The notes under the pieces: generated by a model
Database searches by the model: none
What the model was told of the DNA's origin: nothing
What the model saw: only the letters and a program-made list of their open reading frames with translations
Shown here: in pieces, positions 1 to 64,000 of the stretch
How positions within the stretch are numbered: the stretch's first letter is position 1
Layout: every line of letters begins with the position of its first letter
Assembly: GCA_014323545.1 (NCBI GenBank)
Contig: CP058647.1
Span: forward strand, 1,838,001 to 1,902,000
Reading direction: 5' to 3'
Source of the DNA: Hyphobacterium sp. CCMP332
GTDB lineage: Bacteria > Bacteroidota > Bacteroidia > Cytophagales > CCMP332
Length of the DNA: 64,000 bases
Program-made: the position numbers and the translations under genes

Positions 1-72
1 ATTTTCCTGAATATCCCAGGCTTCTTTAAAAGGCATTTTGCCTAAATCTATGAGATCTACTTGATTGTTCAA
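1..72 (-). CDS. lipB: LipB octanoyltransferase, N-terminal fragment (runs off the left edge)
   Basis: Reading the minus strand from a TTG at 72-70 gives a peptide starting MNNQVDLIDLG and continuing KMPFKEAWDIQEN, which matches the N-terminus of octanoyl-[ACP]:protein N-octanoyltransferase (first step of lipoate attachment, cytoplasmic). An in-frame stop lies 15 bases upstream and no ATG is available before the conserved LG..P..EAW segment, so TTG is the probable start. It begins one base after the manA stop codon, so it should be the last visible gene of a pgi-manA-lipB transcript. Only 24 residues are visible and the catalytic Cys/Lys region lies outside the window, so the call rests on the N-terminal motif alone. 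Confidence 0.72.
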   Translation of the reverse strand, partial: MNNQVDLIDLGKMPFKEAWDIQEN

Positions 73-73
73 A

Positions 74-1054
74 TTATGGGATTTGACTTAGCAACAGTTC
101 AACTCCGGAGTCGGTTTCCAGGACAAAGTTTTCTAATGAGGCAGGAATCAAAAATGTATCACCTATTTTAACATCAACAGATTCAAATTCACCCTTAATT
201 TTACCTTTGCCTTCAATGCAAATAAGAACTTTAAAACTGTTTTTATCAGCGTATGAAAATTTTTGTTCTCCCTTGATCGTAAACCTGCTTGTTTTAAAGT
301 GTTCTGATTCAACAAGTATAACTTCCTTATTTATTTCTTTAATGATATTTTTCTTCGTTCGCTCAACTGCCCGGAAGGTTAAGGCTTCGCAGGCGTCTTC
401 AATATGTAAATCTCTTTTTTCCCCATCCGGACCTTTTCTGTCAAAGTCATATATCCGATATGTAGCATCAGAATTTTGTTGAATCTCTGCGAGCAAAATT
501 CCTTTACCTATATTGTGAATAATACCTGCAGGCACATGAAGCACGTCGTCTTTTTCAACTTCAACAGTTTTTAAAAGATTTGTGATCGAAGTTTTCTCAA
601 CAGATTCGAGAAATGTCTGTTTGTCGGTATCATTTATAAAACCCTTATACAAAGTGGCATTTTTTCGGGCATTCAATATATACCACATTTCATTTTTGCC
701 ATTTTTGAGGCCTTTTTGCACGGCAAGCTTATCGTTGGGATGCACTTGAATGGAAAGATCTTTTTGTGCATCTAAAAATTTTATCAAGAGAGGAAATTTA
801 TAATGGTATTTAGAAACCACTACAGTTCCGAGAAGCTCTTCTTTAAATATATCGATGCATTCTGAAAGAGTTTTATTTTTGAGTTCTCCATTGCTTACAA
901 CAGAAATAAACCCTTCTACCTCAGAAATCTCCCAGGATTCACCGAAGCTTCCATTTTCGGGAAGGGGTTTCCCTAAATATTTTTGCATCATTCGGCCGCC
1001 CCAAATTTTTTCGACAAATTGAGGGTAAAATTTTAAAGGATATAGTTTAGCCAT
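74..1054 (-). CDS. manA: Mannose-6-phosphate isomerase, class I (zinc-dependent)
   Basis: Interconverts mannose-6-phosphate and fructose-6-phosphate, feeding GDP-mannose and surface polysaccharide synthesis. The 326-residue product is the short, Bacillus-like class I form. A cupin core is visible: QVHPND at 103-108 supplies two zinc ligands (Q103, H105), E122 in GKNEMWY is the third and H180 in [11 protein letters not shown] the fourth; the conserved [14 protein letters not shown] stretch around 193-206 holds the active-site arginine. The start codon overlaps the end of pgi by 8 bases, indicating translational coupling; both enzymes share fructose-6-phosphate as a substrate. Length and all key residues are intact. 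Confidence 0.95.
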
Positions 1055-2699
1055 TTCGAAATTTCTTAAAGGTATTTATCAGTCCGTTTGTGGAAGATAA
1101 GTGACTATTAATTGGCAAATCATTTTCCAATTCCGGTAATATACCCTGAGCGACCTGCTTACCCAGTTGTACGCCCCATTGATCAAATGAGTAAACGTTA
1201 AATAAAATTCCTTGCACAAATATTTTATGCTCATAAAGTGCCACTAGGCTTCCCATAATCTCAGGACTTAACTTTTTGATAAGAATTGAATTGCTTGGAA
1301 TATTTCCTTGAAACACCTTATAGGGTAAAATTTTATCTCTTTTTTCAGGAGCCAGATCTTTAATTTCCTCAAAGACTTCATTCTCTGATTTTCCCTTCAT
1401 CAAAGCTTCAGTTTGCGCAAAAAAATTAGCCAATAGTTTATTGTGATGATCTTGTAGATGATGATGTGGAATTGATGCTGCGATAAAATCTGATGGTATG
1501 AGTTTTGTTCCCTGATGAATTAATTGATAAAAAGCATGTTGACCGTTAGTTCCGGGTTCACCCCAAATAATGGAGCCGGTTTGGTAATCAATGCTTTTGC
1601 CATTTCGATCAACGCTTTTTCCATTGCTTTCCATATCTCCCTGCTGAAGATAAGCTGCAAAACGATGCAAATATTGATCGTAGCAAAGAATCGAATGCGT
1701 TTCACACTTGAAGAAATTATTATACCAAATTCCCAATAATGCAAGCAATACGGGCATGTTATTCTTAAAATCAGAATTGCGGAAATGTTTATCCATCTTT
1801 TCAGCGCCACGGAGCAAAGATTCGTAGTTGTCATAACCAATGGTACAGGCTATTGAAAGGCCAATGGATGACCACAACGAAAATCGTCCGCCTACCCAAT
1901 CCCAAAATTCAAACATATTTTTTGGGTCTATACCATAACTCCTTACCGCTTCTGTATTGGTTGATAAGGCCACAAAATGACTTTTAACTACAGAGTCTAC
2001 ACCCTTGTATTTTTCAATCAACCATTTTTTAGCCGTATCGGCGTTGGTCATGGTTTCTTGAGTAGTAAAAGTTTTAGAGGCGATCATAAACAAACAGCGC
2101 TCATGATCCAGTTTTTTGAGTGTTTCAAAAATATGAGCACCATCAACATTGCTGACATAATAAGTTTCAATACCTTCAATCCAATAAGGTTTTAAAGCTT
2201 CAGTAACCATCACCGGACCCAGATCGGAGCCCCCTATCCCGATATTGACAATTTGGGTAATTTTCTTTCCACTATGACCTTTCCATTCACCCGAATGCAA
2301 TTTTTGTGTGAAGGACTTCATTTTGTCCTGCTCTTTTCGAATAAGATTTAAAATGTTTACACCATCATGTATTAATTCCTTATCGGTAAAATTCCTCAAA
2401 GCGGTATGCAAAACAGCACGTCCTTCAGTTTCATTAATTTTCTCCCCCGTAAACATTGCCTCAATCGCCGAATCGAGTTTGCATTCCCTTGCGAATTCAA
2501 TGAGAAGCTCAACGCTTTGCTCATTTATTCTGTTCTTGGAATAATCCAGAAGGATATCGTCATTTAAAATAGAAAACTTTGAAAACCTTTGAGGATCATT
2601 TTCGAACATTTGTCGCATATGTTGAGATTTAACTGTCTCAAAATGAGTTTGTAATTTCTCCCATGCTTTGGTTTTTACAGGATTAATGTTGTTGAGCAT
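1047..2699 (-). CDS. pgi: Glucose-6-phosphate isomerase
   Basis: Cytosolic phosphohexose isomerase linking glucose-6-phosphate and fructose-6-phosphate. At 550 residues it has the usual length of the long bacterial/eukaryotic type. The phosphate-binding [10 protein letters not shown] segment is at about 153-162, the family signature [14 protein letters not shown] at 267-280, and the catalytic glutamate in [10 protein letters not shown] (E381) with H388 nearby. The C-terminal [10 protein letters not shown] segment carries the conserved lysine. It is the first gene of a minus-strand unit with manA and probably lipB and is divergent from yraN across a 43-bp gap. No anomalies seen. Confidence 0.97.
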
Positions 2700-2742
2700 A
2701 AATATTCAATTTTGAATTTTTTATTTAAGCATTTGTAATCTA

Positions 2743-3093
2743 ATGACTACTACAAAAAAAATTGGTGACAGGGGCGAGGATTTAGCAGTTCAGTATTTAA
2801 ATGCCGGAGGATACAAAATTTTGGAGCAAAAATATAGATTTAAAAGAAGTGAAATAGATATTATCGCAGAAAAAGAAGAATTTATAGTATTTGTTGAGGT
2901 AAAAACAAGAAAAAGTAAATATTATGGCTATCCTGAAGCGTTTGTAGATTCAAAAAAAGCGGAAATGATTCATTTGGCCGCAGAAGAATATTTGGATGGT
3001 AAACCTTTGGATAAGCCTATTCGCTTTGATATTATTTCAATTATAGACAAGGGAAGCTCCCAAAAAATAGAGCATTTTAAGGATGCATTTTAA
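2743..3093 (+). CDS. YraN family protein (UPF0102, restriction-endonuclease-like fold)
   Basis: A 116-residue member of the YraN/UPF0102 family, which has an Endonuclease_5/Holliday-resolvase-like PD-(D/E)xK fold; biochemical function is not settled. The N-terminal GDRGEDLAVQYLNAGGYKIL helix-strand segment, the SEIDIIA strand (putative catalytic Asp) and FVEVKTR (Glu and Lys of the ExK motif) are all present in order at about residues 8-27, 36-42 and 50-56. The ATG at 2743 gives the normal family N-terminus. It shares its last four bases (TTAA) with the stop codon of the convergent exonuclease gene. Confidence 0.92.
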   Translation: MTTTKKIGDRGEDLAVQYLNAGGYKILEQKYRFKRSEIDIIAEKEEFIVFVEVKTRKSKYYGYPEAFVDSKKAEMIHLAAEEYLDGKPLDKPIRFDIISIIDKGSSQKIEHFKDAF

Positions 3094-3794
3094 TCTACAA
3101 CCTGGATATTATTTTCTTCTATCAAATTTAAACCTCGCAATTTCATAAAGACCTGTGCACACACCACAACGTCTTTGATACAATATTTGGAAATTTTTTC
3201 CAGATCTTTTTCTCCGTAATAAATACCGGATACCATGCTTCCATCAATATCTGATTTACTCGAAGGGATATCAAAAATAGCTGCCAATAAATCCAAAGAA
3301 GTATAGCTTTTCCAGTCTCCAAATTTCCACATTTCCATGGTGTCCAGATGTTGAATTTCCCAAGGTTTTTTACCTGAAATGTTCAACGCTTCCGGCAGTG
3401 GGATATTTTTAACGAGCATTCTTCTGCTTAAATAGGGAAAATCAAATTCTTTTCCATTATGGGCCACGAGGATTGTATTTTTCGAATCCATGCGATCGAG
3501 AATGTCGGAAAATTGTTTTAGAATATCTTCCTCGCTGTGCGATGCAAGTGCCTTTACGCGCAATCCTGGATTTTTATTTAAGTCACCGGTTAGGAATCCA
3601 AGTCCTATGACTACTATTTTTCCAAATTCAGAATAAATGCCCGCTTTTTCTTCATAGAGATCTTCTCCGGCAATTTCACCTTTGCTTAATATCTGGGCCT
3701 TTTTGTTCCAAAGCGGTTTTATTCGCTCCGGTAAATCTTCAAAGTTTTTGTATTCAGAAACCGTTTCTATGTCGAGAAAGAGCAATTGTTCCAT
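3090..3794 (-). CDS. Predicted 3'-5' exonuclease, PolB-exonuclease-like (DEDDy)
   Basis: A stand-alone DEDD-superfamily exonuclease of 234 residues, of the type related to the proofreading domain of PolB-family polymerases. Visible motifs are LFLDIETVSEY near residue 5 (D and E of motif I), LVAHNGKEFDFPYL in the middle (motif II Asp) and YCIKDVVVCAQVF near the C-terminus (motif III, YxxxD). Metal-dependent 3' exonuclease activity on DNA or RNA is expected from the family, but the substrate is unknown. It converges on yraN so closely that the two stop codons overlap. No signal peptide, so cytoplasmic. Confidence 0.85.
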   Translation of the reverse strand: MEQLLFLDIETVSEYKNFEDLPERIKPLWNKKAQILSKGEIAGEDLYEEKAGIYSEFGKIVVIGLGFLTGDLNKNPGLRVKALASHSEEDILKQFSDILDRMDSKNTILVAHNGKEFDFPYLSRRMLVKNIPLPEALNISGKKPWEIQHLDTMEMWKFGDWKSYTSLDLLAAIFDIPSSKSDIDGSMVSGIYYGEKDLEKISKYCIKDVVVCAQVFMKLRGLNLIEENNIQVVD

Positions 3795-4170
3795 AAGTGT
3801 AAATGTAAATTCTAAGAAATAGTTAATGAAATAATCTCAAGCCATTTTGTATGAAAAGCTGCAATTATTTTGTAAAGAGCAATTACAATTTGCTAAGGGT
3901 AAACTATTCATACTGTCCAATTAACTAAAACACATTTGCTCTTATTGATCTGCTCAGGGGTGACCTTAAAATTTTATACAAGGGTGTTGAAATTATGGTG
4001 TTTTTATTGAAGCCAATCTAAAATCAAAGTAGGAAGCTATTTTGAACTGGAAATGCTTTGAATTAGAATTCAATGTGTGTGAAATTCAGATTCGAAAAAC
4101 GCAAGTTAGTCATATTTTAAAATTTTTAAATACCGCTTAAATTATTTTTTTAACCGTAAAAAATATTGTT

Positions 4171-4192
4171 TTAATAGCCATGTGGCTATTAA
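4171..4192. promoter_or_regulatory. Perfect 10-bp inverted repeat upstream of a T9SS cargo gene, operator-like
   Basis: The arms ttaatagcca (4171-4180) and tggctattaa (4183-4192) are exact reverse complements separated by two bases. The repeat ends 22 bp before the TAATTTTG element at 4214-4221, so it lies about where the -33 region of the promoter would be. It is followed by an A-run rather than a T-run, which argues against a terminator and for a dimeric-protein binding site. Function is inferred from position only. Confidence 0.45.
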
Positions 4193-4213
4193 TAAAAATA
4201 ATTTTTTTGTATA

Positions 4214-4221
4214 TAATTTTG
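4214..4221 (+). promoter_or_regulatory. Bacteroidota-type -7 promoter element (TAnnTTTG)
   Basis: TAATTTTG is an exact match to the TAnnTTTG -7 consensus of the Bacteroidota primary sigma factor. It lies 17 bp before the ATG at 4239, implying a very short leader. No good -33 TTTG is present at the expected spacing; that place is occupied by the palindrome at 4171-4192, which would fit regulated transcription. Confidence 0.5.
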
Positions 4222-4238
4222 CATTTCATTTTATTAAT

Positions 4239-5540
4239 ATGAGAACATTTACACTTTCATTAATCCTTATATTGGCATTTGCATTAAATGTAAATTCCCA
4301 ATTTATAAGAGGTCAAAAAACCGAAAGGATTTCGGGTTTTAAGACAAAGACTTCAATTAAACCGGTGTCATCTAAAAATGTAATTTTAAAGAGAATGGCA
4401 TTCATGGCGCATCGTATGGATTCTGCAAGAATTTATATTTACGATAGTGTGGGAAATATTGAAGGTAGCCTACTGGCAAGAATCAATTATAGTTTTGATC
4501 ACAAACCTGATGAAATTCAATTATCAGATGATAATCTAATACCTGGATTTGCTTTTTATAGGCTTACTTTTACTTATTTAAACAATGACCAGGAGATTAT
4601 CACAACCCAGTACGAGTACAATGGAATATCCTATCAGGTTACAGACAGAAGTTTATATTATTTTAATTCAAATGGATCAATGGATTCTTTAATTTATGAA
4701 TATGCCGATCAAGGTGGAAGTACATGGATTAAATATTCAAAACGCGCTTTTGATTATACTGGTAATGGACAAATTGACAAGGAAACGGATTTTTACTGGA
4801 ACAATATCTGGGTACCGGATTATAGGACAAGCTATATTTATGCTTTAAATGGGAATTTAGAAAAAACGATTTTTGAATTTCACGACGGGCAGAACTGGAC
4901 TAACAATTTCTATAATCAATACCATTATGGAAGTACAAACTTAGTGGATTCTATTCTTGGTTATTACAAAGACATGTTCGGGGGATCCGATATTCTTGAT
5001 GGTAAAATTGAAATTGAGCATGATCAGAATGGTAACCCCAGCCGCCAGATTTTTGCATATTTTGATGGTCTTAATTACGTGTATGACAGCAGAGAGGAAT
5101 TTGCATACGATTTGAATGCTTTGTTTTCCAATGCGTTATATCCTAATCTGGAAAGTCCATTTTATCAAATGACTCAAAATGAGATTGTAAATCTTCCGGT
5201 TGGAGACACATATTCTTCATTTGATAATGGTTGGAATTTGCATGAGTCCACGATTTATTTTTATAGTCAACAAACTATTTCTTCTATTGCGGATAAAAAT
5301 GCAAAATCGGAGATTCGAATTTATCCAAATCCGGCAAGTGATCTAATCAATATTTACACACCTATTGTGAAATCAAATATGGTATTGGAAATAACCGATG
5401 CACAGGGAAAGCAAATATTAATAGAAGAACTTCACAATAGCTATTCACAGATACAAATAGCAAATTATCAATCGGGAATTTACTTATATCAACTGAGCTC
5501 TGATGAAGGTGTTCAAAAAGGTAAATTCATTAAAAATTAA
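4239..5540 (+). CDS. Secreted protein with type IX secretion C-terminal sorting domain
   Basis: A 433-residue secreted protein of unknown function. The ATG at 4239 was chosen because it begins MRTFTLSLILILAFALNVNSQ, a clean signal peptide; a longer frame from GTG 4182 only adds an unlikely extension lying inside the palindrome and promoter. The body has loosely repeated tyrosine-rich segments with NG/DG turns (for example YYFNSNGSMDSL, YIYALNGNLEKT, FHDGQNWTNN) spaced by about 45 residues, reminiscent of YD-type beta repeats. From about residue 357 it has a type A T9SS domain: RIYPNPASDLINI, then EITDAQGKQI, a GIYLYQL strand and a terminal lysine-rich strand. Expected fate is the cell surface or medium. 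It is transcribed toward the bidirectional terminator at 5565-5601. Confidence 0.8.
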   Translation: MRTFTLSLILILAFALNVNSQFIRGQKTERISGFKTKTSIKPVSSKNVILKRMAFMAHRMDSARIYIYDSVGNIEGSLLARINYSFDHKPDEIQLSDDNLIPGFAFYRLTFTYLNNDQEIITTQYEYNGISYQVTDRSLYYFNSNGSMDSLIYEYADQGGSTWIKYSKRAFDYTGNGQIDKETDFYWNNIWVPDYRTSYIYALNGNLEKTIFEFHDGQNWTNNFYNQYHYGSTNLVDSILGYYKDMFGGSDILDGKIEIEHDQNGNPSRQIFAYFDGLNYVYDSREEFAYDLNALFSNALYPNLESPFYQMTQNEIVNLPVGDTYSSFDNGWNLHESTIYFYSQQTISSIADKNAKSEIRIYPNPASDLINIYTPIVKSNMVLEITDAQGKQILIEELHNSYSQIQIANYQSGIYLYQLSSDEGVQKGKFIKN

Positions 5541-5564
5541 TTAAGTCATTTATTAGAAAGACAT

Positions 5565-5601
5565 AAAAAAAGCCTTGTCAGATTATGACAAGGCTTTTTT
5601 T
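5565..5601. terminator. Bidirectional intrinsic terminator
   Basis: Perfect 16-bp stem: left arm 5565-5580 (seven A then gccttgtca) and right arm 5586-5601 (tgacaaggc then seven T), with a 5-nt loop gatta. Because one side is an A-run and the other a T-run, it can end transcripts from both strands. It lies between the stop codons of the convergent genes ending at 5540 (+) and 5617 (-). Confidence 0.93.
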
Positions 5602-5616
5602 GTGATATGTATTTTT

Positions 5617-6231
5617 CTAGAAAGCTATTCCAAAGTTTACCGCGAAACGAACTCCAACACCGGAATCTTCCCCTTCAAAAGATATAGATGTGTTCGGATC
5701 ATTAGCATCCGGAGTGAAATCAGTGGAAACAGATTTATATTGAGGGCCCAGTTGAATATCAATTGCAACCGCATCGGATATTAAAACCTGATAACCGATT
5801 AAAAGACCACCACCAATTGCATTTCTGCTTAACTCTGCTTTGGCATTAATAGTGTTTAAGTTTTGGTCAAGTGTTGTGTATTCTACAGAATTCGTTACGG
5901 ATCTGTATCGAATAAATGCACCTCCATAAACGCCTTTAGGTGCTTCGGAAAAATAATACCTCACTTCCGGGATAATGATAAACCCATTATCTTTTTGAGT
6001 GTTAGTGGCAGTTCCGAAACTCAAATCCCATTCTCTGGAAATAAGCCCGGCTGCAAGTTGTACAGATAAATTTTCATTTAAAGCACGTTCATATGACATT
6101 TGATACTGTCCGACAATTAAGCCAAACAAGTTAAGTTTCACGACATTATCTTTTACCTGTGCCTTTGAATTGTTGGTAGTTAAAAACAATAGAAGAACAG
6201 GTAGCACGGAAATTAGAATAATTCTTTTCAT
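5617..6231 (-). CDS. Small outer-membrane beta-barrel protein
   Basis: A 204-residue exported protein beginning MKRIILISVLPVLLLFL with cleavage likely after SKAQ. The mature part is made of alternating amphipathic strands (LNLFGLIVGQYQMSYER, GFIIIPEVRYYF, YGGAFIRYRS, GGGLLIGYQV, AIDIQLGPQYK) and ends in an aromatic residue (VNFGIAF), the usual signature of an outer-membrane barrel. It resembles DUF3575-like Bacteroidota proteins, but I do not recognise a specific family and no function can be assigned. It is divergent from another small barrel gene at 6376, sharing a 144-bp AT-rich intergenic region. Confidence 0.72.
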   Translation of the reverse strand: MKRIILISVLPVLLLFLTTNNSKAQVKDNVVKLNLFGLIVGQYQMSYERALNENLSVQLAAGLISREWDLSFGTATNTQKDNGFIIIPEVRYYFSEAPKGVYGGAFIRYRSVTNSVEYTTLDQNLNTINAKAELSRNAIGGGLLIGYQVLISDAVAIDIQLGPQYKSVSTDFTPDANDPNTSISFEGEDSGVGVRFAVNFGIAF

Positions 6232-6375
6232 AGTTTTTTTAGTAGATCAATACCTAAATATATAATTATTAATGTATATATAAATGACTTGAGTATTATA
6301 TTCTGAATAATTTGAAGCTCAAAACAAAATACTTATCATTATAGTATTGATTTATTAGATAATCAAATACTCATC

Positions 6376-6921
6376 ATGAAACTATTACTATCAGCTTTAA
6401 TTTTCTTTTTTATGTCCAATGCAGTATTAGCACAAAGCGCAGGAGAAATGCGAGTAAGTGCTGGATTAGCCATAGGCACAGAAGCCGGCCTGGATAACAA
6501 TGGAGGAAAGGCTCTGGGTCTGGGAATTAATATTGGTGGCGAATATTTCATTGTAGACAATATTTCTGCATCCCCGAGTTTTACATACTTCTTTGAGTCA
6601 AATGTAGGAACATTGCCCAACCGCTTTTCATTGCGTTTGAATACTTTGAATATTGACGGGCGATATTATCTCATGGATTCACCGGTAGAGTTTTACGGCA
6701 TTGCAGGAATATCAATTGCAAGTGCAAGAGCGGAAAGCAATGTCAGCATTTTTGGTGTAAATCAGGTTAGTTCCAGTTCTGATTCTGAAGTAGGACTAAA
6801 TTTTGGAATTGGTGCCAATCTTCCCGTCACTGATGAAATTCAGGGAAATGCACAAATGGTATATAACACTCCGCTCGAGCAGCTCATTATTAATTTAGGT
6901 GTAGTATATCGCATTTTCTAA
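6376..6921 (+). CDS. Small outer-membrane beta-barrel protein
   Basis: A 181-residue protein with signal peptide MKLLLSALIFFFMSNAVLAQ and a mature part of about eight short amphipathic strands with glycine-rich turns (ALGLGINIGGEYF, FSLRLNTLNIDGRYY, VEFYGIAGISIASA, VGLNFGIGANLP), ending LGVVYRIF. It resembles porin-family/OmpA-like eight-strand barrels of Bacteroidota without the OmpA periplasmic domain. Function is unknown. It is divergent from the barrel gene at 5617-6231, and their joint placement suggests related envelope roles, but the two do not look like close paralogues. The 22-bp gap to the convergent transporter holds only a weak AT-rich hairpin. Confidence 0.72.
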   Translation: MKLLLSALIFFFMSNAVLAQSAGEMRVSAGLAIGTEAGLDNNGGKALGLGINIGGEYFIVDNISASPSFTYFFESNVGTLPNRFSLRLNTLNIDGRYYLMDSPVEFYGIAGISIASARAESNVSIFGVNQVSSSSDSEVGLNFGIGANLPVTDEIQGNAQMVYNTPLEQLIINLGVVYRIF

Positions 6922-6943
6922 ATAAAACCGCTCTTGTTTTGTC

Positions 6944-8335
6944 TTAAACAAAAGCTAAATCAAGCCCGAGGAATTTGGTAAGCATGGTTATCAGAAAAAT
7001 TGTTCCTAAAATTATCGGGCAAATTACGGTAATTGAAAAATTCACTAATTTCTGAATAAGTGATCCTTCATAGCCCGGATTGCCTTGCGCAATTTCTTCA
7101 GAAAGACTTTTCGTCTTCCATTTAAAGGCAACAAAAAGAGAAAGCATAAATCCTCCTAAAGGAAGACCTATATTGCTAAAAATATCCTCGATCAAATCAA
7201 GAAAAGATTTATTTGAACCCTCGTAATGCATAAAATTGGTGAGGCCATTTACTGCGCCAACAGAAAGCATACTGGGTATTCCAATCAGAAAAATCAAAAA
7301 AGCCAATCCAAATACAACCTTTTTACGTGGCCAGTTTTTTTCATCTACAATAAAGGCTACGGGAACTTCCAAGAGAGAAATGGTAGAGGTTAAAGCCGCA
7401 AAACATAGAAGAAGAAAAAATCCACCGCCAATTAATCTTCCCATAATTGGCCCCATTTCCTGAAAAATTCCGGGCAATGCCACAAATACCAAACCTGGAC
7501 CCGCACTCGGAGCCTGGCCCTGTGAAAATACCAAAGGAAAAATGAGCAATCCAGCCATGAAAGCCACCAAGCCATCTACCAAGGTAACCGTAATGGCTGA
7601 AGAGATAATATTTTCCTTTTTACTGATATAGGATCCATAAGTAATTAATGCTCCCATTCCCAGCGAGAGGGAAAAGAAGGATTGCCCCATAGCTGTATAT
7701 ATTGTTCGCAAACTAATATCGGAGAAATTGGGAACCAGATAAAACTTTGCTCCTTGTAAAGCACCAGGCAAGGTGAGTGAATATATGATCAAAGTGGCCA
7801 GCAATATTAAAAGAATGGGCATTAGTATCTGTGAAGCTTTTTCAATGCCTTTTTGCACTCCCTGTATTACCACAATTGCAGTAAATATCATAAATACAAA
7901 AGAGTAAATCATGTTGTCGCTTACATCAGATACATATGCACCGAAATAAGACCCAAAATTTTCAACTTCAAGGAGGTTGCCGAAAATAATTTGATAGAAA
8001 TACCCAAAGGCCCAACCTGCTACCACATTGTAAAATGACAGAATCATGACACCACTTATAATTCCGAACAGGCCAACAATGCCCCACTTTCGGTTGCCGA
8101 GTTGTCTATAGCTACCGTATGGATCTTTCTGAGCAGCACGACCAATTGCTATTTCACCGACCATTATTGGAAATCCAATGACCAGCATACAGGCCAGGTA
8201 GACAAACAAAAATGCCGCACCCCCATTTTCACCCGCTTCGTAAGGGAATTTCCATATATTGCCGAGCCCTACCGCAGATCCTGCAGCCGCTGCAATAAAT
8301 CCAATTTTTGAACTAAATCCTCCTCTAGCTGCCAT
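6944..8335 (-). CDS. Sodium-dependent transporter, NSS (SNF) family
   Basis: A 463-residue multi-pass inner-membrane protein of the neurotransmitter:sodium symporter family. The TM1 signature GSAVGLGNIWKFPY is at about 19-32, forming the sodium- and substrate-binding unwound helix, followed by GGAAFLFVYL. Further features are GQSFFSLSLGMGALITYGSY in TM6 and repeated hydrophobic segments consistent with 11-12 helices and a LeuT fold. Family members take up amino acids, but the specific substrate cannot be read from sequence. The start at MAARGGFSSKIGF matches the family N-terminus. It is divergent from the hypothetical gene at 8442 and appears monocistronic. Confidence 0.93.
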   Translation of the reverse strand: MAARGGFSSKIGFIAAAAGSAVGLGNIWKFPYEAGENGGAAFLFVYLACMLVIGFPIMVGEIAIGRAAQKDPYGSYRQLGNRKWGIVGLFGIISGVMILSFYNVVAGWAFGYFYQIIFGNLLEVENFGSYFGAYVSDVSDNMIYSFVFMIFTAIVVIQGVQKGIEKASQILMPILLILLATLIIYSLTLPGALQGAKFYLVPNFSDISLRTIYTAMGQSFFSLSLGMGALITYGSYISKKENIISSAITVTLVDGLVAFMAGLLIFPLVFSQGQAPSAGPGLVFVALPGIFQEMGPIMGRLIGGGFFLLLCFAALTSTISLLEVPVAFIVDEKNWPRKKVVFGLAFLIFLIGIPSMLSVGAVNGLTNFMHYEGSNKSFLDLIEDIFSNIGLPLGGFMLSLFVAFKWKTKSLSEEIAQGNPGYEGSLIQKLVNFSITVICPIILGTIFLITMLTKFLGLDLAFV

Positions 8336-8441
8336 ACTAATTTTTTTTAATGCGGAAATTTAGAAAAATGAAAACAAATTCAAGAAAATGACAATTGTAA
8401 ATTAATTCAGAACTTAGATGTATACTTCCAGTTAATAAGGT

Positions 8442-9041
8442 ATGAGCTTTTTCAATAAAATTTATAATCAGGTATTTAACAAAAAAACCAATCCTGAATA
8501 CAACGGTAAAAAATTCCTGGTTCAGGAAATGTATTCCCTTGGTGAACAAGAGCAAAATGAATACAAATTATGGTTAAAAAAGGAAAGCACAATAGCGCAG
8601 ATCAACAAAATTTACAGCGGAATTAAGCACAAAAAAGCCGGTCTTAGCGAACAGAATGAACGCTACTCGATCTATGAATCACTGCAAAGCAATGGATTTT
8701 ATGTATTGTGTGAGAATTTTTTGGATTCCAAAAACACCAGGTTTGTACTTGAAGTTTTAAAGGATCAATTGTTAGAGCTGGGTTATTATCAAAACCACAG
8801 TTCAAGAGATATCTTCGAGGAAAACGATAATCTAAAAACAAAGATTACCTATTACCTCAAGCCAAAATTCAGTAATTACGATTTACCACTAGAACAAAAA
8901 TTTGGAAATATACATTTGGAATGCTTGTTTATTAACGATAAGCCTGATTATATAAAGCTTTTGGCCAATGTCTATTCAGATAGAAACTATAAAGAAGCGG
9001 ATTCATTTGATGAGCTTTTATCCGCTTTAAGCTATCATTAG
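8442..9041 (+). CDS. Hypothetical protein, unrecognised
   Basis: A 199-residue soluble protein with no signal peptide or membrane segment. The N-terminus MSFFNKIYNQVFNKKTNPEYNGKK is basic; the middle has a FYVLCENFLDSKNTRFVLEVLKDQL-type strand-helix pattern, and the C-terminal part (IHLECLFINDKPDYIKLLANVYSDRN) looks like beta strands of a small alpha/beta domain. I do not recognise the family. Its last bases overlap the stop codon of the convergent lplA gene within a TTAG tetranucleotide. The coding potential is supported by the frame filling the space between transporter and lplA and by its ordinary residue composition. Confidence 0.7.
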   Translation: MSFFNKIYNQVFNKKTNPEYNGKKFLVQEMYSLGEQEQNEYKLWLKKESTIAQINKIYSGIKHKKAGLSEQNERYSIYESLQSNGFYVLCENFLDSKNTRFVLEVLKDQLLELGYYQNHSSRDIFEENDNLKTKITYYLKPKFSNYDLPLEQKFGNIHLECLFINDKPDYIKLLANVYSDRNYKEADSFDELLSALSYH

Positions 9042-10030
9042 AGCTTAAGCTCCATAAGCAAATCCAGCAGTTTTTCCTTTATATGGCTATTTTGTTTTTC
9101 AATCTTTTGAAACAGAGAATCGTGCTTGAAATATTCGTCGAGTAAAAGCGTATTGAACATCTCAGTAAGTTGGGAATTTTCTGGAGCTACATTGATTTTA
9201 TTGACTTTCCCCTTTTCCAAATCAAAATGCACGAGAAAGGGTTTGTTTTCAAATGAAATGGAAAGGTCTATGCTTGTTTTTGGAGAGTTTCCAAAGACCC
9301 AATCTTCTTGGTCATATTTAGACTTTACTTTTTTATTAATTTCTGAAATTGATTTCTTATCAAAACCAAAGATCATCTGGGCCTTGAAATGCGACTTCAA
9401 ATGATCTAAAAAGAAAAGGATAAATTCATCCACTGAAATATCCAATCCATGTTGGTTGATATTTGTTACCGGCACCTTTTTAGATTGAATAGCAGATGAA
9501 CTCACTTTGTTCCAAGGGTGATTTAAGGCTACACTCACTTTTTGTAAATCAGCATTAAACAGCAAAGTAGCGTGGCTTATCATTTGATCACCGGAAAGGT
9601 GCTGGGCATTACCGGAAATTTTTAAGTTGTCGATTAAAATATCGTTGCGATCATTGCTGTGCGCTTTAATCTTTAGGGCATTGAGAAATTCTATTATTGG
9701 TTTATTGAAAACGCCAAAGTTTGAAACCCATTCAGATTTTCGTGGAGTGAAATATGAGAAGTTTATATTGCCGAGATCGTGATAGACAGTACCACCACCG
9801 GAAACACGTTTATTTATTGAAATATCATTTTCTCTGCAAAATCTAAGATTGGCTTCAGCCCAAATGCTTTGATTTTTACCACAAACAATCGAAGGTTTAT
9901 TTCTGTAAACAAAGATTAAATTCTTTTTGAAATCTTTTTTTTGATTCTCAAGTAAAAACTCCTCTGTAGCCAGATTGAAAGTGGGATCAAAGATTTTGTC
10001 TTGATAAATAATTAGAAAATCGCCTTTCAA
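9038..10030 (-). CDS. lplA: Lipoate--protein ligase
   Basis: Attaches free lipoate to the lipoyl domains of 2-oxoacid dehydrogenases and the glycine cleavage H protein through a lipoyl-AMP intermediate. The 330-residue product has the catalytic domain motif RVSGGGTVYHDLGN at about 75-88, which binds the lipoyl-adenylate, and the DNLKISGNAQ segment with the conserved lysine at about 153; a C-terminal accessory domain follows. With lipB at the left edge, the organism appears to have both salvage and de novo lipoylation. It lies 4 bp after the stop of yaaA and is probably cotranscribed. The stop overlaps that of the convergent gene ending at 9041. Confidence 0.92.
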   Translation of the reverse strand: MKGDFLIIYQDKIFDPTFNLATEEFLLENQKKDFKKNLIFVYRNKPSIVCGKNQSIWAEANLRFCRENDISINKRVSGGGTVYHDLGNINFSYFTPRKSEWVSNFGVFNKPIIEFLNALKIKAHSNDRNDILIDNLKISGNAQHLSGDQMISHATLLFNADLQKVSVALNHPWNKVSSSAIQSKKVPVTNINQHGLDISVDEFILFFLDHLKSHFKAQMIFGFDKKSISEINKKVKSKYDQEDWVFGNSPKTSIDLSISFENKPFLVHFDLEKGKVNKINVAPENSQLTEMFNTLLLDEYFKHDSLFQKIEKQNSHIKEKLLDLLMELKL

Positions 10031-10034
10031 GCCA

Positions 10035-10802
10035 TCAATCTCTTAAAAACACTATTTTATTTTCAGAGCTTTCTTTTTCAGAATAATAATAACCATCTCT
10101 ATCAAAGCTTTTGATATCTTCGATGGTATTTATTTTATTATCTATGATATATCTGGCCATTTGGCCTCTGGTTTTCTTTGCGAAGAAACTTAAAACCTTA
10201 TACTCTCCATTTTTAAAATCCTTAAAGTCTGCTTTTACGATTTTTGCCTTTATCTTCTTGCTGTCTACAGCATTAAAATATTCATTGGATGCAATATTTA
10301 ACAATTCCAAAGAGCCACTATTTTCTATGGCCTCATTGAGTTTTTTATAAAGTTTGTCTTTCCAGAACTCATATAAATTATTTCTACGACCAACTTTCAG
10401 ATCTGTACCCATTTCCAGTCGATACGGTCTGATTAAATCAAGTGGTTTAAGTAATCCGTGAAGACCCGATAAAATTCTCAAATGATTTTGAGCAAAGCTC
10501 AAATCTTCGGGATTCAAAGTTTCCGCTTCCAAGCCAAGATATACATCACCTTTAAAGGCCATTAAAGCTTGTTTAGAAGTACCCGTGTCAAATTCAGGCT
10601 CCCAGTCCTGATAGCGTTCGTAGTTTAATTCAACAAGACTTTTGCTGATGTCCATCAAAAGTCCGATTTTCTTCTTTGAAGTTTTTTTCAATCGGGCCAT
10701 TATTTTACCTGACTCATCTACGAAATCAGGCTTGGTATATTCCTTAGTACTTGTCTGGCTTTCAAAATCCAGGGTTTTTGCCGGAGAAATAACGCTAATC
10801 AT
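10035..10802 (-). CDS. yaaA: YaaA family peroxide-stress protein (DUF328)
   Basis: A 255-residue cytoplasmic protein of normal length for the YaaA family. In E. coli, YaaA limits intracellular free iron and DNA damage during peroxide stress and is under OxyR control; a DNA-binding helix-hairpin-helix fold has been described for the family. The characteristic N-terminus MISVISPAKTLDF, the central LRILSGLHGLLKPLDLIRPYRLEMGT and the C-terminal FFAKKTRGQMARYI are all present. It is the first gene of a two-gene unit with lplA and divergent from rnd across 72 bp. No OxyR-like site was recognised. Confidence 0.92.
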   Translation of the reverse strand: MISVISPAKTLDFESQTSTKEYTKPDFVDESGKIMARLKKTSKKKIGLLMDISKSLVELNYERYQDWEPEFDTGTSKQALMAFKGDVYLGLEAETLNPEDLSFAQNHLRILSGLHGLLKPLDLIRPYRLEMGTDLKVGRRNNLYEFWKDKLYKKLNEAIENSGSLELLNIASNEYFNAVDSKKIKAKIVKADFKDFKNGEYKVLSFFAKKTRGQMARYIIDNKINTIEDIKSFDRDGYYYSEKESSENKIVFLRD

Positions 10803-10874
10803 TTTTGCTAATATTATAATTTGTTTTGCTTGTACAATTCTTTGCTAAATTAACAGTCTTAATTAAAATTTGAT

Positions 10875-11957
10875 TTGCCTTATCAATATATTGATTCAAA
10901 AGAATCATTAATCAATGTACTCCCGAAATTATCAAAAACTTCCGAGTTAGGGCTTGACCTTGAATTTGACAGAAATTCATACGGCTATGGCTTTGTATTA
11001 TGTCTAATTCAAATTGCGACATCGGATGAAGTATTACTAATTGATCCCTTTGAGATTGATGATTTAAGTCCTTTATGGCAGGTTTTTGAAAACCCCAATA
11101 TTCAAAAGGTAATTCATAATGCATCCGAAGACATTTTACTTTTAAAGAGAAACGACTGCAAACCAAAGAATATCTGGGATACCGAAAAAGCGGCAATGAT
11201 ATTAAACCATTCCAAGACTGGCTTGAGCAATTTATTAATAGAATATTTTCAGGTCGAACTCAATAAAAAAGTTCAAAGAACAAATTGGAGAAAACGACCC
11301 TTAAGTTCTGAGCAACTGCAATATGCACTTGAAGATGTCAAATTACTTTTACCCTTAAAAAAAGAATTGGAATTGAGTGTAAAACGAGCGAAACGGGAAA
11401 CCTGGATTAAAGAAGAAGGGAAAATACTTGAAGCGTTGGAAGAAAAGGATAACCCGCTACCTTATTTAAGATATAAGGAAAGCAATAAATTGGATTCGGA
11501 GCAGAAAAACAGACTTCGCAACTTTTATTTTTTAAGAGAAAAATGGGCAGAATCAATGAATAAACCGCCCTTTCAGGTATTATCGAATGATCTCCTCGTG
11601 AAATACAGTAAGTCGAAAATCTCCGATTCAAAAGAATGGCTCGATTTGAAAGGCATGAACCCACAGTTCAAAAATAAAAATGCATATAAAGAGTATCTTT
11701 CTGAAATAGAACAAAAGCATAATTCCATGCCTCGAAATGAAAATAAGCACTGGTATAAAAACGTTGAACTGGAAAAAGCTTTAAAAAATATCCGGGAAAA
11801 GATTAAAGAAGAATACGGGGAGCAATGCACCAAACTTATACTAAGCCAAACACTTATCAATGATATTTTAAAAGAAGGCTCTGTTGTGAACATCAAATCT
11901 TATGCAAAACGAATAATTTTGGAAAAAGCGGACGATATTGGATTAAAATTGAACTGA
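10875..11957 (+). CDS. rnd: Ribonuclease D
   Basis: A 3'-5' exoribonuclease of the DEDD family that trims tRNA and other structured RNAs. Motif I is ELGLDLEFD (D28, E30), motif II IHNASEDILLL (D86), and motif III YALEDVKLLLP (Y150, D154). An HRDC nucleic-acid-binding domain follows at about 208-285. Translation starts at a TTG (10875): the in-frame stop at 10860-10862 leaves only five codons before it and no ATG, and the resulting N-terminus MPYQYIDSKESL fits the family. It is followed after 5 bp by the NRDE gene. At 360 residues it is in the usual size range. Confidence 0.93.
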   Translation: MPYQYIDSKESLINVLPKLSKTSELGLDLEFDRNSYGYGFVLCLIQIATSDEVLLIDPFEIDDLSPLWQVFENPNIQKVIHNASEDILLLKRNDCKPKNIWDTEKAAMILNHSKTGLSNLLIEYFQVELNKKVQRTNWRKRPLSSEQLQYALEDVKLLLPLKKELELSVKRAKRETWIKEEGKILEALEEKDNPLPYLRYKESNKLDSEQKNRLRNFYFLREKWAESMNKPPFQVLSNDLLVKYSKSKISDSKEWLDLKGMNPQFKNKNAYKEYLSEIEQKHNSMPRNENKHWYKNVELEKALKNIREKIKEEYGEQCTKLILSQTLINDILKEGSVVNIKSYAKRIILEKADDIGLKLN

Positions 11958-11962
11958 TATTT

Positions 11963-12727
11963 ATGTGTCTGGTTGTATTTTCATATCGGGAAAACGGTTC
12001 ATTCCTTTTAGCAGGGAACAGGGATGAATTTTATAACAGAGAGACAAAAAAAGCGGAATTTTGGGATGATATTCCCGGTTTAATTGCCGGCCGCGACCTG
12101 AAAGCAGGTGGCACCTGGTTAGGTCTTGATCAATATGGGAATATTGCCGTCTTAACGAATTATCGTCATCCAAAATATTTTAAGGAAGCAGAGAAATCGA
12201 GGGGGGAATTGATCACTGAATTTTTTAAAAACCCAAATGCTATAGATGCATTTTCAAATAATCTCAAGAAGAATTCAGAACATTACAATGGTTACAATTT
12301 GATCTTTGGTAACCCGCGAAACAAAATATTATACTTTTCGAATGTCAGCGCAGAATTAGCTGAAATTAAATTTGGAATTCACGGCCTAAGCAATGCCTTT
12401 TTGAATACGCCATGGCCTAAAGTGGAAAATACAAAAGAAAGATTTGAAATTGAAGTAAAGGCTGATTACAATGAGACTTCCAGCGAGAAAATATTTAGTA
12501 TATTAAATGATACCAAGGAGGCACCGACTGAAAAATTACCGGATACCGGTGTCGATATAGATTTGGAGAAAAAACTATCTTCTCCTTTTATTAAAATGGA
12601 AGGTTATGGAACCAGATGTTCGACTATCATTAGTATTTCTGAAATTGGGAATATAGAATTCACCGAAAGAAGCTATGAAAATGATACCGATAAGTTTATT
12701 GATACATCATTCAGTTTCTTCCTCTGA
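11963..12727 (+). CDS. NRDE family protein (TANGO2-like)
   Basis: A 254-residue member of the NRDE/TANGO2 family. It begins MCLVVFSY and carries the defining NRDE motif at 19-22 in LAGNRDEFYNRET, followed by the conserved GRDLKAGGTWLGL segment. The fold resembles N-terminal-nucleophile hydrolases with Cys2 as potential nucleophile, but the role is not established in bacteria; work on animal and yeast homologues links the family to heme or lipid handling. It is 5 bp after rnd and likely cotranscribed. Its last 21 bases overlap the convergent M28 peptidase gene. Confidence 0.9.
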   Translation: MCLVVFSYRENGSFLLAGNRDEFYNRETKKAEFWDDIPGLIAGRDLKAGGTWLGLDQYGNIAVLTNYRHPKYFKEAEKSRGELITEFFKNPNAIDAFSNNLKKNSEHYNGYNLIFGNPRNKILYFSNVSAELAEIKFGIHGLSNAFLNTPWPKVENTKERFEIEVKADYNETSSEKIFSILNDTKEAPTEKLPDTGVDIDLEKKLSSPFIKMEGYGTRCSTIISISEIGNIEFTERSYENDTDKFIDTSFSFFL

Positions 12728-14332
12728 TTCGTTTTGATCCAGCTCAAAACGCCCATCAATATTTGCGATTTCCCAGCTGGTGTAATAAATCAAACGCGCT
12801 CGTTTTTCCATGACATCGAATCGAATTTTTTCAACAGTATCGCTTCTTTGATGATAGTCATCGTGTGAGCCATTGAAATAAAAAATAACTGGGATATTAT
12901 TTTTAGCAAAATTGTAATGATCTGATCTTTTATAGAAATTATTGGGGTCATCCAGTCTATCGTATTCAAAATCCAAGTCGAGCTTTTCTGTTTTTTTATT
13001 AACACGCTCATGAAGTTTTTTTAATTGTGATGACAATCGACCCGAACCAATGGTATAAATATAATTCTCATTGTCTTTGTGGTCATCATCAATACGACCG
13101 ACCATATCAATATTGACATTGCAAATAATATCTTTTAAAGGAATTACAGGATCATAGTCAGTAAAATATTTTGAACCAAGTAGTCCTTTTTCCTCTCCTG
13201 TGACGGCCATAAAAAGGACATTCTTTTTTGGCAAAATTCCATTGTCTCTTGCAAGTGCAAAGGATTCGGCTATTTCCATCAATGTAACAGTTCCAGAGCC
13301 GTCATCGTCTGCACCATTGAATATTCCTTCTTCATCGTAGCCGATATGATCATAATGCGCAGTTAAAACCACGGTTCCCGCAGCAGAATCCGAACCTTTT
13401 AAAAAACCCAGGACATTTGAAGCGATAACATCTTCCAATTCATATTGGGTCTTTATTTTCACATGCTTACCGGTTTCAATTGTAAGGATTTCATTCGATA
13501 AAATTTTGTTTTTGTAATTGTTGAGGTCTTCGTTTTTTGAAGTGCTGATGTTCTCAAATAAAGACTCGGGCATGAATATTCCACCGTATCTTGAACTCAT
13601 ATTGAGATCTCTGTTTTCGGGCAAAAGCAATTTTTCGGAAAATATATAATTTCTTTTTTCCACAAGATAATCGGCAAATAAAGAATCGGGTAATAGAAAT
13701 ATAATTTCAACGGCACCAAGCTTTTTTGCCAATCTTGCCTTTTTCAACCAGCCGTACCTACCGCTCCAAATGCTTGGAGTTTCATTTCCTGAAAGAAAGT
13801 AAGTGCTGTCATCAAATTGAGGTTCGCCCCAAAGCGCTATTGCTACCTTGCCATCAAGGTTTTTATTTGAATGTTCAGCGATTTTCTCACTCTCGATTCC
13901 ATATCCAATAAATTCGGTTTCCAGATTGATTGTGCTATCCCTGTAGATAGAATAACAGTAAAAATTATTCATGAAATTGCATTTAAAATCATCAAATGAT
14001 ATTTGAACATCATTTAACCGAGCTTTTTGAAGATCAATATTTTGATAGTAACTTTTTCCGATGGGACTTTCAACAATTTTTGACAAGCCCAGATCGCTAA
14101 AATGATTTGTAATATACTCCGCGGCTAATTGTTGTCCTCTGGACCCTGTATTTCTGCCTTTTAATTCATCGGAAGCAATTACTTTAAGGTGGTTATTGAG
14201 TTCTTGTGAAGAAATCTCTTTACCAAAATCATAACCAGACGGGTTGTTTGACCCCTTTGAAACAAAAAAAATGGCAACAAAAGCCATTATTATTACGTAA
14301 ACTCGCATAAAAAAAACATATTTGGACTTCAA
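12707..14332 (-). CDS. M28 family zinc aminopeptidase with PA-like insertion, exported
   Basis: A 541-residue M28 peptidase. The N-terminus has a hydrophobic stretch (VYVIIMAFVAIFFV) acting as signal or anchor; translation could begin at the first ATG (14332) or at the MRVYV codon eight positions on. A PA-like domain occupies roughly residues 140-285. The dinuclear zinc site is complete: H326 in LTAHYDH, D342 in NGADDDGSG, E380/E381 in TGEEKG, D409 in NIDMVG and H472 in RSDHYNF. Periplasmic or surface release of N-terminal residues from peptides is expected. The acidic C-terminal tail (QNESEEETE) is coded by the part overlapping the NRDE gene. Confidence 0.92.
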   Translation of the reverse strand: MKSKYVFFMRVYVIIMAFVAIFFVSKGSNNPSGYDFGKEISSQELNNHLKVIASDELKGRNTGSRGQQLAAEYITNHFSDLGLSKIVESPIGKSYYQNIDLQKARLNDVQISFDDFKCNFMNNFYCYSIYRDSTINLETEFIGYGIESEKIAEHSNKNLDGKVAIALWGEPQFDDSTYFLSGNETPSIWSGRYGWLKKARLAKKLGAVEIIFLLPDSLFADYLVEKRNYIFSEKLLLPENRDLNMSSRYGGIFMPESLFENISTSKNEDLNNYKNKILSNEILTIETGKHVKIKTQYELEDVIASNVLGFLKGSDSAAGTVVLTAHYDHIGYDEEGIFNGADDDGSGTVTLMEIAESFALARDNGILPKKNVLFMAVTGEEKGLLGSKYFTDYDPVIPLKDIICNVNIDMVGRIDDDHKDNENYIYTIGSGRLSSQLKKLHERVNKKTEKLDLDFEYDRLDDPNNFYKRSDHYNFAKNNIPVIFYFNGSHDDYHQRSDTVEKIRFDVMEKRARLIYYTSWEIANIDGRFELDQNESEEETE

Positions 14333-14444
14333 ATATCAATATTTTTAAGTTAGAACAATTACCTTTTGAATATTTGGTGTATTAAAGTATGGAATGTGCA
14401 GATGTGTGTTGGCTTCATAAAACATCTCATTACTTAAGAAATAT

Positions 14445-17400
14445 ATGTTAAAAAGGCTCTACTTACTATTTTTATTCATTGGATTTATATCCTTTAATAG
14501 TTCTCTTTTTGGCCAGTGTGGTCTTTTGTCTGGAGGAACGGATGAAACATTCACCACATCAGGTGCCTGCGGCCCCACAACGGTAACTTGGAGAATAGCA
14601 TATGATTTTAGTGCTCCAGTGGATCCGTCAAAAGTATATATTAGATTTAACTGGCAAGATCCTGGCACTAATAGGAGTACATTTTTAGCTACTCAAACTG
14701 GTCCTTTAACTTATGAAGCTACAGGTACTTTTCCTTATCCTGCCGGTGCGGTTTGCGTCTATGAACCTTTTGTTGCATTACACTATGATCTAAATGGCGA
14801 TGGAAATATTGCACCGGATGCCTGTGGTTCTTCGGTGGTACAAAAAACCTTAACTTCCTGGTCAGATGATAATACGAATACTGGGATATTAGCAATTAAT
14901 CCTGTTTTGCAACAAGTTTGCTATGAAGATTCCACTACTGGCTTTCAATTTCAGGATGCTACATTTCCTAATTGTGATATTTCAGTTGAACCAGACAGAC
15001 CAAATCAATTAACTCGTTGGGTGCAGTTTATTTATGGATCAGGCCCCGGGCCTCATATTCCAAATGTTTCCATCGACACAGGAGGCGGAACTGTTGTCTT
15101 AACTGATGGAGCCGGCAATCTAACCGCTGCAGCACCTTTTGCCGGGCCCATAATTGAAATTCCTCCTTTAGTATTACAGGCTAATTTGAATGAATTGACC
15201 TATCCTATAAGTCACCCGGCAGCTGGAGCGGCAAACGTGGGTGATGTATTTGAAGTGACTTTACGAAACTGGAATATTTGTAATCCATACGATACCTTGC
15301 AATTTGATGGAATGCCGCCAACTGATCCTGTCAATGGTGATTTCCCTTCTATAACGACAACAGCCGAACTTGAAATAATAGGACCAACCCCCGCAATGGC
15401 AGGCCCTGATCAGGGAGTTTGTGGAAATTCAACAAATCTTGCTGGAAATGCTATTGTTAATGGAATCGGTACCTGGAATCAAATTTCTGGTGGTCCCTTA
15501 TTAAATATTACTAATGCAAATAACCCAACTACAAGTGTTAATATAACGGGTTCAAATTATGGTACTTACCTTTTGGAATGGAGTTCTACATTAGGTACTT
15601 GTGCATCAGGTCGTGATACTGTAGAAATAACCTTTTTTGAACCACCTTCTAGTTCAAACGCAGGACCTGATCAGGATGTATGTGGAAATAGCACAACTCT
15701 TGCAGCCAATAACCCGGCAGTAGGAATAGGTGAATGGTTTGTAGTAGGAGGTCCGGGCGGCACATCATTTTCAAATACATTAAGTCGTAATTCTACTTTT
15801 TCCGGGAATTTTGGAACACATACACTCGAATGGAGAATAGATAATGGATCCTGTCCAGATGAAGTATCTCAAGTACAAATAACCTTTGAAGAAGCGCCGA
15901 CTGCCTCTGCCGCAGGATTGGATGACACGACCGTATGTAATGATTTGACCTATGTCATGCAGGGAAACAACCCTGCAGTTGGTACAGGTACCTGGACAAA
16001 AGTTTCTGGTCCCGGAGGGGCTGTTACATTTGCACCTAATGCAAATACTTTTAATGCAACAGCAACATTTCCTCAGTATACTACCGGGAGTCAGAGTTAT
16101 GTTTTGCGTTGGACAATATCTACCGGAACGGGAATCTGCCCGGATGAAACGGATGATGTCAGAATTCGTGTTTTTGAAACACCAACCGTTGCGAGCGTTG
16201 GCCCCAATTTTACACTTTGTGGCCTCACAACCAATCTAAATGGAAACACAGCTTTGGTTGGTGAGGGTACTTGGACCAGACAGTTTGGTCCCGGTACAGC
16301 GAGTTTTGTCGATGAAAATGACCCGACAACAAGTGTTACAGTAACTACATCCGGATTTTACAGATTTAGATGGACGATTGAGAACGGAAATTGTGCTCCA
16401 ACATTTGCCATTGTTGATGTGCAGTTTGATCCACCACCGACTACCCCTATGGCTGGGCCGGATGACTCTATTTGTAATGTATTGACTTACATGCTTCAGG
16501 GTAATAATATAACCAATGGCGATGGTGGTTGGATTCAAAGTGGTGGACCTGCGGTAATTTTTGCGCCGGATACCACTGATAGAAATGCTACTGTCACTTT
16601 TCCATCAGATGGAACTTATGAATTTGTATGGGCTTCTTTCCTGCCTCCTGCATGCGTTACACTTTATGATACTGTCGTTATAAGAGTTTTCCAATTTCCT
16701 TCACCTGCATCAATTGTCACGGCAGATCCGACTTCAACTTGTAATTTAACCGGCATACCAATTTCTGCAGTAGCTCCTGCTATTGGATTCGGGCAATGGT
16801 ACCAACTCACAGGGCCCGGAACACTTACAATTGCTGATTCGGTAAATAACAATACTACAGTAGATGCTCCGGTTTCAGGTACTTATGAAATCCTTTGGGA
16901 GGTGACTAACGGAAATTGTTCTCCTCCACAACGCGACACCTTAACATTGATATTAGAATCACCGACACCTTCTGTGGCCGGCAATGATACTTCTGTATGT
17001 GCTTCATTTGACACATTAAATGCAAACACACCTAGTGTCGGAACCGGAACCTGGTCTGTTGTTGGCCAACCGGGAGGAGGAACATTTACTTTTGATGACC
17101 CAAACAAACCCAATGCGCGATTTGATTTAACAAATGGTGTATTTGGAACCTATACATTAAGATGGACAATATCTAATGCTGGTTGTACGGATGAAACATC
17201 AGATGTAATGATTACATTTTTTGATAATCCAACGCCTGCAAGTGTAATTGCGGATTTTCAAATTTGTGCCGATACTGCCCAATTGGGAGCAGTTACACCA
17301 ACAGTAGGTACAGGACAATGGCAATTGATTACCGGAACAGGACCTGTTAGCTATAATCCTAATGCTAACGATCCAAACGCAATTGTAAGCGTTCCGCCAA

Positions 17401-20400
17401 TTTCGGATTTTGAAGTTTATGAATTTGAGTGGACCACTTCAAATGGCGTATGTTTAGATACCAAGGATACGCTGGAAGTAACATTCTTTGAAATTTCCAC
17501 GACACCGGCTGCAGGATCTGATTTTGAAGTTTGTAATACAATTACAAATCTATCGGGAAATACTATTACAATTGGGACAGGCCAATGGAATTTTGTTAGT
17601 GGCCCGGGTCCATTAAACATTAGCACAGCGGCTTCGCCAACAACCAGTATTGATATTCCGGGTTTTGTAAATGATTCAGATACCTTCTTCGTGGAATGGT
17701 CTTCGGTTAATGGGAATTGTGTGACATTAAGAGATACTGTAAGAGTAATATTCCACGATGATCCGACTACCTCAAATGCCGGAGCACCAATCAATATTTG
17801 TGCTGACACAGCTCAATTGGGGGCAAACTCTCCAGCAATTGGTTCCGGTCAATGGATAATATCTTCGGGTTCCGCGACACTTGATAATAATACTGATCCA
17901 AATACAATTGTAAGAGCGAATCCATTTGGAGGAGATTCCTCAATTGTAGTTCTTACATGGAGGATTAGCAATGGAAATTGTACACCTTCAGATGATAATG
18001 TACAGGTGGTCTTTTATAAGAATCCAACGGTTGCTGATGCAGGTACGGCAGATTCAATTTGTGCATTGACTTATACTTTAGGAGGAAATTTTGATGCAAT
18101 AGGTAAAGGAACCTGGAGAAGGATTACCGGTACCGGACCTGTATCTTTTGTAGACGATTCTGACTTCAATACAGATGTAACCGTTCCTGCTTATGAAACC
18201 TATACATTTGAATGGGCAATTAGCAATGGCGTTTGCCAAACAACCAGAGATACGGTTGCCATAAGATTTGATGAATTTCCTTCATCGGCAGATGCCGGAG
18301 CGGATGATACTGTTTGCGCATTGACTACTAAATTGGATGCGAATAATCCATTGGTAGGAAATGGTATTTGGTCTGTGGTTGCTCAACCAGGAGGATCTAA
18401 TGTAACATTTAACGATGTTACTCAAACTACTTTTGATGATTCAATCACTGTTGATATTGTTGGATCATATACTTTAGAATGGACTATTTCAAACGGTGCT
18501 TGTGCCGATTCTTCAGATCAGGTTACTATTATTTTTGCAGCATCAAATACAAATACCGGAGTAGCCGGTGATTCCACAGTTTGTTTAAATGATAATAATC
18601 TGGTTTACACCGTTCCTTTTGTTGCGGGAACTACATATGAATGGTTTTTCCCTGCTACAGTAAATCTTCAATTTGGAGGTGGCATTAATGATAATTTTGC
18701 GGTATTTGAATTTCCAAATGCAGGACCCCAGGAGATTAAAGTATTACCAACTAATAATTTTGGTTGTCCATCAGATACACAGTCTACAATTGTAACTGTT
18801 TATACTTTTCCAACTTCATTTGCAGGAAATGATACAAGTATTTGTAGCGGAGCATCCGTAATAATTGGCGGAAGCCCGACAGCGACAGGGGGTTCAGGAT
18901 TTTACAATTATGTATGGTCTCCCTCCAGTGGTTTGGATGATGCAAATATTGCAAACCCTACTGCCAGTCCATTATTTACAAGAACATATTTTTTAAGTGT
19001 AGTGGATTCAATTGCAGGTTGCTTATCGTCTGTAGATACTATTACGGTCGGCATTGACCCTAGTCCTTCATCCACTTTGCTTGGATTAACTCCGTTTATT
19101 TGCGAAGAAGATACGGGAATTTTACAGATATTATTTGGTTCCGGAACCGGGCCATTTGCTGTTGAAATTACAAATGGTGTTGATACAACTCTTTACCCAA
19201 ATCTAACAAACGGCGATAGTATTTTTGTCGTGCCGGATTCAACACTTACATATCAGGTAGTTTCATTATTTGATTCTGCGACCGCTTGTACTGGTTCTTC
19301 TTTTAGTGGAGCGCCGATTATTAATGTTAGACCTCTTCCATCTGCTGTATTAACCACATTAGATACAATTATATGTGAAGGAGATGTGGCCAACCTAAGC
19401 TTGACAGTTTCTGGTCCTTCGCCGCAAATTTATACAATTGAATATGCTATCAATGGTTTGGATACAACAACAGTAAACCTATCCGGCTCTTCAACTAATA
19501 TTGCTGTTTTTCCCGATAGTTCTTCACTTTATACCTTGATCTCGGTCACGGATAATTTTAGAGGTTGTCGTGTTGATGCGCCTTCTGTACGATTTACGGA
19601 TAGTGTATTTGTACAAGTTGATTCACTTCCACGTGGGGTGATTACAGGTCAAGACACTATTTGTGTTGGGGATTCGGCGGCTGTAGTCGTAAACTTTAGC
19701 AGTGGCGATGGACCATATGATTTAACTATTCAAGGATTTGGTACTGTAAATAATTACAATAGTGGTGATACTATTTGGGTGAGTCCGACTTCAACTACAA
19801 ATTTCATTTTAACACAAGCCGCAGACTCCAATAGTTGCTCAACTACTTCAACTTCTCTTTTGACCGGGAATGCTTTAATAGTTGTAAACCCATTACCTGT
19901 TGCAAATTTAATTGGCGCAAATACAATTTGTATAGGGGACAGTACACCTCTTCAAATCAATGTGACTACAGGAACAAATCCGTTTGAGGTTGTTTTAAGC
20001 AACGGTGATACCATTAACAATTATGTAAATGGCAGTCAATATTATGTGTCCCCAATTGTAACTACAAATTACACTTTGGTTAGTGTTTTGGATTCAAATG
20101 GATGCTATACCTCAGCTCCTTCTTCAGACTTAACAGGAAATCCACAGGTTTCTGTAAACCCACTTCCAACCGCTCAAATTACTCAGGATGATACCATCTG
20201 TTTTGACGATGATGTCATTCTTACATTTAGTTTTACCGGAGCACTTCCATTTACATTTACTTTTAGAGATAATTCCAGAATGGTAGATAGTACATTATCC
20301 ACGGCCGGCGCATCAATAACCAGAAACGTATTGGTTAGCCCTGATACAACAACAATTTATTCTTTAGTGTCAGTAATTGACGCCAATGGTTGTATAGACA

Positions 20401-22457
20401 GCATAGGTAATCCAAATAATCCTGCATTTGGGGACAGTGTTGAAATTGTTGTGGACAGCCTTCCTGTTGGAACAATTGTAGCAGACCTTCCAACAGACAC
20501 CATATGCTCGGGTGATCAGGCCTATTTGTACGTGAATATTTCCACTAGTGCCGGACCTTTCTCAATAACAATCAATAATGGGGTTGGTACTATAACTAAT
20601 TACAATAGTGGTGATTCAATTCCGGTTAACCCTACGATTACAACTGATTATATTATTACAAGTCTGTTAGATCAAAATGGATGTAGTGTAAGTACCGGTC
20701 ACCCGAATATTGATGATACAGCTACAATAGTTGTAAACCCACTTCCGGTAGCAATTTTATCAGGTACTACTACAATTTGTCTTGGTGACACTACACCGCT
20801 AGTTGTTAATATTTCTCCTGGAACAAATCCTTTTACTGTAATTATTAATGACGGTAGTCAGAACGATACAATTAATAATTATACAAGTGGAAATAATATA
20901 AATGTTTCACCAGGTGCTACAACTTCATATAGCCTTGTATCCGTTGAAGACAGTTTTGGATGTACAAGTGTCGCGCCGAGCGCCAGTCTTACAGGAACTC
21001 CACAGGTAACGGTTAATCCTTTACCGACAGCTCAAATTAATCAGAACGATACCATTTGTTTTGGTGACAATGCTACCTTAAGCTTCAGTTTTACAGGATC
21101 GCCTCCTTTTACTTACATCTACAAGGACAATACAACTGGATTAAATGATACGTTAACCACTTCTGGTTTATCAACTTCTGCAAGTGTCATTGTAAGTCCT
21201 GATACAACCACAATATATTCTTTGGTAAGTGTCCAGGGGTCCAATGGATGTATCGACAGTATCGGAAATCCGATTAATCCAGGCTTTGGAGATTCTGTAG
21301 AAATTGTAGTAGACAGCTTGCCGGTTGCAACAATTATAACCGATGCTCCAACTGATTCAATTTGTAACGGAGATATTGCCTATCTTTTTGTTAATGTCAC
21401 TACCGGACCTGGACCATACTCTGTAACCATTAATAATGGGGTAGGAACTATCAATAATTACAATAGTGGTGATACAATTGCTGTAACACCTAGTGTAACA
21501 ACTGATTATGTAATCACCAGCTTGCTTGATCAGAATGGATGTAGCGTGAGCACCGGCCATCCAAACATCAATGATACAGCGACAGTAGTGGTGAATCCAT
21601 TGCCAAACGTTACTTTGAGTATAGATACGAACCGTATCTGTTTCGGAGATACAACTTATTTAAGAGTTGCATTAAGCGTAGGAAGTAGTCCATTAGAATT
21701 TGTTGTCAATCCAAATTTGACGGATACACTAATAAATTTTGATCCGCTTACAGATTCTATTCCTGTTTCCCCAACAGCGACTACAACGTATAGCATTGTT
21801 TATGTGACTGATGGCAATGGCTGTTCGGTTACTGCACCAAGTGCAAATATTAATGGAAACCCACAATTGAACATCAATCCACTGCCAACGGCGCAGATTA
21901 CCCAGGATGATACGATATGCTTTGACGATGACGTGGTATTGAACTTTAGTTTTACCGGCAGTACGCCATTCACATTTACCTTCAGGGACAATACAAGAGG
22001 CGTGGACAGCACTTTATCAACGGTGAGCAACCTGACTACCAGAAATGTTACGGTTTCCCCGGATTCAACGACCTTGTACAGTATGGTGAGCGTCACTGAC
22101 GGGCAGGGTTGTACCGACAGTGTGAACAATGCACCGATCAATCCAAGCTTTGGAGACACCGTAGAAATTGTAGTAGACAGCTTACCTGTGGCTACGATTG
22201 TGGCAGATCTTCCAACCGATACGATATGTAATGGAGATGTGGCTTATTTATATGTCAATGTGACTACCGGTCCAGGGCCATATGATATCACGATCAATAA
22301 TGGTGTAGGAACGATAAATAATTATGTAAGTGGAGACAGCATTGCAGTGAACCCAAGTACGGTGGGTGCCAATAATTATGTAATCACCAGCTTGCTTGAT
22401 CAAAATGGATGTAGCGTGAGCACCGGTCATCAAACATCAATGATACAGCGACGATAG
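14445..22457 (+). CDS. Giant adhesin, N-terminal portion (ends by frameshift)
   Basis: This 2,670-codon frame begins MLKRLYLLFLFIGFISFNSS, a signal peptide, then a CGLLSGGTDETF-type N-terminal domain to about residue 320. Twelve repeats follow, starting near 15406, 15659, 15911, 16195, 16450, 16711, 16975, 17241, 17505, 17777, 18038 and 18292. Each opens with a pattern like AGPDQxVCG, has GxGxW in the middle and ends with NGxC before DTV; the two cysteines could form a disulfide. From about 19070 repeats switch to the SprB-like type (DTICxGD at the start, YxLVSVxDxNGC at the end). The final residues HQTSMIQRR are out of frame: compared with the intact repeat, one C is missing near 22430, so the stop at 22455 is not the original end. 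Confidence 0.9.
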   Translation: MLKRLYLLFLFIGFISFNSSLFGQCGLLSGGTDETFTTSGACGPTTVTWRIAYDFSAPVDPSKVYIRFNWQDPGTNRSTFLATQTGPLTYEATGTFPYPAGAVCVYEPFVALHYDLNGDGNIAPDACGSSVVQKTLTSWSDDNTNTGILAINPVLQQVCYEDSTTGFQFQDATFPNCDISVEPDRPNQLTRWVQFIYGSGPGPHIPNVSIDTGGGTVVLTDGAGNLTAAAPFAGPIIEIPPLVLQANLNELTYPISHPAAGAANVGDVFEVTLRNWNICNPYDTLQFDGMPPTDPVNGDFPSITTTAELEIIGPTPAMAGPDQGVCGNSTNLAGNAIVNGIGTWNQISGGPLLNITNANNPTTSVNITGSNYGTYLLEWSSTLGTCASGRDTVEITFFEPPSSSNAGPDQDVCGNSTTLAANNPAVGIGEWFVVGGPGGTSFSNTLSRNSTFSGNFGTHTLEWRIDNGSCPDEVSQVQITFEEAPTASAAGLDDTTVCNDLTYVMQGNNPAVGTGTWTKVSGPGGAVTFAPNANTFNATATFPQYTTGSQSYVLRWTISTGTGICPDETDDVRIRVFETPTVASVGPNFTLCGLTTNLNGNTALVGEGTWTRQFGPGTASFVDENDPTTSVTVTTSGFYRFRWTIENGNCAPTFAIVDVQFDPPPTTPMAGPDDSICNVLTYMLQGNNITNGDGGWIQSGGPAVIFAPDTTDRNATVTFPSDGTYEFVWASFLPPACVTLYDTVVIRVFQFPSPASIVTADPTSTCNLTGIPISAVAPAIGFGQWYQLTGPGTLTIADSVNNNTTVDAPVSGTYEILWEVTNGNCSPPQRDTLTLILESPTPSVAGNDTSVCASFDTLNANTPSVGTGTWSVVGQPGGGTFTFDDPNKPNARFDLTNGVFGTYTLRWTISNAGCTDETSDVMITFFDNPTPASVIADFQICADTAQLGAVTPTVGTGQWQLITGTGPVSYNPNANDPNAIVSVPPISDFEVYEFEWTTSNGVCLDTKDTLEVTFFEISTTPAAGSDFEVCNTITNLSGNTITIGTGQWNFVSGPGPLNISTAASPTTSIDIPGFVNDSDTFFVEWSSVNGNCVTLRDTVRVIFHDDPTTSNAGAPINICADTAQLGANSPAIGSGQWIISSGSATLDNNTDPNTIVRANPFGGDSSIVVLTWRISNGNCTPSDDNVQVVFYKNPTVADAGTADSICALTYTLGGNFDAIGKGTWRRITGTGPVSFVDDSDFNTDVTVPAYETYTFEWAISNGVCQTTRDTVAIRFDEFPSSADAGADDTVCALTTKLDANNPLVGNGIWSVVAQPGGSNVTFNDVTQTTFDDSITVDIVGSYTLEWTISNGACADSSDQVTIIFAASNTNTGVAGDSTVCLNDNNLVYTVPFVAGTTYEWFFPATVNLQFGGGINDNFAVFEFPNAGPQEIKVLPTNNFGCPSDTQSTIVTVYTFPTSFAGNDTSICSGASVIIGGSPTATGGSGFYNYVWSPSSGLDDANIANPTASPLFTRTYFLSVVDSIAGCLSSVDTITVGIDPSPSSTLLGLTPFICEEDTGILQILFGSGTGPFAVEITNGVDTTLYPNLTNGDSIFVVPDSTLTYQVVSLFDSATACTGSSFSGAPIINVRPLPSAVLTTLDTIICEGDVANLSLTVSGPSPQIYTIEYAINGLDTTTVNLSGSSTNIAVFPDSSSLYTLISVTDNFRGCRVDAPSVRFTDSVFVQVDSLPRGVITGQDTICVGDSAAVVVNFSSGDGPYDLTIQGFGTVNNYNSGDTIWVSPTSTTNFILTQAADSNSCSTTSTSLLTGNALIVVNPLPVANLIGANTICIGDSTPLQINVTTGTNPFEVVLSNGDTINNYVNGSQYYVSPIVTTNYTLVSVLDSNGCYTSAPSSDLTGNPQVSVNPLPTAQITQDDTICFDDDVILTFSFTGALPFTFTFRDNSRMVDSTLSTAGASITRNVLVSPDTTTIYSLVSVIDANGCIDSIGNPNNPAFGDSVEIVVDSLPVGTIVADLPTDTICSGDQAYLYVNISTSAGPFSITINNGVGTITNYNSGDSIPVNPTITTDYIITSLLDQNGCSVSTGHPNIDDTATIVVNPLPVAILSGTTTICLGDTTPLVVNISPGTNPFTVIINDGSQNDTINNYTSGNNINVSPGATTSYSLVSVEDSFGCTSVAPSASLTGTPQVTVNPLPTAQINQNDTICFGDNATLSFSFTGSPPFTYIYKDNTTGLNDTLTTSGLSTSASVIVSPDTTTIYSLVSVQGSNGCIDSIGNPINPGFGDSVEIVVDSLPVATIITDAPTDSICNGDIAYLFVNVTTGPGPYSVTINNGVGTINNYNSGDTIAVTPSVTTDYVITSLLDQNGCSVSTGHPNINDTATVVVNPLPNVTLSIDTNRICFGDTTYLRVALSVGSSPLEFVVNPNLTDTLINFDPLTDSIPVSPTATTTYSIVYVTDGNGCSVTAPSANINGNPQLNINPLPTAQITQDDTICFDDDVVLNFSFTGSTPFTFTFRDNTRGVDSTLSTVSNLTTRNVTVSPDSTTLYSMVSVTDGQGCTDSVNNAPINPSFGDTVEIVVDSLPVATIVADLPTDTICNGDVAYLYVNVTTGPGPYDITINNGVGTINNYVSGDSIAVNPSTVGANNYVITSLLDQNGCSVSTGHQTSMIQRR
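15406..18550 (+). repeat. Twelve tandem 85-90-residue beta repeats with paired cysteines
   Basis: Twelve successive copies with the consensus AGxDxxVCxxxxxLxxNxPxxGxGxW, a central variable part and YxLxWxxxNGxC before a DTVxxxF strand. Spacing is 250-285 bp. They are clearly diverged from one another at DNA level, unlike the later 870-bp block, so they are old. An Ig/PKD-like fold with one disulfide per domain is inferred. Confidence 0.75.
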
Positions 22458-24469
22458 TGGTGAATCCATTGCCAAACGTTACTTTGAGTATAGATACGAA
22501 TCGCATCTGTTTTGGAGACACAACCAACCTGCGTGTGGCATTGAACATAGGTACTGGCCCATTGGAGTTTGTGGTAGATCCAAACCTGACTGATACGATC
22601 AAAAACTTCAATCCACTGACCGACTCTGTACCAGTATCGCCGGGAGCGACAACGACCTACAGTATCGTGTATGTCATAGATGGCAACGGTTGCCAGACGG
22701 TAGCACCGAGTGCGAGCATTACAGGAACGCCACAATTGAACATCAATCCACTGCCAACGGCGCAGATTACCCAGGATGATACGATATGCTTTGACGATGA
22801 CGTGGTATTGAACTTTAGTTTTACCGGCAGTACGCCATTCACATTTACCTTCAGGGACAATACAAGAGGCGTGGACAGCACATTATCAACGGTGAGCAAC
22901 CTGACTACCAGAAATGTTACGGTTTCCCCGGATTCAACGACCTTGTACAGTATGGTGAGCGTCACTGACGGGCAGGGTTGTACCGACAGTGTGAACAATG
23001 CACCGATCAATCCAAGCTTTGGAGACACCGTAGAAATTGTAGTAGACAGCTTACCTGTGGCTACGATTGTGGCAGATCTTCCAACCGATACGATATGTAA
23101 TGGAGATGTGGCTTATTTATATGTCAATGTGACTACCGGTCCAGGGCCATATGATATCACGATCAATAATGGTGTAGGAACGATAAATAATTATGTAAGT
23201 GGAGACAGCATTGCAGTGAACCCAAGTACGGTGGGTGCCAATAATTATGTAATCACCAGCTTGCTTGATCAAAATGGATGTAGCGTGAGCACCGGTCATC
23301 CAAACATCAATGATACAGCGACGATAGTGGTGAATCCATTGCCAAACGTTACTTTGAGTATAGATACGAATCGCATCTGTTTTGGAGACACAACCAACCT
23401 GCGTGTGGCATTGAACATAGGTACTGGCCCATTGGAGTTTGTGGTAGATCCAAACCTGACTGATACGATCAAAAACTTCAATCCACTGACCGACTCTGTA
23501 CCAGTATCGCCGGGAGCGACAACGACCTACAGTATCGTGTATGTCATAGATGGCAACGGTTGCCAGACGGTAGCACCGAGTGCGAGCATTACAGGAACGC
23601 CACAATTGAACATCAATCCACTGCCAACGGCGCAGATTACCCAGGATGATACGATATGCTTTGACGATGACGTGGTATTGAACTTTAGTTTTACCGGCAG
23701 TACGCCATTCACATTTACCTTCAGGGACAATACAAGAGGCGTGGACAGCACATTATCAACGGTGAGCAACCTGACTACCAGAAATGTTACGGTTTCCCCG
23801 GATTCAACGACCTTGTACAGTATGGTGAGCGTCACTGACGGGCAGGGTTGTACCGACAGTGTGAACAATGCACCGATCAATCCAAGCTTTGGAGACACCG
23901 TAGAAATTGTAGTAGACAGCTTACCTGTGGCTACGATTGTGGCAGATCTTCCAACCGATACGATATGTAATGGAGATGTGGCTTATTTATATGTCAATGT
24001 GACTACCGGTCCAGGGCCATATGATATCACGATCAATAATGGTGTAGGAACGATAAATAATTATGTAAGTGGAGACAGCATTGCAGTGAACCCAAGTACG
24101 GTGGGTGCCAATAATTATGTAATCACCAGCTTGCTTGATCAAAATGGATGTAGCGTGAGCACCGGTCATCAAACATCAATGATACAGCGACGATAGTGGT
24201 GAATCCATTGCCAAACGTTACTTTGAGTATAGATACGAATCGCATCTGTTTTGGAGACACAACCAACCTGCGTGTGGCATTGAACATAGGTACTGGCCCA
24301 TTGGAGTTTGTGGTAGATCCAAACCTGACTGATACGATCAAAAACTTCAATCCACTGACCGACTCTGTACCAGTATCGCCGGGAGCGACAACGACCTACA
24401 GTATCGTGTATGTCATAGATGGCAACGGTTGCCAGACGGTAGCACCGAGTGCGAGCATTACAGGAACGC
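21862..24469 (+). repeat. Three near-identical 870-bp tandem repeats
   Basis: Copy 1 is 21862-22730 (869 bp), copy 2 is 22731-23600 (870 bp) and copy 3 is 23601-24469 (869 bp). By eye they differ only by one substitution (T at 22013 against A in copies 2 and 3) and by loss of one C in copies 1 and 3 in the stretch reading catccaaac in copy 2. Each intact unit encodes 290 residues. Confidence 0.93.
22457..24196 (+). CDS. Giant adhesin, middle portion (frame-shifted on both sides)
   Basis: A 579-codon frame that starts at a GTG inside a repeat, so it has neither a signal peptide nor a plausible independent start; it is the direct continuation of the preceding frame after a 1-base deletion. It codes for exactly two copies of the C-A-B repeat order: LPNVTLSIDTNRICFGD (C), LPTAQITQDDTICFDDD (A) and LPVATIVADLPTDTICNGD (B). 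At its end the same C is missing again (near 24170), producing the same artefactual HQTSMIQRR tail. Expression as a separate protein is unlikely. Sequence error and true mutation cannot be told apart here. Confidence 0.75.
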   Translation: MVNPLPNVTLSIDTNRICFGDTTNLRVALNIGTGPLEFVVDPNLTDTIKNFNPLTDSVPVSPGATTTYSIVYVIDGNGCQTVAPSASITGTPQLNINPLPTAQITQDDTICFDDDVVLNFSFTGSTPFTFTFRDNTRGVDSTLSTVSNLTTRNVTVSPDSTTLYSMVSVTDGQGCTDSVNNAPINPSFGDTVEIVVDSLPVATIVADLPTDTICNGDVAYLYVNVTTGPGPYDITINNGVGTINNYVSGDSIAVNPSTVGANNYVITSLLDQNGCSVSTGHPNINDTATIVVNPLPNVTLSIDTNRICFGDTTNLRVALNIGTGPLEFVVDPNLTDTIKNFNPLTDSVPVSPGATTTYSIVYVIDGNGCQTVAPSASITGTPQLNINPLPTAQITQDDTICFDDDVVLNFSFTGSTPFTFTFRDNTRGVDSTLSTVSNLTTRNVTVSPDSTTLYSMVSVTDGQGCTDSVNNAPINPSFGDTVEIVVDSLPVATIVADLPTDTICNGDVAYLYVNVTTGPGPYDITINNGVGTINNYVSGDSIAVNPSTVGANNYVITSLLDQNGCSVSTGHQTSMIQRR

Positions 24470-27400
24470 CACAATTGAACATCAATCCACTACCAACCTT
24501 ACAAATCACAGATTCAACTACAATTTGTCTGGAAGATCCTGTGGTATTAACCTTTAGTATGTCAGGTACAGCACCGTTTACCTTTACTTACAGAGACGAG
24601 TTAACCGGAACCGATTCAACCATTACTACTACTGGCGGCTTGACCACAAAAACAGTAACGGAGTTTCCGTTAGACACAACACTTTACACTTTAGTAAGCA
24701 TTACAGATGCGCAAGGATGTACGGATAGCATTAATAATGGACCGATCAATCCAAACTTTGGCGATACCATATTAGTAAATGTAAACCCACTGCCTATTAC
24801 AACTCTAAGTGTAATAGAACCTACAGATACAATTTGTTTTGGTGACAATGCCTTATTTACCGTAGATGTTACAAACCTGGGTGATGCTCCTGGTCCATAT
24901 ACGGTTGAATTAAGTGGAGGTATTGGAATAATAAATAATTATAACAGCGGAGATACTATTGTTTTTGCACCAAATTCAACCAGCAATTATAACATTGTTT
25001 CAATCATGGACGCCAATGGTTGTTCAGTATTAGCCGGGCATCCAAATCTTCCGGATACGGTTCAGGTGGTTGTTACACCTCTGCCGGTTGTGGAATTATT
25101 GCTGGATGATAATGAAATATGTTTGGGAGATTCTGCGAGATTGTACTGGAGAATCCCGGTTGGAAGTCCAAGATTTGATTTTGTTTTGAACACAGATCCA
25201 AATGATACTATTCAATCTGTTTCTGTTGGAGATTCAATCTGGGTAAGCCCGACAGATACAACGACCTATAGTATTATTTATTTTAGTGATTCATTTGGTT
25301 GCACAGTAACAGCACCAAGTTCAAATATTTCGGGAACACCAACATTAATTGTTAACCCATTGCCTGATGCAAGTATTTCTATTAACAAGGACACGGTTTG
25401 TTTTGGAGAAACAACAACTATCACATTTAGCCTAACCGGGCCTAATGATCCTTATACCTATCAAATAGATACAACTGGCAATATTTTAACTGGATTTAAT
25501 GCAATCAATGGAACTGCTTTATCTTATGTGCTCGGTGTGGGTGATCATGATTTTAAATTGATCGAGGCTATTGATGATAAAGGCTGTGTGGCGAATATTG
25601 CTCCTGCAGATTCTCTGGTGGAGGTATTTGTACATGCCTTACCGACTGCTTCAATTAGTGGAGATACTAGTTTATGTGACCTGGAACCGTTTGTATTAAA
25701 CTTCAATTTAACTGGAAATGGTCCATTGGATGTATATTTCAGTGATGGCACAAATAATTATTTGCGTACATTGAATACACCAACTGATACAGCATTAATT
25801 ACACTTCCTGCTTCAGTAACCCCTTACTTCTTTAAAATTGATTCAGTCCTGGATAGCAATTCACCTGAAAATTGCAGAGCCACAGATCTTACAGGTCTTG
25901 TCACTGTACAGGTATTTGACAGACCTGAAATCGAAATTAATTCTTTCGATACAACCATTTGTGAGGGAGATCAGGCAATACTATCCTTTGATATTTCAGG
26001 AGGAAGAGCGCCGTTTGAAGTTGATCTTTCTATTGACGGATTGACAATTGACACCACCTTAGTAAATATAGCAGATGGGTCAATTTATATCGTAAGACCA
26101 AATGACACAACTACTTATACCATTTTAGAAATTAGAGAATCTGCTACAACAGAGGCTTGTGTGGGCACTTTGGGTGTGAAATCGAATTTTACGGTTAATG
26201 TAAATCCTTTACCAACAGCTAATTTGACCTTGGTGGGTCCTGATACAAAATGTTTTGGAGACAGCATTACCATCAATATTCAATTCACAGGAAGAGCGCC
26301 ATATGATTTGTCATTGTTGACCAATTATGCAGGCCCAGTGTCTCTAAATGGCGTACAGACCAATGACACAACATTTAATGTGTCGAGTAGTTTCCCTGGT
26401 TTTGGAAATACAATTTCCCTATTTACACTTGATGATGGTCATACACCAACATGTTCTGTAATTCAGGGAGACCCTCAGCTTACGGGAAGCGTTACCTTTA
26501 ATTTGAATGATTTGCCGACAGCGAGTTTAAATCCTCAGGGTCTGACTTCAATTTGTAGAGGAGACTCGGCTGATTTGTTGGTTGTTATTTCGCAAGGTGA
26601 CTTACCATATAGGGTATACATTTCTGATGGTAGCACCAATTATGTTGATTCACTTGATATAACATCAGGAAATACAGGAACCATTGCCGTAAGTCCACAG
26701 AATACAAGTACTTTCCAGATAGATTCTGTAGTAGATGGAAGCTTACCAGTAAGCTGCAGAGCTCAGAGTATTAGTGGATCGGTTTTAATTACTGTTAACG
26801 ATCGCCCAACGGTTGGAATTTCAGGTATTGATACCATTTGTGCATTTGAAAACAGTTCATTCCAATTACAGACAGCAGGTACAGGACCTTGGTTAGTGAC
26901 CTACACCAATGGTGTGGATACCTTGCCAACATTTGTATCCAGCAGTCCATCAACGGTATCATTATTTAATCCTCCGGTAGGTTTGAATGTATATTCCATT
27001 GTATCAATAAGCGATAATGGTACAGTACCTTCATGCCCGGCAGATTCATTAACAAATGATACAGCATATGTTTATGTAAATGATCTTCCAACGGCGAATT
27101 TAACCGGAGACACAACCATATGCGATGGAGAGCCATTGCCGGTATATCTTGATTTTGGAGTAACCAACGGGCCATTTGATGTAACGATTACAGATGGAAC
27201 CAATAACTACAATTTCACTGGTCTAAGTCAGCAAGACACGGTCTTAATTCCTTATCCCGGACCAGGCTTCTATATTTACAGATTTACTTCCGTAGTGGAT
27301 GATAATACAAATTGTGTGCCGCTCGTTACGACCGGGCAGGCCATAGTACAGGTAAGACCTATTCCTACTGTTACGCTTTCTGTAGTTGGAAACACAGTAA

Positions 27401-30105
27401 TATGTGGTGTTGATTCGGTTGGCAAATTCCTGCAATTTAATTTTGATGAACCAAATATTTACGATTTGATTCTTCAAAGAAATGGAGTAAACGTTGATAC
27501 ATTGACGGGTATTGGAAACGGTACTATACTTCAGGCTCCTGGATTACAGGTTGGTAATAACAGCTATACCATTGCTTCTTCAGTTTATTCTACAGCACCG
27601 CAATGTGCGCTAAACATTGTTAACAATGCCGACATTTTTGTCAACGCAGATCCAACCATTACTATTCAGGACGACGATACCATATGTGTAGGTAGCTCTG
27701 TAACACTTAATCTAAGTGCCACAGGATTGGCTAATTATTCGGTTCAATACATCGGCAATACTGGTATTCAAACTGTGAATTCTGCAAATGCAAACTTCAC
27801 TCTCACAGTAAGTCCTACTATTACTACATCTTTCAGATTGCTTAGCATTACTGATGGTAATGGATGCTCTACAAACAACATATTACCTTCTGATTCAACA
27901 GAAGCTACGATTGTTGTCAACCAATTGCCTACAGCATCATTAAAAGTAGATGGATTCTTCTCAAGTAGTGTTACATTCTGTGAGGAGGATACAATTGCAC
28001 TTCAATATCAATTGACTGGGAACGGGCCATTCGATGTAATTGTAAATGACAATTTGGGTAACTCATTTGTTAGGAATAATGTAAGTAATCTGGATACCTT
28101 ACTGCTGGTGAATCCAGTGCCGCCGGTAGGTGCAACTACGCAGTATTTCTTCACTCAGGTGACCGATAACAACAATCCTGCATGTGTTCCAACTAGCTTA
28201 GGAAGCCCGGTGAATATTACGGTTGAACCTTTACCAACGGCATCAATATCCGGTGACAATACGATATGCGACGGTTATCCATCCACCTTGACCTTTAATT
28301 TCACAGGTATTGGGCCATGGTCATTCAGATACTTCGACGGAACCTTGGTTTCTGCAACTCAGGCAACAAATGTTTCAACCTACACCATTGATGTATTCCC
28401 AAGTACTACAACAACCTATACCATTTTTGATGTAGTGGATCAGGGGACAAGTAATCAGTGTTCAATTGATTCAACACATGCGAATATTACAGGCAGTGCT
28501 ACTGTAGTGGTCCAACCGGCAGTGAATGCAGATTTTACATTTAACTCTGATGATGTTTGCGGTTTCCCAACTGTGGTATTCTCGGATCAAACCACTCCAT
28601 CCCAGGTATATACTTACTCATGGGATTTTGGGGACACCTCTGGAACTTCTACACAGCAAAATCCGACTTATCAGTTCAACAACACAACTATTTTCCCGAT
28701 AGATTATGTAGTGAAGATGTTGGCAACATCGCCAATTGGTTGTGTAGATTCAGTGGAAAAAGTGGTGAGAGTCAGACCTGAAATTATAGCTGATGTAACA
28801 CCGGATGTTAGCAGTGGATGTTCTCCGTTAGATGTTGTATTCAATTCAAATACCATAGCAGCTGGCTACGAGTGGGATTTTGAGAATAATGGAACACAAT
28901 TATTGCCAAATAATAATTCGGTGACCCATACATTCACAAATACAGGTTTAGTTTCTGTGGTCTTTGATGTATATCATGTCGCATTGAATCAGTACGGTTG
29001 TACGGATACATTGATTATACCAATCACAGTTCATCCAAAACCACAACCATCGTTTAATGCAAATCCGGTACAGCAAAACTGGCCACCAAGTCCGGTTACT
29101 TTCACCAATAGTACACCAAACCTTAATAGTAATACCTATTTCTGGGACTTCGGTGATACGGCAAGTGGAACCAGCAATCAGGTTAGTCCAACTTATGACT
29201 TTGGAACTTTTGGAACATTCACGGTCACTATGGTCGCAACTACCCAAAATGGTTGTATAGACTCAACGACGCGATTGGTCACCATTTTCCCAAGTTTACC
29301 AACGGCTGATTTTGTAGGCGAAACATCGGGATGTGTGCCATTTGAATTCACATTTACCAACACATCTGCATTTGGAATTAGCTACAAATGGGTATTTAGT
29401 GATGGAAGTGAATATTTCAGCGAAAATGTAACTAAAACATTCTTTGATCCTGGAGTTTATGATGTAAAGCTTATTACAACAGGTATCAATAACTTTAAAG
29501 ATTCCATAGAGCGATTTGCGGTAGTCACAGGATTTCCAAATCCAACTGCCAATTTCTTCTCAAGAGACTCGGTATTTGTCGGCCTAAATGAGATCAACTT
29601 CTCAAATGAATCAAGAAATGCTTCTGAATTCTTCTGGGACTTTGGTGATGGTACTACTTCGGATGAAAGGTCCCCAACTAAAAATTATAGATTCGAAGGA
29701 CAGTACGATGTGACCATGGTTGCTATTAATGTAGTAAATGATAGTATTGCATGTAGAGACACGGCAAACAAAATCATCTATGTATTGCCGGTAGGGGATA
29801 TTATTGTACCTAATGCATTTACTCCTGGCGAAGGCGGACCAAACGGAGGTGCTGTAAATCCATTTGACAGATTTAATAATACTGTTTTTTACCCGGTAAT
29901 ACGCAAAGAGTTTGTAGCACTGAAATTTGAAGTATTTAACCGTTGGGGTGAGCCAATCTTCCAATCCAATACAGTAAATGTAGGATGGGATGGCTATGTA
30001 AACGGTTCGCCGGCGCCTCAGGGAGTATATATTTACAGAGTACAGGTTGAGTTCGCTGATGGTTCTAAAGAAACCAAAGTAGGAGATGTTACTCTACTTA
30101 GATAA
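24196..30105 (+). CDS. Giant adhesin, C-terminal portion with PKD domains and gliding-motility C-terminus
   Basis: A 1,969-codon frame continuing the adhesin. It starts in repeat C, passes a diverged sixth A-B-C unit (to about 25360), then more SprB-like repeats with DTICxGD/ExxFxL openings. Five PKD-like domains follow between about 28525 and 29795, with YSWDFGD, YEWDFEN, YFWDFGD, YKWVFSDG and FFWDFGDG motifs. The last 100 residues are a CHU_C-type C-terminus: IIVPNAFTPGEGGPNGG, FEVFNRWGEPIFQ, WDGYVNGSPAPQGVYIYRV and a terminal strand ending VTLLR. Such type B signals in Flavobacterium require a SprF-like partner, and one is encoded immediately downstream. Confidence 0.92.
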   Translation: MVNPLPNVTLSIDTNRICFGDTTNLRVALNIGTGPLEFVVDPNLTDTIKNFNPLTDSVPVSPGATTTYSIVYVIDGNGCQTVAPSASITGTPQLNINPLPTLQITDSTTICLEDPVVLTFSMSGTAPFTFTYRDELTGTDSTITTTGGLTTKTVTEFPLDTTLYTLVSITDAQGCTDSINNGPINPNFGDTILVNVNPLPITTLSVIEPTDTICFGDNALFTVDVTNLGDAPGPYTVELSGGIGIINNYNSGDTIVFAPNSTSNYNIVSIMDANGCSVLAGHPNLPDTVQVVVTPLPVVELLLDDNEICLGDSARLYWRIPVGSPRFDFVLNTDPNDTIQSVSVGDSIWVSPTDTTTYSIIYFSDSFGCTVTAPSSNISGTPTLIVNPLPDASISINKDTVCFGETTTITFSLTGPNDPYTYQIDTTGNILTGFNAINGTALSYVLGVGDHDFKLIEAIDDKGCVANIAPADSLVEVFVHALPTASISGDTSLCDLEPFVLNFNLTGNGPLDVYFSDGTNNYLRTLNTPTDTALITLPASVTPYFFKIDSVLDSNSPENCRATDLTGLVTVQVFDRPEIEINSFDTTICEGDQAILSFDISGGRAPFEVDLSIDGLTIDTTLVNIADGSIYIVRPNDTTTYTILEIRESATTEACVGTLGVKSNFTVNVNPLPTANLTLVGPDTKCFGDSITINIQFTGRAPYDLSLLTNYAGPVSLNGVQTNDTTFNVSSSFPGFGNTISLFTLDDGHTPTCSVIQGDPQLTGSVTFNLNDLPTASLNPQGLTSICRGDSADLLVVISQGDLPYRVYISDGSTNYVDSLDITSGNTGTIAVSPQNTSTFQIDSVVDGSLPVSCRAQSISGSVLITVNDRPTVGISGIDTICAFENSSFQLQTAGTGPWLVTYTNGVDTLPTFVSSSPSTVSLFNPPVGLNVYSIVSISDNGTVPSCPADSLTNDTAYVYVNDLPTANLTGDTTICDGEPLPVYLDFGVTNGPFDVTITDGTNNYNFTGLSQQDTVLIPYPGPGFYIYRFTSVVDDNTNCVPLVTTGQAIVQVRPIPTVTLSVVGNTVICGVDSVGKFLQFNFDEPNIYDLILQRNGVNVDTLTGIGNGTILQAPGLQVGNNSYTIASSVYSTAPQCALNIVNNADIFVNADPTITIQDDDTICVGSSVTLNLSATGLANYSVQYIGNTGIQTVNSANANFTLTVSPTITTSFRLLSITDGNGCSTNNILPSDSTEATIVVNQLPTASLKVDGFFSSSVTFCEEDTIALQYQLTGNGPFDVIVNDNLGNSFVRNNVSNLDTLLLVNPVPPVGATTQYFFTQVTDNNNPACVPTSLGSPVNITVEPLPTASISGDNTICDGYPSTLTFNFTGIGPWSFRYFDGTLVSATQATNVSTYTIDVFPSTTTTYTIFDVVDQGTSNQCSIDSTHANITGSATVVVQPAVNADFTFNSDDVCGFPTVVFSDQTTPSQVYTYSWDFGDTSGTSTQQNPTYQFNNTTIFPIDYVVKMLATSPIGCVDSVEKVVRVRPEIIADVTPDVSSGCSPLDVVFNSNTIAAGYEWDFENNGTQLLPNNNSVTHTFTNTGLVSVVFDVYHVALNQYGCTDTLIIPITVHPKPQPSFNANPVQQNWPPSPVTFTNSTPNLNSNTYFWDFGDTASGTSNQVSPTYDFGTFGTFTVTMVATTQNGCIDSTTRLVTIFPSLPTADFVGETSGCVPFEFTFTNTSAFGISYKWVFSDGSEYFSENVTKTFFDPGVYDVKLITTGINNFKDSIERFAVVTGFPNPTANFFSRDSVFVGLNEINFSNESRNASEFFWDFGDGTTSDERSPTKNYRFEGQYDVTMVAINVVNDSIACRDTANKIIYVLPVGDIIVPNAFTPGEGGPNGGAVNPFDRFNNTVFYPVIRKEFVALKFEVFNRWGEPIFQSNTVNVGWDGYVNGSPAPQGVYIYRVQVEFADGSKETKVGDVTLLR

Positions 30106-30115
30106 GTTTTAAAGT

Positions 30116-31159
30116 ATGAGAAGAATTCTATCACATATTGCCTTTTTAATACTGCTCATAAGCGGTATATCAAAAGCACAGGATTATCAATTCACCCAAT
30201 TCTATGCAGCTCCTTTATACCTTAATCCGGCTTTTGCAGGTTCTTCGGAATGGGCCAGAGCCAATGTACTTTATAGAATGCAATGGCCTGCAGCCGCCGC
30301 AAAATTCACCACAATGTATGCGAGTTTTGATCAGAATATTCCTCAAATAAGAAGTGGAGCAGGACTATTGGTCAGTCGAGATGTACAAGGTTCTGCACGA
30401 TTGTCTACAACTTCAGTTATGGGTCAATATGCATACAGATTAAACATAAATAGGAAATGGGCCTTTAGAGCCGGAGCAGGTGTGGGTTATTCCTGGTTGA
30501 GCATAGATGGATCGGCTTTAACACTCAGGGAGAATATTGATAACCAAACAGGATCAATTTCTAATACCGCAGCTTCTTTGGTCAATTTTGAAAACAGAAG
30601 GTTTTTTGATGTAGTAGCCGGTGGATTGCTCTATTCATCGAAAGCATGGTTAGGAACCTCTGTAAGACATATCAATCAACCTGATATGACCGTAGTTACA
30701 GGCGGAGCACAAAAACTACCACTGTATCTTTCATTTCATGGAGGTTATCAAATTCCATTGTTTCCGGGAATGCAATATCGAAAAGGTGCCGACGTGAGAC
30801 CTTCCTTTATTTCACCTGCATTTCATTTTAAGAAACAAGCAAAATTTATGCAATTGGATCTTGGAGCCTATTACTATTACGATTTCTTAACTTTTGGTGC
30901 ATGGTATAGAGGAATTCCGGTTGTAAAAAAGGAAACGGTAACAATTACCAATCACGATGCATTTTCCATACTGGCCGGTTACAGGTGGAAAGGTTTAAGT
31001 ATTGCCTATAGTTATGATATTACAATTTCCCCTTTGTCAACTTTGAATACAGGTGGAGCACATGAAATTTCATTGATTTATGAATTCGAATATGCTTTCA
31101 ACCCAATTAAGGGTCGTCCTCCAAAAGATCAAAGGTTAATTCCTTGTCCGAGGTTTTAG
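30116..31159 (+). CDS. PorP/SprF family type IX secretion system membrane protein
   Basis: A 347-residue outer-membrane protein with signal peptide MRRILSHIAFLILLISGISKAQ. The mature start, YQFTQFYAAPLYLNPAFAG, is the hallmark of the PorP/SprF family, followed by barrel strands to the C-terminus. In Flavobacterium, SprF is needed for surface delivery of the adhesin SprB, and paralogues sit next to other cargo with type B C-termini. Its start is 10 bp after the adhesin stop, so it is cotranscribed and almost certainly dedicated to that adhesin. The intact condition of this gene argues against long-standing decay of the locus. Confidence 0.93.
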   Translation: MRRILSHIAFLILLISGISKAQDYQFTQFYAAPLYLNPAFAGSSEWARANVLYRMQWPAAAAKFTTMYASFDQNIPQIRSGAGLLVSRDVQGSARLSTTSVMGQYAYRLNINRKWAFRAGAGVGYSWLSIDGSALTLRENIDNQTGSISNTAASLVNFENRRFFDVVAGGLLYSSKAWLGTSVRHINQPDMTVVTGGAQKLPLYLSFHGGYQIPLFPGMQYRKGADVRPSFISPAFHFKKQAKFMQLDLGAYYYYDFLTFGAWYRGIPVVKKETVTITNHDAFSILAGYRWKGLSIAYSYDITISPLSTLNTGGAHEISLIYEFEYAFNPIKGRPPKDQRLIPCPRF

Positions 31160-31214
31160 GGGCATTTTTCCTGGCAATCACTGATTCATTTAAATAAAAA
31201 GCATTTATTTTTAT

Positions 31215-31242
31215 ATTCTAAGTATATTTAGGAACTTAGAAT
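31215..31242. promoter_or_regulatory. 9-bp inverted repeat overlapping the start of the SpoIIE phosphatase gene
   Basis: Arms attctaagt (31215-31223) and acttagaat (31234-31242) are exact complements separated by 10 bases. The right arm includes the first two bases of the ATG at 31241. It could be an operator or an mRNA hairpin limiting access to the start codon. The loop contains TATATTTA, one base off a -7 element. No T-run follows, so it is not a typical terminator. Confidence 0.4.
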
Positions 31243-33265
31243 GGCCTCAAACAGCTTGTTTTTCAAACAAATTTTATCCAAAATTACAATACCTGTTATT
31301 GTAATAATGATAATTACCGCATGGGTTAGCTATGAAAACACCCGGAAAATACTCACTAGCACAAGTAAGCAGAAAAGCGAATTAATCTCAGATGAAATTC
31401 ATCATGTCTTTAAGGAAAAGGAACTCAAAATGGAAGGCCTTGAACAGGAACTTGAAGACAATATGGCACGTCTTAGCAACCGCTTAATAAATTACTATTT
31501 TAATGCTCATGAGAATCTGGAAAAAGTAAATCTTGATTCTATCAGAAATATACTAGGCGTTGACACCAGTTTGGTTGATCTCTATATAGTGGATACCAAT
31601 GGAATTGTTGTTAATACAACAATGACGTCCGACCTCAATTTGAATCTATTTTCATTTGGTCCTGAGTTCTCAAAATTTTTAAAAGAGCGATTTGAAGATG
31701 ATGAATTTTACAGTTCGAGATTTGGAGTAGAGATAAAGACGAATAATCTTAAAAAATATTCCTATGAAAAAACTAATGATGACAGCTATTTAGTAGAAAT
31801 AGGACATTATTCGCCAAGAGCAGACAAAATAATTAGCACTTTCAATAAACGTTTAGATTCGATATCATCCAAACAAAAAGGAATTCTTGATGTCGAGCTT
31901 TATGTCGACGATCATAATCCTTTAACATTAAATAAAGCTAAAAACCTAAAAGAAATTCACAGAAGGGTTTTAAGGCAAACGTTTTCGGATAAAACGAGTC
32001 ATACTTTAATTGAAATTGAAGACGGTATAAAAATTCATTACGAATATATTTATAGCAAAGAAGAGGATGAACCGGAAGAATTAGCTTCTGTAGTAAGGAT
32101 AAAATCTAATAAAAGTATAGAAGAGGAATTATTAAGAGGAGCCATTCGCAATTCACTCTATACTTTTGGTGCGGTCATTTTACTTTTAATACTAATGCTA
32201 TATATCAATTCCAGGACTCTATTAAAGCCACTATCTCAATTAAACGAGAAACTTGATAGTATTCTCGATGGGGATGAATCAAGTATTGAAATAGAAGGCA
32301 ATCAGGCTTTTTCAACTTTGGCAGATCGAATAAATGGATTGCTTAAAAAATTAAAGTCTTCAGAAAGACAAGTTAGCTCACAGAATAGCAAAATAGAAGA
32401 ACAACAGGATCAGATCAAGACTAAAAATGAGGGCGTTGTAGATTCTTTGAGATATGCAAAGAAAATTCAAAGTGCATTATTTCCATCTATTAATCATGTC
32501 AATAATATTTTCCCTAATCATTTATTGTTCTACAAGCCATTAAGTGTGGTTTCCGGAGATTTTTATTGGATGGAGGAGGAAAATGATTATAAATATTTTG
32601 CAGTGGTAGACTGTACAGGTCACGGTGTTACCGGCGCATTTATAAGTCTTGTAGGTTTAAATAGCTTAAATCGTACCATCAGGGAATTCAAAATGACCGA
32701 TCCTTCTGAAATTCTGGAAAAGGTAAATGAACTGGTAGAAAGTACACTTCAACAAAAGGACGCTGAAATTAAAGATGGAATGGACATTGCCTTGTGTGCA
32801 TATTCGAAAAAAGAAAAGAAGCTCTATTACTGCGGGGCCAATAGCCCGATATTTATAATCCGTGAAGCAAAAATGGGCAATCTTATCATCAACAAATCCT
32901 GGACTGAACCCGATTATGAGGGGAAAGACTTTTCATTTTATGAAATTAAAGGGAATAGAAAGTCAATTGGAGGAATTGAGGTTAAAGATGAAAAATTCAA
33001 TAACGTTGAAATTGAGATCAAAGAAAATGACACCATTTATTTATTCACGGATGGCATTGCCGATCAAATTGGAGGAGAACACGGTAAAAAATTCCGCGCA
33101 AGAAATTTGCGTGAGATGGTAAAAGAAATGCAAAATTTGCCTCTGCAAGAACAAAACTCTTTAATTGACGAAAAAATGATTGCCTGGATGATGGATGGCA
33201 AATATGAGCAGATTGATGATATGTGTATGATCGCCATTAAATTTAGCCAGGAAGATAATTCTTAA
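31241..33265 (+). CDS. SpoIIE/PP2C-type serine phosphatase with extracytoplasmic sensor
   Basis: A 674-residue membrane signalling protein. A first membrane helix lies at about 15-30, a roughly 270-residue extracytoplasmic region (partly charged helices, then a strand-rich part around 110-230) follows, and a second helix at about 303-322 leads into a HAMP-like linker and coiled coil (365-400). The C-terminal PP2C/SpoIIE domain has SGDFYW (D440), VDCTGHGVTGA (D457), KDGMDIALC and LFTDGIADQ, so metal-binding aspartates are intact. Family members dephosphorylate anti-sigma antagonists or other phosphoserine targets; no such partner gene is adjacent. The 3' end overlaps the convergent aat gene by 23 bp. 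Confidence 0.9.
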   Translation: MASNSLFFKQILSKITIPVIVIMIITAWVSYENTRKILTSTSKQKSELISDEIHHVFKEKELKMEGLEQELEDNMARLSNRLINYYFNAHENLEKVNLDSIRNILGVDTSLVDLYIVDTNGIVVNTTMTSDLNLNLFSFGPEFSKFLKERFEDDEFYSSRFGVEIKTNNLKKYSYEKTNDDSYLVEIGHYSPRADKIISTFNKRLDSISSKQKGILDVELYVDDHNPLTLNKAKNLKEIHRRVLRQTFSDKTSHTLIEIEDGIKIHYEYIYSKEEDEPEELASVVRIKSNKSIEEELLRGAIRNSLYTFGAVILLLILMLYINSRTLLKPLSQLNEKLDSILDGDESSIEIEGNQAFSTLADRINGLLKKLKSSERQVSSQNSKIEEQQDQIKTKNEGVVDSLRYAKKIQSALFPSINHVNNIFPNHLLFYKPLSVVSGDFYWMEEENDYKYFAVVDCTGHGVTGAFISLVGLNSLNRTIREFKMTDPSEILEKVNELVESTLQQKDAEIKDGMDIALCAYSKKEKKLYYCGANSPIFIIREAKMGNLIINKSWTEPDYEGKDFSFYEIKGNRKSIGGIEVKDEKFNNVEIEIKENDTIYLFTDGIADQIGGEHGKKFRARNLREMVKEMQNLPLQEQNSLIDEKMIAWMMDGKYEQIDDMCMIAIKFSQEDNS

Positions 33266-33884
33266 ACTCGCTTCTCGGCATTTCAATAGCTCCCATGGAT
33301 TTCAAATGCTCGGAATATATCTGGCAATCAAATATTTCAATACCTTTTTCCAGCAAATATTCACAAGCCTTTATCAAAACAAGTTTGGAAGCGTTGTTTT
33401 TTAAACTGAACATTGACTCCCCTGCAAAATATCCCGGTGTTATGACACCATACATGCCACCTATTAGTTCATCTTCTTCCCAAATTTCAAAACTTGTTGC
33501 TTTGCCTTCTTCATAAAGCCCATTATAGGCATTCAACATTTCACTGGTAATCCAGGTGCCATCTTGCCCGCTTCGAGGCACGTTCCGACATTTGCTAATA
33601 ACACTATTGAAAGCCTTATTCATGGTAAATTTCCAATTATCCCGATTCAAAACTCTTTTCATACTCTTCGATATATGAATCTCATTTGTTCTTAAAATAA
33701 ATCTGGGATCCGGAGACCACCATAAAATCGGCTCGCCTTCTGAATACCAAGGAAATATTCCATTTAAATAAGCGAGATACAATCGATCCGAATTAAGATC
33801 ACCACCAATTGCAATGAGGCCATTCTCTTCGGCTAATTCGATTTCGGGGAAAATTAATTCCTTGGTTAATCTAAAAATTGGCAA
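33243..33884 (-). CDS. aat: Leucyl/phenylalanyl-tRNA--protein transferase
   Basis: Adds Leu or Phe from aminoacyl-tRNA to proteins with N-terminal Arg or Lys, marking them for ClpAP in the N-end rule pathway. The 213-residue length is normal for the bacterial enzyme. Characteristic segments are GLIAIGGDLNSDRLYLAYL, GIFPWYSEGEPILWWSPDPR, and further on EGKATSFEIWE, GGMYGV, FAGESMFS and the C-terminal FDCQIYSEHLKSMGA. It follows the DUF493 gene by one base and overlaps the convergent phosphatase gene at its 3' end. Confidence 0.96.
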   Translation of the reverse strand: MPIFRLTKELIFPEIELAEENGLIAIGGDLNSDRLYLAYLNGIFPWYSEGEPILWWSPDPRFILRTNEIHISKSMKRVLNRDNWKFTMNKAFNSVISKCRNVPRSGQDGTWITSEMLNAYNGLYEEGKATSFEIWEEDELIGGMYGVITPGYFAGESMFSLKNNASKLVLIKACEYLLEKGIEIFDCQIYSEHLKSMGAIEMPRSEFKNYLPG

Positions 33885-33885
33885 T

Positions 33886-34164
33886 TTAGAATACGATTAG
33901 CTCCTTTATTTTGCTAGCTTCCTTGTAGATGTCTATGACATGCTCAGGGCTTTGCATTGTTGCTTTGATGGTAACAGAAATATAGGTGCCTTTTGATGAA
34001 GATTTAAATGACAAAGAAACATTTTGCTCAAATAACTCCCTGACTTTTAATTGCTTTTCTTTCGCTCCGGATTTTAAAATGAATTTAAATATGTATTCCG
34101 AAGGCCATTCATAGCTTTCTTCAAGCTGAATCTTTAAAGACTCATATTTCGCTTTCAGACTCAT
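33886..34164 (-). CDS. DUF493 family protein
   Basis: A small cytoplasmic protein of 92 residues. I chose the ATG at 34164 because MSLKAKYESLKIQLEES is a natural domain start; a longer frame from 34215 would add 17 residues lying inside the ykvA-like gene. The sequence WPSEYIFKFIL, GTYISVTIKATMQSPEHVIDIYKEASKI matches the ferredoxin-like, ACT-related DUF493 (YbeD) fold, whose function is unknown. The start overlaps the upstream gene by 23 bases and the stop is one base before aat, so the three are translated from one message. Confidence 0.82.
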   Translation of the reverse strand: MSLKAKYESLKIQLEESYEWPSEYIFKFILKSGAKEKQLKVRELFEQNVSLSFKSSSKGTYISVTIKATMQSPEHVIDIYKEASKIKELIVF

Positions 34165-34576
34165 AAATTTCGATTTCCTGATTGATTTTCCAAGAATTGA
34201 ATTTATCGATTTCATTTTTTACTTTCCCTAAAATAAAAATGAGGACTGCAGCATCATCTGTAAATCCAATAAGGGGCAGGAAGTCAGGGATAATGTCAAA
34301 AGGGTTAATGAAATACAAAATTCCGGCAATTAGGAAGATTATTGTTTTTTGTTCTACATCCCGATAGGTTCCGTTAACGTATGCTTTAATGATCTGAATA
34401 AAAGTTTCGACATTTTCCATTAAATCCCTTAATCCGGGATCGAGATTTTTGGCTTTTTCCCAGGCTGCATCAATTTTGTTTTCTATAAGGGAACGATTGG
34501 CAACTATTGATTTGGCCTTTTCTACATATTTCGATACCGAATTTTTTAATTTGCTTTCGCTGTCCATAATTGCCAA
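34142..34576 (-). CDS. YkvA family protein (DUF1232), membrane-associated
   Basis: A 144-residue protein. The first 90 residues are charged and helical; the C-terminal part has the DUF1232 core FLIAGILYFINPFDIIPDFLP followed by GFTDDAAVLIFILGKVKNEI, a hydrophobic pair of helices with the conserved NPxDxIPD motif. The family is widespread and of unknown function. Two ATGs (34576 and 34567) are possible starts. It begins 46 bp after the S8 protease stop and heads a tight group with DUF493 and aat. Confidence 0.85.
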   Translation of the reverse strand: MAIMDSESKLKNSVSKYVEKAKSIVANRSLIENKIDAAWEKAKNLDPGLRDLMENVETFIQIIKAYVNGTYRDVEQKTIIFLIAGILYFINPFDIIPDFLPLIGFTDDAAVLIFILGKVKNEIDKFNSWKINQEIEIYESESEI

Positions 34577-34622
34577 TAATATAAAATACCTGTCTATCTA
34601 AATAATATAAAAACTATAATAT

Positions 34623-37600
34623 TTATCTTTTTTCAATTTTCATTATTGCGTTGACATTCTCACCATCAATTTGAAGTAGATAAAGCCCTTGGGGGTAAGT
34701 GTTCATGTCCAATAATATTTCCCTATCTGAAACAACTGAAATTTTGGAATTCATTATGCTTCCCTTCATGTCACTAATTCTGATATTATAGTTTTTAATT
34801 AAAGCAGTATTTAAACCTTCAATAAATAGGGAGCCCTTATTTGGGTTGGGATAAGCTTTTAGGTTAGAAGAAAGATCATTTTTAAAGCCTACCATTCCAA
34901 CAGTGACATCTTTACTAATAATATTTATTCCACAGCCATTGCTAACTGTAAGAGTTACTGTATAAATTCCCGAACTAGAGTATACATGAACCGGTTGCAG
35001 AGTGCTATCTGAATTACCATCACCAAAATCCCAGACATAACTAGTAGCATTTGAAGATTGGTTTATAAAACTGATAGTATCCACATTGGCATTCCAGCTG
35101 AAATTCACTTCCGGGAGTGTATCAATTAATAAATTCTGAGCATTGGTATCAGAACCGGCAACATTCTGTACGATTAATTGAACATTTTCAAGACCGGAAT
35201 TCACAAAAATCACATCATGGGGACCCGCACCGGTAGCTGTAGATGGATTGGCATTTTGACCAAAGTTCCATAAGTGATTTATTCCCGTACCACTTGAATT
35301 GTCAGTAAATGTAATTAATTGACCCGCGCAGTTTGGTTGTGTAAATGTGAAATCGGCCTGAGCGGTATTGAAATTATCTGTCACACTAATATTATCAAGT
35401 GCTATATCACCCATAAACCCATTGGCACTTATACCGCGAAACCTGACCGATATAACATTTCCAGCCAGTAATGACAAATCAATAGTCCATTGCTGCCAGG
35501 AATTAGGCTGATCACCAATTATTGGAGGCACAAAATCATTCAACCAGCTATCTCCCAAGAAAACATCAAAATGTAACTCTCCAATATCCTGACCGTTCAT
35601 ATGATACCAGGCCTTCAGCTCAGGAGAAAACGCAGAGCTTAGATCTATACATGGACTTTGAAGTATAGCAACCCTGTTGTTGCAACCACCCGAAACTTCT
35701 AAATAAAGATACTTACCAATAATCGTTCCTTGATTCTGATCATTAGGAGGGCCTGTACCCTGTGAAGGTGTGGAGCCATTATTAACCCTCCAATCTATGT
35801 CATCTTCTACCAAGTTGGTATAGTTTTTCCACCCTCCCATCAAATTACATACTGTCGCTTCACAATTGGCAGTCGTTGGACAGCTGTTGAAAACATCAAA
35901 ATTTTCGGTGTATGGAATTGATACCAGATTACCTGGAAATATATTTATCGAAGTACTAATTGTATCATTTCCCGGGTTTTGATCCGGGCCATAGTCCTGC
36001 CAAACTTTTAAATCATAATTACCCACGCCAGGCAAATGCAAAGAATTGTTAAACGTAAAAGTATCTACCTGGCCGGCCGTGAGTATATTGTTATAAACAG
36101 CACTAATGGCCGGGCCACCGTTGACTGAGTAATTCATAGGTATATTACCAATGGCATTGGCCCCCGTATTTCGAATTATAACGGTCACATCAAGACTGTC
36201 TTCCAATAAACAATCTTCTTTAGAACTGAAGCCCGGTGAAACAATGCTGGTCACAGAAGCATCAATGGCATAAACAAAATTATCAGTGATTGAAATATCA
36301 TCGATTGCCAGATCCGAGGCAAAATCACTACCTGTAATTCCACGAAATCTTACATTAATGACTTGTCCGCTAAATGGCGTAAGATCAACAATTCTTTGTA
36401 GCCACAAATTGCCTTGTTCTCCTATTAAAGGAGCAGTAACATCCAGGTACCAGGTACCGTTTGCAAGTATGTCAACATGAAGCTCTCCCATTGCATTCCC
36501 ATCCATATGGTACCAAAAACTCAATTCAGGCTGTAACGCAAAGGCTAAATCCAGACATGGACTTGTCAGTAAAGCAGTTCTATCTGTGCATACCGGATTT
36601 CCTGAAGCTTCTAAATACAAATAATTTCCATTACCCGATGTATGGTCAGCGCTTGGTCCTGTTCCCCCTGAGGCCGTCCCACCACTATTTGTTCTCCAAT
36701 CAATATCATCACCAAAATTATTGATTGTATTTAACCATCCCGATGACAAATTACAGCTCGTCCCACCACAATTTGTAGTAGTAGGGCATAATGCAAATTG
36801 ATCAAAATCTTCGCTCAATGGTAGGTTGGCTGATTGTGCCGAGTATATGGTAACGACAGAATTAAGTGTGTCGTTGCTGTTTTTTACATCTGTTCCAAGC
36901 CCCGTCCAGGCTTTGAATACATGAGAATTTCCTGTGCTCAAATCCGCAAATACGGGAAAAGTCAGTACTCTTTTTTCGTATAGCTCCAGGGTATCGTTGA
37001 ATTGAATAGTGCTTGTTGAGCCATTATTTAGCAAGACGCTTACCGGAAAATTTCCTTGTCTTGTAAAACCTTTATTTTCAATTTCAACTATTACTGCAAC
37101 GCTATCCAAATCCTGACAATCGGGCATTTGTGAATTTAGAGGACTAAGAATATTCGAAACAGCGACATCTACTGAAACAGGACATTGAAATGTACCCGGT
37201 GCCTTTTGAATTGCTATTGCCCTTCTTCCAATTATACCCTGTGATGAATTCAATGCTTTTACACTTAACCAAAAGGAATTGCTACCATTGATGTTTTTTA
37301 AAATGTAAAAGTCATTACTGGAGATATCAACAGAATCCATGTACTTATTACCCAAAACGCTTATTTCATAGCTATTTGCCGAAGGCACACTATCCCAGGT
37401 CAGCATAAGAGAATCTGCGCAAGACCACAATACAGACAGGTTTTGAGGAACACCAATAATACTAAAAGGAGCGATGCTGGTACTGGATGAACTGCCTTGA
37501 GTAACCCTAATTAAAGCTTTACCTGTACTAAGGCTAGGCACATTCCAATCGTAGTATCTTTGACTACCGGGGACAGAAGTTACGATACTAACCCAGTTCG

Positions 37601-39614
37601 AGCCGCTATCTATGGAATATTCTATATTAATTGGAGTACTCTCATCATATGCATCCCATCTGATGGTTTCAATTTCACCCGGAACCAAGGATTCTCCTCC
37701 AATTGGATAGGTAACTTTGGGTTGATCCATTCTAAATTCATAGACCACATGATAGTTTTGGGGACCAAAAGGAATACTTGTTCCTTTCACTTTTACAGAA
37801 TATGAACCTGCAACGGGATTGGACAGAGTAACCTGTTCCATATTATTTAAATTGTCTATACCTCTTGTTGCATTGGCTGTTGGATTTGAGGGATTCAGTA
37901 CCCAAGGTAGCCAGGTGGTGCTTGAAGGGTCTGACAATACCATATCAAGATTGTTGACGAGCGCTTGACTGGCGGCAGGAGAACCTTCTTTATCTAACCA
38001 ATACACCATTACTTTCAATTCGCCTACACCCGCAGGCACAGTAATGATATGAGTCGTTGAATCTCCCTGAGACAATGAATCTTCCATAATTCGATTTTCT
38101 TCCATGGTTTTTAATGCTCTTAGTGCATTAACCCTTCCCCATCCAAATGAATAATCAGGACCTGGATTTCCAAGATCTTCTGCAGTATTTAAAAGAATGG
38201 CTTTCATCAAGGAAGAAGTCGGATCAGCACCAGCGTTCAGTTCGCGATGGGCCTGATATAGTTGTGATAGAATACCTGCTATTCCCGGACAGGCAGCAGA
38301 AGTTCCTCCACCAGGGGAATAGCCGTTATTTGCATCCAGAGACATTTGATTTGTTCCATTTGCAGAAATATCTGGTTTTACCCTTCCATCGGCAGCAGGA
38401 CCTCGTGAACTGGAATTTGTCCTTAGGTCCTGATACTCAAGATTGGCTGTGGCAATTGTATTTTTGGCAGCTTTTCTACCTCCGGTGATTGTCGTAAATC
38501 CGGGTCCGGCATTTCCGGCGGAAAAAACATGAATTATGCTTGGATTTTGATGAATCTGTTGATCTACAAATTGAGATGTTGAGGTGTAAACACCCCCGCT
38601 TCCTTCGCTATAGGATGTAGATGTGATTACTGTTCCGAAAGTATTGTAATTTGATACCGCGCTATTGACATGGTCGTATGCAGGCCCACCGGGAGGAAAT
38701 ATGTCATAATATCGCATTTCTACACCAGTCGCCATACCCGCAAATCTCGGGTTTAAGTTTCCTGCTCCCATAAGGATTCCAACTGTCATATCTCCATGAG
38801 TTCCATTGCCTCCCATATTACCAACCTGAACAACTCTTCCTTCAAGGTCAATATGAGGGCCAACCGCACCATCATCAGCAAGGGCAACAGATACGCCTGT
38901 TCCATCGTAATGATATCCATTTGCTGAAGGTATGTCTATTGCATTTGCTCTATGAAGAGATCTTCCTCTTAGATCATCTGGTACCGGATCGGGTTCAATG
39001 TATTCGACCCATTTGACAAGTTTTAATTCGAGAATGTCATTGATACGGTTTTCAGGAATATCAATAGAATAGACATTTCCGGTTTTTGGGACCTGTACTA
39101 TTTGACCTTCGAGTTGTACTACGGCTTGAATAAATTCCTGACTACTTACCTTGTTATGTGTGAGGATAGAAAGTCGAATTATATCGCCTCCTTTTTTTGC
39201 ATGAAGCGGTATTTCATTCTCAAACCCCTTGTTTACCTTAAAATTTGATGCATATGGAATAATTGCTCTTACACCAAAATCGCTGAGCTTACTAAAACTT
39301 ATTCCTTGCGGCGTATAAACTAGATAGGCACGATTCGGGAGGTAATCTTCAAAAACCAGGCCCAATGCTTCCATTTGTTTTATCTCCTTAGAAGAAGGAA
39401 TAGATTTAAACTGAACCACATAATACTGATCCTCCTCATTTACCATCTTTTGAATTGATTTTTCAAAATTAGCCTCCGGAGTAAAAGATCCGGATTTAAG
39501 GTTAATGATAAATGGCTTTCCCTGAAAAGATGATTGCGCACTGCTTGAAACACACAACCCAAAAAATGATAAAATCAGAGAGAAAACAAACAGTTTCGAA
39601 TACCTTGTTCTCAT
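34623..39614 (-). CDS. Secreted S8 (subtilisin-like) protease with MAM and PKD domains and T9SS sorting domain
   Basis: A 1,663-residue surface or secreted protease. Signal peptide about 1-27; an inhibitor-like propeptide region to about 220; S8 catalytic domain about 235-500 with D247 (VALADDG), H273 (GTHGDMTVG), oxyanion N368 (FSAGNAG) and S439 (GGGTSAACPG). Then a beta-sandwich (SYSVKVKG), Ig/Fn3-like parts, two MAM-like domains (DDIDWR..GGTGPSADHT.G.GNYLYLEASG and a second DDIDWR copy), a PKD domain (YVWDFGDGNSD) and a type A T9SS domain (AYPNPNKGSLFIEG) ending MKIEKR. It lies 5 bp downstream of a paralogous protease and is probably its tandem duplicate. Confidence 0.92.
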   Translation of the reverse strand: MRTRYSKLFVFSLILSFFGLCVSSSAQSSFQGKPFIINLKSGSFTPEANFEKSIQKMVNEEDQYYVVQFKSIPSSKEIKQMEALGLVFEDYLPNRAYLVYTPQGISFSKLSDFGVRAIIPYASNFKVNKGFENEIPLHAKKGGDIIRLSILTHNKVSSQEFIQAVVQLEGQIVQVPKTGNVYSIDIPENRINDILELKLVKWVEYIEPDPVPDDLRGRSLHRANAIDIPSANGYHYDGTGVSVALADDGAVGPHIDLEGRVVQVGNMGGNGTHGDMTVGILMGAGNLNPRFAGMATGVEMRYYDIFPPGGPAYDHVNSAVSNYNTFGTVITSTSYSEGSGGVYTSTSQFVDQQIHQNPSIIHVFSAGNAGPGFTTITGGRKAAKNTIATANLEYQDLRTNSSSRGPAADGRVKPDISANGTNQMSLDANNGYSPGGGTSAACPGIAGILSQLYQAHRELNAGADPTSSLMKAILLNTAEDLGNPGPDYSFGWGRVNALRALKTMEENRIMEDSLSQGDSTTHIITVPAGVGELKVMVYWLDKEGSPAASQALVNNLDMVLSDPSSTTWLPWVLNPSNPTANATRGIDNLNNMEQVTLSNPVAGSYSVKVKGTSIPFGPQNYHVVYEFRMDQPKVTYPIGGESLVPGEIETIRWDAYDESTPINIEYSIDSGSNWVSIVTSVPGSQRYYDWNVPSLSTGKALIRVTQGSSSSTSIAPFSIIGVPQNLSVLWSCADSLMLTWDSVPSANSYEISVLGNKYMDSVDISSNDFYILKNINGSNSFWLSVKALNSSQGIIGRRAIAIQKAPGTFQCPVSVDVAVSNILSPLNSQMPDCQDLDSVAVIVEIENKGFTRQGNFPVSVLLNNGSTSTIQFNDTLELYEKRVLTFPVFADLSTGNSHVFKAWTGLGTDVKNSNDTLNSVVTIYSAQSANLPLSEDFDQFALCPTTTNCGGTSCNLSSGWLNTINNFGDDIDWRTNSGGTASGGTGPSADHTSGNGNYLYLEASGNPVCTDRTALLTSPCLDLAFALQPELSFWYHMDGNAMGELHVDILANGTWYLDVTAPLIGEQGNLWLQRIVDLTPFSGQVINVRFRGITGSDFASDLAIDDISITDNFVYAIDASVTSIVSPGFSSKEDCLLEDSLDVTVIIRNTGANAIGNIPMNYSVNGGPAISAVYNNILTAGQVDTFTFNNSLHLPGVGNYDLKVWQDYGPDQNPGNDTISTSINIFPGNLVSIPYTENFDVFNSCPTTANCEATVCNLMGGWKNYTNLVEDDIDWRVNNGSTPSQGTGPPNDQNQGTIIGKYLYLEVSGGCNNRVAILQSPCIDLSSAFSPELKAWYHMNGQDIGELHFDVFLGDSWLNDFVPPIIGDQPNSWQQWTIDLSLLAGNVISVRFRGISANGFMGDIALDNISVTDNFNTAQADFTFTQPNCAGQLITFTDNSSGTGINHLWNFGQNANPSTATGAGPHDVIFVNSGLENVQLIVQNVAGSDTNAQNLLIDTLPEVNFSWNANVDTISFINQSSNATSYVWDFGDGNSDSTLQPVHVYSSSGIYTVTLTVSNGCGINIISKDVTVGMVGFKNDLSSNLKAYPNPNKGSLFIEGLNTALIKNYNIRISDMKGSIMNSKISVVSDREILLDMNTYPQGLYLLQIDGENVNAIMKIEKR

Positions 39615-39619
39615 AGTTA

Positions 39620-42600
39620 TTAATTTTTAATGTAGCTCAATTTTTTAATAGTCATAGAATTCTCTCCAATTACTTTAATCGTATAAAGGCCGGAACTCAG
39701 ATTTCTCATATCGAAAGTGATATTGAAAGATGAATTTAATGAATTCTTTGATCTTTTGATTAACTCTTTTCCTTTGGAGTCTATAATGGATATCTCGAAT
39801 TTTTCTCCTTTTAAATTGCTCGCATTTATTGTAAATGAGCCATTTGTCGGATTTGGATAAACATTAAGTGATATTTTGCTTTCTTCATTTAAACCTGTCA
39901 CAAAATCAATCACACGAATATTATCGAGGAAAAGGCTATTGCTGTTGATGCCTGAAATGTTTATAAATTTCAAAACAACACCTTTAGACGCCATTGCGCT
40001 TAAATCTAATGAATCACTTCTCCATTCTGTTGATGAATTCGGCTCCCATAAAGAAGCTTGGAATCCTGTCGTCATCAAATCATTACTTGGTTTAAAGTAA
40101 GCACTTGTTTGAAAATTACTACCGCAGTCGTTTGAATAGTCGATTCTTAGTCCACCCGAAACAGCAGGAGGTAAACTTGATTGTGCTGCATATGCCACAT
40201 CAAATACCAACATAGGATTAGTATAATCACTTATATCAATAGCTCGTGTCACGAGTGCATCTTCTTCTCCGATACTCACATCGCCAAAGCGATTAAAATA
40301 GGCGGCCTTTGTAGCACTGCCATCCGGACCAACATTTACACTTGAAGAAACCCAGGTAATAGAACCCGCACTTGGCTCTATCGTCCAGCTTAAAGGAGGG
40401 AAAAGTGCAAATTCAAAGGATTCATTGAGATTTGTATTTGCAGCAAAGGTATTTATATAATCAACTTTTTCTTCAGTTGATACACCGGCTAAATTGGCAG
40501 CATCCAGTTTAACGGTATAGTCGCTATTCGAATGGAATTGTACTTCCGGATTTTCAGAGTTTTGATTTGTACCATTTACAAATGTATGAGATGAAGGAGT
40601 TATAGTCCAGGTGTAGTTTCCGGATCCGTTAACTGTTTCATTATTGAATAATACCGTACCGTCAACACAAACAGCTGTTTTGTTTGCACTAAAATCTGCA
40701 GTTGGCAATACAGTTGGGCAATTGTAAATACCACTTGCTTTTCTTATTGCAACAGCTCTTCTTCCCATTCCAGTAATTTGGTTTGAGGAGTTCAAAAATA
40801 CCGCCTGTACTGTCAACCAAACATTTGGATCGTTGAAATCTATATTGTTAATATAGGTTGAAGTGGATGTTGTAAACTCAACTGAATCCATATATTGATT
40901 TCCTAATTTTCGTACTTCATACCCATCTGCGTTTGCTACCGCTTGCCAAGACAAGGCTGCAGAATCTGTACAACTTGAAAATACATCAAGGTTTGAAGGA
41001 ACTCCTAGAATCGAAAATGTCGATTCGGAAACATCAGTCTGAGTTCCGCGGCTTATCCTTACCAATCCTTTGTTGGTGCTTATGTTGTTTGGAACATTCC
41101 AACTGAAATAGCGTAAAGTAGCTGAAACATTACTGGTTATATTTGTCCAGGATTGTCCGCTATCTAAAGAATAGTCCAAAGAAAATGGTAAAGAGTTTCC
41201 AAAAGCGTCCCAACGGATAACCTGATTTTCACCCGGAGAAATCGGCTCTCCTCCAATTGGATAGGTTAAGTCTATTTCATCAAATTCATAGCGATAAACG
41301 ATGTAGTATTCTTGAGGTCCCTGGGGAACCATCGTGCCATTGATTTTAATTTCATATGATCCGGTGCTGGGTTGATCTATTACAACCTGCTCCATATTGT
41401 TTAAATTGTCAATTCCAGGTGTTGCAGGAAAATTCAAGCTTGTTGAATTTGGTGTTGGATCTAACACTAATGGAAGGTGTAATGAGGCACCTGGGTCCGT
41501 AACTTTCAGGTCCAAATCATTTACCAGATCAAAAACAGAGCTTACCGATGCAGCAGGATCTTTCCAATAAAGCATAATTTTTACTCTTGAGACATTGTTT
41601 GGAATATTTAGTATATGTGATACAGAATCCCCGTTACTTATTACTGAATCCAGATAATTTTTATTTTCAATTACTTTATAAGCCTCTTTTGCATTTATTC
41701 TACCCCATCCAAATATGTAGTCCGGCCCCGGATTTCCGAGATCTTCAGCCGTATTCAAAGCAATGGCTTTCATCAATGCGGAATTAGGATTAGCACCTCC
41801 ATTATGATCTCTATACGCATGATAAAGTTGCGCCAAAATACCTGTCACACCCGGGCATGACATAGAAGTACCCGATTTTAATCCGTAATCATAATTTTCA
41901 ATAGTTGAATAAACACTACTACCTTTTGCAGAGATATCCGGTTTTATTCTTCCATCAGCAGCCGGACCTCTCGAGCTACTTGAAGAAATATTATCAGTAA
42001 AGTTTAGATTGGCAACAGTTATTACATTTTTTCCAACTTTATGACCACCTGTTATATTTCCCCATTGACTCCCGGCACCGTATCCACAATTTGAACCATT
42101 TGAATTTCCTGCAGAAAAAACATGTACTAAAGGATCATAAGTAACAACCTGATTGTCAAGCTGTTCAGTAAGTGTGGTATAACCAGCATTGCAACCATTA
42201 CTATAGGATTTTGTGGTAATTACAACGCTGTCATTGGTGAATAAACCCGGAACGAAATTGTAATTTGAATTTAAATTTCCTGCAATATGACCAAAGACAC
42301 CCGGAGCCATTCCTGCTCCCAATGGATCCAAATTTCCACTCCCCATGAAGGTTCCCGCTACGTGATCGCCATGGTCACCATTGGAACCGGTAATGCTGGC
42401 CAAACTCTGGTCAACTCTTCCTTTAAAATCGATATGTGGACCTATACCACCATCATCCTGCATCATAACTGACACACCGGAACCATCGTACTTTTTACCA
42501 CCCAAATACGAGGTATTAATTGTATTTGATCTATGAAGCGTTCTTGCTGTAAAGTTTTCTGCTTTTCCTTCGTCCTGGCCGATTTCTATATATTTTACGT

Positions 42601-43252
42601 ATTTATTCTCAGCTAAAAGATGGACTTTGTTTTCATCAATTAAGATTTCAATTGCATGAAGATTTTCCATGCTTTGAATTATTTCAACATTTGAAATGGC
42701 ACTCACTTTGGAAAGTGAAATCGAAAAATCTATGTTTTCAAATGTCCTAACAACCAATCTCCTTTTTGTACCTTCTATTACATATTCCGGATACTGCGAG
42801 GTGGTAATGAATTTATCCATTTTGAGATCAGGAGTCATTACCGCCATGGCTTGAACATTCCATTTTATTAGATCCTGATATTTTGTATTTGTATTTAAGT
42901 GGGCGATGAAGGCTCTGTTCGGAATATAATCCAATAAAAATAAGCCTCTGGAAGCCATTTCTTCTTTTAATGACTGGTTTGGTAAAATTGAAAATTGTAA
43001 GATTCTAACAATTCCGTTTTGAACCACTTCATTTGCCAATAATTTAACCTTACCGGTAAAATTATTGATTTTCTCAGCTTTAAAACTTCTGGCTTCCAGA
43101 TAAATCAAATCTGAGTTTCGATCCATTTTTACATAGGGAAAATTAAAATCATTTCCTTCTTCACTTGCACTTTGTGCACTTGATTGCAATTGAATTCCCA
43201 TTAAGAAAATACAAATTATTGCAGCTCTGCTCAGTTGTAGCAATGTTTTCAT
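39620..43252 (-). CDS. Secreted S8 (subtilisin-like) protease with T9SS sorting domain
   Basis: A 1,210-residue secreted protease, paralogous to the next gene over the N-terminal 750 residues (same PNRA(F/Y) propeptide segment, RxLHR(S/A)N, GPHID(F/L)(K/E)GRV and the GPQ(E/N)Y beta-sandwich end). Signal peptide to about residue 27. The catalytic triad is D266 (MMQDDGG), H294 (GDHGDHVAG) and S463 (KSGTSMSCPG), with N383 in FSAGNSNG. After a Fn3-like part and a PKD-like domain (NYTWTITPS) it has one jelly-roll region and a type A T9SS domain (NVYPNPTNGSFTINA). It lacks the two MAM domains of its neighbour. It is the upstream gene of the pair. Confidence 0.92.
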   Translation of the reverse strand: MKTLLQLSRAAIICIFLMGIQLQSSAQSASEEGNDFNFPYVKMDRNSDLIYLEARSFKAEKINNFTGKVKLLANEVVQNGIVRILQFSILPNQSLKEEMASRGLFLLDYIPNRAFIAHLNTNTKYQDLIKWNVQAMAVMTPDLKMDKFITTSQYPEYVIEGTKRRLVVRTFENIDFSISLSKVSAISNVEIIQSMENLHAIEILIDENKVHLLAENKYVKYIEIGQDEGKAENFTARTLHRSNTINTSYLGGKKYDGSGVSVMMQDDGGIGPHIDFKGRVDQSLASITGSNGDHGDHVAGTFMGSGNLDPLGAGMAPGVFGHIAGNLNSNYNFVPGLFTNDSVVITTKSYSNGCNAGYTTLTEQLDNQVVTYDPLVHVFSAGNSNGSNCGYGAGSQWGNITGGHKVGKNVITVANLNFTDNISSSSSRGPAADGRIKPDISAKGSSVYSTIENYDYGLKSGTSMSCPGVTGILAQLYHAYRDHNGGANPNSALMKAIALNTAEDLGNPGPDYIFGWGRINAKEAYKVIENKNYLDSVISNGDSVSHILNIPNNVSRVKIMLYWKDPAASVSSVFDLVNDLDLKVTDPGASLHLPLVLDPTPNSTSLNFPATPGIDNLNNMEQVVIDQPSTGSYEIKINGTMVPQGPQEYYIVYRYEFDEIDLTYPIGGEPISPGENQVIRWDAFGNSLPFSLDYSLDSGQSWTNITSNVSATLRYFSWNVPNNISTNKGLVRISRGTQTDVSESTFSILGVPSNLDVFSSCTDSAALSWQAVANADGYEVRKLGNQYMDSVEFTTSTSTYINNIDFNDPNVWLTVQAVFLNSSNQITGMGRRAVAIRKASGIYNCPTVLPTADFSANKTAVCVDGTVLFNNETVNGSGNYTWTITPSSHTFVNGTNQNSENPEVQFHSNSDYTVKLDAANLAGVSTEEKVDYINTFAANTNLNESFEFALFPPLSWTIEPSAGSITWVSSSVNVGPDGSATKAAYFNRFGDVSIGEEDALVTRAIDISDYTNPMLVFDVAYAAQSSLPPAVSGGLRIDYSNDCGSNFQTSAYFKPSNDLMTTGFQASLWEPNSSTEWRSDSLDLSAMASKGVVLKFINISGINSNSLFLDNIRVIDFVTGLNEESKISLNVYPNPTNGSFTINASNLKGEKFEISIIDSKGKELIKRSKNSLNSSFNITFDMRNLSSGLYTIKVIGENSMTIKKLSYIKN

Positions 43253-43448
43253 AAATTTTATATTCTGAATTTTTTATTGATTAGGTCTTTTATTTTCTTA
43301 AAAAAAGAATTTTTTGAAAGGGTGTTAATCGATGAGTTCAACTTCACTATTTCTGTCCTGACTTTTAAAAATAATGCATAAATCTTAAAGGGGAATTATT
43401 TCAAAGAATAATCCTATAAAATATGCCTAGAAGTCAATTAAATGACAA

Positions 43449-44240
43449 TTAGAAATTGGATAAAAACGATTTTATTGAAGCTGAACTCTCAATGGGATTT
43501 TCAAACATACCCATATGCCCACACTCATCTAATAAAGTGGAGCTGGAAGTTGGAATATGGCGAATCTGTTTTTGAGAAATACTTAAAGGAACGCTGGAAT
43601 CATTCTTTCCACAAATAAAATGGACCGGTATTTTGGAAGCCGCTAATTCATTGCTTTTATCCAAACGCTCTCGCATCATTTCCATGTATTTTATCATAGA
43701 TTCTTCAGAGTTTTGCATCCCCTGTTTAATTGACCTATGAATTTCTTTATCACAGGAAATTTTGTTTTTCTCAAAGAACAAATTGGGAATAAAGTTTAAC
43801 AAAAAAGCTTTTTTCCCATTTTCCCGAATGAAATTAGATGTTTTATTCCTTTGCTTTTTTTTCTCAGGAGAATCTGCATATATAGAGGAATGAAAAAGAC
43901 AAATGCCTTCAAGCATTTCATCGTACTTGCGAAGCAAGTTCAATATGACATATCCACCAAGCGAATGCCCAATCCAAATGGATTTATCTATCCCGAGGGA
44001 TCGCACATGTTCAGCTACCATTTCGGCTGAATCTGATAAAGTATTTAATGATTCCGGCATCTGGCTCTTACCAAAACCCGGTAAATCAATGCTAATAAAT
44101 TTATAAAACTGGAAGATATCTTTAAAATGGGAAATAAAATCATCCCACATTTCTTTCACTTCGCAATATCCGTGGAGAAAAATGACATGTTTGCTTCCTT
44201 CACCAAAGGATTTATAACTTAAATCGGGACTTTGACGCAT
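43449..44240 (-). CDS. Alpha/beta hydrolase
   Basis: A 263-residue cytoplasmic alpha/beta-hydrolase-fold protein. The oxyanion-hole segment is IFLHGYCEVKEMWDDF, the nucleophile elbow is GHSLGG with S93, and the remaining triad residues are D214 (CGKNDSSVP) and H242 (DECGHMGMFENP). A helical cap lies between about 120 and 200. The substrate cannot be predicted; carboxylesterase or lipase-like activity is usual. Its ATG overlaps the stop of dxs by one base (TAATG), so it is translationally coupled to that gene, though no link to isoprenoid synthesis is known to me. Confidence 0.88.
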   Translation of the reverse strand: MRQSPDLSYKSFGEGSKHVIFLHGYCEVKEMWDDFISHFKDIFQFYKFISIDLPGFGKSQMPESLNTLSDSAEMVAEHVRSLGIDKSIWIGHSLGGYVILNLLRKYDEMLEGICLFHSSIYADSPEKKKQRNKTSNFIRENGKKAFLLNFIPNLFFEKNKISCDKEIHRSIKQGMQNSEESMIKYMEMMRERLDKSNELAASKIPVHFICGKNDSSVPLSISQKQIRHIPTSSSTLLDECGHMGMFENPIESSASIKSFLSNF

Positions 44241-46153
44241 TAAATATTTACAGCCGAATTAACATAAACATGTGCGGCATTGATTATCGCATCGGCATCG
44301 TATTCGCATTCTTTGTAAAGCTCAGGTTGGGTACCATGCTCTACCACTCTGTCGGGTATTCCAAGAATTTTAACGCTTGCATTAAATCCTTTGCTTGCCA
44401 TGAATTCGAGAACTGCGCTGCCAAATCCACCCATAACACAACCATCTTCAACGGTTATAATATGTTTATAATTTTTGAAGATTTTTGTAAGTAATTTTTC
44501 ATCCAGTGGTTTTACAAATCGCATATCGTACAAACCCGGATCAAGACCTTCTTTTTCAAGACTTTCTACGGCTTTTACTGCTTCATTTCCAATATGGCCA
44601 ATGCTCAATATGGCAATATCCTTACCTTTCTTTAATTCCCTTCCGGTACCAATTTGAATTTGTTCCATTTTAGTTTTCCATTCGGGCATCACCCCCTGAC
44701 CTCTTGGATACCTGATAGTAAATGGGCCATTGAATTTTGTAGCTGAAAACATCATATTACGCAATTCCGCTTCATTCATAGGTGCTGCTACTACCATATT
44801 AGGAATGCAACGCATGTATGCCAAATCATAAGCACCATGATGCGTTGGGCCATCTGCGCCAGCAACACCGGCACGGTCCAGACAGAATATCACTGGAAGA
44901 TTTTGAATGGCAACATCGTGAATTACCTGATCGTATGCCCTTTGCATAAACGTAGAATAAATATTGCAAAAAGGCACCATTCCCTGAGTAGCTAAACCGG
45001 CGGAAAATGTGACGGCATGCTGCTCTGCAATTCCGACATCAAAAGCTCTTTCGGGAATTTCCCTCATCATGATATTTAAAGAGCATCCACTTGGCATTGC
45101 CGGGGTCACACCAACTATTTTTTCATTTTCCCTTGCCAGCTCTACGATGGTATGCCCAAATACTTCCTGATATTTTGGAGCCTGAGGCTTATCAGGTGTT
45201 TTCTTAAAAATCTCACCGGTAATTTTATCAAATTTTCCGGGTGCATGCCATTTGGTTTGATCAATTTCTGCAAGTGGGTAGCCTTTACCTTTGATCGTCA
45301 GACAATGCAATATTTTAGGACCTTGTATGTCTTTTAAGTCTTTGAAAACTTCCACCAAATGCAAGACATCATGACCATCAACGGGACCAAAATATCTGAG
45401 ATTCAGGGCTTCAAATAAATTACTTTGATTTAAAACTGCAGATTTAATACCATTTTCAATTTTTGAGGCAATTTCCTGGGCATTTGCACCAAATTTGCTC
45501 ATTTTCCCCAACAAATTCCATACTTCATCTCTGAATTTATTGTAGGTATGACTCGTGGTTATGTCTGTAAGATATTCCTTTAATGCACCTACATTGGGAT
45601 CAATCGACATGCAATTATCATTCAAAACAATCAAAAGATTTGAATCTGAGGTTCCTGCATTATTCATGCCTTCAAATGCCATACCACCTGTCATGGCTCC
45701 GTCTCCAATGACCGCAATGTGTTGTTTATTATGATCTTTTTTTAACCTCGATGCTTCGGACATTCCCAAAGCAGCGGAAATCGATGTGGAACTATGACCA
45801 ACACCAAATGTGTCGTATTCGCTTTCACTTCTTTTTGGGAAACCAGACAAACCGCCATAAATCCTATTGGTATGAAAACGGTCCATTCTTCCGGTCAAAA
45901 TTTTATGACCGTAAGCCTGATGGCCAACGTCCCAGACCAATTGGTCATTTGGGGTTTCGAATACATAATGCATAGCGACCGTCATTTCAACCACGCCCAG
46001 ACTTGCACCAAAATGACCGCCATAAACAGAAACAGTATCTACGATGTATTGTCTTAGTTCTTCACAAACCTGGGGGAGTTGTTCAGGTTTCAATTGTCTG
46101 AGATCATGGGGGGTTTTGATTTCAGCTAGTAGTTTGCCGGGTTCAATTAACAT
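44240..46153 (-). CDS. dxs: 1-deoxy-D-xylulose-5-phosphate synthase
   Basis: First enzyme of the MEP isoprenoid pathway: condenses pyruvate with glyceraldehyde 3-phosphate using thiamine diphosphate. The 637-residue length is standard. Visible are GGHFGASLG (H47), WDVGHQAYGHK (H78), the ThDP/magnesium motif GDGAMTGG...NDNCMSI (D151 to N180), the transketolase-type pyrimidine domain VGIAEQHAVTFSAGLA with the catalytic glutamate, and DRAGVAGADGPTHHG. It is followed directly by an alpha/beta hydrolase gene and is preceded by a promoter-like element at 46222-46250. Confidence 0.97.
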   Translation of the reverse strand: MLIEPGKLLAEIKTPHDLRQLKPEQLPQVCEELRQYIVDTVSVYGGHFGASLGVVEMTVAMHYVFETPNDQLVWDVGHQAYGHKILTGRMDRFHTNRIYGGLSGFPKRSESEYDTFGVGHSSTSISAALGMSEASRLKKDHNKQHIAVIGDGAMTGGMAFEGMNNAGTSDSNLLIVLNDNCMSIDPNVGALKEYLTDITTSHTYNKFRDEVWNLLGKMSKFGANAQEIASKIENGIKSAVLNQSNLFEALNLRYFGPVDGHDVLHLVEVFKDLKDIQGPKILHCLTIKGKGYPLAEIDQTKWHAPGKFDKITGEIFKKTPDKPQAPKYQEVFGHTIVELARENEKIVGVTPAMPSGCSLNIMMREIPERAFDVGIAEQHAVTFSAGLATQGMVPFCNIYSTFMQRAYDQVIHDVAIQNLPVIFCLDRAGVAGADGPTHHGAYDLAYMRCIPNMVVAAPMNEAELRNMMFSATKFNGPFTIRYPRGQGVMPEWKTKMEQIQIGTGRELKKGKDIAILSIGHIGNEAVKAVESLEKEGLDPGLYDMRFVKPLDEKLLTKIFKNYKHIITVEDGCVMGGFGSAVLEFMASKGFNASVKILGIPDRVVEHGTQPELYKECEYDADAIINAAHVYVNSAVNI

Positions 46154-46221
46154 TCCGATAAATTTGAATAAGAAACAAGTGACTTATATAAAGGTTTCAA
46201 TCTATGAAGTTTTGTAAAGAA

Positions 46222-46250
46222 CAAAGCTACATTTTTTTGATATTTACAAA
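46222..46250 (-). promoter_or_regulatory. Promoter upstream of dxs (TTTG / TAnnTTTG)
   Basis: On the minus strand TTTG (46250-46247) is followed after 17 bases by TAGCTTTG (46229-46222), a full match to the Bacteroidota -7 consensus with a -33 element at slightly short spacing. The implied leader to the dxs ATG at 46153 is about 60 bases. This is a sequence match only. Confidence 0.5.
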
Positions 46251-46274
46251 AAATTAGGACTAGATTCCCGTTTC

Positions 46275-47033
46275 GTGAGCTTTGAAATAAAACTACCCCT
46301 GTTTGAAGGACCATTCGATTTGCTTCTATTCTTTATAGAACGCGATGAATTGGATATTTATGATATTCCTATTTCAAAAATAACCAAGGATTTTCTCGAA
46401 TACCTGCAACATTTAGAACAGCTTAATATGGATGTAGCCAGTGAGTTTATTTGGGTGGCCGCCTCACTAATGAAAATCAAATCCAGGCTTTTACTGCCAA
46501 GACCGGAATTGGATGAAGAAGGCAATGAGATTGACCCCAGAGAGGAATTGGTTAAACATTTGCTGGAATATAAAAAATATAAATCGGTTGTCGAAGATTT
46601 TAAAAATTTGGAATCCGGTAGAATTGATCGCGAAACGCGCGGTAACCTAACCGAAGAATTAAAATCCTTATATGCTCAAAATAATGTAGAAGCCGAACTT
46701 CAGAATCTTGATCTTTATAAACTTCTAAAAGTATATCAGAAGGTTATCGAAAAGTATGAGTATGAAAAAAATCTTCCCAAACATGAAGTCGTTGAATATC
46801 CTTACACCATTGAAAAACAAAGAAAATACATTTTAACCCTAACAGGAACTAAAGAAAAGGTATCATTTGTTGATGTTATCTCAACAAATCCGGATAAAGT
46901 GGCAGTAATTTTTAATTTTTTGGCAATACTCGAATTACTTCAAATGAATCATTTAAAAATAATTATTGGAGAGGGCTATAATAATTTTTGGATATCAAAA
47001 GGAGATAAGGTAACCGAGGATTTAGAAAACTAA
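46275..47033 (+). CDS. scpA: Segregation and condensation protein A
   Basis: Kleisin subunit of the SMC-ScpAB complex that organises and segregates the chromosome. The 252-residue product starts at a GTG (46275): MSFEIKLPLFEGPFDLLLFFI is the normal family start and no in-frame ATG is available just upstream. The N-terminal helical SMC-neck-binding part includes DELDIYDIPISKIT and ASEFIWVAASLMKIKSRLLLP; the C-terminal winged helix ends LLQMNHLKIIIGEGYNNFWI. No scpB gene is seen in the window. It is divergent from dxs and is followed after 5 bp by a small membrane-protein gene. Confidence 0.95.
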   Translation: MSFEIKLPLFEGPFDLLLFFIERDELDIYDIPISKITKDFLEYLQHLEQLNMDVASEFIWVAASLMKIKSRLLLPRPELDEEGNEIDPREELVKHLLEYKKYKSVVEDFKNLESGRIDRETRGNLTEELKSLYAQNNVEAELQNLDLYKLLKVYQKVIEKYEYEKNLPKHEVVEYPYTIEKQRKYILTLTGTKEKVSFVDVISTNPDKVAVIFNFLAILELLQMNHLKIIIGEGYNNFWISKGDKVTEDLEN

Positions 47034-47038
47034 CTTGC

Positions 47039-47431
47039 ATGAATCTTTTTGAGAAAAATGATGAAAAAGGCATTATAGATATGTCCGAGGAAATTCTTCA
47101 CATTGAAACAGCAAAAAAAAAATACGATATCCCAATATTTGAAATTCACTCCATTCAGTTTGTCTATAATAAATCTATTCTTTGGTTGGTAATGGGAGGA
47201 ATAATTGCTTCTTTATCAGGAGTTGGATTTATAAAAAATATTATTAACCCCTGGGAATCTTTAATTTATATTGTCTTTGGTGTGCTGCTATTTTATTATG
47301 GATGGCAGGGAAGAAGCATGTTGCAAATCGTTCATGGATTGCATAAAAAGATAGTAATAAGTGTAGACGATAACGAAAAGCGTTGGTATAATTTTATTGC
47401 TGTATTCAGGGAGTTCAGAGCCCGATATTAA
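47039..47431 (+). CDS. Small membrane protein, unrecognised
   Basis: A 130-residue protein with two adjacent hydrophobic segments (ILWLVMGGIIASLSGVGF and SLIYIVFGVLLFYYGWQG) and short soluble ends. The layout (about 50 residues with small strands, a helical hairpin in the membrane, then strands with an IVISVDDNEKRWYNF motif) recalls bacterial PH-like or DUF6232-type membrane proteins, but I cannot assign a family. It follows scpA by 5 bp and is probably cotranscribed. Its 3' end overlaps the convergent gene by 17 bases. A second possible start lies 14 codons on (MSEEILHIE). Confidence 0.65.
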   Translation: MNLFEKNDEKGIIDMSEEILHIETAKKKYDIPIFEIHSIQFVYNKSILWLVMGGIIASLSGVGFIKNIINPWESLIYIVFGVLLFYYGWQGRSMLQIVHGLHKKIVISVDDNEKRWYNFIAVFREFRARY

Positions 47432-47954
47432 ATCCAACACGTATTACAGGGTTTGAATAAGGGGTCAATTCTGTTTCGGTTAAATTGACAAGAGCCATAA
47501 AAAACAGCGAGGAGCGCCCAAGGTTCTGAACATAGCCGCCTCCCACTAAGACCGAATTTATATTGGTTCTTGGATAATCTGGTGGAAATCTATAATCCGT
47601 TAAATTCAAAAGCTCATATTCTGCATGTGCAAAAAAGTTATCAGCAAAATGATAGCGTCCAAAGAAACGCCCGCCATATTGATTATCCTCAAAATTTAAA
47701 TCTGAACGGCGAAAATATCTGTAAACCGGCCCGCCGCCTACCAGGATTTTGGGTTGAAGCCAAAGGCCGACTAAGGGCGAGATCTCAATAAAAGTGAACT
47801 GATTTCCAAATTGCAATCCCAGATTTCCACCAAGGTAAATTCTCTCTTTCAAAGGGATATTGGAAAATCGATCATTCCGGTCTTTCGCACTCTGTCCAAA
47901 TGAGGAAGTTGAAATGATAATAAAAAGGTATAAAACAAAGATTCTTTTAATCAT
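47415..47954 (-). CDS. Outer-membrane beta-barrel-like protein
   Basis: A 179-residue exported protein with signal peptide MIKRIFVLYLFIIISTSSFGQ. The rest is strand-rich: RIYLGGNLGLQFGNQFTFIEISPLVG, ILVGGGPVYRYFRR, YGGRFFGRYHF, FFAHAEYELLNL, NSVLVGGGYVQNL and a terminal VIRVGFNIGL. This is typical of small barrels of Bacteroidota with unknown function. It is divergent from a small T9SS-like gene at 48030 and converges, with overlap, on the membrane-protein gene at 47039. Confidence 0.68.
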   Translation of the reverse strand: MIKRIFVLYLFIIISTSSFGQSAKDRNDRFSNIPLKERIYLGGNLGLQFGNQFTFIEISPLVGLWLQPKILVGGGPVYRYFRRSDLNFEDNQYGGRFFGRYHFADNFFAHAEYELLNLTDYRFPPDYPRTNINSVLVGGGYVQNLGRSSLFFMALVNLTETELTPYSNPVIRVGFNIGL

Positions 47955-48001
47955 AACATTAATACCTAAGCATAAAAATAACTCTTTTGTTATAGGTGTA
48001 T

Positions 48002-48009
48002 TATATTTG
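48002..48009 (+). promoter_or_regulatory. Bacteroidota-type -7 promoter element
   Basis: TATATTTG matches TAnnTTTG exactly and lies 20 bp before the TTG start at 48030. A TTTG at 47986-47989 is present but only 12 bases upstream, shorter than the usual 19-21, so only the -7 box is convincing. Confidence 0.4.
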
Positions 48010-48029
48010 GCAATTCAAATTGTCATTTT

Positions 48030-48446
48030 TTGATTTCCCGAATAGTAAATATTTTTCCAAAACATATATATCTCGCTTTTATAGGATTGTTTATAGCTTC
48101 TTTAGTAGAGGCGCAAGAACATGAATTATCGCATAAACCGGCAAATTATAATCAGGATTACTTTTTAAATGAACCACTTCCAAATCTTGAGGTATTATGC
48201 CTTCCAAATCCCACATATGATACCACAACATTTGAATATGAATTGAAAGAGGCGGGTGAAGTATCATTGAAAATTTATAATGATATGGGCCATAAAATTG
48301 ATGAACCCTTCAAGGAATTCAGAGAAGCCGGTACTTACACGATTCAATGGTCTCCTTTAAATTTAAAATTAAAAGGTGGAGTTTATTATGCCCGGGTAGG
48401 GCTTGGGGATAAATACCGTCTTTTGAAAGTGAGATATATTGAATAG
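48030..48446 (+). CDS. Small exported protein resembling a T9SS-type C-terminal domain
   Basis: A 138-residue protein with a signal peptide (KHIYLAFIGLFIASLVEAQ). The only in-frame ATG is deep inside the domain, so translation must begin at a non-ATG codon; TTG 48030 fits the signal peptide and the promoter element just upstream. The mature part is almost only a sorting-like beta sandwich: CLPNPTYDTTTFEYEL, VSLKIYNDMGHKI, GTYTIQWSPLNLKLKGGVYYARV and RLLKVRYIE. It has NP in place of the usual YPNP, and no cargo domain. It may be a stand-alone T9SS-related beta-sandwich (FlgD-Ig-like) protein; its function is unknown. Confidence 0.65.
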   Translation: MISRIVNIFPKHIYLAFIGLFIASLVEAQEHELSHKPANYNQDYFLNEPLPNLEVLCLPNPTYDTTTFEYELKEAGEVSLKIYNDMGHKIDEPFKEFREAGTYTIQWSPLNLKLKGGVYYARVGLGDKYRLLKVRYIE

Positions 48447-48569
48447 TTAATTGTAATTGAAATGTCAATATATAATGATATATTAACTGAATGTTACTCT
48501 GCTATTTTTTTGCCAAAAGAAATTTACATTATAATAATAAATAAAAGTTTTAAACACTTCGAATCATCT

Positions 48570-48577
48570 TAGTTTTG
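48570..48577 (+). promoter_or_regulatory. Bacteroidota-type -7 promoter element
   Basis: TAGTTTTG matches TAnnTTTG and lies 28 bp before the ATG at 48606, giving a leader of about 20 bases. No clear -33 TTTG is present at 19-21 bp spacing. Confidence 0.45.
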
Positions 48578-48605
48578 CAACGATTTTTCACCTCAAAAAA
48601 CAATT

Positions 48606-51600
48606 ATGAAATCAATTACTACTCTTTTTAAAACTAGCTTTTTTTTAGTTTTTTCGCTATTGAGCTTTAGCACATTCGCTCAGCAGAGATACGATGTTCA
48701 AACTTCGGGAGCTTCGGCCTTTATTCCTTCAGCCCTCAATATAAATGTTGGTGATACGGTAGTTTGGACAAATACCGGAGGGAGCCATAATGTTAATGGT
48801 ACGCAGGCAACTTATCCTTTAAACCCTGAAAGTTTTGGAGGTTTTGCTGTTTCTGGAAGTGGTTCAGCAAACTGGCCATTTACGCATGTTTTTACAATCC
48901 CCGGTTCCTACGATTACAGATGTGATCCTCATGTCGGGAATGGAATGGCCGGAACAATTCAGGTTAATGCAGTTTCGACCGCTTGTTCTGATCTTTATTT
49001 TTCAGAGTATCTTGAGGGTGCGTCTAATAATAAGGCACTCGAAATCTACAATCCAACAAACGCAGTTGTAAACCTAAGCGACTATTCTGTTCTCAGAGAT
49101 AATAATGGGGGCACTACTAACACCGATACATTTCAGATGGATGGGAGTTTAGCTCCCGGTGAAGTGTATGTCATTGCAAATCCTAGTGCGGCAACGGAAA
49201 TACTCAATGTGGCAGATACTACAAGTTCTTCAACTTTTTACAACGGAGATGATGCTTTGCGTTTATTGAATAATAGCACAGGCCAAATAATTGATGTAAT
49301 AGGTGTATATGGCATTGATCCAGGATCAAGTTGGACTGTAAATGGTATAAATGGCGTGGCTGGAGCAACCAATGAAAATGATTTAGTGAGAGACCCTTCT
49401 GTTAATTCAGGAGATACCTCATGGACTAATGTTGTTTCCAACCAATGGTATGTATTACCAAGAGAAAATTTTAACAATCTCGGAATTCACAATGCACAGG
49501 TTTGTGGTAGTTCTATCCCCGCTTATTTGATAGAACAGGTAAAAGGCCTGGATTCCAACCTTTCGCCTGATTCTCTTGGAGTTCAGGCTCAATTAACAGG
49601 AATAGTACACAATCCGGATCAGGGTTTTAATTCCTCAGAGTTTGCTATGCAGGATGGAACCGCTGGAATTTGGGTTACTGGTGCTGACCCCATACCCGGT
49701 TATCCTAGCGGAACGGCTGAAGGTGATATTATAAGAGTTTTTGGAACTGTTGCCTTTAATAATGGGGTAACCCGATTTTCTGCGGACTCTATCAATTTAA
49801 TTGGAAACACCAATTTGTATACGGCAGAGAATACTGATACTTTGAATGAATACACTGAAGGTCGATATGTTAAACTGGATTCTGTTAGAATTATAAACAA
49901 TACTCAGGATTCATTTGATATTACCGGAAGTGGAAATAACTATACAATTGTTACACTGCAATCTGATACATTTACTTTAAGAGTAGACAGGGATTACGAA
50001 TTGGATTTTGAAGGAAATCCGGTACCAACCGGACTATTTAATGTAACCGGAGTTGGATCTCAATTTGATTTCTCTGCACCACATGATGCCGGATATCAAA
50101 TTTTCCCATCAAGATATTCCGATTTGGAAATTCTCACTGTATCCGGAGATGTAATTAGTTTCTCTACAGCTGCTGATAATGTAAATGAAGATGGAGGTTT
50201 TTACCAAATAATTATTACAACAAGTGATACTCTAAGTTCTCCAGCCACTGTAGATGTAGTTAACACAGGGAATGGTTCAGCGGTGCTGGGTGCTGATTTT
50301 ACATTTAATGATACTACCCTGAATTTTTCGAATACCGCAATTGATTCCTTTATTCTCGATGTAACCATTATTGACAATGCACTTGTCAATTCGGATAAAA
50401 CAGTTGAATTTGCTTTGAGAAATATTTCCGGAGCACTTTACGGGCTGGATACATTATTTACTTTGACCATTGTAAATGATGATGTCCCAACCTATGATAT
50501 AGGAACCATAAGAGGGAATGATAATTTAGGTGGAACCACAAATGTTGGAGTTGCAGATTCACTGGGTGTAGTTTGTCGGGTATATGCAATTGTAACTACA
50601 CCGGATATTGGAGGTAGTAATAGAAGCGTGACCTTGCAGGATGCTACGGGAGGCATATCAATTTTCCAACCGGGTAGTGCAAACCCACCGGTATTGAATG
50701 TAGGAGACAGCGTTGAAATTGTTGGTCAGGTTGGACAGTTCAATGGCTTGTCACAATTTACTAACAGCACCGTAATTAATGTTATATCTTCTGGAAATGC
50801 GCTTCCGGCACCTATGGTTGTGGATTCTCTTGGGGAATTTACAGAATCTAAATTGTTGCAAATGAACAACATGAGTTTTGTTGATCCTGCAATTTGGACA
50901 GCTTCTGCCGGAGGTTCTTCATTCAATATAGACATCACAAATGGTATAGATACTTTTGTTTTAAGAGTTGACAGCGATCTACCTGTTCATAGTCAGACTA
51001 CACCACCGGCTGCACCTTTTGATTTAATTTGTTTTGGTGGTCAGTTTGATGGATCTGACCCCTACACTAGTGGATACCAGGTTTTTGCAATTGATTCAGC
51101 GAGCTTTATGCCGGTCATAGGTCCTGGTTTGCCTAGCTACACAATCGGTGATGTAATTGGTATTAATGCAAGTGGTGTAGCGGATTCCGCAGGAACGGAG
51201 TGTAAATTAACAGGAGTGGCATATGGAGATAACTTCAGAGCTGCTGCCGGAGGCCTGGAATTCACGCTGATTGATCCTAACAATAATGATGATGGAATTG
51301 CTGTATTCTCTTCAACAGGATTGGGCTACACTTTGACTGAAGGCGATGAATTACGTGTAATTGGTACCATTGATCAGGTATTTGGATTAACACGTATAGT
51401 TGCGGATTCAATTGTGGTAGTATCTACAGGAAACACTTTAAAATCTCCATCTGTTGTTATAACACTTAATGAATTCTCCGAGTCCAATTTGGTTCAATTG
51501 CAAAATGTTGAGTATCTATCGGAGGGCAACTGGACAAATTCCGGTGCAAGCTTTGATGTAAGGTTCTTCAATGCAAGCGATACCTTTACTATACGAATTG

Positions 51601-52004
51601 ACAACGATTGTGACCTTTATGGATCTACGGAACCTAACGGTTTGTACAATGTGACTGGCCTCGGAGGTCAATTAGACCTTAGCACACCATTTGATTCTGA
51701 TTATCTGTTGCTACCAAGAAGATCTTCTGATTTGGATTTGGTCAGTTCAATAGCTAATCAGCTAAATACTGATAATCTGAAAGTTTATCCCAATCCTTCT
51801 AATGGCCAAATTACCATCGCAGGTATTTCTAAAGCGGGAAGTGAAGTTCAGGTTATAGATTTATTAGGTAAGGTTATCTTTTCAGAAAGATCAAAAGACA
51901 GTGTGCTTAATTTGAATCTTGAAAGTTTGAAAAGTGGTCAATACATTATTAGAATTTCAAATGATTCCGAATTGTACAGATCGATTATCGTGATCACCGA
52001 TTAA
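48606..52004 (+). CDS. Secreted multidomain protein: cupredoxin, lamin-tail, OB-like and Calx-beta-like domains with T9SS sorting domain
   Basis: A 1,132-residue secreted protein. After signal peptide MKSITTLFKTSFFLVFSLLS it has a plastocyanin/azurin-like domain (about 27-122) with a complete type 1 copper ligand set H61, C106, H109, M114. Next is a lamin-tail domain (about 127-240: DLYFSEYLEGASNNKALEIYN, GDDALRLLN). Three related OB-like units follow (each with AQLTGIV or CKLTGVA, then FAMQDGTAGIWV, GDxIRVFGTV and TLNEYTEGRYVKL), and a Calx-beta-like region lies near 515-630. A type A T9SS domain ends it (KVYPNPSNGQITIAG). Nuclease-linked families often contain such LTD and OB parts, but no nuclease motif is visible. 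Transcription ends at the terminator at 52026. Confidence 0.85.
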   Translation: MKSITTLFKTSFFLVFSLLSFSTFAQQRYDVQTSGASAFIPSALNINVGDTVVWTNTGGSHNVNGTQATYPLNPESFGGFAVSGSGSANWPFTHVFTIPGSYDYRCDPHVGNGMAGTIQVNAVSTACSDLYFSEYLEGASNNKALEIYNPTNAVVNLSDYSVLRDNNGGTTNTDTFQMDGSLAPGEVYVIANPSAATEILNVADTTSSSTFYNGDDALRLLNNSTGQIIDVIGVYGIDPGSSWTVNGINGVAGATNENDLVRDPSVNSGDTSWTNVVSNQWYVLPRENFNNLGIHNAQVCGSSIPAYLIEQVKGLDSNLSPDSLGVQAQLTGIVHNPDQGFNSSEFAMQDGTAGIWVTGADPIPGYPSGTAEGDIIRVFGTVAFNNGVTRFSADSINLIGNTNLYTAENTDTLNEYTEGRYVKLDSVRIINNTQDSFDITGSGNNYTIVTLQSDTFTLRVDRDYELDFEGNPVPTGLFNVTGVGSQFDFSAPHDAGYQIFPSRYSDLEILTVSGDVISFSTAADNVNEDGGFYQIIITTSDTLSSPATVDVVNTGNGSAVLGADFTFNDTTLNFSNTAIDSFILDVTIIDNALVNSDKTVEFALRNISGALYGLDTLFTLTIVNDDVPTYDIGTIRGNDNLGGTTNVGVADSLGVVCRVYAIVTTPDIGGSNRSVTLQDATGGISIFQPGSANPPVLNVGDSVEIVGQVGQFNGLSQFTNSTVINVISSGNALPAPMVVDSLGEFTESKLLQMNNMSFVDPAIWTASAGGSSFNIDITNGIDTFVLRVDSDLPVHSQTTPPAAPFDLICFGGQFDGSDPYTSGYQVFAIDSASFMPVIGPGLPSYTIGDVIGINASGVADSAGTECKLTGVAYGDNFRAAAGGLEFTLIDPNNNDDGIAVFSSTGLGYTLTEGDELRVIGTIDQVFGLTRIVADSIVVVSTGNTLKSPSVVITLNEFSESNLVQLQNVEYLSEGNWTNSGASFDVRFFNASDTFTIRIDNDCDLYGSTEPNGLYNVTGLGGQLDLSTPFDSDYLLLPRRSSDLDLVSSIANQLNTDNLKVYPNPSNGQITIAGISKAGSEVQVIDLLGKVIFSERSKDSVLNLNLESLKSGQYIIRISNDSELYRSIIVITD

Positions 52005-52025
52005 AGTTTATTATTAATAATTAAT

Positions 52026-52057
52026 GAAGCCGTTTTGAAAAAGACGGCTTTTTTTTT
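52026..52057. terminator. Intrinsic terminator between convergent genes
   Basis: Stem of aagccgtttt (52027-52036) with aagacggctt (52041-52050), one G-T pair, a GAAA tetraloop and a nine-T run to 52057. It directly follows the T9SS gene ending at 52004. The left-side A/T content is weaker, so termination of the minus-strand gene ending at 52059 is less certain. Confidence 0.9.
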
Positions 52058-52058
52058 G

Positions 52059-55000
52059 CTAGAATAAAAAGCCAAGCCTTACAAAGAGAGATTGATCGCC
52101 GCCATTTCCAAATGAATAATCGGCACTTAAAACGGCCATATCGAAAGGTGCAAGCCAAACTCCAAATCCGTAACCACGGTGCCAATCATTAGTATTCTTA
52201 AATTTTTCAATTTCATTGCTGCTGTAAACCCTAGTGACATCTGTATCATCATCTGACCATACTCTGCCAATATCATGAAGAAGCAAAACCCCCAAATCAC
52301 TAATAAGAAATTCATTTTGTATAGTGAAAAGTCTGAATCTGAGCTCCGAATTCTGATAAAAACTATATTCTCCTCGAAAACGATTTCTTCTGAACCCTCT
52401 TAATTTCTTTAATCCACCAATACTCGGTTGAAGAAAAAAGGGCGCTTTTCCTATAATTGCATCTCCACCAGCCCTAAGAGCAAGTACTGTTTTAAATCTA
52501 TGACTTAGTGTAAAGAAAAATGACTGGTCGGCACTCAAGAGCACCGAATTTTCATTTCCATTTTTGACATCATAGAAATAATTGCTTTTCAGATTCAATA
52601 AAACTCCTCTTTCGGCAAATTTCTTATCATTTCGCGAGTCGAACTGATATTCTAGATATGGACCCGCAAATCTGAAATCTCTTAATAGGTCATCAGTTGT
52701 ACTATCGTTATTTAAATCCAAAATAAATCGGGGGTCGTCGTCAAGATCTTCGTTTATCTCCGATTTGATATTTGCACGCTGATAATTCAGGCCAAAATTA
52801 AAATGATGTTTTTGATTTCTTGAATCTCCCTGAAACCCAATTTTTAGCTTTTCAGTATCAAATCGCACTCGGTAATATTGATTGTCTTCATCCAGGCGCT
52901 CCTCACTGAGCAGAGAATTATTACCTAATCCATAAAAAAATGTACTAAAACTTGGTGTTGAAATTAAGGCCTCAATGTTTAGGTCAAGTTTACCTGCTAC
53001 ATCGGTGAAAATACCGCGGTAGTTCACATTATAATTGGCTGATTTCGGGGCTATATTTCCCAATACGCTATGCTGGGTTTTGAATGGTTCTTTTCTAAAT
53101 CCGTGGGTTGTATAAATAGGGCCACCACCTAAATAAATACCATCATCAGGGTTGTAATTAATATAAACGAAAGGCAACAATTTATTATACATAAATGCTC
53201 TTCGGTTATATTCATTTACTTCATCTCTATTGGCAGTTTTAATTTTTGTCTCAGCGCTCTTTTCGATTTTAGTACTTTTCTTTTTGTCGTAGACAATAGT
53301 TTTTTTACTCCATCCTTTTACTTTGGAACTATCCCGGATTTTGTCTTTTCCGCCCCCTCCAATGATTCTTACTTTTATTCCTTTATTTGCATTTCCTTTT
53401 AAATTGAATTCATCTTTACCTTTTAGTCCATAAAGTCGTATCTCTTTTGTAATCCCAAATACAAATTCTCTTTCGTAAAGCTTATCCTTTTCATTTCTCG
53501 ATTTTTTACCAACTTCATAAACCTCGACTAGTGTATTTCCATTTTCCAATCTTCGGACCTCAAAACGATTCGCTTTGTTGGTACCCAAAACATTGACGGT
53601 TTTAGACAGAAAATTGTGATATTTTTCAGCATAGATTTCCAAATCATCCCTTCTACGCTTTAATTTTTCTATTATTTGATCACCTCTTATGTCATAAATT
53701 TCTTTAGGTAAATCTTTAATTCCAGCCTCTATGACTTGATCACTAAGTTTTTGTTGTAATGTATCCGCAGAAGCAATCCAGTCGCTTAAATCAGGTTCTG
53801 TAATAAAATACCGGTCAAAATATCTTGCATTAAAACTGAGGCCATTTACATCGCGAATTTCTGACTCGAAACCCTGAAATTTTGGAATACCCCATTTTCT
53901 GGATGCGAGATTTAATAATAAGCCGTCTGAATAAAAAAATGCCTGATCCCTATCTCTGGGAATAGGCCTGTAGAATTTGTGTTCATCATCTACCTTAAAT
54001 TCTGCCCATCTCCATTGATCGTCATGTCTGTCCCAATCGCCCAACCACATATCAAAAAGTCGCGATTTCACCACCCATTTCTGATCGATTTGATGTTTCG
54101 CAGATTTTTGGGTTTTTTCCACGATATCAAAGGTGCTTTCAATATCCCTTGGACTGCCAAAGCTATGTACGTCTCTTCTTTCATGTGCGGGCCGTTCTTC
54201 ATACAAATACAAGCCATTGGCAAAATCAAATTTGTAATCTCCCAAACGAGGGTCATCATTTAAATAAACCAATTTTGGATTGGTATGATAAACATTAGCA
54301 GCATCGGCCAGTTTTGGAACGGCAAAAGCAGCATATGGGTGAGAAGCGGAAATTTGATCATTAATAATTTCAGCAAATATTGTACCTCTTATTTCGGCAG
54401 GAACGGCATTTTCCGGATATTTTTTTATAGATCGCAATACATATTGTTTCTTGTCTGTGGTTTCCAGACGTAAAGAGCGTGTTTGCATACCCCCGCCTTT
54501 TTTAACAATTTCAAGTCCGCCAAATTCTTTACCCCAGTTAAACACAGGCACCTCTTTAATTTCAGTAACCCATTCTTTACGGTAATTTAAGCCCATTAAG
54601 CCAGGTCTTTTTTTATTGGCTTTTTTTAAATCTTTATCTGCTGAAGCGATTACCTTTTTATTCTCATAGTCGCTGTATTCCTTTTTTATTGTTACTGTAT
54701 CTTTGGGTTTGGCGGGAAATATACCTTTTTCAAATAATTTCCGAAAAGAAGAATGCAGTTCAATTCTTAAACTGTGATCAGTCCCGTAAATGACTTTTGC
54801 ATAGCCATTGGAAATTGAATTAAAACCTTCATCTGATTTGAAATTGCTGTAAGATGATCCGCTCAATGACCCTATTATTACCTGTTTGAGGTTTTCTATT
54901 GTTCTGTAATCAAGATGATCTTCGTTTGCTGAAATCAATAATAATTCCTGTGATTTGGATAACGTATTGCTAAGATAATTTCTAAAAAACCTACTTTTGA

Positions 55001-55772
55001 TATTACTCAAATCACTCGGATTTCCAAGCAATTTTCGATAAGCTATATAAAAACTACCAAGAAAAGGCAGTGGTATATAATTGCTTTGGTTTTTGACTGA
55101 AAAAGGGAAAATATGGTGCTTCAGTTTAAACTTTCCTCCTACGGGCCCGGACGATGCTATCGGATTTATTGCTGAGAAAACAACCCGTTTATTTGCATTC
55201 CGTTTTAAAATTTCCTCGATGGCAAGAAGAAAGTCAACTTTTCTGGTATATGAACAGCCCTGATCTAGTTTTGGAACGTCGAAATCATTTAAGAGCCAAT
55301 AGTCATTTATTAAAACCAGGGTTAAATTTTCATCAATATTAAGTTCATAGGGCCCGGGGCAGGCATTATCGGCTAACAAATAGTTTTGACCTTCGAGTGT
55401 TTCAGCAATTTCTGAATTTAATCTATCTATTGTTTTACTGGAATTTGAGTTATTACGGTCCCATTCTTCAAAACCCGGGATAAATACATAATTAATGCTT
55501 TCACTATGAGGTAAATCATTAAGAAAGCCCATTAATTTATCATCATCTTCACCCTCCTCAGAATCTATTCTGTGATAATCTCCTAAAAAAACTAAAGTCT
55601 TGGGATGAGAAGATAGAGCCAGGTCTTCAATTAGCTTAGAAAAGGCATTTTGATTTATAGAATCATTTTGATAAACACCTGAAACGAAATAGAATTCTTG
55701 CTTAATTTCCTGAGAATATAATTCAGGGTCGACAAACAATAAGCTTAATATGGTTAAAATTAAAAGTTTCAA
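52059..55772 (-). CDS. Outer-membrane fusion: phosphoesterase-like domain, atypical-kinase-like domain, BamA/TamA-like barrel
   Basis: A 1,237-residue exported protein. After a signal peptide (about 1-20), residues 25-300 resemble the calcineurin-like phosphoesterase part of a Bacteroidota metallophosphoesterase/BamA family, but ligands are mostly missing: FLGDYHRID keeps D65, IPGFEEWD stands where GNHE/D is expected. Residues 420-660 have a glycine-rich turn (KKGGGMQTRSLRLET), a strand with lysine (YVLRSIKK), a DMWLGDWDRHDDQW loop (571-587) and PIPRDRDQAFF (603-613), resembling atypical kinases of the CotH/Fam20/HipA type. Residues from about 860 on form a surface-antigen barrel ending YSFGNGGDQSLFVRLGFLF. 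The first two domains would be periplasmic. Function is unknown. Confidence 0.72.
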   Translation of the reverse strand: MKLLILTILSLLFVDPELYSQEIKQEFYFVSGVYQNDSINQNAFSKLIEDLALSSHPKTLVFLGDYHRIDSEEGEDDDKLMGFLNDLPHSESINYVFIPGFEEWDRNNSNSSKTIDRLNSEIAETLEGQNYLLADNACPGPYELNIDENLTLVLINDYWLLNDFDVPKLDQGCSYTRKVDFLLAIEEILKRNANKRVVFSAINPIASSGPVGGKFKLKHHIFPFSVKNQSNYIPLPFLGSFYIAYRKLLGNPSDLSNIKSRFFRNYLSNTLSKSQELLLISANEDHLDYRTIENLKQVIIGSLSGSSYSNFKSDEGFNSISNGYAKVIYGTDHSLRIELHSSFRKLFEKGIFPAKPKDTVTIKKEYSDYENKKVIASADKDLKKANKKRPGLMGLNYRKEWVTEIKEVPVFNWGKEFGGLEIVKKGGGMQTRSLRLETTDKKQYVLRSIKKYPENAVPAEIRGTIFAEIINDQISASHPYAAFAVPKLADAANVYHTNPKLVYLNDDPRLGDYKFDFANGLYLYEERPAHERRDVHSFGSPRDIESTFDIVEKTQKSAKHQIDQKWVVKSRLFDMWLGDWDRHDDQWRWAEFKVDDEHKFYRPIPRDRDQAFFYSDGLLLNLASRKWGIPKFQGFESEIRDVNGLSFNARYFDRYFITEPDLSDWIASADTLQQKLSDQVIEAGIKDLPKEIYDIRGDQIIEKLKRRRDDLEIYAEKYHNFLSKTVNVLGTNKANRFEVRRLENGNTLVEVYEVGKKSRNEKDKLYEREFVFGITKEIRLYGLKGKDEFNLKGNANKGIKVRIIGGGGKDKIRDSSKVKGWSKKTIVYDKKKSTKIEKSAETKIKTANRDEVNEYNRRAFMYNKLLPFVYINYNPDDGIYLGGGPIYTTHGFRKEPFKTQHSVLGNIAPKSANYNVNYRGIFTDVAGKLDLNIEALISTPSFSTFFYGLGNNSLLSEERLDEDNQYYRVRFDTEKLKIGFQGDSRNQKHHFNFGLNYQRANIKSEINEDLDDDPRFILDLNNDSTTDDLLRDFRFAGPYLEYQFDSRNDKKFAERGVLLNLKSNYFYDVKNGNENSVLLSADQSFFFTLSHRFKTVLALRAGGDAIIGKAPFFLQPSIGGLKKLRGFRRNRFRGEYSFYQNSELRFRLFTIQNEFLISDLGVLLLHDIGRVWSDDDTDVTRVYSSNEIEKFKNTNDWHRGYGFGVWLAPFDMAVLSADYSFGNGGDQSLFVRLGFLF

Positions 55773-56006
55773 AATGCCATATGAAACATGAAATCTAAAT
55801 AAAATGAAATAAAAGCATTATAAATAATTCCAATATTTAGCTTGAAAAACAAGTAAAAAGATGGTTCCATTTGTTTCCTGATCGTTAATAAAATTTAATT
55901 AAATCATTAAAAGTCGGTTTCAGCCATTTCGAAAGTTATTAAACTGTTATGTCCAAACAATTTGACCTGATTATCCATTATTTTAGGTGTAAGCAAAAAT
56001 TAAATC

Positions 56007-56285
56007 ATGGATTTAAATCAATTGGTACATGCCAGCGAGATATTGGAAAATCTCAAAAGTATTGAAGATGCAATTCAGATTAAAGGTAAAACGCTAAGTA
56101 AGGATGGCAGAGCCAGAATCAATGAAATTATGGCAGATTGCTATCAAGCACTTAGCAAAAGCTGTGATTGTGATGATAGAGGAAGAAAAGAATTTATTCG
56201 CATTAATGCTTTAATTCTCGAATCCTGTTTGAACATCAAAGCATTGATAGGGTCGAAGTCCGGGTTTTCGGAAGTTATGGCTTAA
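56007..56285 (+). CDS. Small hypothetical protein
   Basis: A 92-residue, largely helical cytoplasmic protein of no family I recognise. It has a short cysteine cluster (SKSCDCDDRGRKE) in the middle and another cysteine in ALILESCLNIKAL; the pattern is too short for a clear metal site. The ATG at 56007 is preceded by 234 bp of AT-rich sequence, and it converges on the epimerase gene with a weak hairpin at 56302-56319 between them. Ordinary codon content and composition support a real gene, but evidence is limited. Confidence 0.6.
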   Translation: MDLNQLVHASEILENLKSIEDAIQIKGKTLSKDGRARINEIMADCYQALSKSCDCDDRGRKEFIRINALILESCLNIKALIGSKSGFSEVMA

Positions 56286-56301
56286 CCAAAATTGAAATAT
56301 T

Positions 56302-56319
56302 ACCTTTTAGAAGAAAGGT
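56302..56319. terminator. Weak hairpin between convergent genes
   Basis: Arms acctt t (56302-56307) and aaaggt (56314-56319) with a 6-nt loop, followed by a loosely T-rich stretch (tctttatagtatttttc). The stem is short and without a clean T-run, so terminator function is doubtful. Confidence 0.28.
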
Positions 56320-56333
56320 CTTTATAGTATTTT

Positions 56334-57248
56334 TCAAAATGAAAATGAGGATTTAAAATCTTTTAATTCTTCAAGAAAATTCTTTTTCTCTTTAATTAAA
56401 TCAAGCAATTGCTTTTCATTTTCATCAATCAACACATCGCGCATTCTAATGTTTTGATTTACAAAAATATACTCAAGCTCAGGATAAAGAGTTTTTAATT
56501 TATCGACGATATGGTTAATCGAAAAATTATATTCCGCCAAATTATAAACACCCGGGGTAGGCCCACCATTAAGCATTGAACTTAAAATCCCTGCAAGTTT
56601 TTCAACATGTATAAATGCGCGATGTTGTTCACCACTACCGTGAATTGATAATCTTCCGGTATAATTGGCTTCAAACATAAATCTGTTTATCACGGCATCC
56701 AATCGTATTGCAGGATTAAAACCATAAACATTGCCGGATCTAATGATATAAACATCTTTCGTACTTTTTAGCCTTCTTATATGCTCCTCTCCTTTTAATT
56801 TGGAAATGCCATAAAAGGAACGAGGCACCAGGTCAGTGTTGAGATTTATCGGATCTGTGTGTGTGCCATATACTGATAAACTGCTTAAGTAGTATATTTT
56901 TTCGACATCGGATTCTTCAATTGCCATTGCCAATTCTGCTGTTCCCCAATGATTGACTTGTTCAAAACTATGTGCGTCAAAATCAGCATAGGGTGTTGTA
57001 ACTTTGGCTGCCAGATGAATTACTATATCTGTATTTTTCAAAGCTCTTTTGAGCTTTCTGCTATCCAATATTTCTCCCTCAATAAAATTAACTCTTTGTG
57101 AGTCAATTTCTCCATTAAGGAATAAAGCATAATTTTTTCTTGACAGATTATCGTATATCCTAATCCTCGATTCCGGAAAATCAGATAGAATTTGGTGAAT
57201 CATTGAATAGCCGACATATCCGGCTCCACCTGTAATTAGGATATTCAT
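56334..57248 (-). CDS. NAD-dependent epimerase/dehydratase
   Basis: A 304-residue extended SDR protein. The nucleotide-binding motif ITGGAGYVG is at 5-13, D33 in IYDNLSR follows, and the active-site YxxxK pair is Y146/K150 in FYGISKLKGEE with serines 122/123 in YLSSLSVYG. Such enzymes convert nucleotide-sugars (for example 4-epimerase or 4,6-dehydratase types); the substrate cannot be told. Its ATG overlaps the cysH stop as ATGA, so it is translationally coupled to cysH and is the last gene of a four-gene unit. There is no other sugar gene next to it. Confidence 0.9.
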   Translation of the reverse strand: MNILITGGAGYVGYSMIHQILSDFPESRIRIYDNLSRKNYALFLNGEIDSQRVNFIEGEILDSRKLKRALKNTDIVIHLAAKVTTPYADFDAHSFEQVNHWGTAELAMAIEESDVEKIYYLSSLSVYGTHTDPINLNTDLVPRSFYGISKLKGEEHIRRLKSTKDVYIIRSGNVYGFNPAIRLDAVINRFMFEANYTGRLSIHGSGEQHRAFIHVEKLAGILSSMLNGGPTPGVYNLAEYNFSINHIVDKLKTLYPELEYIFVNQNIRMRDVLIDENEKQLLDLIKEKKNFLEELKDFKSSFSF

Positions 57249-57928
57249 TTTCCAATAAGCTCAGTATGCAAACCGCACTCATTTTTTTTCAAACCTTGCC
57301 ACCTGCCATCTCTTTCGTCATTATCTGCAAAAGACATTTTTCTTGTGCAAGGTTCACACCCAATGCTTAAATAAGTGCTGTTTTCAAGTGGGTGTTGGGG
57401 TAAATTATGTGTTCGAATATAATGCCAGATCATTTGTTTCGACCAGTTTATCATTGGATGAAAACGCAAGGTATCATTTACGCCCTTTTCTTCATATTCA
57501 AATTGGCTTCTATTTGCATTTTGATCCTTCCTTACACCGCTAATCCAAACATCGTGTTTCAACAGAACAGGCTCCATTGGAAGTGTTTTGTTGAAATAGC
57601 AACATTGATCCGGGTCTGTGGTATACATCAAATTTCCCTGAGAATTTTTTTGTCGTATTCTGGAAATGGGAGACACAAGATTTACAACATTTAAATGGAA
57701 TTCATTTTTAATTCGATCTCTGAATTCCAATGTTTCAGGAAAATGATATCCAGTGTTTAAAAAATAAATAGGCAGACTATTATCTATGGAAGCTAAGATA
57801 TGAAGCATAGGAAGGCTGTGACTTTGAAAAGAAGACGAAGCAAAAATTTTAAGTCCTCTGGATTTATAGTCCTTTAATTTTGCCTTAAATAGAGCAATTT
57901 CCTTTTCAATCAGCTCTTCAGTGTTCAT
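57245..57928 (-). CDS. cysH: Phosphoadenylyl/adenylyl-sulfate reductase, [4Fe-4S] type
   Basis: Reduces APS (or PAPS) to sulfite in assimilatory sulfate reduction, with thioredoxin as donor. The 227-residue product has the nucleotide-binding start IFASSSFQSHSLPMLH and a GVRKDQNANR loop. The cysteine pair C109-C110 and C191-x-x-C194 (GCEPCTR) are the ligands of a [4Fe-4S] cluster, pointing to APS use; the ERDGRWQGLKKNECGLH tail contains the catalytic C218. No cysDN or sulfite reductase genes are near, so those steps must be encoded elsewhere. It lies 4 bp after dcd. Confidence 0.93.
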   Translation of the reverse strand: MNTEELIEKEIALFKAKLKDYKSRGLKIFASSSFQSHSLPMLHILASIDNSLPIYFLNTGYHFPETLEFRDRIKNEFHLNVVNLVSPISRIRQKNSQGNLMYTTDPDQCCYFNKTLPMEPVLLKHDVWISGVRKDQNANRSQFEYEEKGVNDTLRFHPMINWSKQMIWHYIRTHNLPQHPLENSTYLSIGCEPCTRKMSFADNDERDGRWQGLKKNECGLHTELIGK

Positions 57929-57932
57929 TGAT

Positions 57933-58466
57933 CTAATTTTTCTTATCTGAAATAAATTCTTTGTACATCATACTTGGTTGTACTTCCGAATTGTTGTGGT
58001 ATTTGCCCTCCCGATAATCTTTGTATTCTCCTAATAATTCATGAAAATATACCTGGCAAACTTCCACATTTGGATAAATTTTAACCGCCTGAATGCAAAA
58101 TATTTCCAAAGTCCAATGTCCTTTTGCTCCAACATTACCTAAACCTGCAGTAATATGAATATGTATGCCCAATCTGCCAACAGAAGAGCGCCCCTCTAAT
58201 TTTGGTACAAGACCCTTTGTAAAGGTCTTTTCTACTGTTCTACCCAAATATAATTTTCCGGGTTGAAGTATCAAACCTTCTTCCGGGATTATGACTTTCT
58301 GAAATGTGTTTGGTTTTTTCATATCCAAAACTTCATCATCGTAAACCAACAGCTCGTTGTGAAGTCTTAGATTATAGGAATTCGGATTTAATTGCTTTTC
58401 ACTGAAAGGTTCTATATCAATCTGGCTTCCCAGTCTTTTTTGTATTTCAAGTCCTGATAGTATCAT
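57933..58466 (-). CDS. dcd: dCTP deaminase
   Basis: Converts dCTP to dUTP for thymidylate synthesis. The 177-residue product has the trimeric dUTPase/dCTP deaminase fold with the signature EGRSSVGRLGIHIHITAG (91-108) and the catalytic glutamate E121 in GHWTLEIF. Start MILSGLEIQKRLG is canonical. It could be the bifunctional type that also acts on dUTP, which sequence alone does not settle. It is one base after the lipoprotein gene stop and four bases before cysH, placing a nucleotide enzyme in a mixed operon. Confidence 0.94.
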   Translation of the reverse strand: MILSGLEIQKRLGSQIDIEPFSEKQLNPNSYNLRLHNELLVYDDEVLDMKKPNTFQKVIIPEEGLILQPGKLYLGRTVEKTFTKGLVPKLEGRSSVGRLGIHIHITAGLGNVGAKGHWTLEIFCIQAVKIYPNVEVCQVYFHELLGEYKDYREGKYHNNSEVQPSMMYKEFISDKKN

Positions 58467-58467
58467 T

Positions 58468-59259
58468 CTATATTTTTCTAAGAGAGTCTTTTAGAACTTG
58501 AAAGCTCGAAAAATAGTTCTTGCTTCCGGTACAATTGAGATTATTTGATTCTTCAATTATAGCATTTGTTCTTAGGCTGTCCAGTGGATAAAAAGTGAAA
58601 TTTTTTGAAATTGGATTAGTTGAATCCGATATAATTCTAGTGTACAGATTTGCAAGTGCATCGCTTTGATAGGCAAGACCACATAGAAACTTGACAGAAC
58701 TCAAATCTCCTTTTAATTCGTTTTCTGCAGTATAAGGGCTGTTAATTAAAAGATCGGTCATTGCCGGAATATTTGTAAGATTCGTATCTGTAAATGATTC
58801 AAGAGTTAAAGGAATTCCATACACATTTATTATTTGCTCAAGAGCTAATCCATTATTCACATATGACATTTCTCTTGCCATTAATGAAGCTAATTCCGAT
58901 TCTCCTTGCATTAGAAGAATTGTAGCACTTGACAGAAAGATTTTACCACCGGGAACTGCAAAGATTCTGGCGTCCATACTGTCATCGATCAATAAAATAT
59001 TCCAATTGTATTTCTCGGAATTATTTAGTCCACCCGAATTTAATAGGCTATCCTTAACCCTTTGCAGATAAGTATCGATAAATTCACTTTCTGTTACTAC
59101 TGTGCCGTATTGCGATGGATTATCAATTATTTCTTCGAGTACGAATTCTGACAATTGCAATTCATTTTCGAGTGTAAATTCGGGTTCAGGATCACCTTCG
59201 GAACTTTCATTGCACGCAATGAGCATTAAGCTTAAAATAATATAATAGATTTTCCCCAT
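58468..59259 (-). CDS. Lipoprotein resembling M48 peptidase without the HExxH site
   Basis: A 263-residue lipoprotein: MGKIYYIILSLMLIAC ends in a lipobox with C16 as the lipidated residue. Residues 84-135 follow the M48 peptidase layout (WNILLIDD, ARIFAVPGGKIFLSSATIL, then ESELASLMAREMSYV) in which PGG and the alignment of DELA..HE..H can be recognised. Where the zinc motif HExxH should be it reads REMSY (R129-Y133), so both histidines are missing and zinc catalysis is unlikely. A non-catalytic or chaperone-type role is possible, but this is inference. It is the first gene of a unit with dcd, cysH and an epimerase. Confidence 0.78.
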   Translation of the reverse strand: MGKIYYIILSLMLIACNESSEGDPEPEFTLENELQLSEFVLEEIIDNPSQYGTVVTESEFIDTYLQRVKDSLLNSGGLNNSEKYNWNILLIDDSMDARIFAVPGGKIFLSSATILLMQGESELASLMAREMSYVNNGLALEQIINVYGIPLTLESFTDTNLTNIPAMTDLLINSPYTAENELKGDLSSVKFLCGLAYQSDALANLYTRIISDSTNPISKNFTFYPLDSLRTNAIIEESNNLNCTGSKNYFSSFQVLKDSLRKI

Positions 59260-59335
59260 TGATTTACAACGCTCAAATACTATTAAATAGCATATTTTAT
59301 TTTGCCATAGAAACAGGCTGCGAAGTTATGTATTA

Positions 59336-60199
59336 TTAATATAGATTGGGATTGACCTTGACAATTCTTTTGGTGAATAACAATTGACCGGTTGAATTTG
59401 AATAAGTGATAATATAATTGCCTGACCTTAATTCAGACAAATCAAGCTTAATTTTTTTTAAACCATGAGGGATTCTCTTTTTAAGCATAGTTATTCCTTC
59501 TGTATTTTGAATTGTCACAATTCCTCTATGATTTAAATTTTCATCATTTCTTATTGTAATATGATCAAGAAATGGGTTAGGGTAAACAAAGACTTTGGGT
59601 TTTTCATTGAAATGGTTTGCCGATATCTGGCCGGAATCAAGTTCAACTGTAAGTAAGGAACGGTAAATAATATCTCCTGAATTGGTATTATCACCATTGG
59701 CAGCATTAAATGCCCCCCAAAAAGTGACAATATCAGTTCCATCATTAGGTGCAGTCCAATTGAATGACCATGTTTTTGTAGCACCGGCTCCAGTGTTTCC
59801 CGATGATGTATGCGTAATAGATTTTCCTTGATTTGTAAATTTTGTTTCGACAGAATTAGTAATGTTCAAACTACCCAAAAGGTTGCCTGCTGAGTCTTGT
59901 GGAGAAATTTCAAAACCATACTTTGATCTTCCAAATTCCGAAACAGTTCCAGAAATTATATATGTATTACCCGGAATATATCCTGCTGCAGGAATATCAG
60001 AAGATATCATACCTGTTTGAAAAATGGCAGTTCCACTATGACAGGCCGGATTTGCACAAGTTCGTCCACCCCATTCTCCCGGAGCGCCTGTGTTTCCACC
60101 TGGAGAACCGTTGTTTTTAATATAGTAGCTTATATTAATAAAATTTAAGAAAACCATAGAAATTATGGCCAGAAACACAAGGATGCTAAAAGTTTTCAT
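59336..60199 (-). CDS. Reeler/choice-of-anchor V-like exported protein with T9SS sorting domain
   Basis: A 287-residue exported protein. The N-terminus MKTFSILVFLAIISMVFLNF is a signal or anchor. The segment GNTGAPGEWGGRTCANPACHSG is like the start of choice-of-anchor V (reeler-type) domains, which normally contain a CxxCH pair; here the spacing is C-A-N-P-A-C-H. A beta domain follows (YIISGTVSEFGRSKYGFEI, WSFNWTAPNDGTDIVTFWGAFN), and the last 80 residues are a type A T9SS domain (VFVYPNPFLDHITI, GNYIITY, FTKRIVKV). Role unknown, possibly an electron- or ligand-binding surface protein. Confidence 0.75.
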   Translation of the reverse strand: MKTFSILVFLAIISMVFLNFINISYYIKNNGSPGGNTGAPGEWGGRTCANPACHSGTAIFQTGMISSDIPAAGYIPGNTYIISGTVSEFGRSKYGFEISPQDSAGNLLGSLNITNSVETKFTNQGKSITHTSSGNTGAGATKTWSFNWTAPNDGTDIVTFWGAFNAANGDNTNSGDIIYRSLLTVELDSGQISANHFNEKPKVFVYPNPFLDHITIRNDENLNHRGIVTIQNTEGITMLKKRIPHGLKKIKLDLSELRSGNYIITYSNSTGQLLFTKRIVKVNPNLY

Positions 60200-60290
60200 T
60201 TTTTATTCAATTTATAAATACTTGACTTTTAACATGAACCTTTCAAATAATGAATTGGCAGTTTTTGTCACAGGCGCGACCGAACCCATG

Positions 60291-61175
60291 TTAAAGCAAA
60301 TATTTTATTCCCAAACTCAAAGAGAATTGTGAGGCACTGAAATAGTTGCCTTCTTCAAGTTCTATCATTTTTCCATTTTTCCGAATGGTAGTAAGCATAA
60401 CAAGATTTAATGATGCTCTTACTCCTATAGAAAACCCGGTGGATATTTTTCTGTCAATTGCTGTGCTAAAGCCAATGCCAATACTTTCACCCTTGAACGA
60501 ATGTTTTTCATTCAAAACATTAATGTTTCGATTTAAATGAGCTAATGTTATACCTCCACCGGCAACAAAATCCCATGTCGAAGAAAACATGGCATAAAAA
60601 CCTTTAGGTTGTAAATAAAATATCTGGACTTCCTCTTCTACTTTACCAATATCCTGAAATACCAGCAGCGTGTCGTAAATGATCACATTTTCGATTGAAC
60701 TGCTGTACCGCCCAATTTGAAATTCAATGCCAGCACCAAATCTGACATCCGGAAATTTTGATATTTCAGCATATAAGGAATGACCATTTCTGAGCGAGGC
60801 AAAAAATTTTTCATAATCAGGGCCGAAGTCTTTTAAGGGCCGTTCGAGAAAATAGGAATAACCAAAACCCAGATCAGCTCGCCATTCTGGCTGTTGAAAA
60901 ATTATATAATTATTGCTTTTTCCATTTGCAGTCTCAATCACCCTATCTGCATAGAATATCTTTAAGGTTTTGTTTCTGGCGATTGAAAGTACATTTTGTA
61001 TTGAAGAATCCGGGAAATGGTATTGAATATATTGATCGTTTAGATGAATAATTTTGCAAACAATTGTGTCATTTTCAGTATTAATGATCATATCCTGTGA
61101 CCTTGCTTTAAAGCTCATTAAAAGAAGGCAGAGAAGAATACAGCTGTAAATAGGGTTAAAAAAGTATTTTGTCAT
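60291..61175 (-). CDS. Hypothetical envelope protein with beta-barrel-like C-terminus
   Basis: A 294-residue exported protein with signal peptide ending SFKARSQ. Residues 28-85 resemble a short repeat seen in several Bacteroidota envelope proteins (DMIINTENDTIVCKIIHLNDQYIQYH, then a SIARNKTLKIFY strand), and the rest is strand-rich with glycine turns (ADLGFGYSYFLE, RFGAGIEFQIGRY, TWDFVAGGGITLAH, STGFSIGVRASLNL) ending LGIKYLL, consistent with a barrel. I do not recognise a specific family. It is divergent from the DUF427 gene. Confidence 0.68.
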   Translation of the reverse strand: MTKYFFNPIYSCILLCLLLMSFKARSQDMIINTENDTIVCKIIHLNDQYIQYHFPDSSIQNVLSIARNKTLKIFYADRVIETANGKSNNYIIFQQPEWRADLGFGYSYFLERPLKDFGPDYEKFFASLRNGHSLYAEISKFPDVRFGAGIEFQIGRYSSSIENVIIYDTLLVFQDIGKVEEEVQIFYLQPKGFYAMFSSTWDFVAGGGITLAHLNRNINVLNEKHSFKGESIGIGFSTAIDRKISTGFSIGVRASLNLVMLTTIRKNGKMIELEEGNYFSASQFSLSLGIKYLL

Positions 61176-61239
61176 TAATGGAGTGAAACTGACAATGGCT
61201 CTATTTCAAATTAAATATATTGGAAATAAAAATAGTATT

Positions 61240-61521
61240 ATGAAAGCAATCTGGAATGACAAAGTAATTGCTGAGAGCAATGACACGGTAATCGTTGAAG
61301 GAAACCACTATTTCCCGGAAAAAGATGTGAAAAAAGAATACCTTAATAATAGCGATACAAAAAGTCATTGTCCTTGGAAAGGCGATGCTTCATATTATTC
61401 AATAAGTGTCGATGGTGCCCTAAATAAAGATGCAGCCTGGTATTATCCGGAACCTTCTGAGTTGGCCAAACAAATTAAAAACCGTATCGCTTTTTGGAAA
61501 GGAGTAGAAGTTACAAAATAA
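61240..61521 (+). CDS. DUF427 family protein
   Basis: A 93-residue protein of the DUF427 family, small cytoplasmic beta-rich proteins of uncertain function. The ATG at 61240 gives MKAIWNDKVIAESNDTVIVEGNHYFP, the expected family N-terminus; a frame from a GTG at 61183 would add 19 residues lacking support. Conserved parts are SHCPWKGDASYYS and AWYYPEPSELAKQIKNRIAFW. A single-gene unit by spacing, with terC 57 bp after it. Confidence 0.87.
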   Translation: MKAIWNDKVIAESNDTVIVEGNHYFPEKDVKKEYLNNSDTKSHCPWKGDASYYSISVDGALNKDAAWYYPEPSELAKQIKNRIAFWKGVEVTK

Positions 61522-61578
61522 CTTATCCATACTTTGGAAAGTCAATTGAATATTGAATATTGAGGAAAAATTTCAATT

Positions 61579-62328
61579 ATGGATATTTTTCTTCAGTCCG
61601 AAACCTGGGTGGCATTACTTACTTTGACTTTTCTTGAAATTGTGCTGGGGGTGGATAATATTATTTTCATCTCTATAGTTTCTAACAAATTACCCGACAA
61701 ATTACAGAGAAAAGCGCGTAACCTTGGATTGACTCTGGCATTGGTAATGCGCATAGGGCTATTATTGGGATTGAGTTATATCTTGAGTTTTACTCAACCA
61801 CTTTTTTCATTATTTGAGTTTGAAGTAAGTGGCAGAGATCTGATACTCGCAGCCGGAGGACTGTTTTTAATATTCAAAAGCACTGTTGAAATACATCACA
61901 AAATGGAAGGCCATACTCCTGATAGCGCCTCAACAATTAAAGAATCATTTTCTGCAGTTATTATTCAGATAGTGCTGCTCGATATGATTTTTTCAGTTGA
62001 CAGTATATTGACCGCCATTGGACTGGCAGAAGAAGTGATTATAATGATCATTGCTGTGGTAATTGCAATGATAATTATGATGGTATTTGCAGGGAAGATC
62101 TCAGAAATCATCAATAAACACCCTACGCTACAAATACTCGCACTTTCATTTCTTATCCTGATTGGCTTTATGCTTATTCTGGAAGGATTGCATCAACATA
62201 TACCTAAAGGATATATCTATTTTGCAGTATTTTTCTCCCTCATCGTTGAAGTGTTTAATATCAGAATACGCAAAAAGAGAAATCCTTTGGAATTGAATAA
62301 ACGCCTTCCGATGGAAGAACAAACATAA
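61579..62328 (+). CDS. TerC family integral membrane protein
   Basis: A 249-residue protein with about seven membrane helices of the TerC/Alx family, linked in bacteria to metal ion (manganese) export or tellurite-associated stress. The N-terminal TM has VALLTLTFLEIVLGVDNIIF with the conserved acidic pair, the middle IQIVLLDMIFSVDSILTAIGL carries the second acidic motif, and the C-terminus ends in KKRNPLELNKRLPM. Substrate not determined. It precedes two small genes on the same strand with gaps of 25 bp and 1 bp. Confidence 0.9.
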   Translation: MDIFLQSETWVALLTLTFLEIVLGVDNIIFISIVSNKLPDKLQRKARNLGLTLALVMRIGLLLGLSYILSFTQPLFSLFEFEVSGRDLILAAGGLFLIFKSTVEIHHKMEGHTPDSASTIKESFSAVIIQIVLLDMIFSVDSILTAIGLAEEVIIMIIAVVIAMIIMMVFAGKISEIINKHPTLQILALSFLILIGFMLILEGLHQHIPKGYIYFAVFFSLIVEVFNIRIRKKRNPLELNKRLPMEEQT

Positions 62329-62353
62329 ATGCTGCGATTTGGTTAGACTTTAA

Positions 62354-62791
62354 ATGAAGCTAAAAGTAAAAACAATAGTAAAACAGCCAATATTAAAAGT
62401 TTGGGAAGGATTCGATGAAACTTTGTTTGTGAAACTGGCACCACCTTTTCCAAGTGTCAAACTCTTGCAATTTGATGGGAGCAAAAAAGGCGACAGGGTA
62501 GCTCTTGAGTTAAATTTTCTATTATTTCGACAAAAATGGATTAGTGATATAATTGAGCATAATGAAAATGAAGACCAGATTTTTTTTATTGACAAAGGAG
62601 TGATATTACCTTTTTTCCTTAAAACCTGGCAACACAAGCATATTTTAAAAAGGAATGGGAATGGAACTGAAATAATTGATGATATTCGTTACAGTACAGG
62701 AACTCTATTAACGGATATGCTTATGTTTCCTGGATTATATTTGCAATTTTTATATCGAAAACCAGTTTATAGGAAGATTTTCTTTAAATGA
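62354..62791 (+). CDS. SRPBCC-like protein of unknown function
   Basis: A 145-residue cytoplasmic protein that looks like a START/SRPBCC ligand-binding cup: an N-terminal strand and helix (MKLKVKTIVKQPILKVWEGFDETLFVKLAP), then strands (KGDRVALELNFLLF, WISDIIEHNENEDQIFFIDKG, ILKRNGNGTEIIDDIRYS) and a C-terminal hydrophobic helix (LLTDMLMFPGLYLQFLYRK). The ligand is unknown. It starts 25 bp after terC and one base separates its stop from the next ATG, so the three genes are likely cotranscribed. Confidence 0.72.
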   Translation: MKLKVKTIVKQPILKVWEGFDETLFVKLAPPFPSVKLLQFDGSKKGDRVALELNFLLFRQKWISDIIEHNENEDQIFFIDKGVILPFFLKTWQHKHILKRNGNGTEIIDDIRYSTGTLLTDMLMFPGLYLQFLYRKPVYRKIFFK

Positions 62792-62792
62792 T

Positions 62793-63275
62793 ATGAGACA
62801 TATTTTTATACTTTCTCTTTTATTACTCTTTCAGGGAATCATTGGCTTCACTTTTGGGCAATCCATTGAAAATAAAATAGTCGGGGAATGGTTAACAACC
62901 GACAAAGATGCCATAGTAAAGATGCACTACGGGAATAAAAAGGGTCAATCTGAAGATAAAATATATGGTCAATTAATTTGGCTTGAAGAACCCAATAATG
63001 AAGATGGTTCACCGAAAAAGGACAAAGAAAATCCAAAAGAAATCTTAAGAAAGAGAACCATACTGGGTCTTACAATTATTAAAGAACTTGAATGGGATGG
63101 AGATGAAGATGAATGGCTATGGGAAGACGGAAGTGCATATGATCCCGAATCAGGGAATACCTATAGTTTTAAAGCATATATAGACCCGGAACGGCCCAAT
63201 ATTCTGAATTGCAGGGGCTATCTTGGGTTTTCCCTTCTTGGACGAACAGAAGTTTGGACAAGGAAAAATAATTGA
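62793..63275 (+). CDS. DUF2147 domain protein, exported
   Basis: A 160-residue exported protein with signal peptide MRHIFILSLLLLFQGIIGFTFGQ. The mature part matches the DUF2147 pattern: IVGEWLTTDKDAIVKM, KIYGQLIWLEEPN, GLTIIKELEWDGDEDEWLWEDG, AYDPESGNTYSFKAYI and RGYLGFSLLGRTEVWTRK. It is a small lipocalin-like beta domain of unknown role in the periplasm. Stop and start between this and the previous gene are one base apart. Confidence 0.88.
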   Translation: MRHIFILSLLLLFQGIIGFTFGQSIENKIVGEWLTTDKDAIVKMHYGNKKGQSEDKIYGQLIWLEEPNNEDGSPKKDKENPKEILRKRTILGLTIIKELEWDGDEDEWLWEDGSAYDPESGNTYSFKAYIDPERPNILNCRGYLGFSLLGRTEVWTRKNN

Positions 63276-63308
63276 GCGGATATTAAAATATTAATCTGAT
63301 ATTCTATC

Positions 63309-63316
63309 TAGTTTTG
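63309..63316 (+). promoter_or_regulatory. Bacteroidota-type -7 promoter element
   Basis: TAGTTTTG matches TAnnTTTG and lies 60 bp before the arginine decarboxylase ATG at 63377, implying a leader of roughly 50 bases. No clear -33 element was seen. Confidence 0.42.
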
Positions 63317-63376
63317 TATCTCAATTGATGATTTATAAATTAAAGCATATTAATTTATTCACTCATATGATTTTGA

Positions 63377-64000
63377 ATGAAGAATAAGTATATCGACCTC
63401 ATTGACCAGACTTTCAATTTTCCTCAGGAAGAATTTACGCTGGACAAAAATCAATTAGAATTTCACGGCATTGACTTGATGGGCTTGGTGAAAAAGTACG
63501 GTACCCCATTGAAGTTTACTTATTTGCCTAAAATTTCAGATAATATCAAAAGAGCTAAAACCTGGTTTGCAGATGCCATGCAGCGACACCAGTATAAAGC
63601 GGACTATCATTATTGCTATTGTACTAAAAGTTCACATTTTTCATACGTTTTAAATGAGGCTTTAAAAAATGATATTCATATAGAAACCTCTTCGGCCTAT
63701 GATATTAATATTGTTGAAACCCTTATCAACAATGGGAAACTGACCAAAAAGAGTTTTGTGATTTGCAATGGTTATAAACGCGATCAATATGTAGAAAATA
63801 TTGTAAGGCTGATAAAAAAAGGGTTTAACAGAGTTATTCCAATAATCGACAATGTACAAGAGCTCAGTCTCTTAGATGAAAAATTAAACCAGGAATTTGA
63901 AATTGGTATAAGAATAGCTTCTGAGGAAGAACCAAAGTTTGAGTTTTATACATCTCGTCTTGGAATTGGATACAAGGATATTGTACCTTTTTACAAACAT
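63377..64000 (+). CDS. speA: Arginine decarboxylase (biosynthetic type), N-terminal part, runs off the right edge
   Basis: PLP-dependent decarboxylase that makes agmatine for polyamine synthesis. Two hundred and eight codons are visible from the ATG at 63377, with no stop before the window edge. The sequence MKNKYIDLIDQTFNFPQEEF leads to the barrel-domain start, and ADYHYCYCTKSSHFSYVLNEAL contains the PLP lysine in CTKSS; HIETSSAYDINIVETL and RIASEEEPKFEFYTSRLGIGY follow, as in Bacteroidota arginine decarboxylases of the alanine-racemase fold. The substrate assignment (arginine against ornithine or diaminopimelate) rests on resemblance, not on a decisive residue. Cytoplasmic. Confidence 0.82.
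   Translation, partial: MKNKYIDLIDQTFNFPQEEFTLDKNQLEFHGIDLMGLVKKYGTPLKFTYLPKISDNIKRAKTWFADAMQRHQYKADYHYCYCTKSSHFSYVLNEALKNDIHIETSSAYDINIVETLINNGKLTKKSFVICNGYKRDQYVENIVRLIKKGFNRVIPIIDNVQELSLLDEKLNQEFEIGIRIASEEEPKFEFYTSRLGIGYKDIVPFYKH

Follow-up and report, generated by a model that had tools for sequence, protein, structure and literature searches.

The gene analyzed here raises a simple question: what would a kinase-like domain be doing in an outer-membrane protein, when the periplasm has little ATP? It lies in a 64,000-nucleotide stretch of Hyphobacterium sp. CCMP332 DNA, referred to below as the window, and a first-pass annotation had picked out kinase-like motifs in residues 420-660 of its product and proposed their fusion to a BamA-like barrel.

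Gene and domain architecture

The gene is present in a single copy in the 3.3-Mb genome, and residue k of its 1237-amino acid product starts at position 55772-3(k-1). An export signal is followed by a phosphatase-like domain, a kinase-fold domain, a β-rich bridge, and an Omp85 barrel, with the following borders.

52059..55772, minus strand: whole gene, TTG start, 1237 amino acids (open reading frame and translation)
55710..55772, minus strand: predicted N-terminal export signal, residues 1-21 (hydrophobic N terminus)
54738..55703, minus strand: calcineurin-like metallophosphoesterase fold with its metal motifs lost, residues 24-345 (alignment with relatives)
53592..54563, minus strand: atypical kinase-fold domain, residues ~404-727 (AlphaFold2 model; Foldseek and VIA matches)
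53184..53591, minus strand: β-rich bridge between kinase domain and barrel, residues 728-863 (strand pattern, full model)
52062..53183, minus strand: 16-stranded Omp85 barrel, residues 864-1237 (PF01103, E 2.8e-12; 16 long strands in the model)

The region of residues 420-660 was located correctly on the DNA by the first-pass annotation, which gave no strand, and it is real but too short, as the fold match extends over residues ~404-727. All of the strings that it quoted are present: GGGMQTRSL at residues 426-434, YVLRSIKK ending at K451, LGDWDRHDDQW containing D581 and H583, and PRDRDQAF containing D607 and D609.

The Omp85 barrel is the only part of the 1237-amino acid protein matched by Pfam (residues 946-1221), and the same is true of NCBIfam. 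The model of residues 38-1237 (pLDDT 85, pTM 0.81) contains 16 long strands, and its barrel is matched structurally by TamA (Z 25.2) and BamA (Z 24.8), such that profile and strand number together place the protein among the Omp85 family and uphold the proposed fusion to a BamA-like barrel. The bridge occupies the place taken by POTRA domains in other Omp85 proteins; the Pfam scan of the whole protein found no POTRA match.

A hydrophobic core at the N terminus was found by a simple script in 136 of 145 relatives, 30 of them with a lipobox, and the other nine are mostly truncated records. The domain is therefore regularly exported. The N termini of Omp85 proteins are periplasmic in known cases, and from the export signals and this usual topology the kinase domain is most likely to lie outside the cytoplasm, in the periplasm, although it may be exposed at the cell surface, as proposed for PlpD.

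No RNA features or tRNAs were found within the window. The convergent neighbor (48606-52004, plus strand) encodes a secreted protein that combines plastocyanin-like, lamin-tail, OB-fold-like, and Calx-β-like domains and has a sorting tail for type IX secretion.

Distribution and domain builds

A class-wide scan revealed full-length relatives at 30-40% identity, and when the domain alignment was used to scan the phylum, 112 of 296 sampled Bacteroidota genomes proved to contain the domain. The same alignment gave at least 591 candidate stretches in a scan of named genomes, where all of the 80 matches listed are from Bacteroidota or from genomes labeled Rhodothermales or Chlorobiota. A scan of the genome collection with a single full-length protein as query returned no match, which, in view of those candidates, reflects a problem with the search pattern.

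Among 145 non-redundant members, 107 combine phosphatase, kinase, and barrel, 33 have kinase and barrel or kinase and bridge, and 5 consist of the kinase domain alone. Two genomes, both from one family, encode the three parts separately, in genes that lie side by side. At one of these loci, L190, a lipoprotein comprising kinase domain and bridge (5051-6685) is followed by a lipoprotein phosphatase (6702-7910) and a 395-residue Omp85 barrel (7910-9094); the other (L189, 2241-6193) has the same layout. These split operons confirm the domain borders and indicate that the three parts belong together, and they also offer separate kinase, phosphatase, and barrel proteins for work at the bench.

Two further arrangements were observed. 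Two or three barrel-less lipoproteins made up of kinase domain and bridge stand side by side at L191 (4636-7975) and L192 (4629-9648). Four loci (L185-L188) encode kinase-only proteins of ~425 residues that have a membrane anchor at the N terminus and end, at the C terminus, in a conserved CF[ED]C motif.

A kinase fold in the middle domain

An AlphaFold2 model of residues 385-735, built with 30 family sequences, has a pLDDT of 89.9 and a pTM of 0.90 and adopts the two-lobed fold of the protein-kinase-like (PKL) superfamily: the best 50 rows from Foldseek and the best 50 from VIA are all protein kinases, lipid kinases, or kinase-like proteins, in agreement with the fold that had been proposed from the motifs. 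The seven top Foldseek matches in the PDB are all to CtkA of H. pylori (E 3.1e-7 to 2e-5), after which come HipA, YihE, Rio2, COQ8A, PI4K-IIα, and Golgi casein kinase, while Fam20C is a weak fold match (4kqb, E 1.4e-3). VIA-align places PI4K-IIα highest (Z 14.7, rmsd 4.8, 268 residues aligned), with CotH (Z 14.4, rmsd 4.1, 254 aligned), CtkA (Z 13.2, rmsd 5.3, 246 aligned), mTOR (Z 12.6), actin-fragmin kinase (Z 11.5), and HipA (Z 11.2) below it. The TM-scores are moderate (0.42-0.51 versus CtkA), which makes the domain a distant relative that stands outside the CtkA, CotH, HipA, and PI4K families.

Comparison of sequences gives little of this. No Pfam or NCBIfam model recognizes the domain, phmmer found no match for it in the PDB, and in 30 members there was no match to PF08757 (CotH, E up to 10), PF07804 (HipA_C), PF06702 (Fam20C), or the PI3_PI4_kinase model of Pfam, the first two being without a match in the window genome also. 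Alignment of the family profile with those of CotH (E 0.36) and HipA (E 0.33) by hhalign was no better than with reversed or unrelated control profiles (0.15-0.9). The best match in a profile search of the PDB (177,635 sequences) is again CtkA, weak (E 0.14) but with DRH aligned on DRH. Matches to HDAC6 and YaaH in that search were rejected as due to chance. The likeness to CotH, Fam20, HipA, and PI4K suggested by the first-pass annotation consequently stands at the level of fold, if weakly for Fam20C, and fails in Pfam and in hhalign comparison with CotH and HipA. The relationship would have been missed by sequence methods alone and emerges from fold comparison, helped by the weak profile match to CtkA.

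Active-site residues

Conservation was counted over 143 non-redundant relatives (142 or 140 at some columns). Across the relatives, the domain has a mean pairwise identity of ~43%, against which the conservation of the motifs is far beyond chance. The positions concerned are as follows.

54471..54497, minus strand: glycine-rich loop GGGMQTRSL, residues 426-434, between the β1 and β2 strands of the model
54420..54434, minus strand: Arg at the β3-lysine position, with K451, residues 447-451; R447 belongs to strand 3 of the model
54357..54359, minus strand: D472, a possible αC acid, in the first long helix (helix 81-92 of the model)
54192..54200, minus strand: EER, residues 525-527, following the hinge-position strand (model strand 136-142)
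54006..54041, minus strand: catalytic loop GDWDRHDDQWRW, residues 578-589, with D581 and with Q586 at D+5; aligns with the DRH of CtkA
53937..53960, minus strand: metal site PRDRDQAF, residues 605-612, with D607 and D609

Several hallmarks of the PKL superfamily are retained. Each glycine of GGG (residues 426-428) is kept in 138-140 of 142 relatives, as expected of the glycine-rich loop; the catalytic-loop aspartate, D581, is kept in 138 of 143, and in the weak profile match it falls opposite D155 of CtkA; and either D607 (142/143) or D609 (140/143) could supply the metal-binding aspartate of DFG type. H583 is conserved in 138 of 143, such that the DRH and DRD motifs are indeed conserved in homologues, as had been predicted. 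Other highly conserved positions are D472 (141/142), E525 (138/140), and four residues that are invariant in all 143 relatives, namely R571, D574, D579, and G617.

Two hallmarks are altered. The “strand lysine” read from YVLRSIKK in the first-pass annotation is a conserved residue, K451 (140/142), but the β3 position itself, where the superfamily has lysine, is occupied, four residues earlier, by R447 (140 of 142 relatives; the other two have Lys). Similarly, the spacing from D581 to residue 586 is that of HRDxxxxN, but with Gln in 138 of 143 relatives in place of the metal-binding Asn, which is found in 4. As Arg-447 and Gln-586 are variations shared by the whole family, they point to an enzyme that is atypical rather than dead. 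The family does contain natural kinase-dead members, since two relatives (L033 and L034) are without D581, the glycine-rich loop, and K451. Furthermore, Ser replaces D581 in one of the tandem copies at each of L191 and L192, where an active kinase is possibly accompanied by a pseudokinase partner.

A putative envelope phosphotransferase

The explanation that we favor, and hold to be reasonably probable, is that the middle domain truly belongs to the PKL fold, as an atypical form like those of CtkA, HipA, CotH, and PI4K-II, and that it operates outside the cytoplasm at the center of a metallophosphoesterase-kinase-Omp85 envelope enzyme and moves phosphoryl groups onto an envelope substrate. A phosphate donor would probably be held by the glycine-rich loop, R447/K451, and D607/D609, and D581 would serve in transfer of the phosphoryl group onto a protein, lipid, or glycan of the envelope. 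In most relatives, the adjoining phosphatase domain would then remove or process the phosphate, whereas the window member would represent the transferase half alone of an envelope phosphotransferase-phosphatase pair. With Arg at the β3 position and Gln at D+5, the handling of ATP is perhaps non-standard.

Were this to hold, phosphorylation would occur in a compartment poor in ATP, the bacterial envelope, by means of an enzyme anchored in the outer membrane and found in more than one-third of the sampled Bacteroidota genomes, and it would put a name to a missing enzyme for the phosphorylated envelope proteins, lipids, or glycans of that phylum.

The same residues might instead serve a kinase fold put to other chemistry, in which AMP, an amino acid, or some other group is transferred or a phosphorylated ligand is bound. 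SelO and SidJ share the fold and have non-phosphotransfer activities of this kind. That Arg replaces the β3 lysine and Gln the metal-binding Asn as conserved variations, not as decay, fits such a change of activity, as does the lack of an ATP supply in the periplasm; the catalytic and metal-binding aspartates, however, are kept nearly without exception, which is what phosphotransfer predicts. We consider a change of chemistry unlikely, while taking it seriously as the first alternative to a phosphotransferase.

Gene neighborhood and a possible link to polyphosphate

Clustering of the flanks of 101 loci revealed recurrent neighbors: an HD-PycTM protein at 54 loci, a class III cyclase at 39, an SdiA-regulated/phytase-like propeller lipoprotein at 31, a GAF protein at 17, the polyphosphate kinase PPK1 at 15, PAP2 at 11, and a histidine phosphatase at 10, with SixA-like and extracytoplasmic histidine phosphatases among further neighbors. 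Of 20 genomes in which the PycTM gene is single-copy, 18 have it no more than 15 kb from the kinase gene (0.16 expected). For PPK1, a distance of at most 15 kb was seen in 25 of 75 genomes (0.8 expected) and one of at most 8 kb in 13 (0.45 expected), although such Poisson figures overstate significance because the genomes are related and about a dozen of the 25 belong to a single family, f85. The PPK1 linkage nonetheless spans about nine GTDB families with differing gene orders. Two genomes, G190 and G060, carry a pair of kinase paralogues, both of them accompanied at a distance of 2-5 kb by a separate PPK1 paralogue; in either genome, one of the two loci has a Ppx/GppA gene between the kinase gene and PPK1. 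Taken together, the flanks (L105-L184 and L205-L210) possibly delineate a polyphosphate and nucleotide-signaling gene cluster of Bacteroidota, and the linkage to PPK1, Ppx, HD-PycTM, and cyclase genes would tie the family to both processes.

In the window genome, PPK1, HD-PycTM, and propeller genes occur together at 3.20 Mb (7455-9551, 9529-10794, and 10867-11760 of L205). This cluster contains no kinase-barrel gene, which in relatives comes after the propeller gene; instead the gene is at 1.89 Mb, away from the PPK1 locus, and so seems to have moved away. The relocation seems to have occurred in the same lineage as the death of the phosphatase described below.

From this neighborhood, polyphosphate can reasonably be proposed as donor or substrate, and as donor it would answer the puzzle of periplasmic ATP. 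A stronger form, in which the enzyme would use polyphosphate or pyrophosphate as donor, or would make, bind, or break down polyphosphate outside the cytoplasm in concert with its phosphatase domain and the neighboring cytoplasmic enzymes, we regard as rather doubtful. It draws on the proximity of PPK1, well above expectation, on the paired paralogues with Ppx/GppA, and on the SixA-like and histidine phosphatase neighbors. However, co-regulation during phosphate stress, rather than a common chemistry, may account for the linkage, and around half of the 25 genomes represent synteny inherited within one family. Moreover, PPK1 is itself cytoplasmic, we know of no polyphosphate exporter here, and the window gene lies apart from the PPK1 locus. 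Similarly something of a long shot is a widespread outer-membrane kinase that gets round the lack of periplasmic ATP by drawing on polyphosphate or some other high-energy phosphate as donor, or that synthesizes or breaks down polyphosphate of the envelope, with kinase, phosphatase, and transport barrel united in one chain.

Loss of the phosphatase site

Neither this gene neighborhood nor the decayed phosphatase at the N terminus featured in the first-pass annotation. Relatives match PF00149 (E 4.7e-12 for L002) and keep the motifs GDxG, GDN, GNHDW, HHP, and GHxH, whereas the N-terminal domain of the window protein has no PF00149 match. At the metal motifs it has SGVY, GDYH, GFEEW, INP, and ANEDH where relatives have GDAG, GDN, GNHDW, HHP, and GHEH. 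The aspartate of GD is thus the only metal residue left (GDFENND versus DDNHHHH), and the five motifs that characterize PF00149 are not retained as a set. Judged from these substitutions, the phosphatase domain of the window protein is catalytically dead, and it probably now has a structural or substrate-binding role only.

This is not an isolated event. Of 102 three-part members tested, the phosphatase site is intact in 75 and lost in 25, and mapping of the losses onto the kinase-domain tree requires eight changes, at least five of them forced by well-supported branches. All 25 members that have lost the phosphatase keep the kinase residues; the lack of a single kinase-site loss among them indicates that selection keeps the kinase-like site where the phosphatase has gone. 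In all-against-all comparison, conservation is highest in the kinase domain (43% identity; phosphatase part 37%, barrel 33%), and between the window protein and its relatives the values are 47% for the kinase domain, 31% for the barrel, and 25% for the phosphatase part.

These data bear on the suggestion that the window protein is a pseudokinase, with a fold kept as a scaffold to plug or regulate the barrel and with neither domain catalytic. The dead phosphatase of the same protein and the existence of kinase-dead relatives (L033 and L034) lend it some color, but every motif residue of the kinase-like site is kept in the window protein, and its kinase domain has remained nearer to the family than its phosphatase domain has, so we judge this to be improbable. 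Least credible, indeed close to eliminated, is a chance resemblance of motifs without a kinase fold, which could appeal to the lack of a Pfam, NCBIfam, or significant profile-profile match but is contradicted by the AlphaFold2 model and the fold searches.

Relation to known systems

We return, then, to a putative phosphotransferase of the envelope and to the systems that it resembles. CtkA (PDB 3akj, 3akk, and 3akl) has D-R-H in its catalytic loop followed by Trp at D+6, as in the window domain, but it is a free-standing protein without phosphatase domain or barrel, it shares ~12% identity, and it has Asn at D+5 where Gln is found here. The spore-coat kinase CotH of Bacillus (PDB 5jd9 and 5jda; PF08757) is likewise an atypical kinase of extracytoplasmic type, although none of the 30 members scanned matched PF08757 and profile comparison was not significant. 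HipA and HipT (PF07804) have a similar glycine-rich loop and a D-x4-[N/Q] catalytic loop, but HipA kinases are cytoplasmic enzymes of toxin-antitoxin systems, unlike the exported window protein, and PI4K type IIα (PDB 4yc4 and 4pla) is a eukaryotic lipid kinase with 9% identity to the window domain.

On the side of the barrel, the patatin-type Omp85 protein PlpD, of type Vd secretion, also carries an enzyme domain N-terminal to an Omp85 barrel (PMC4104836), but its enzyme is a different one and a POTRA domain is present. The Bacteroidota BAM complex (PMC12611786) was considered as a home for the family and rejected, as the subunits named there differ from it and neither kinase nor phosphatase is mentioned. 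The open-access literature yielded no paper on an Omp85 protein joined to a kinase domain, a result that cannot prove absence. The closest description is that of the “Metallo” subfamily of Omp85 proteins (Heinz and Lithgow 2014, PMC4104836), in which the barrel is preceded by an N-terminal PF00149 domain, labeled a metalloprotease, and no kinase is mentioned. Contrary to that label, PF00149 is the calcineurin-like phosphoesterase family, and the “Metallo” subfamily is probably the kinase-fold barrel family itself. If so, the picture of a barrel joined to a metalloprotease is to be corrected to one of a new PKL-fold family set in an unusual Omp85 architecture, the kinase part of which seems to have been overlooked.
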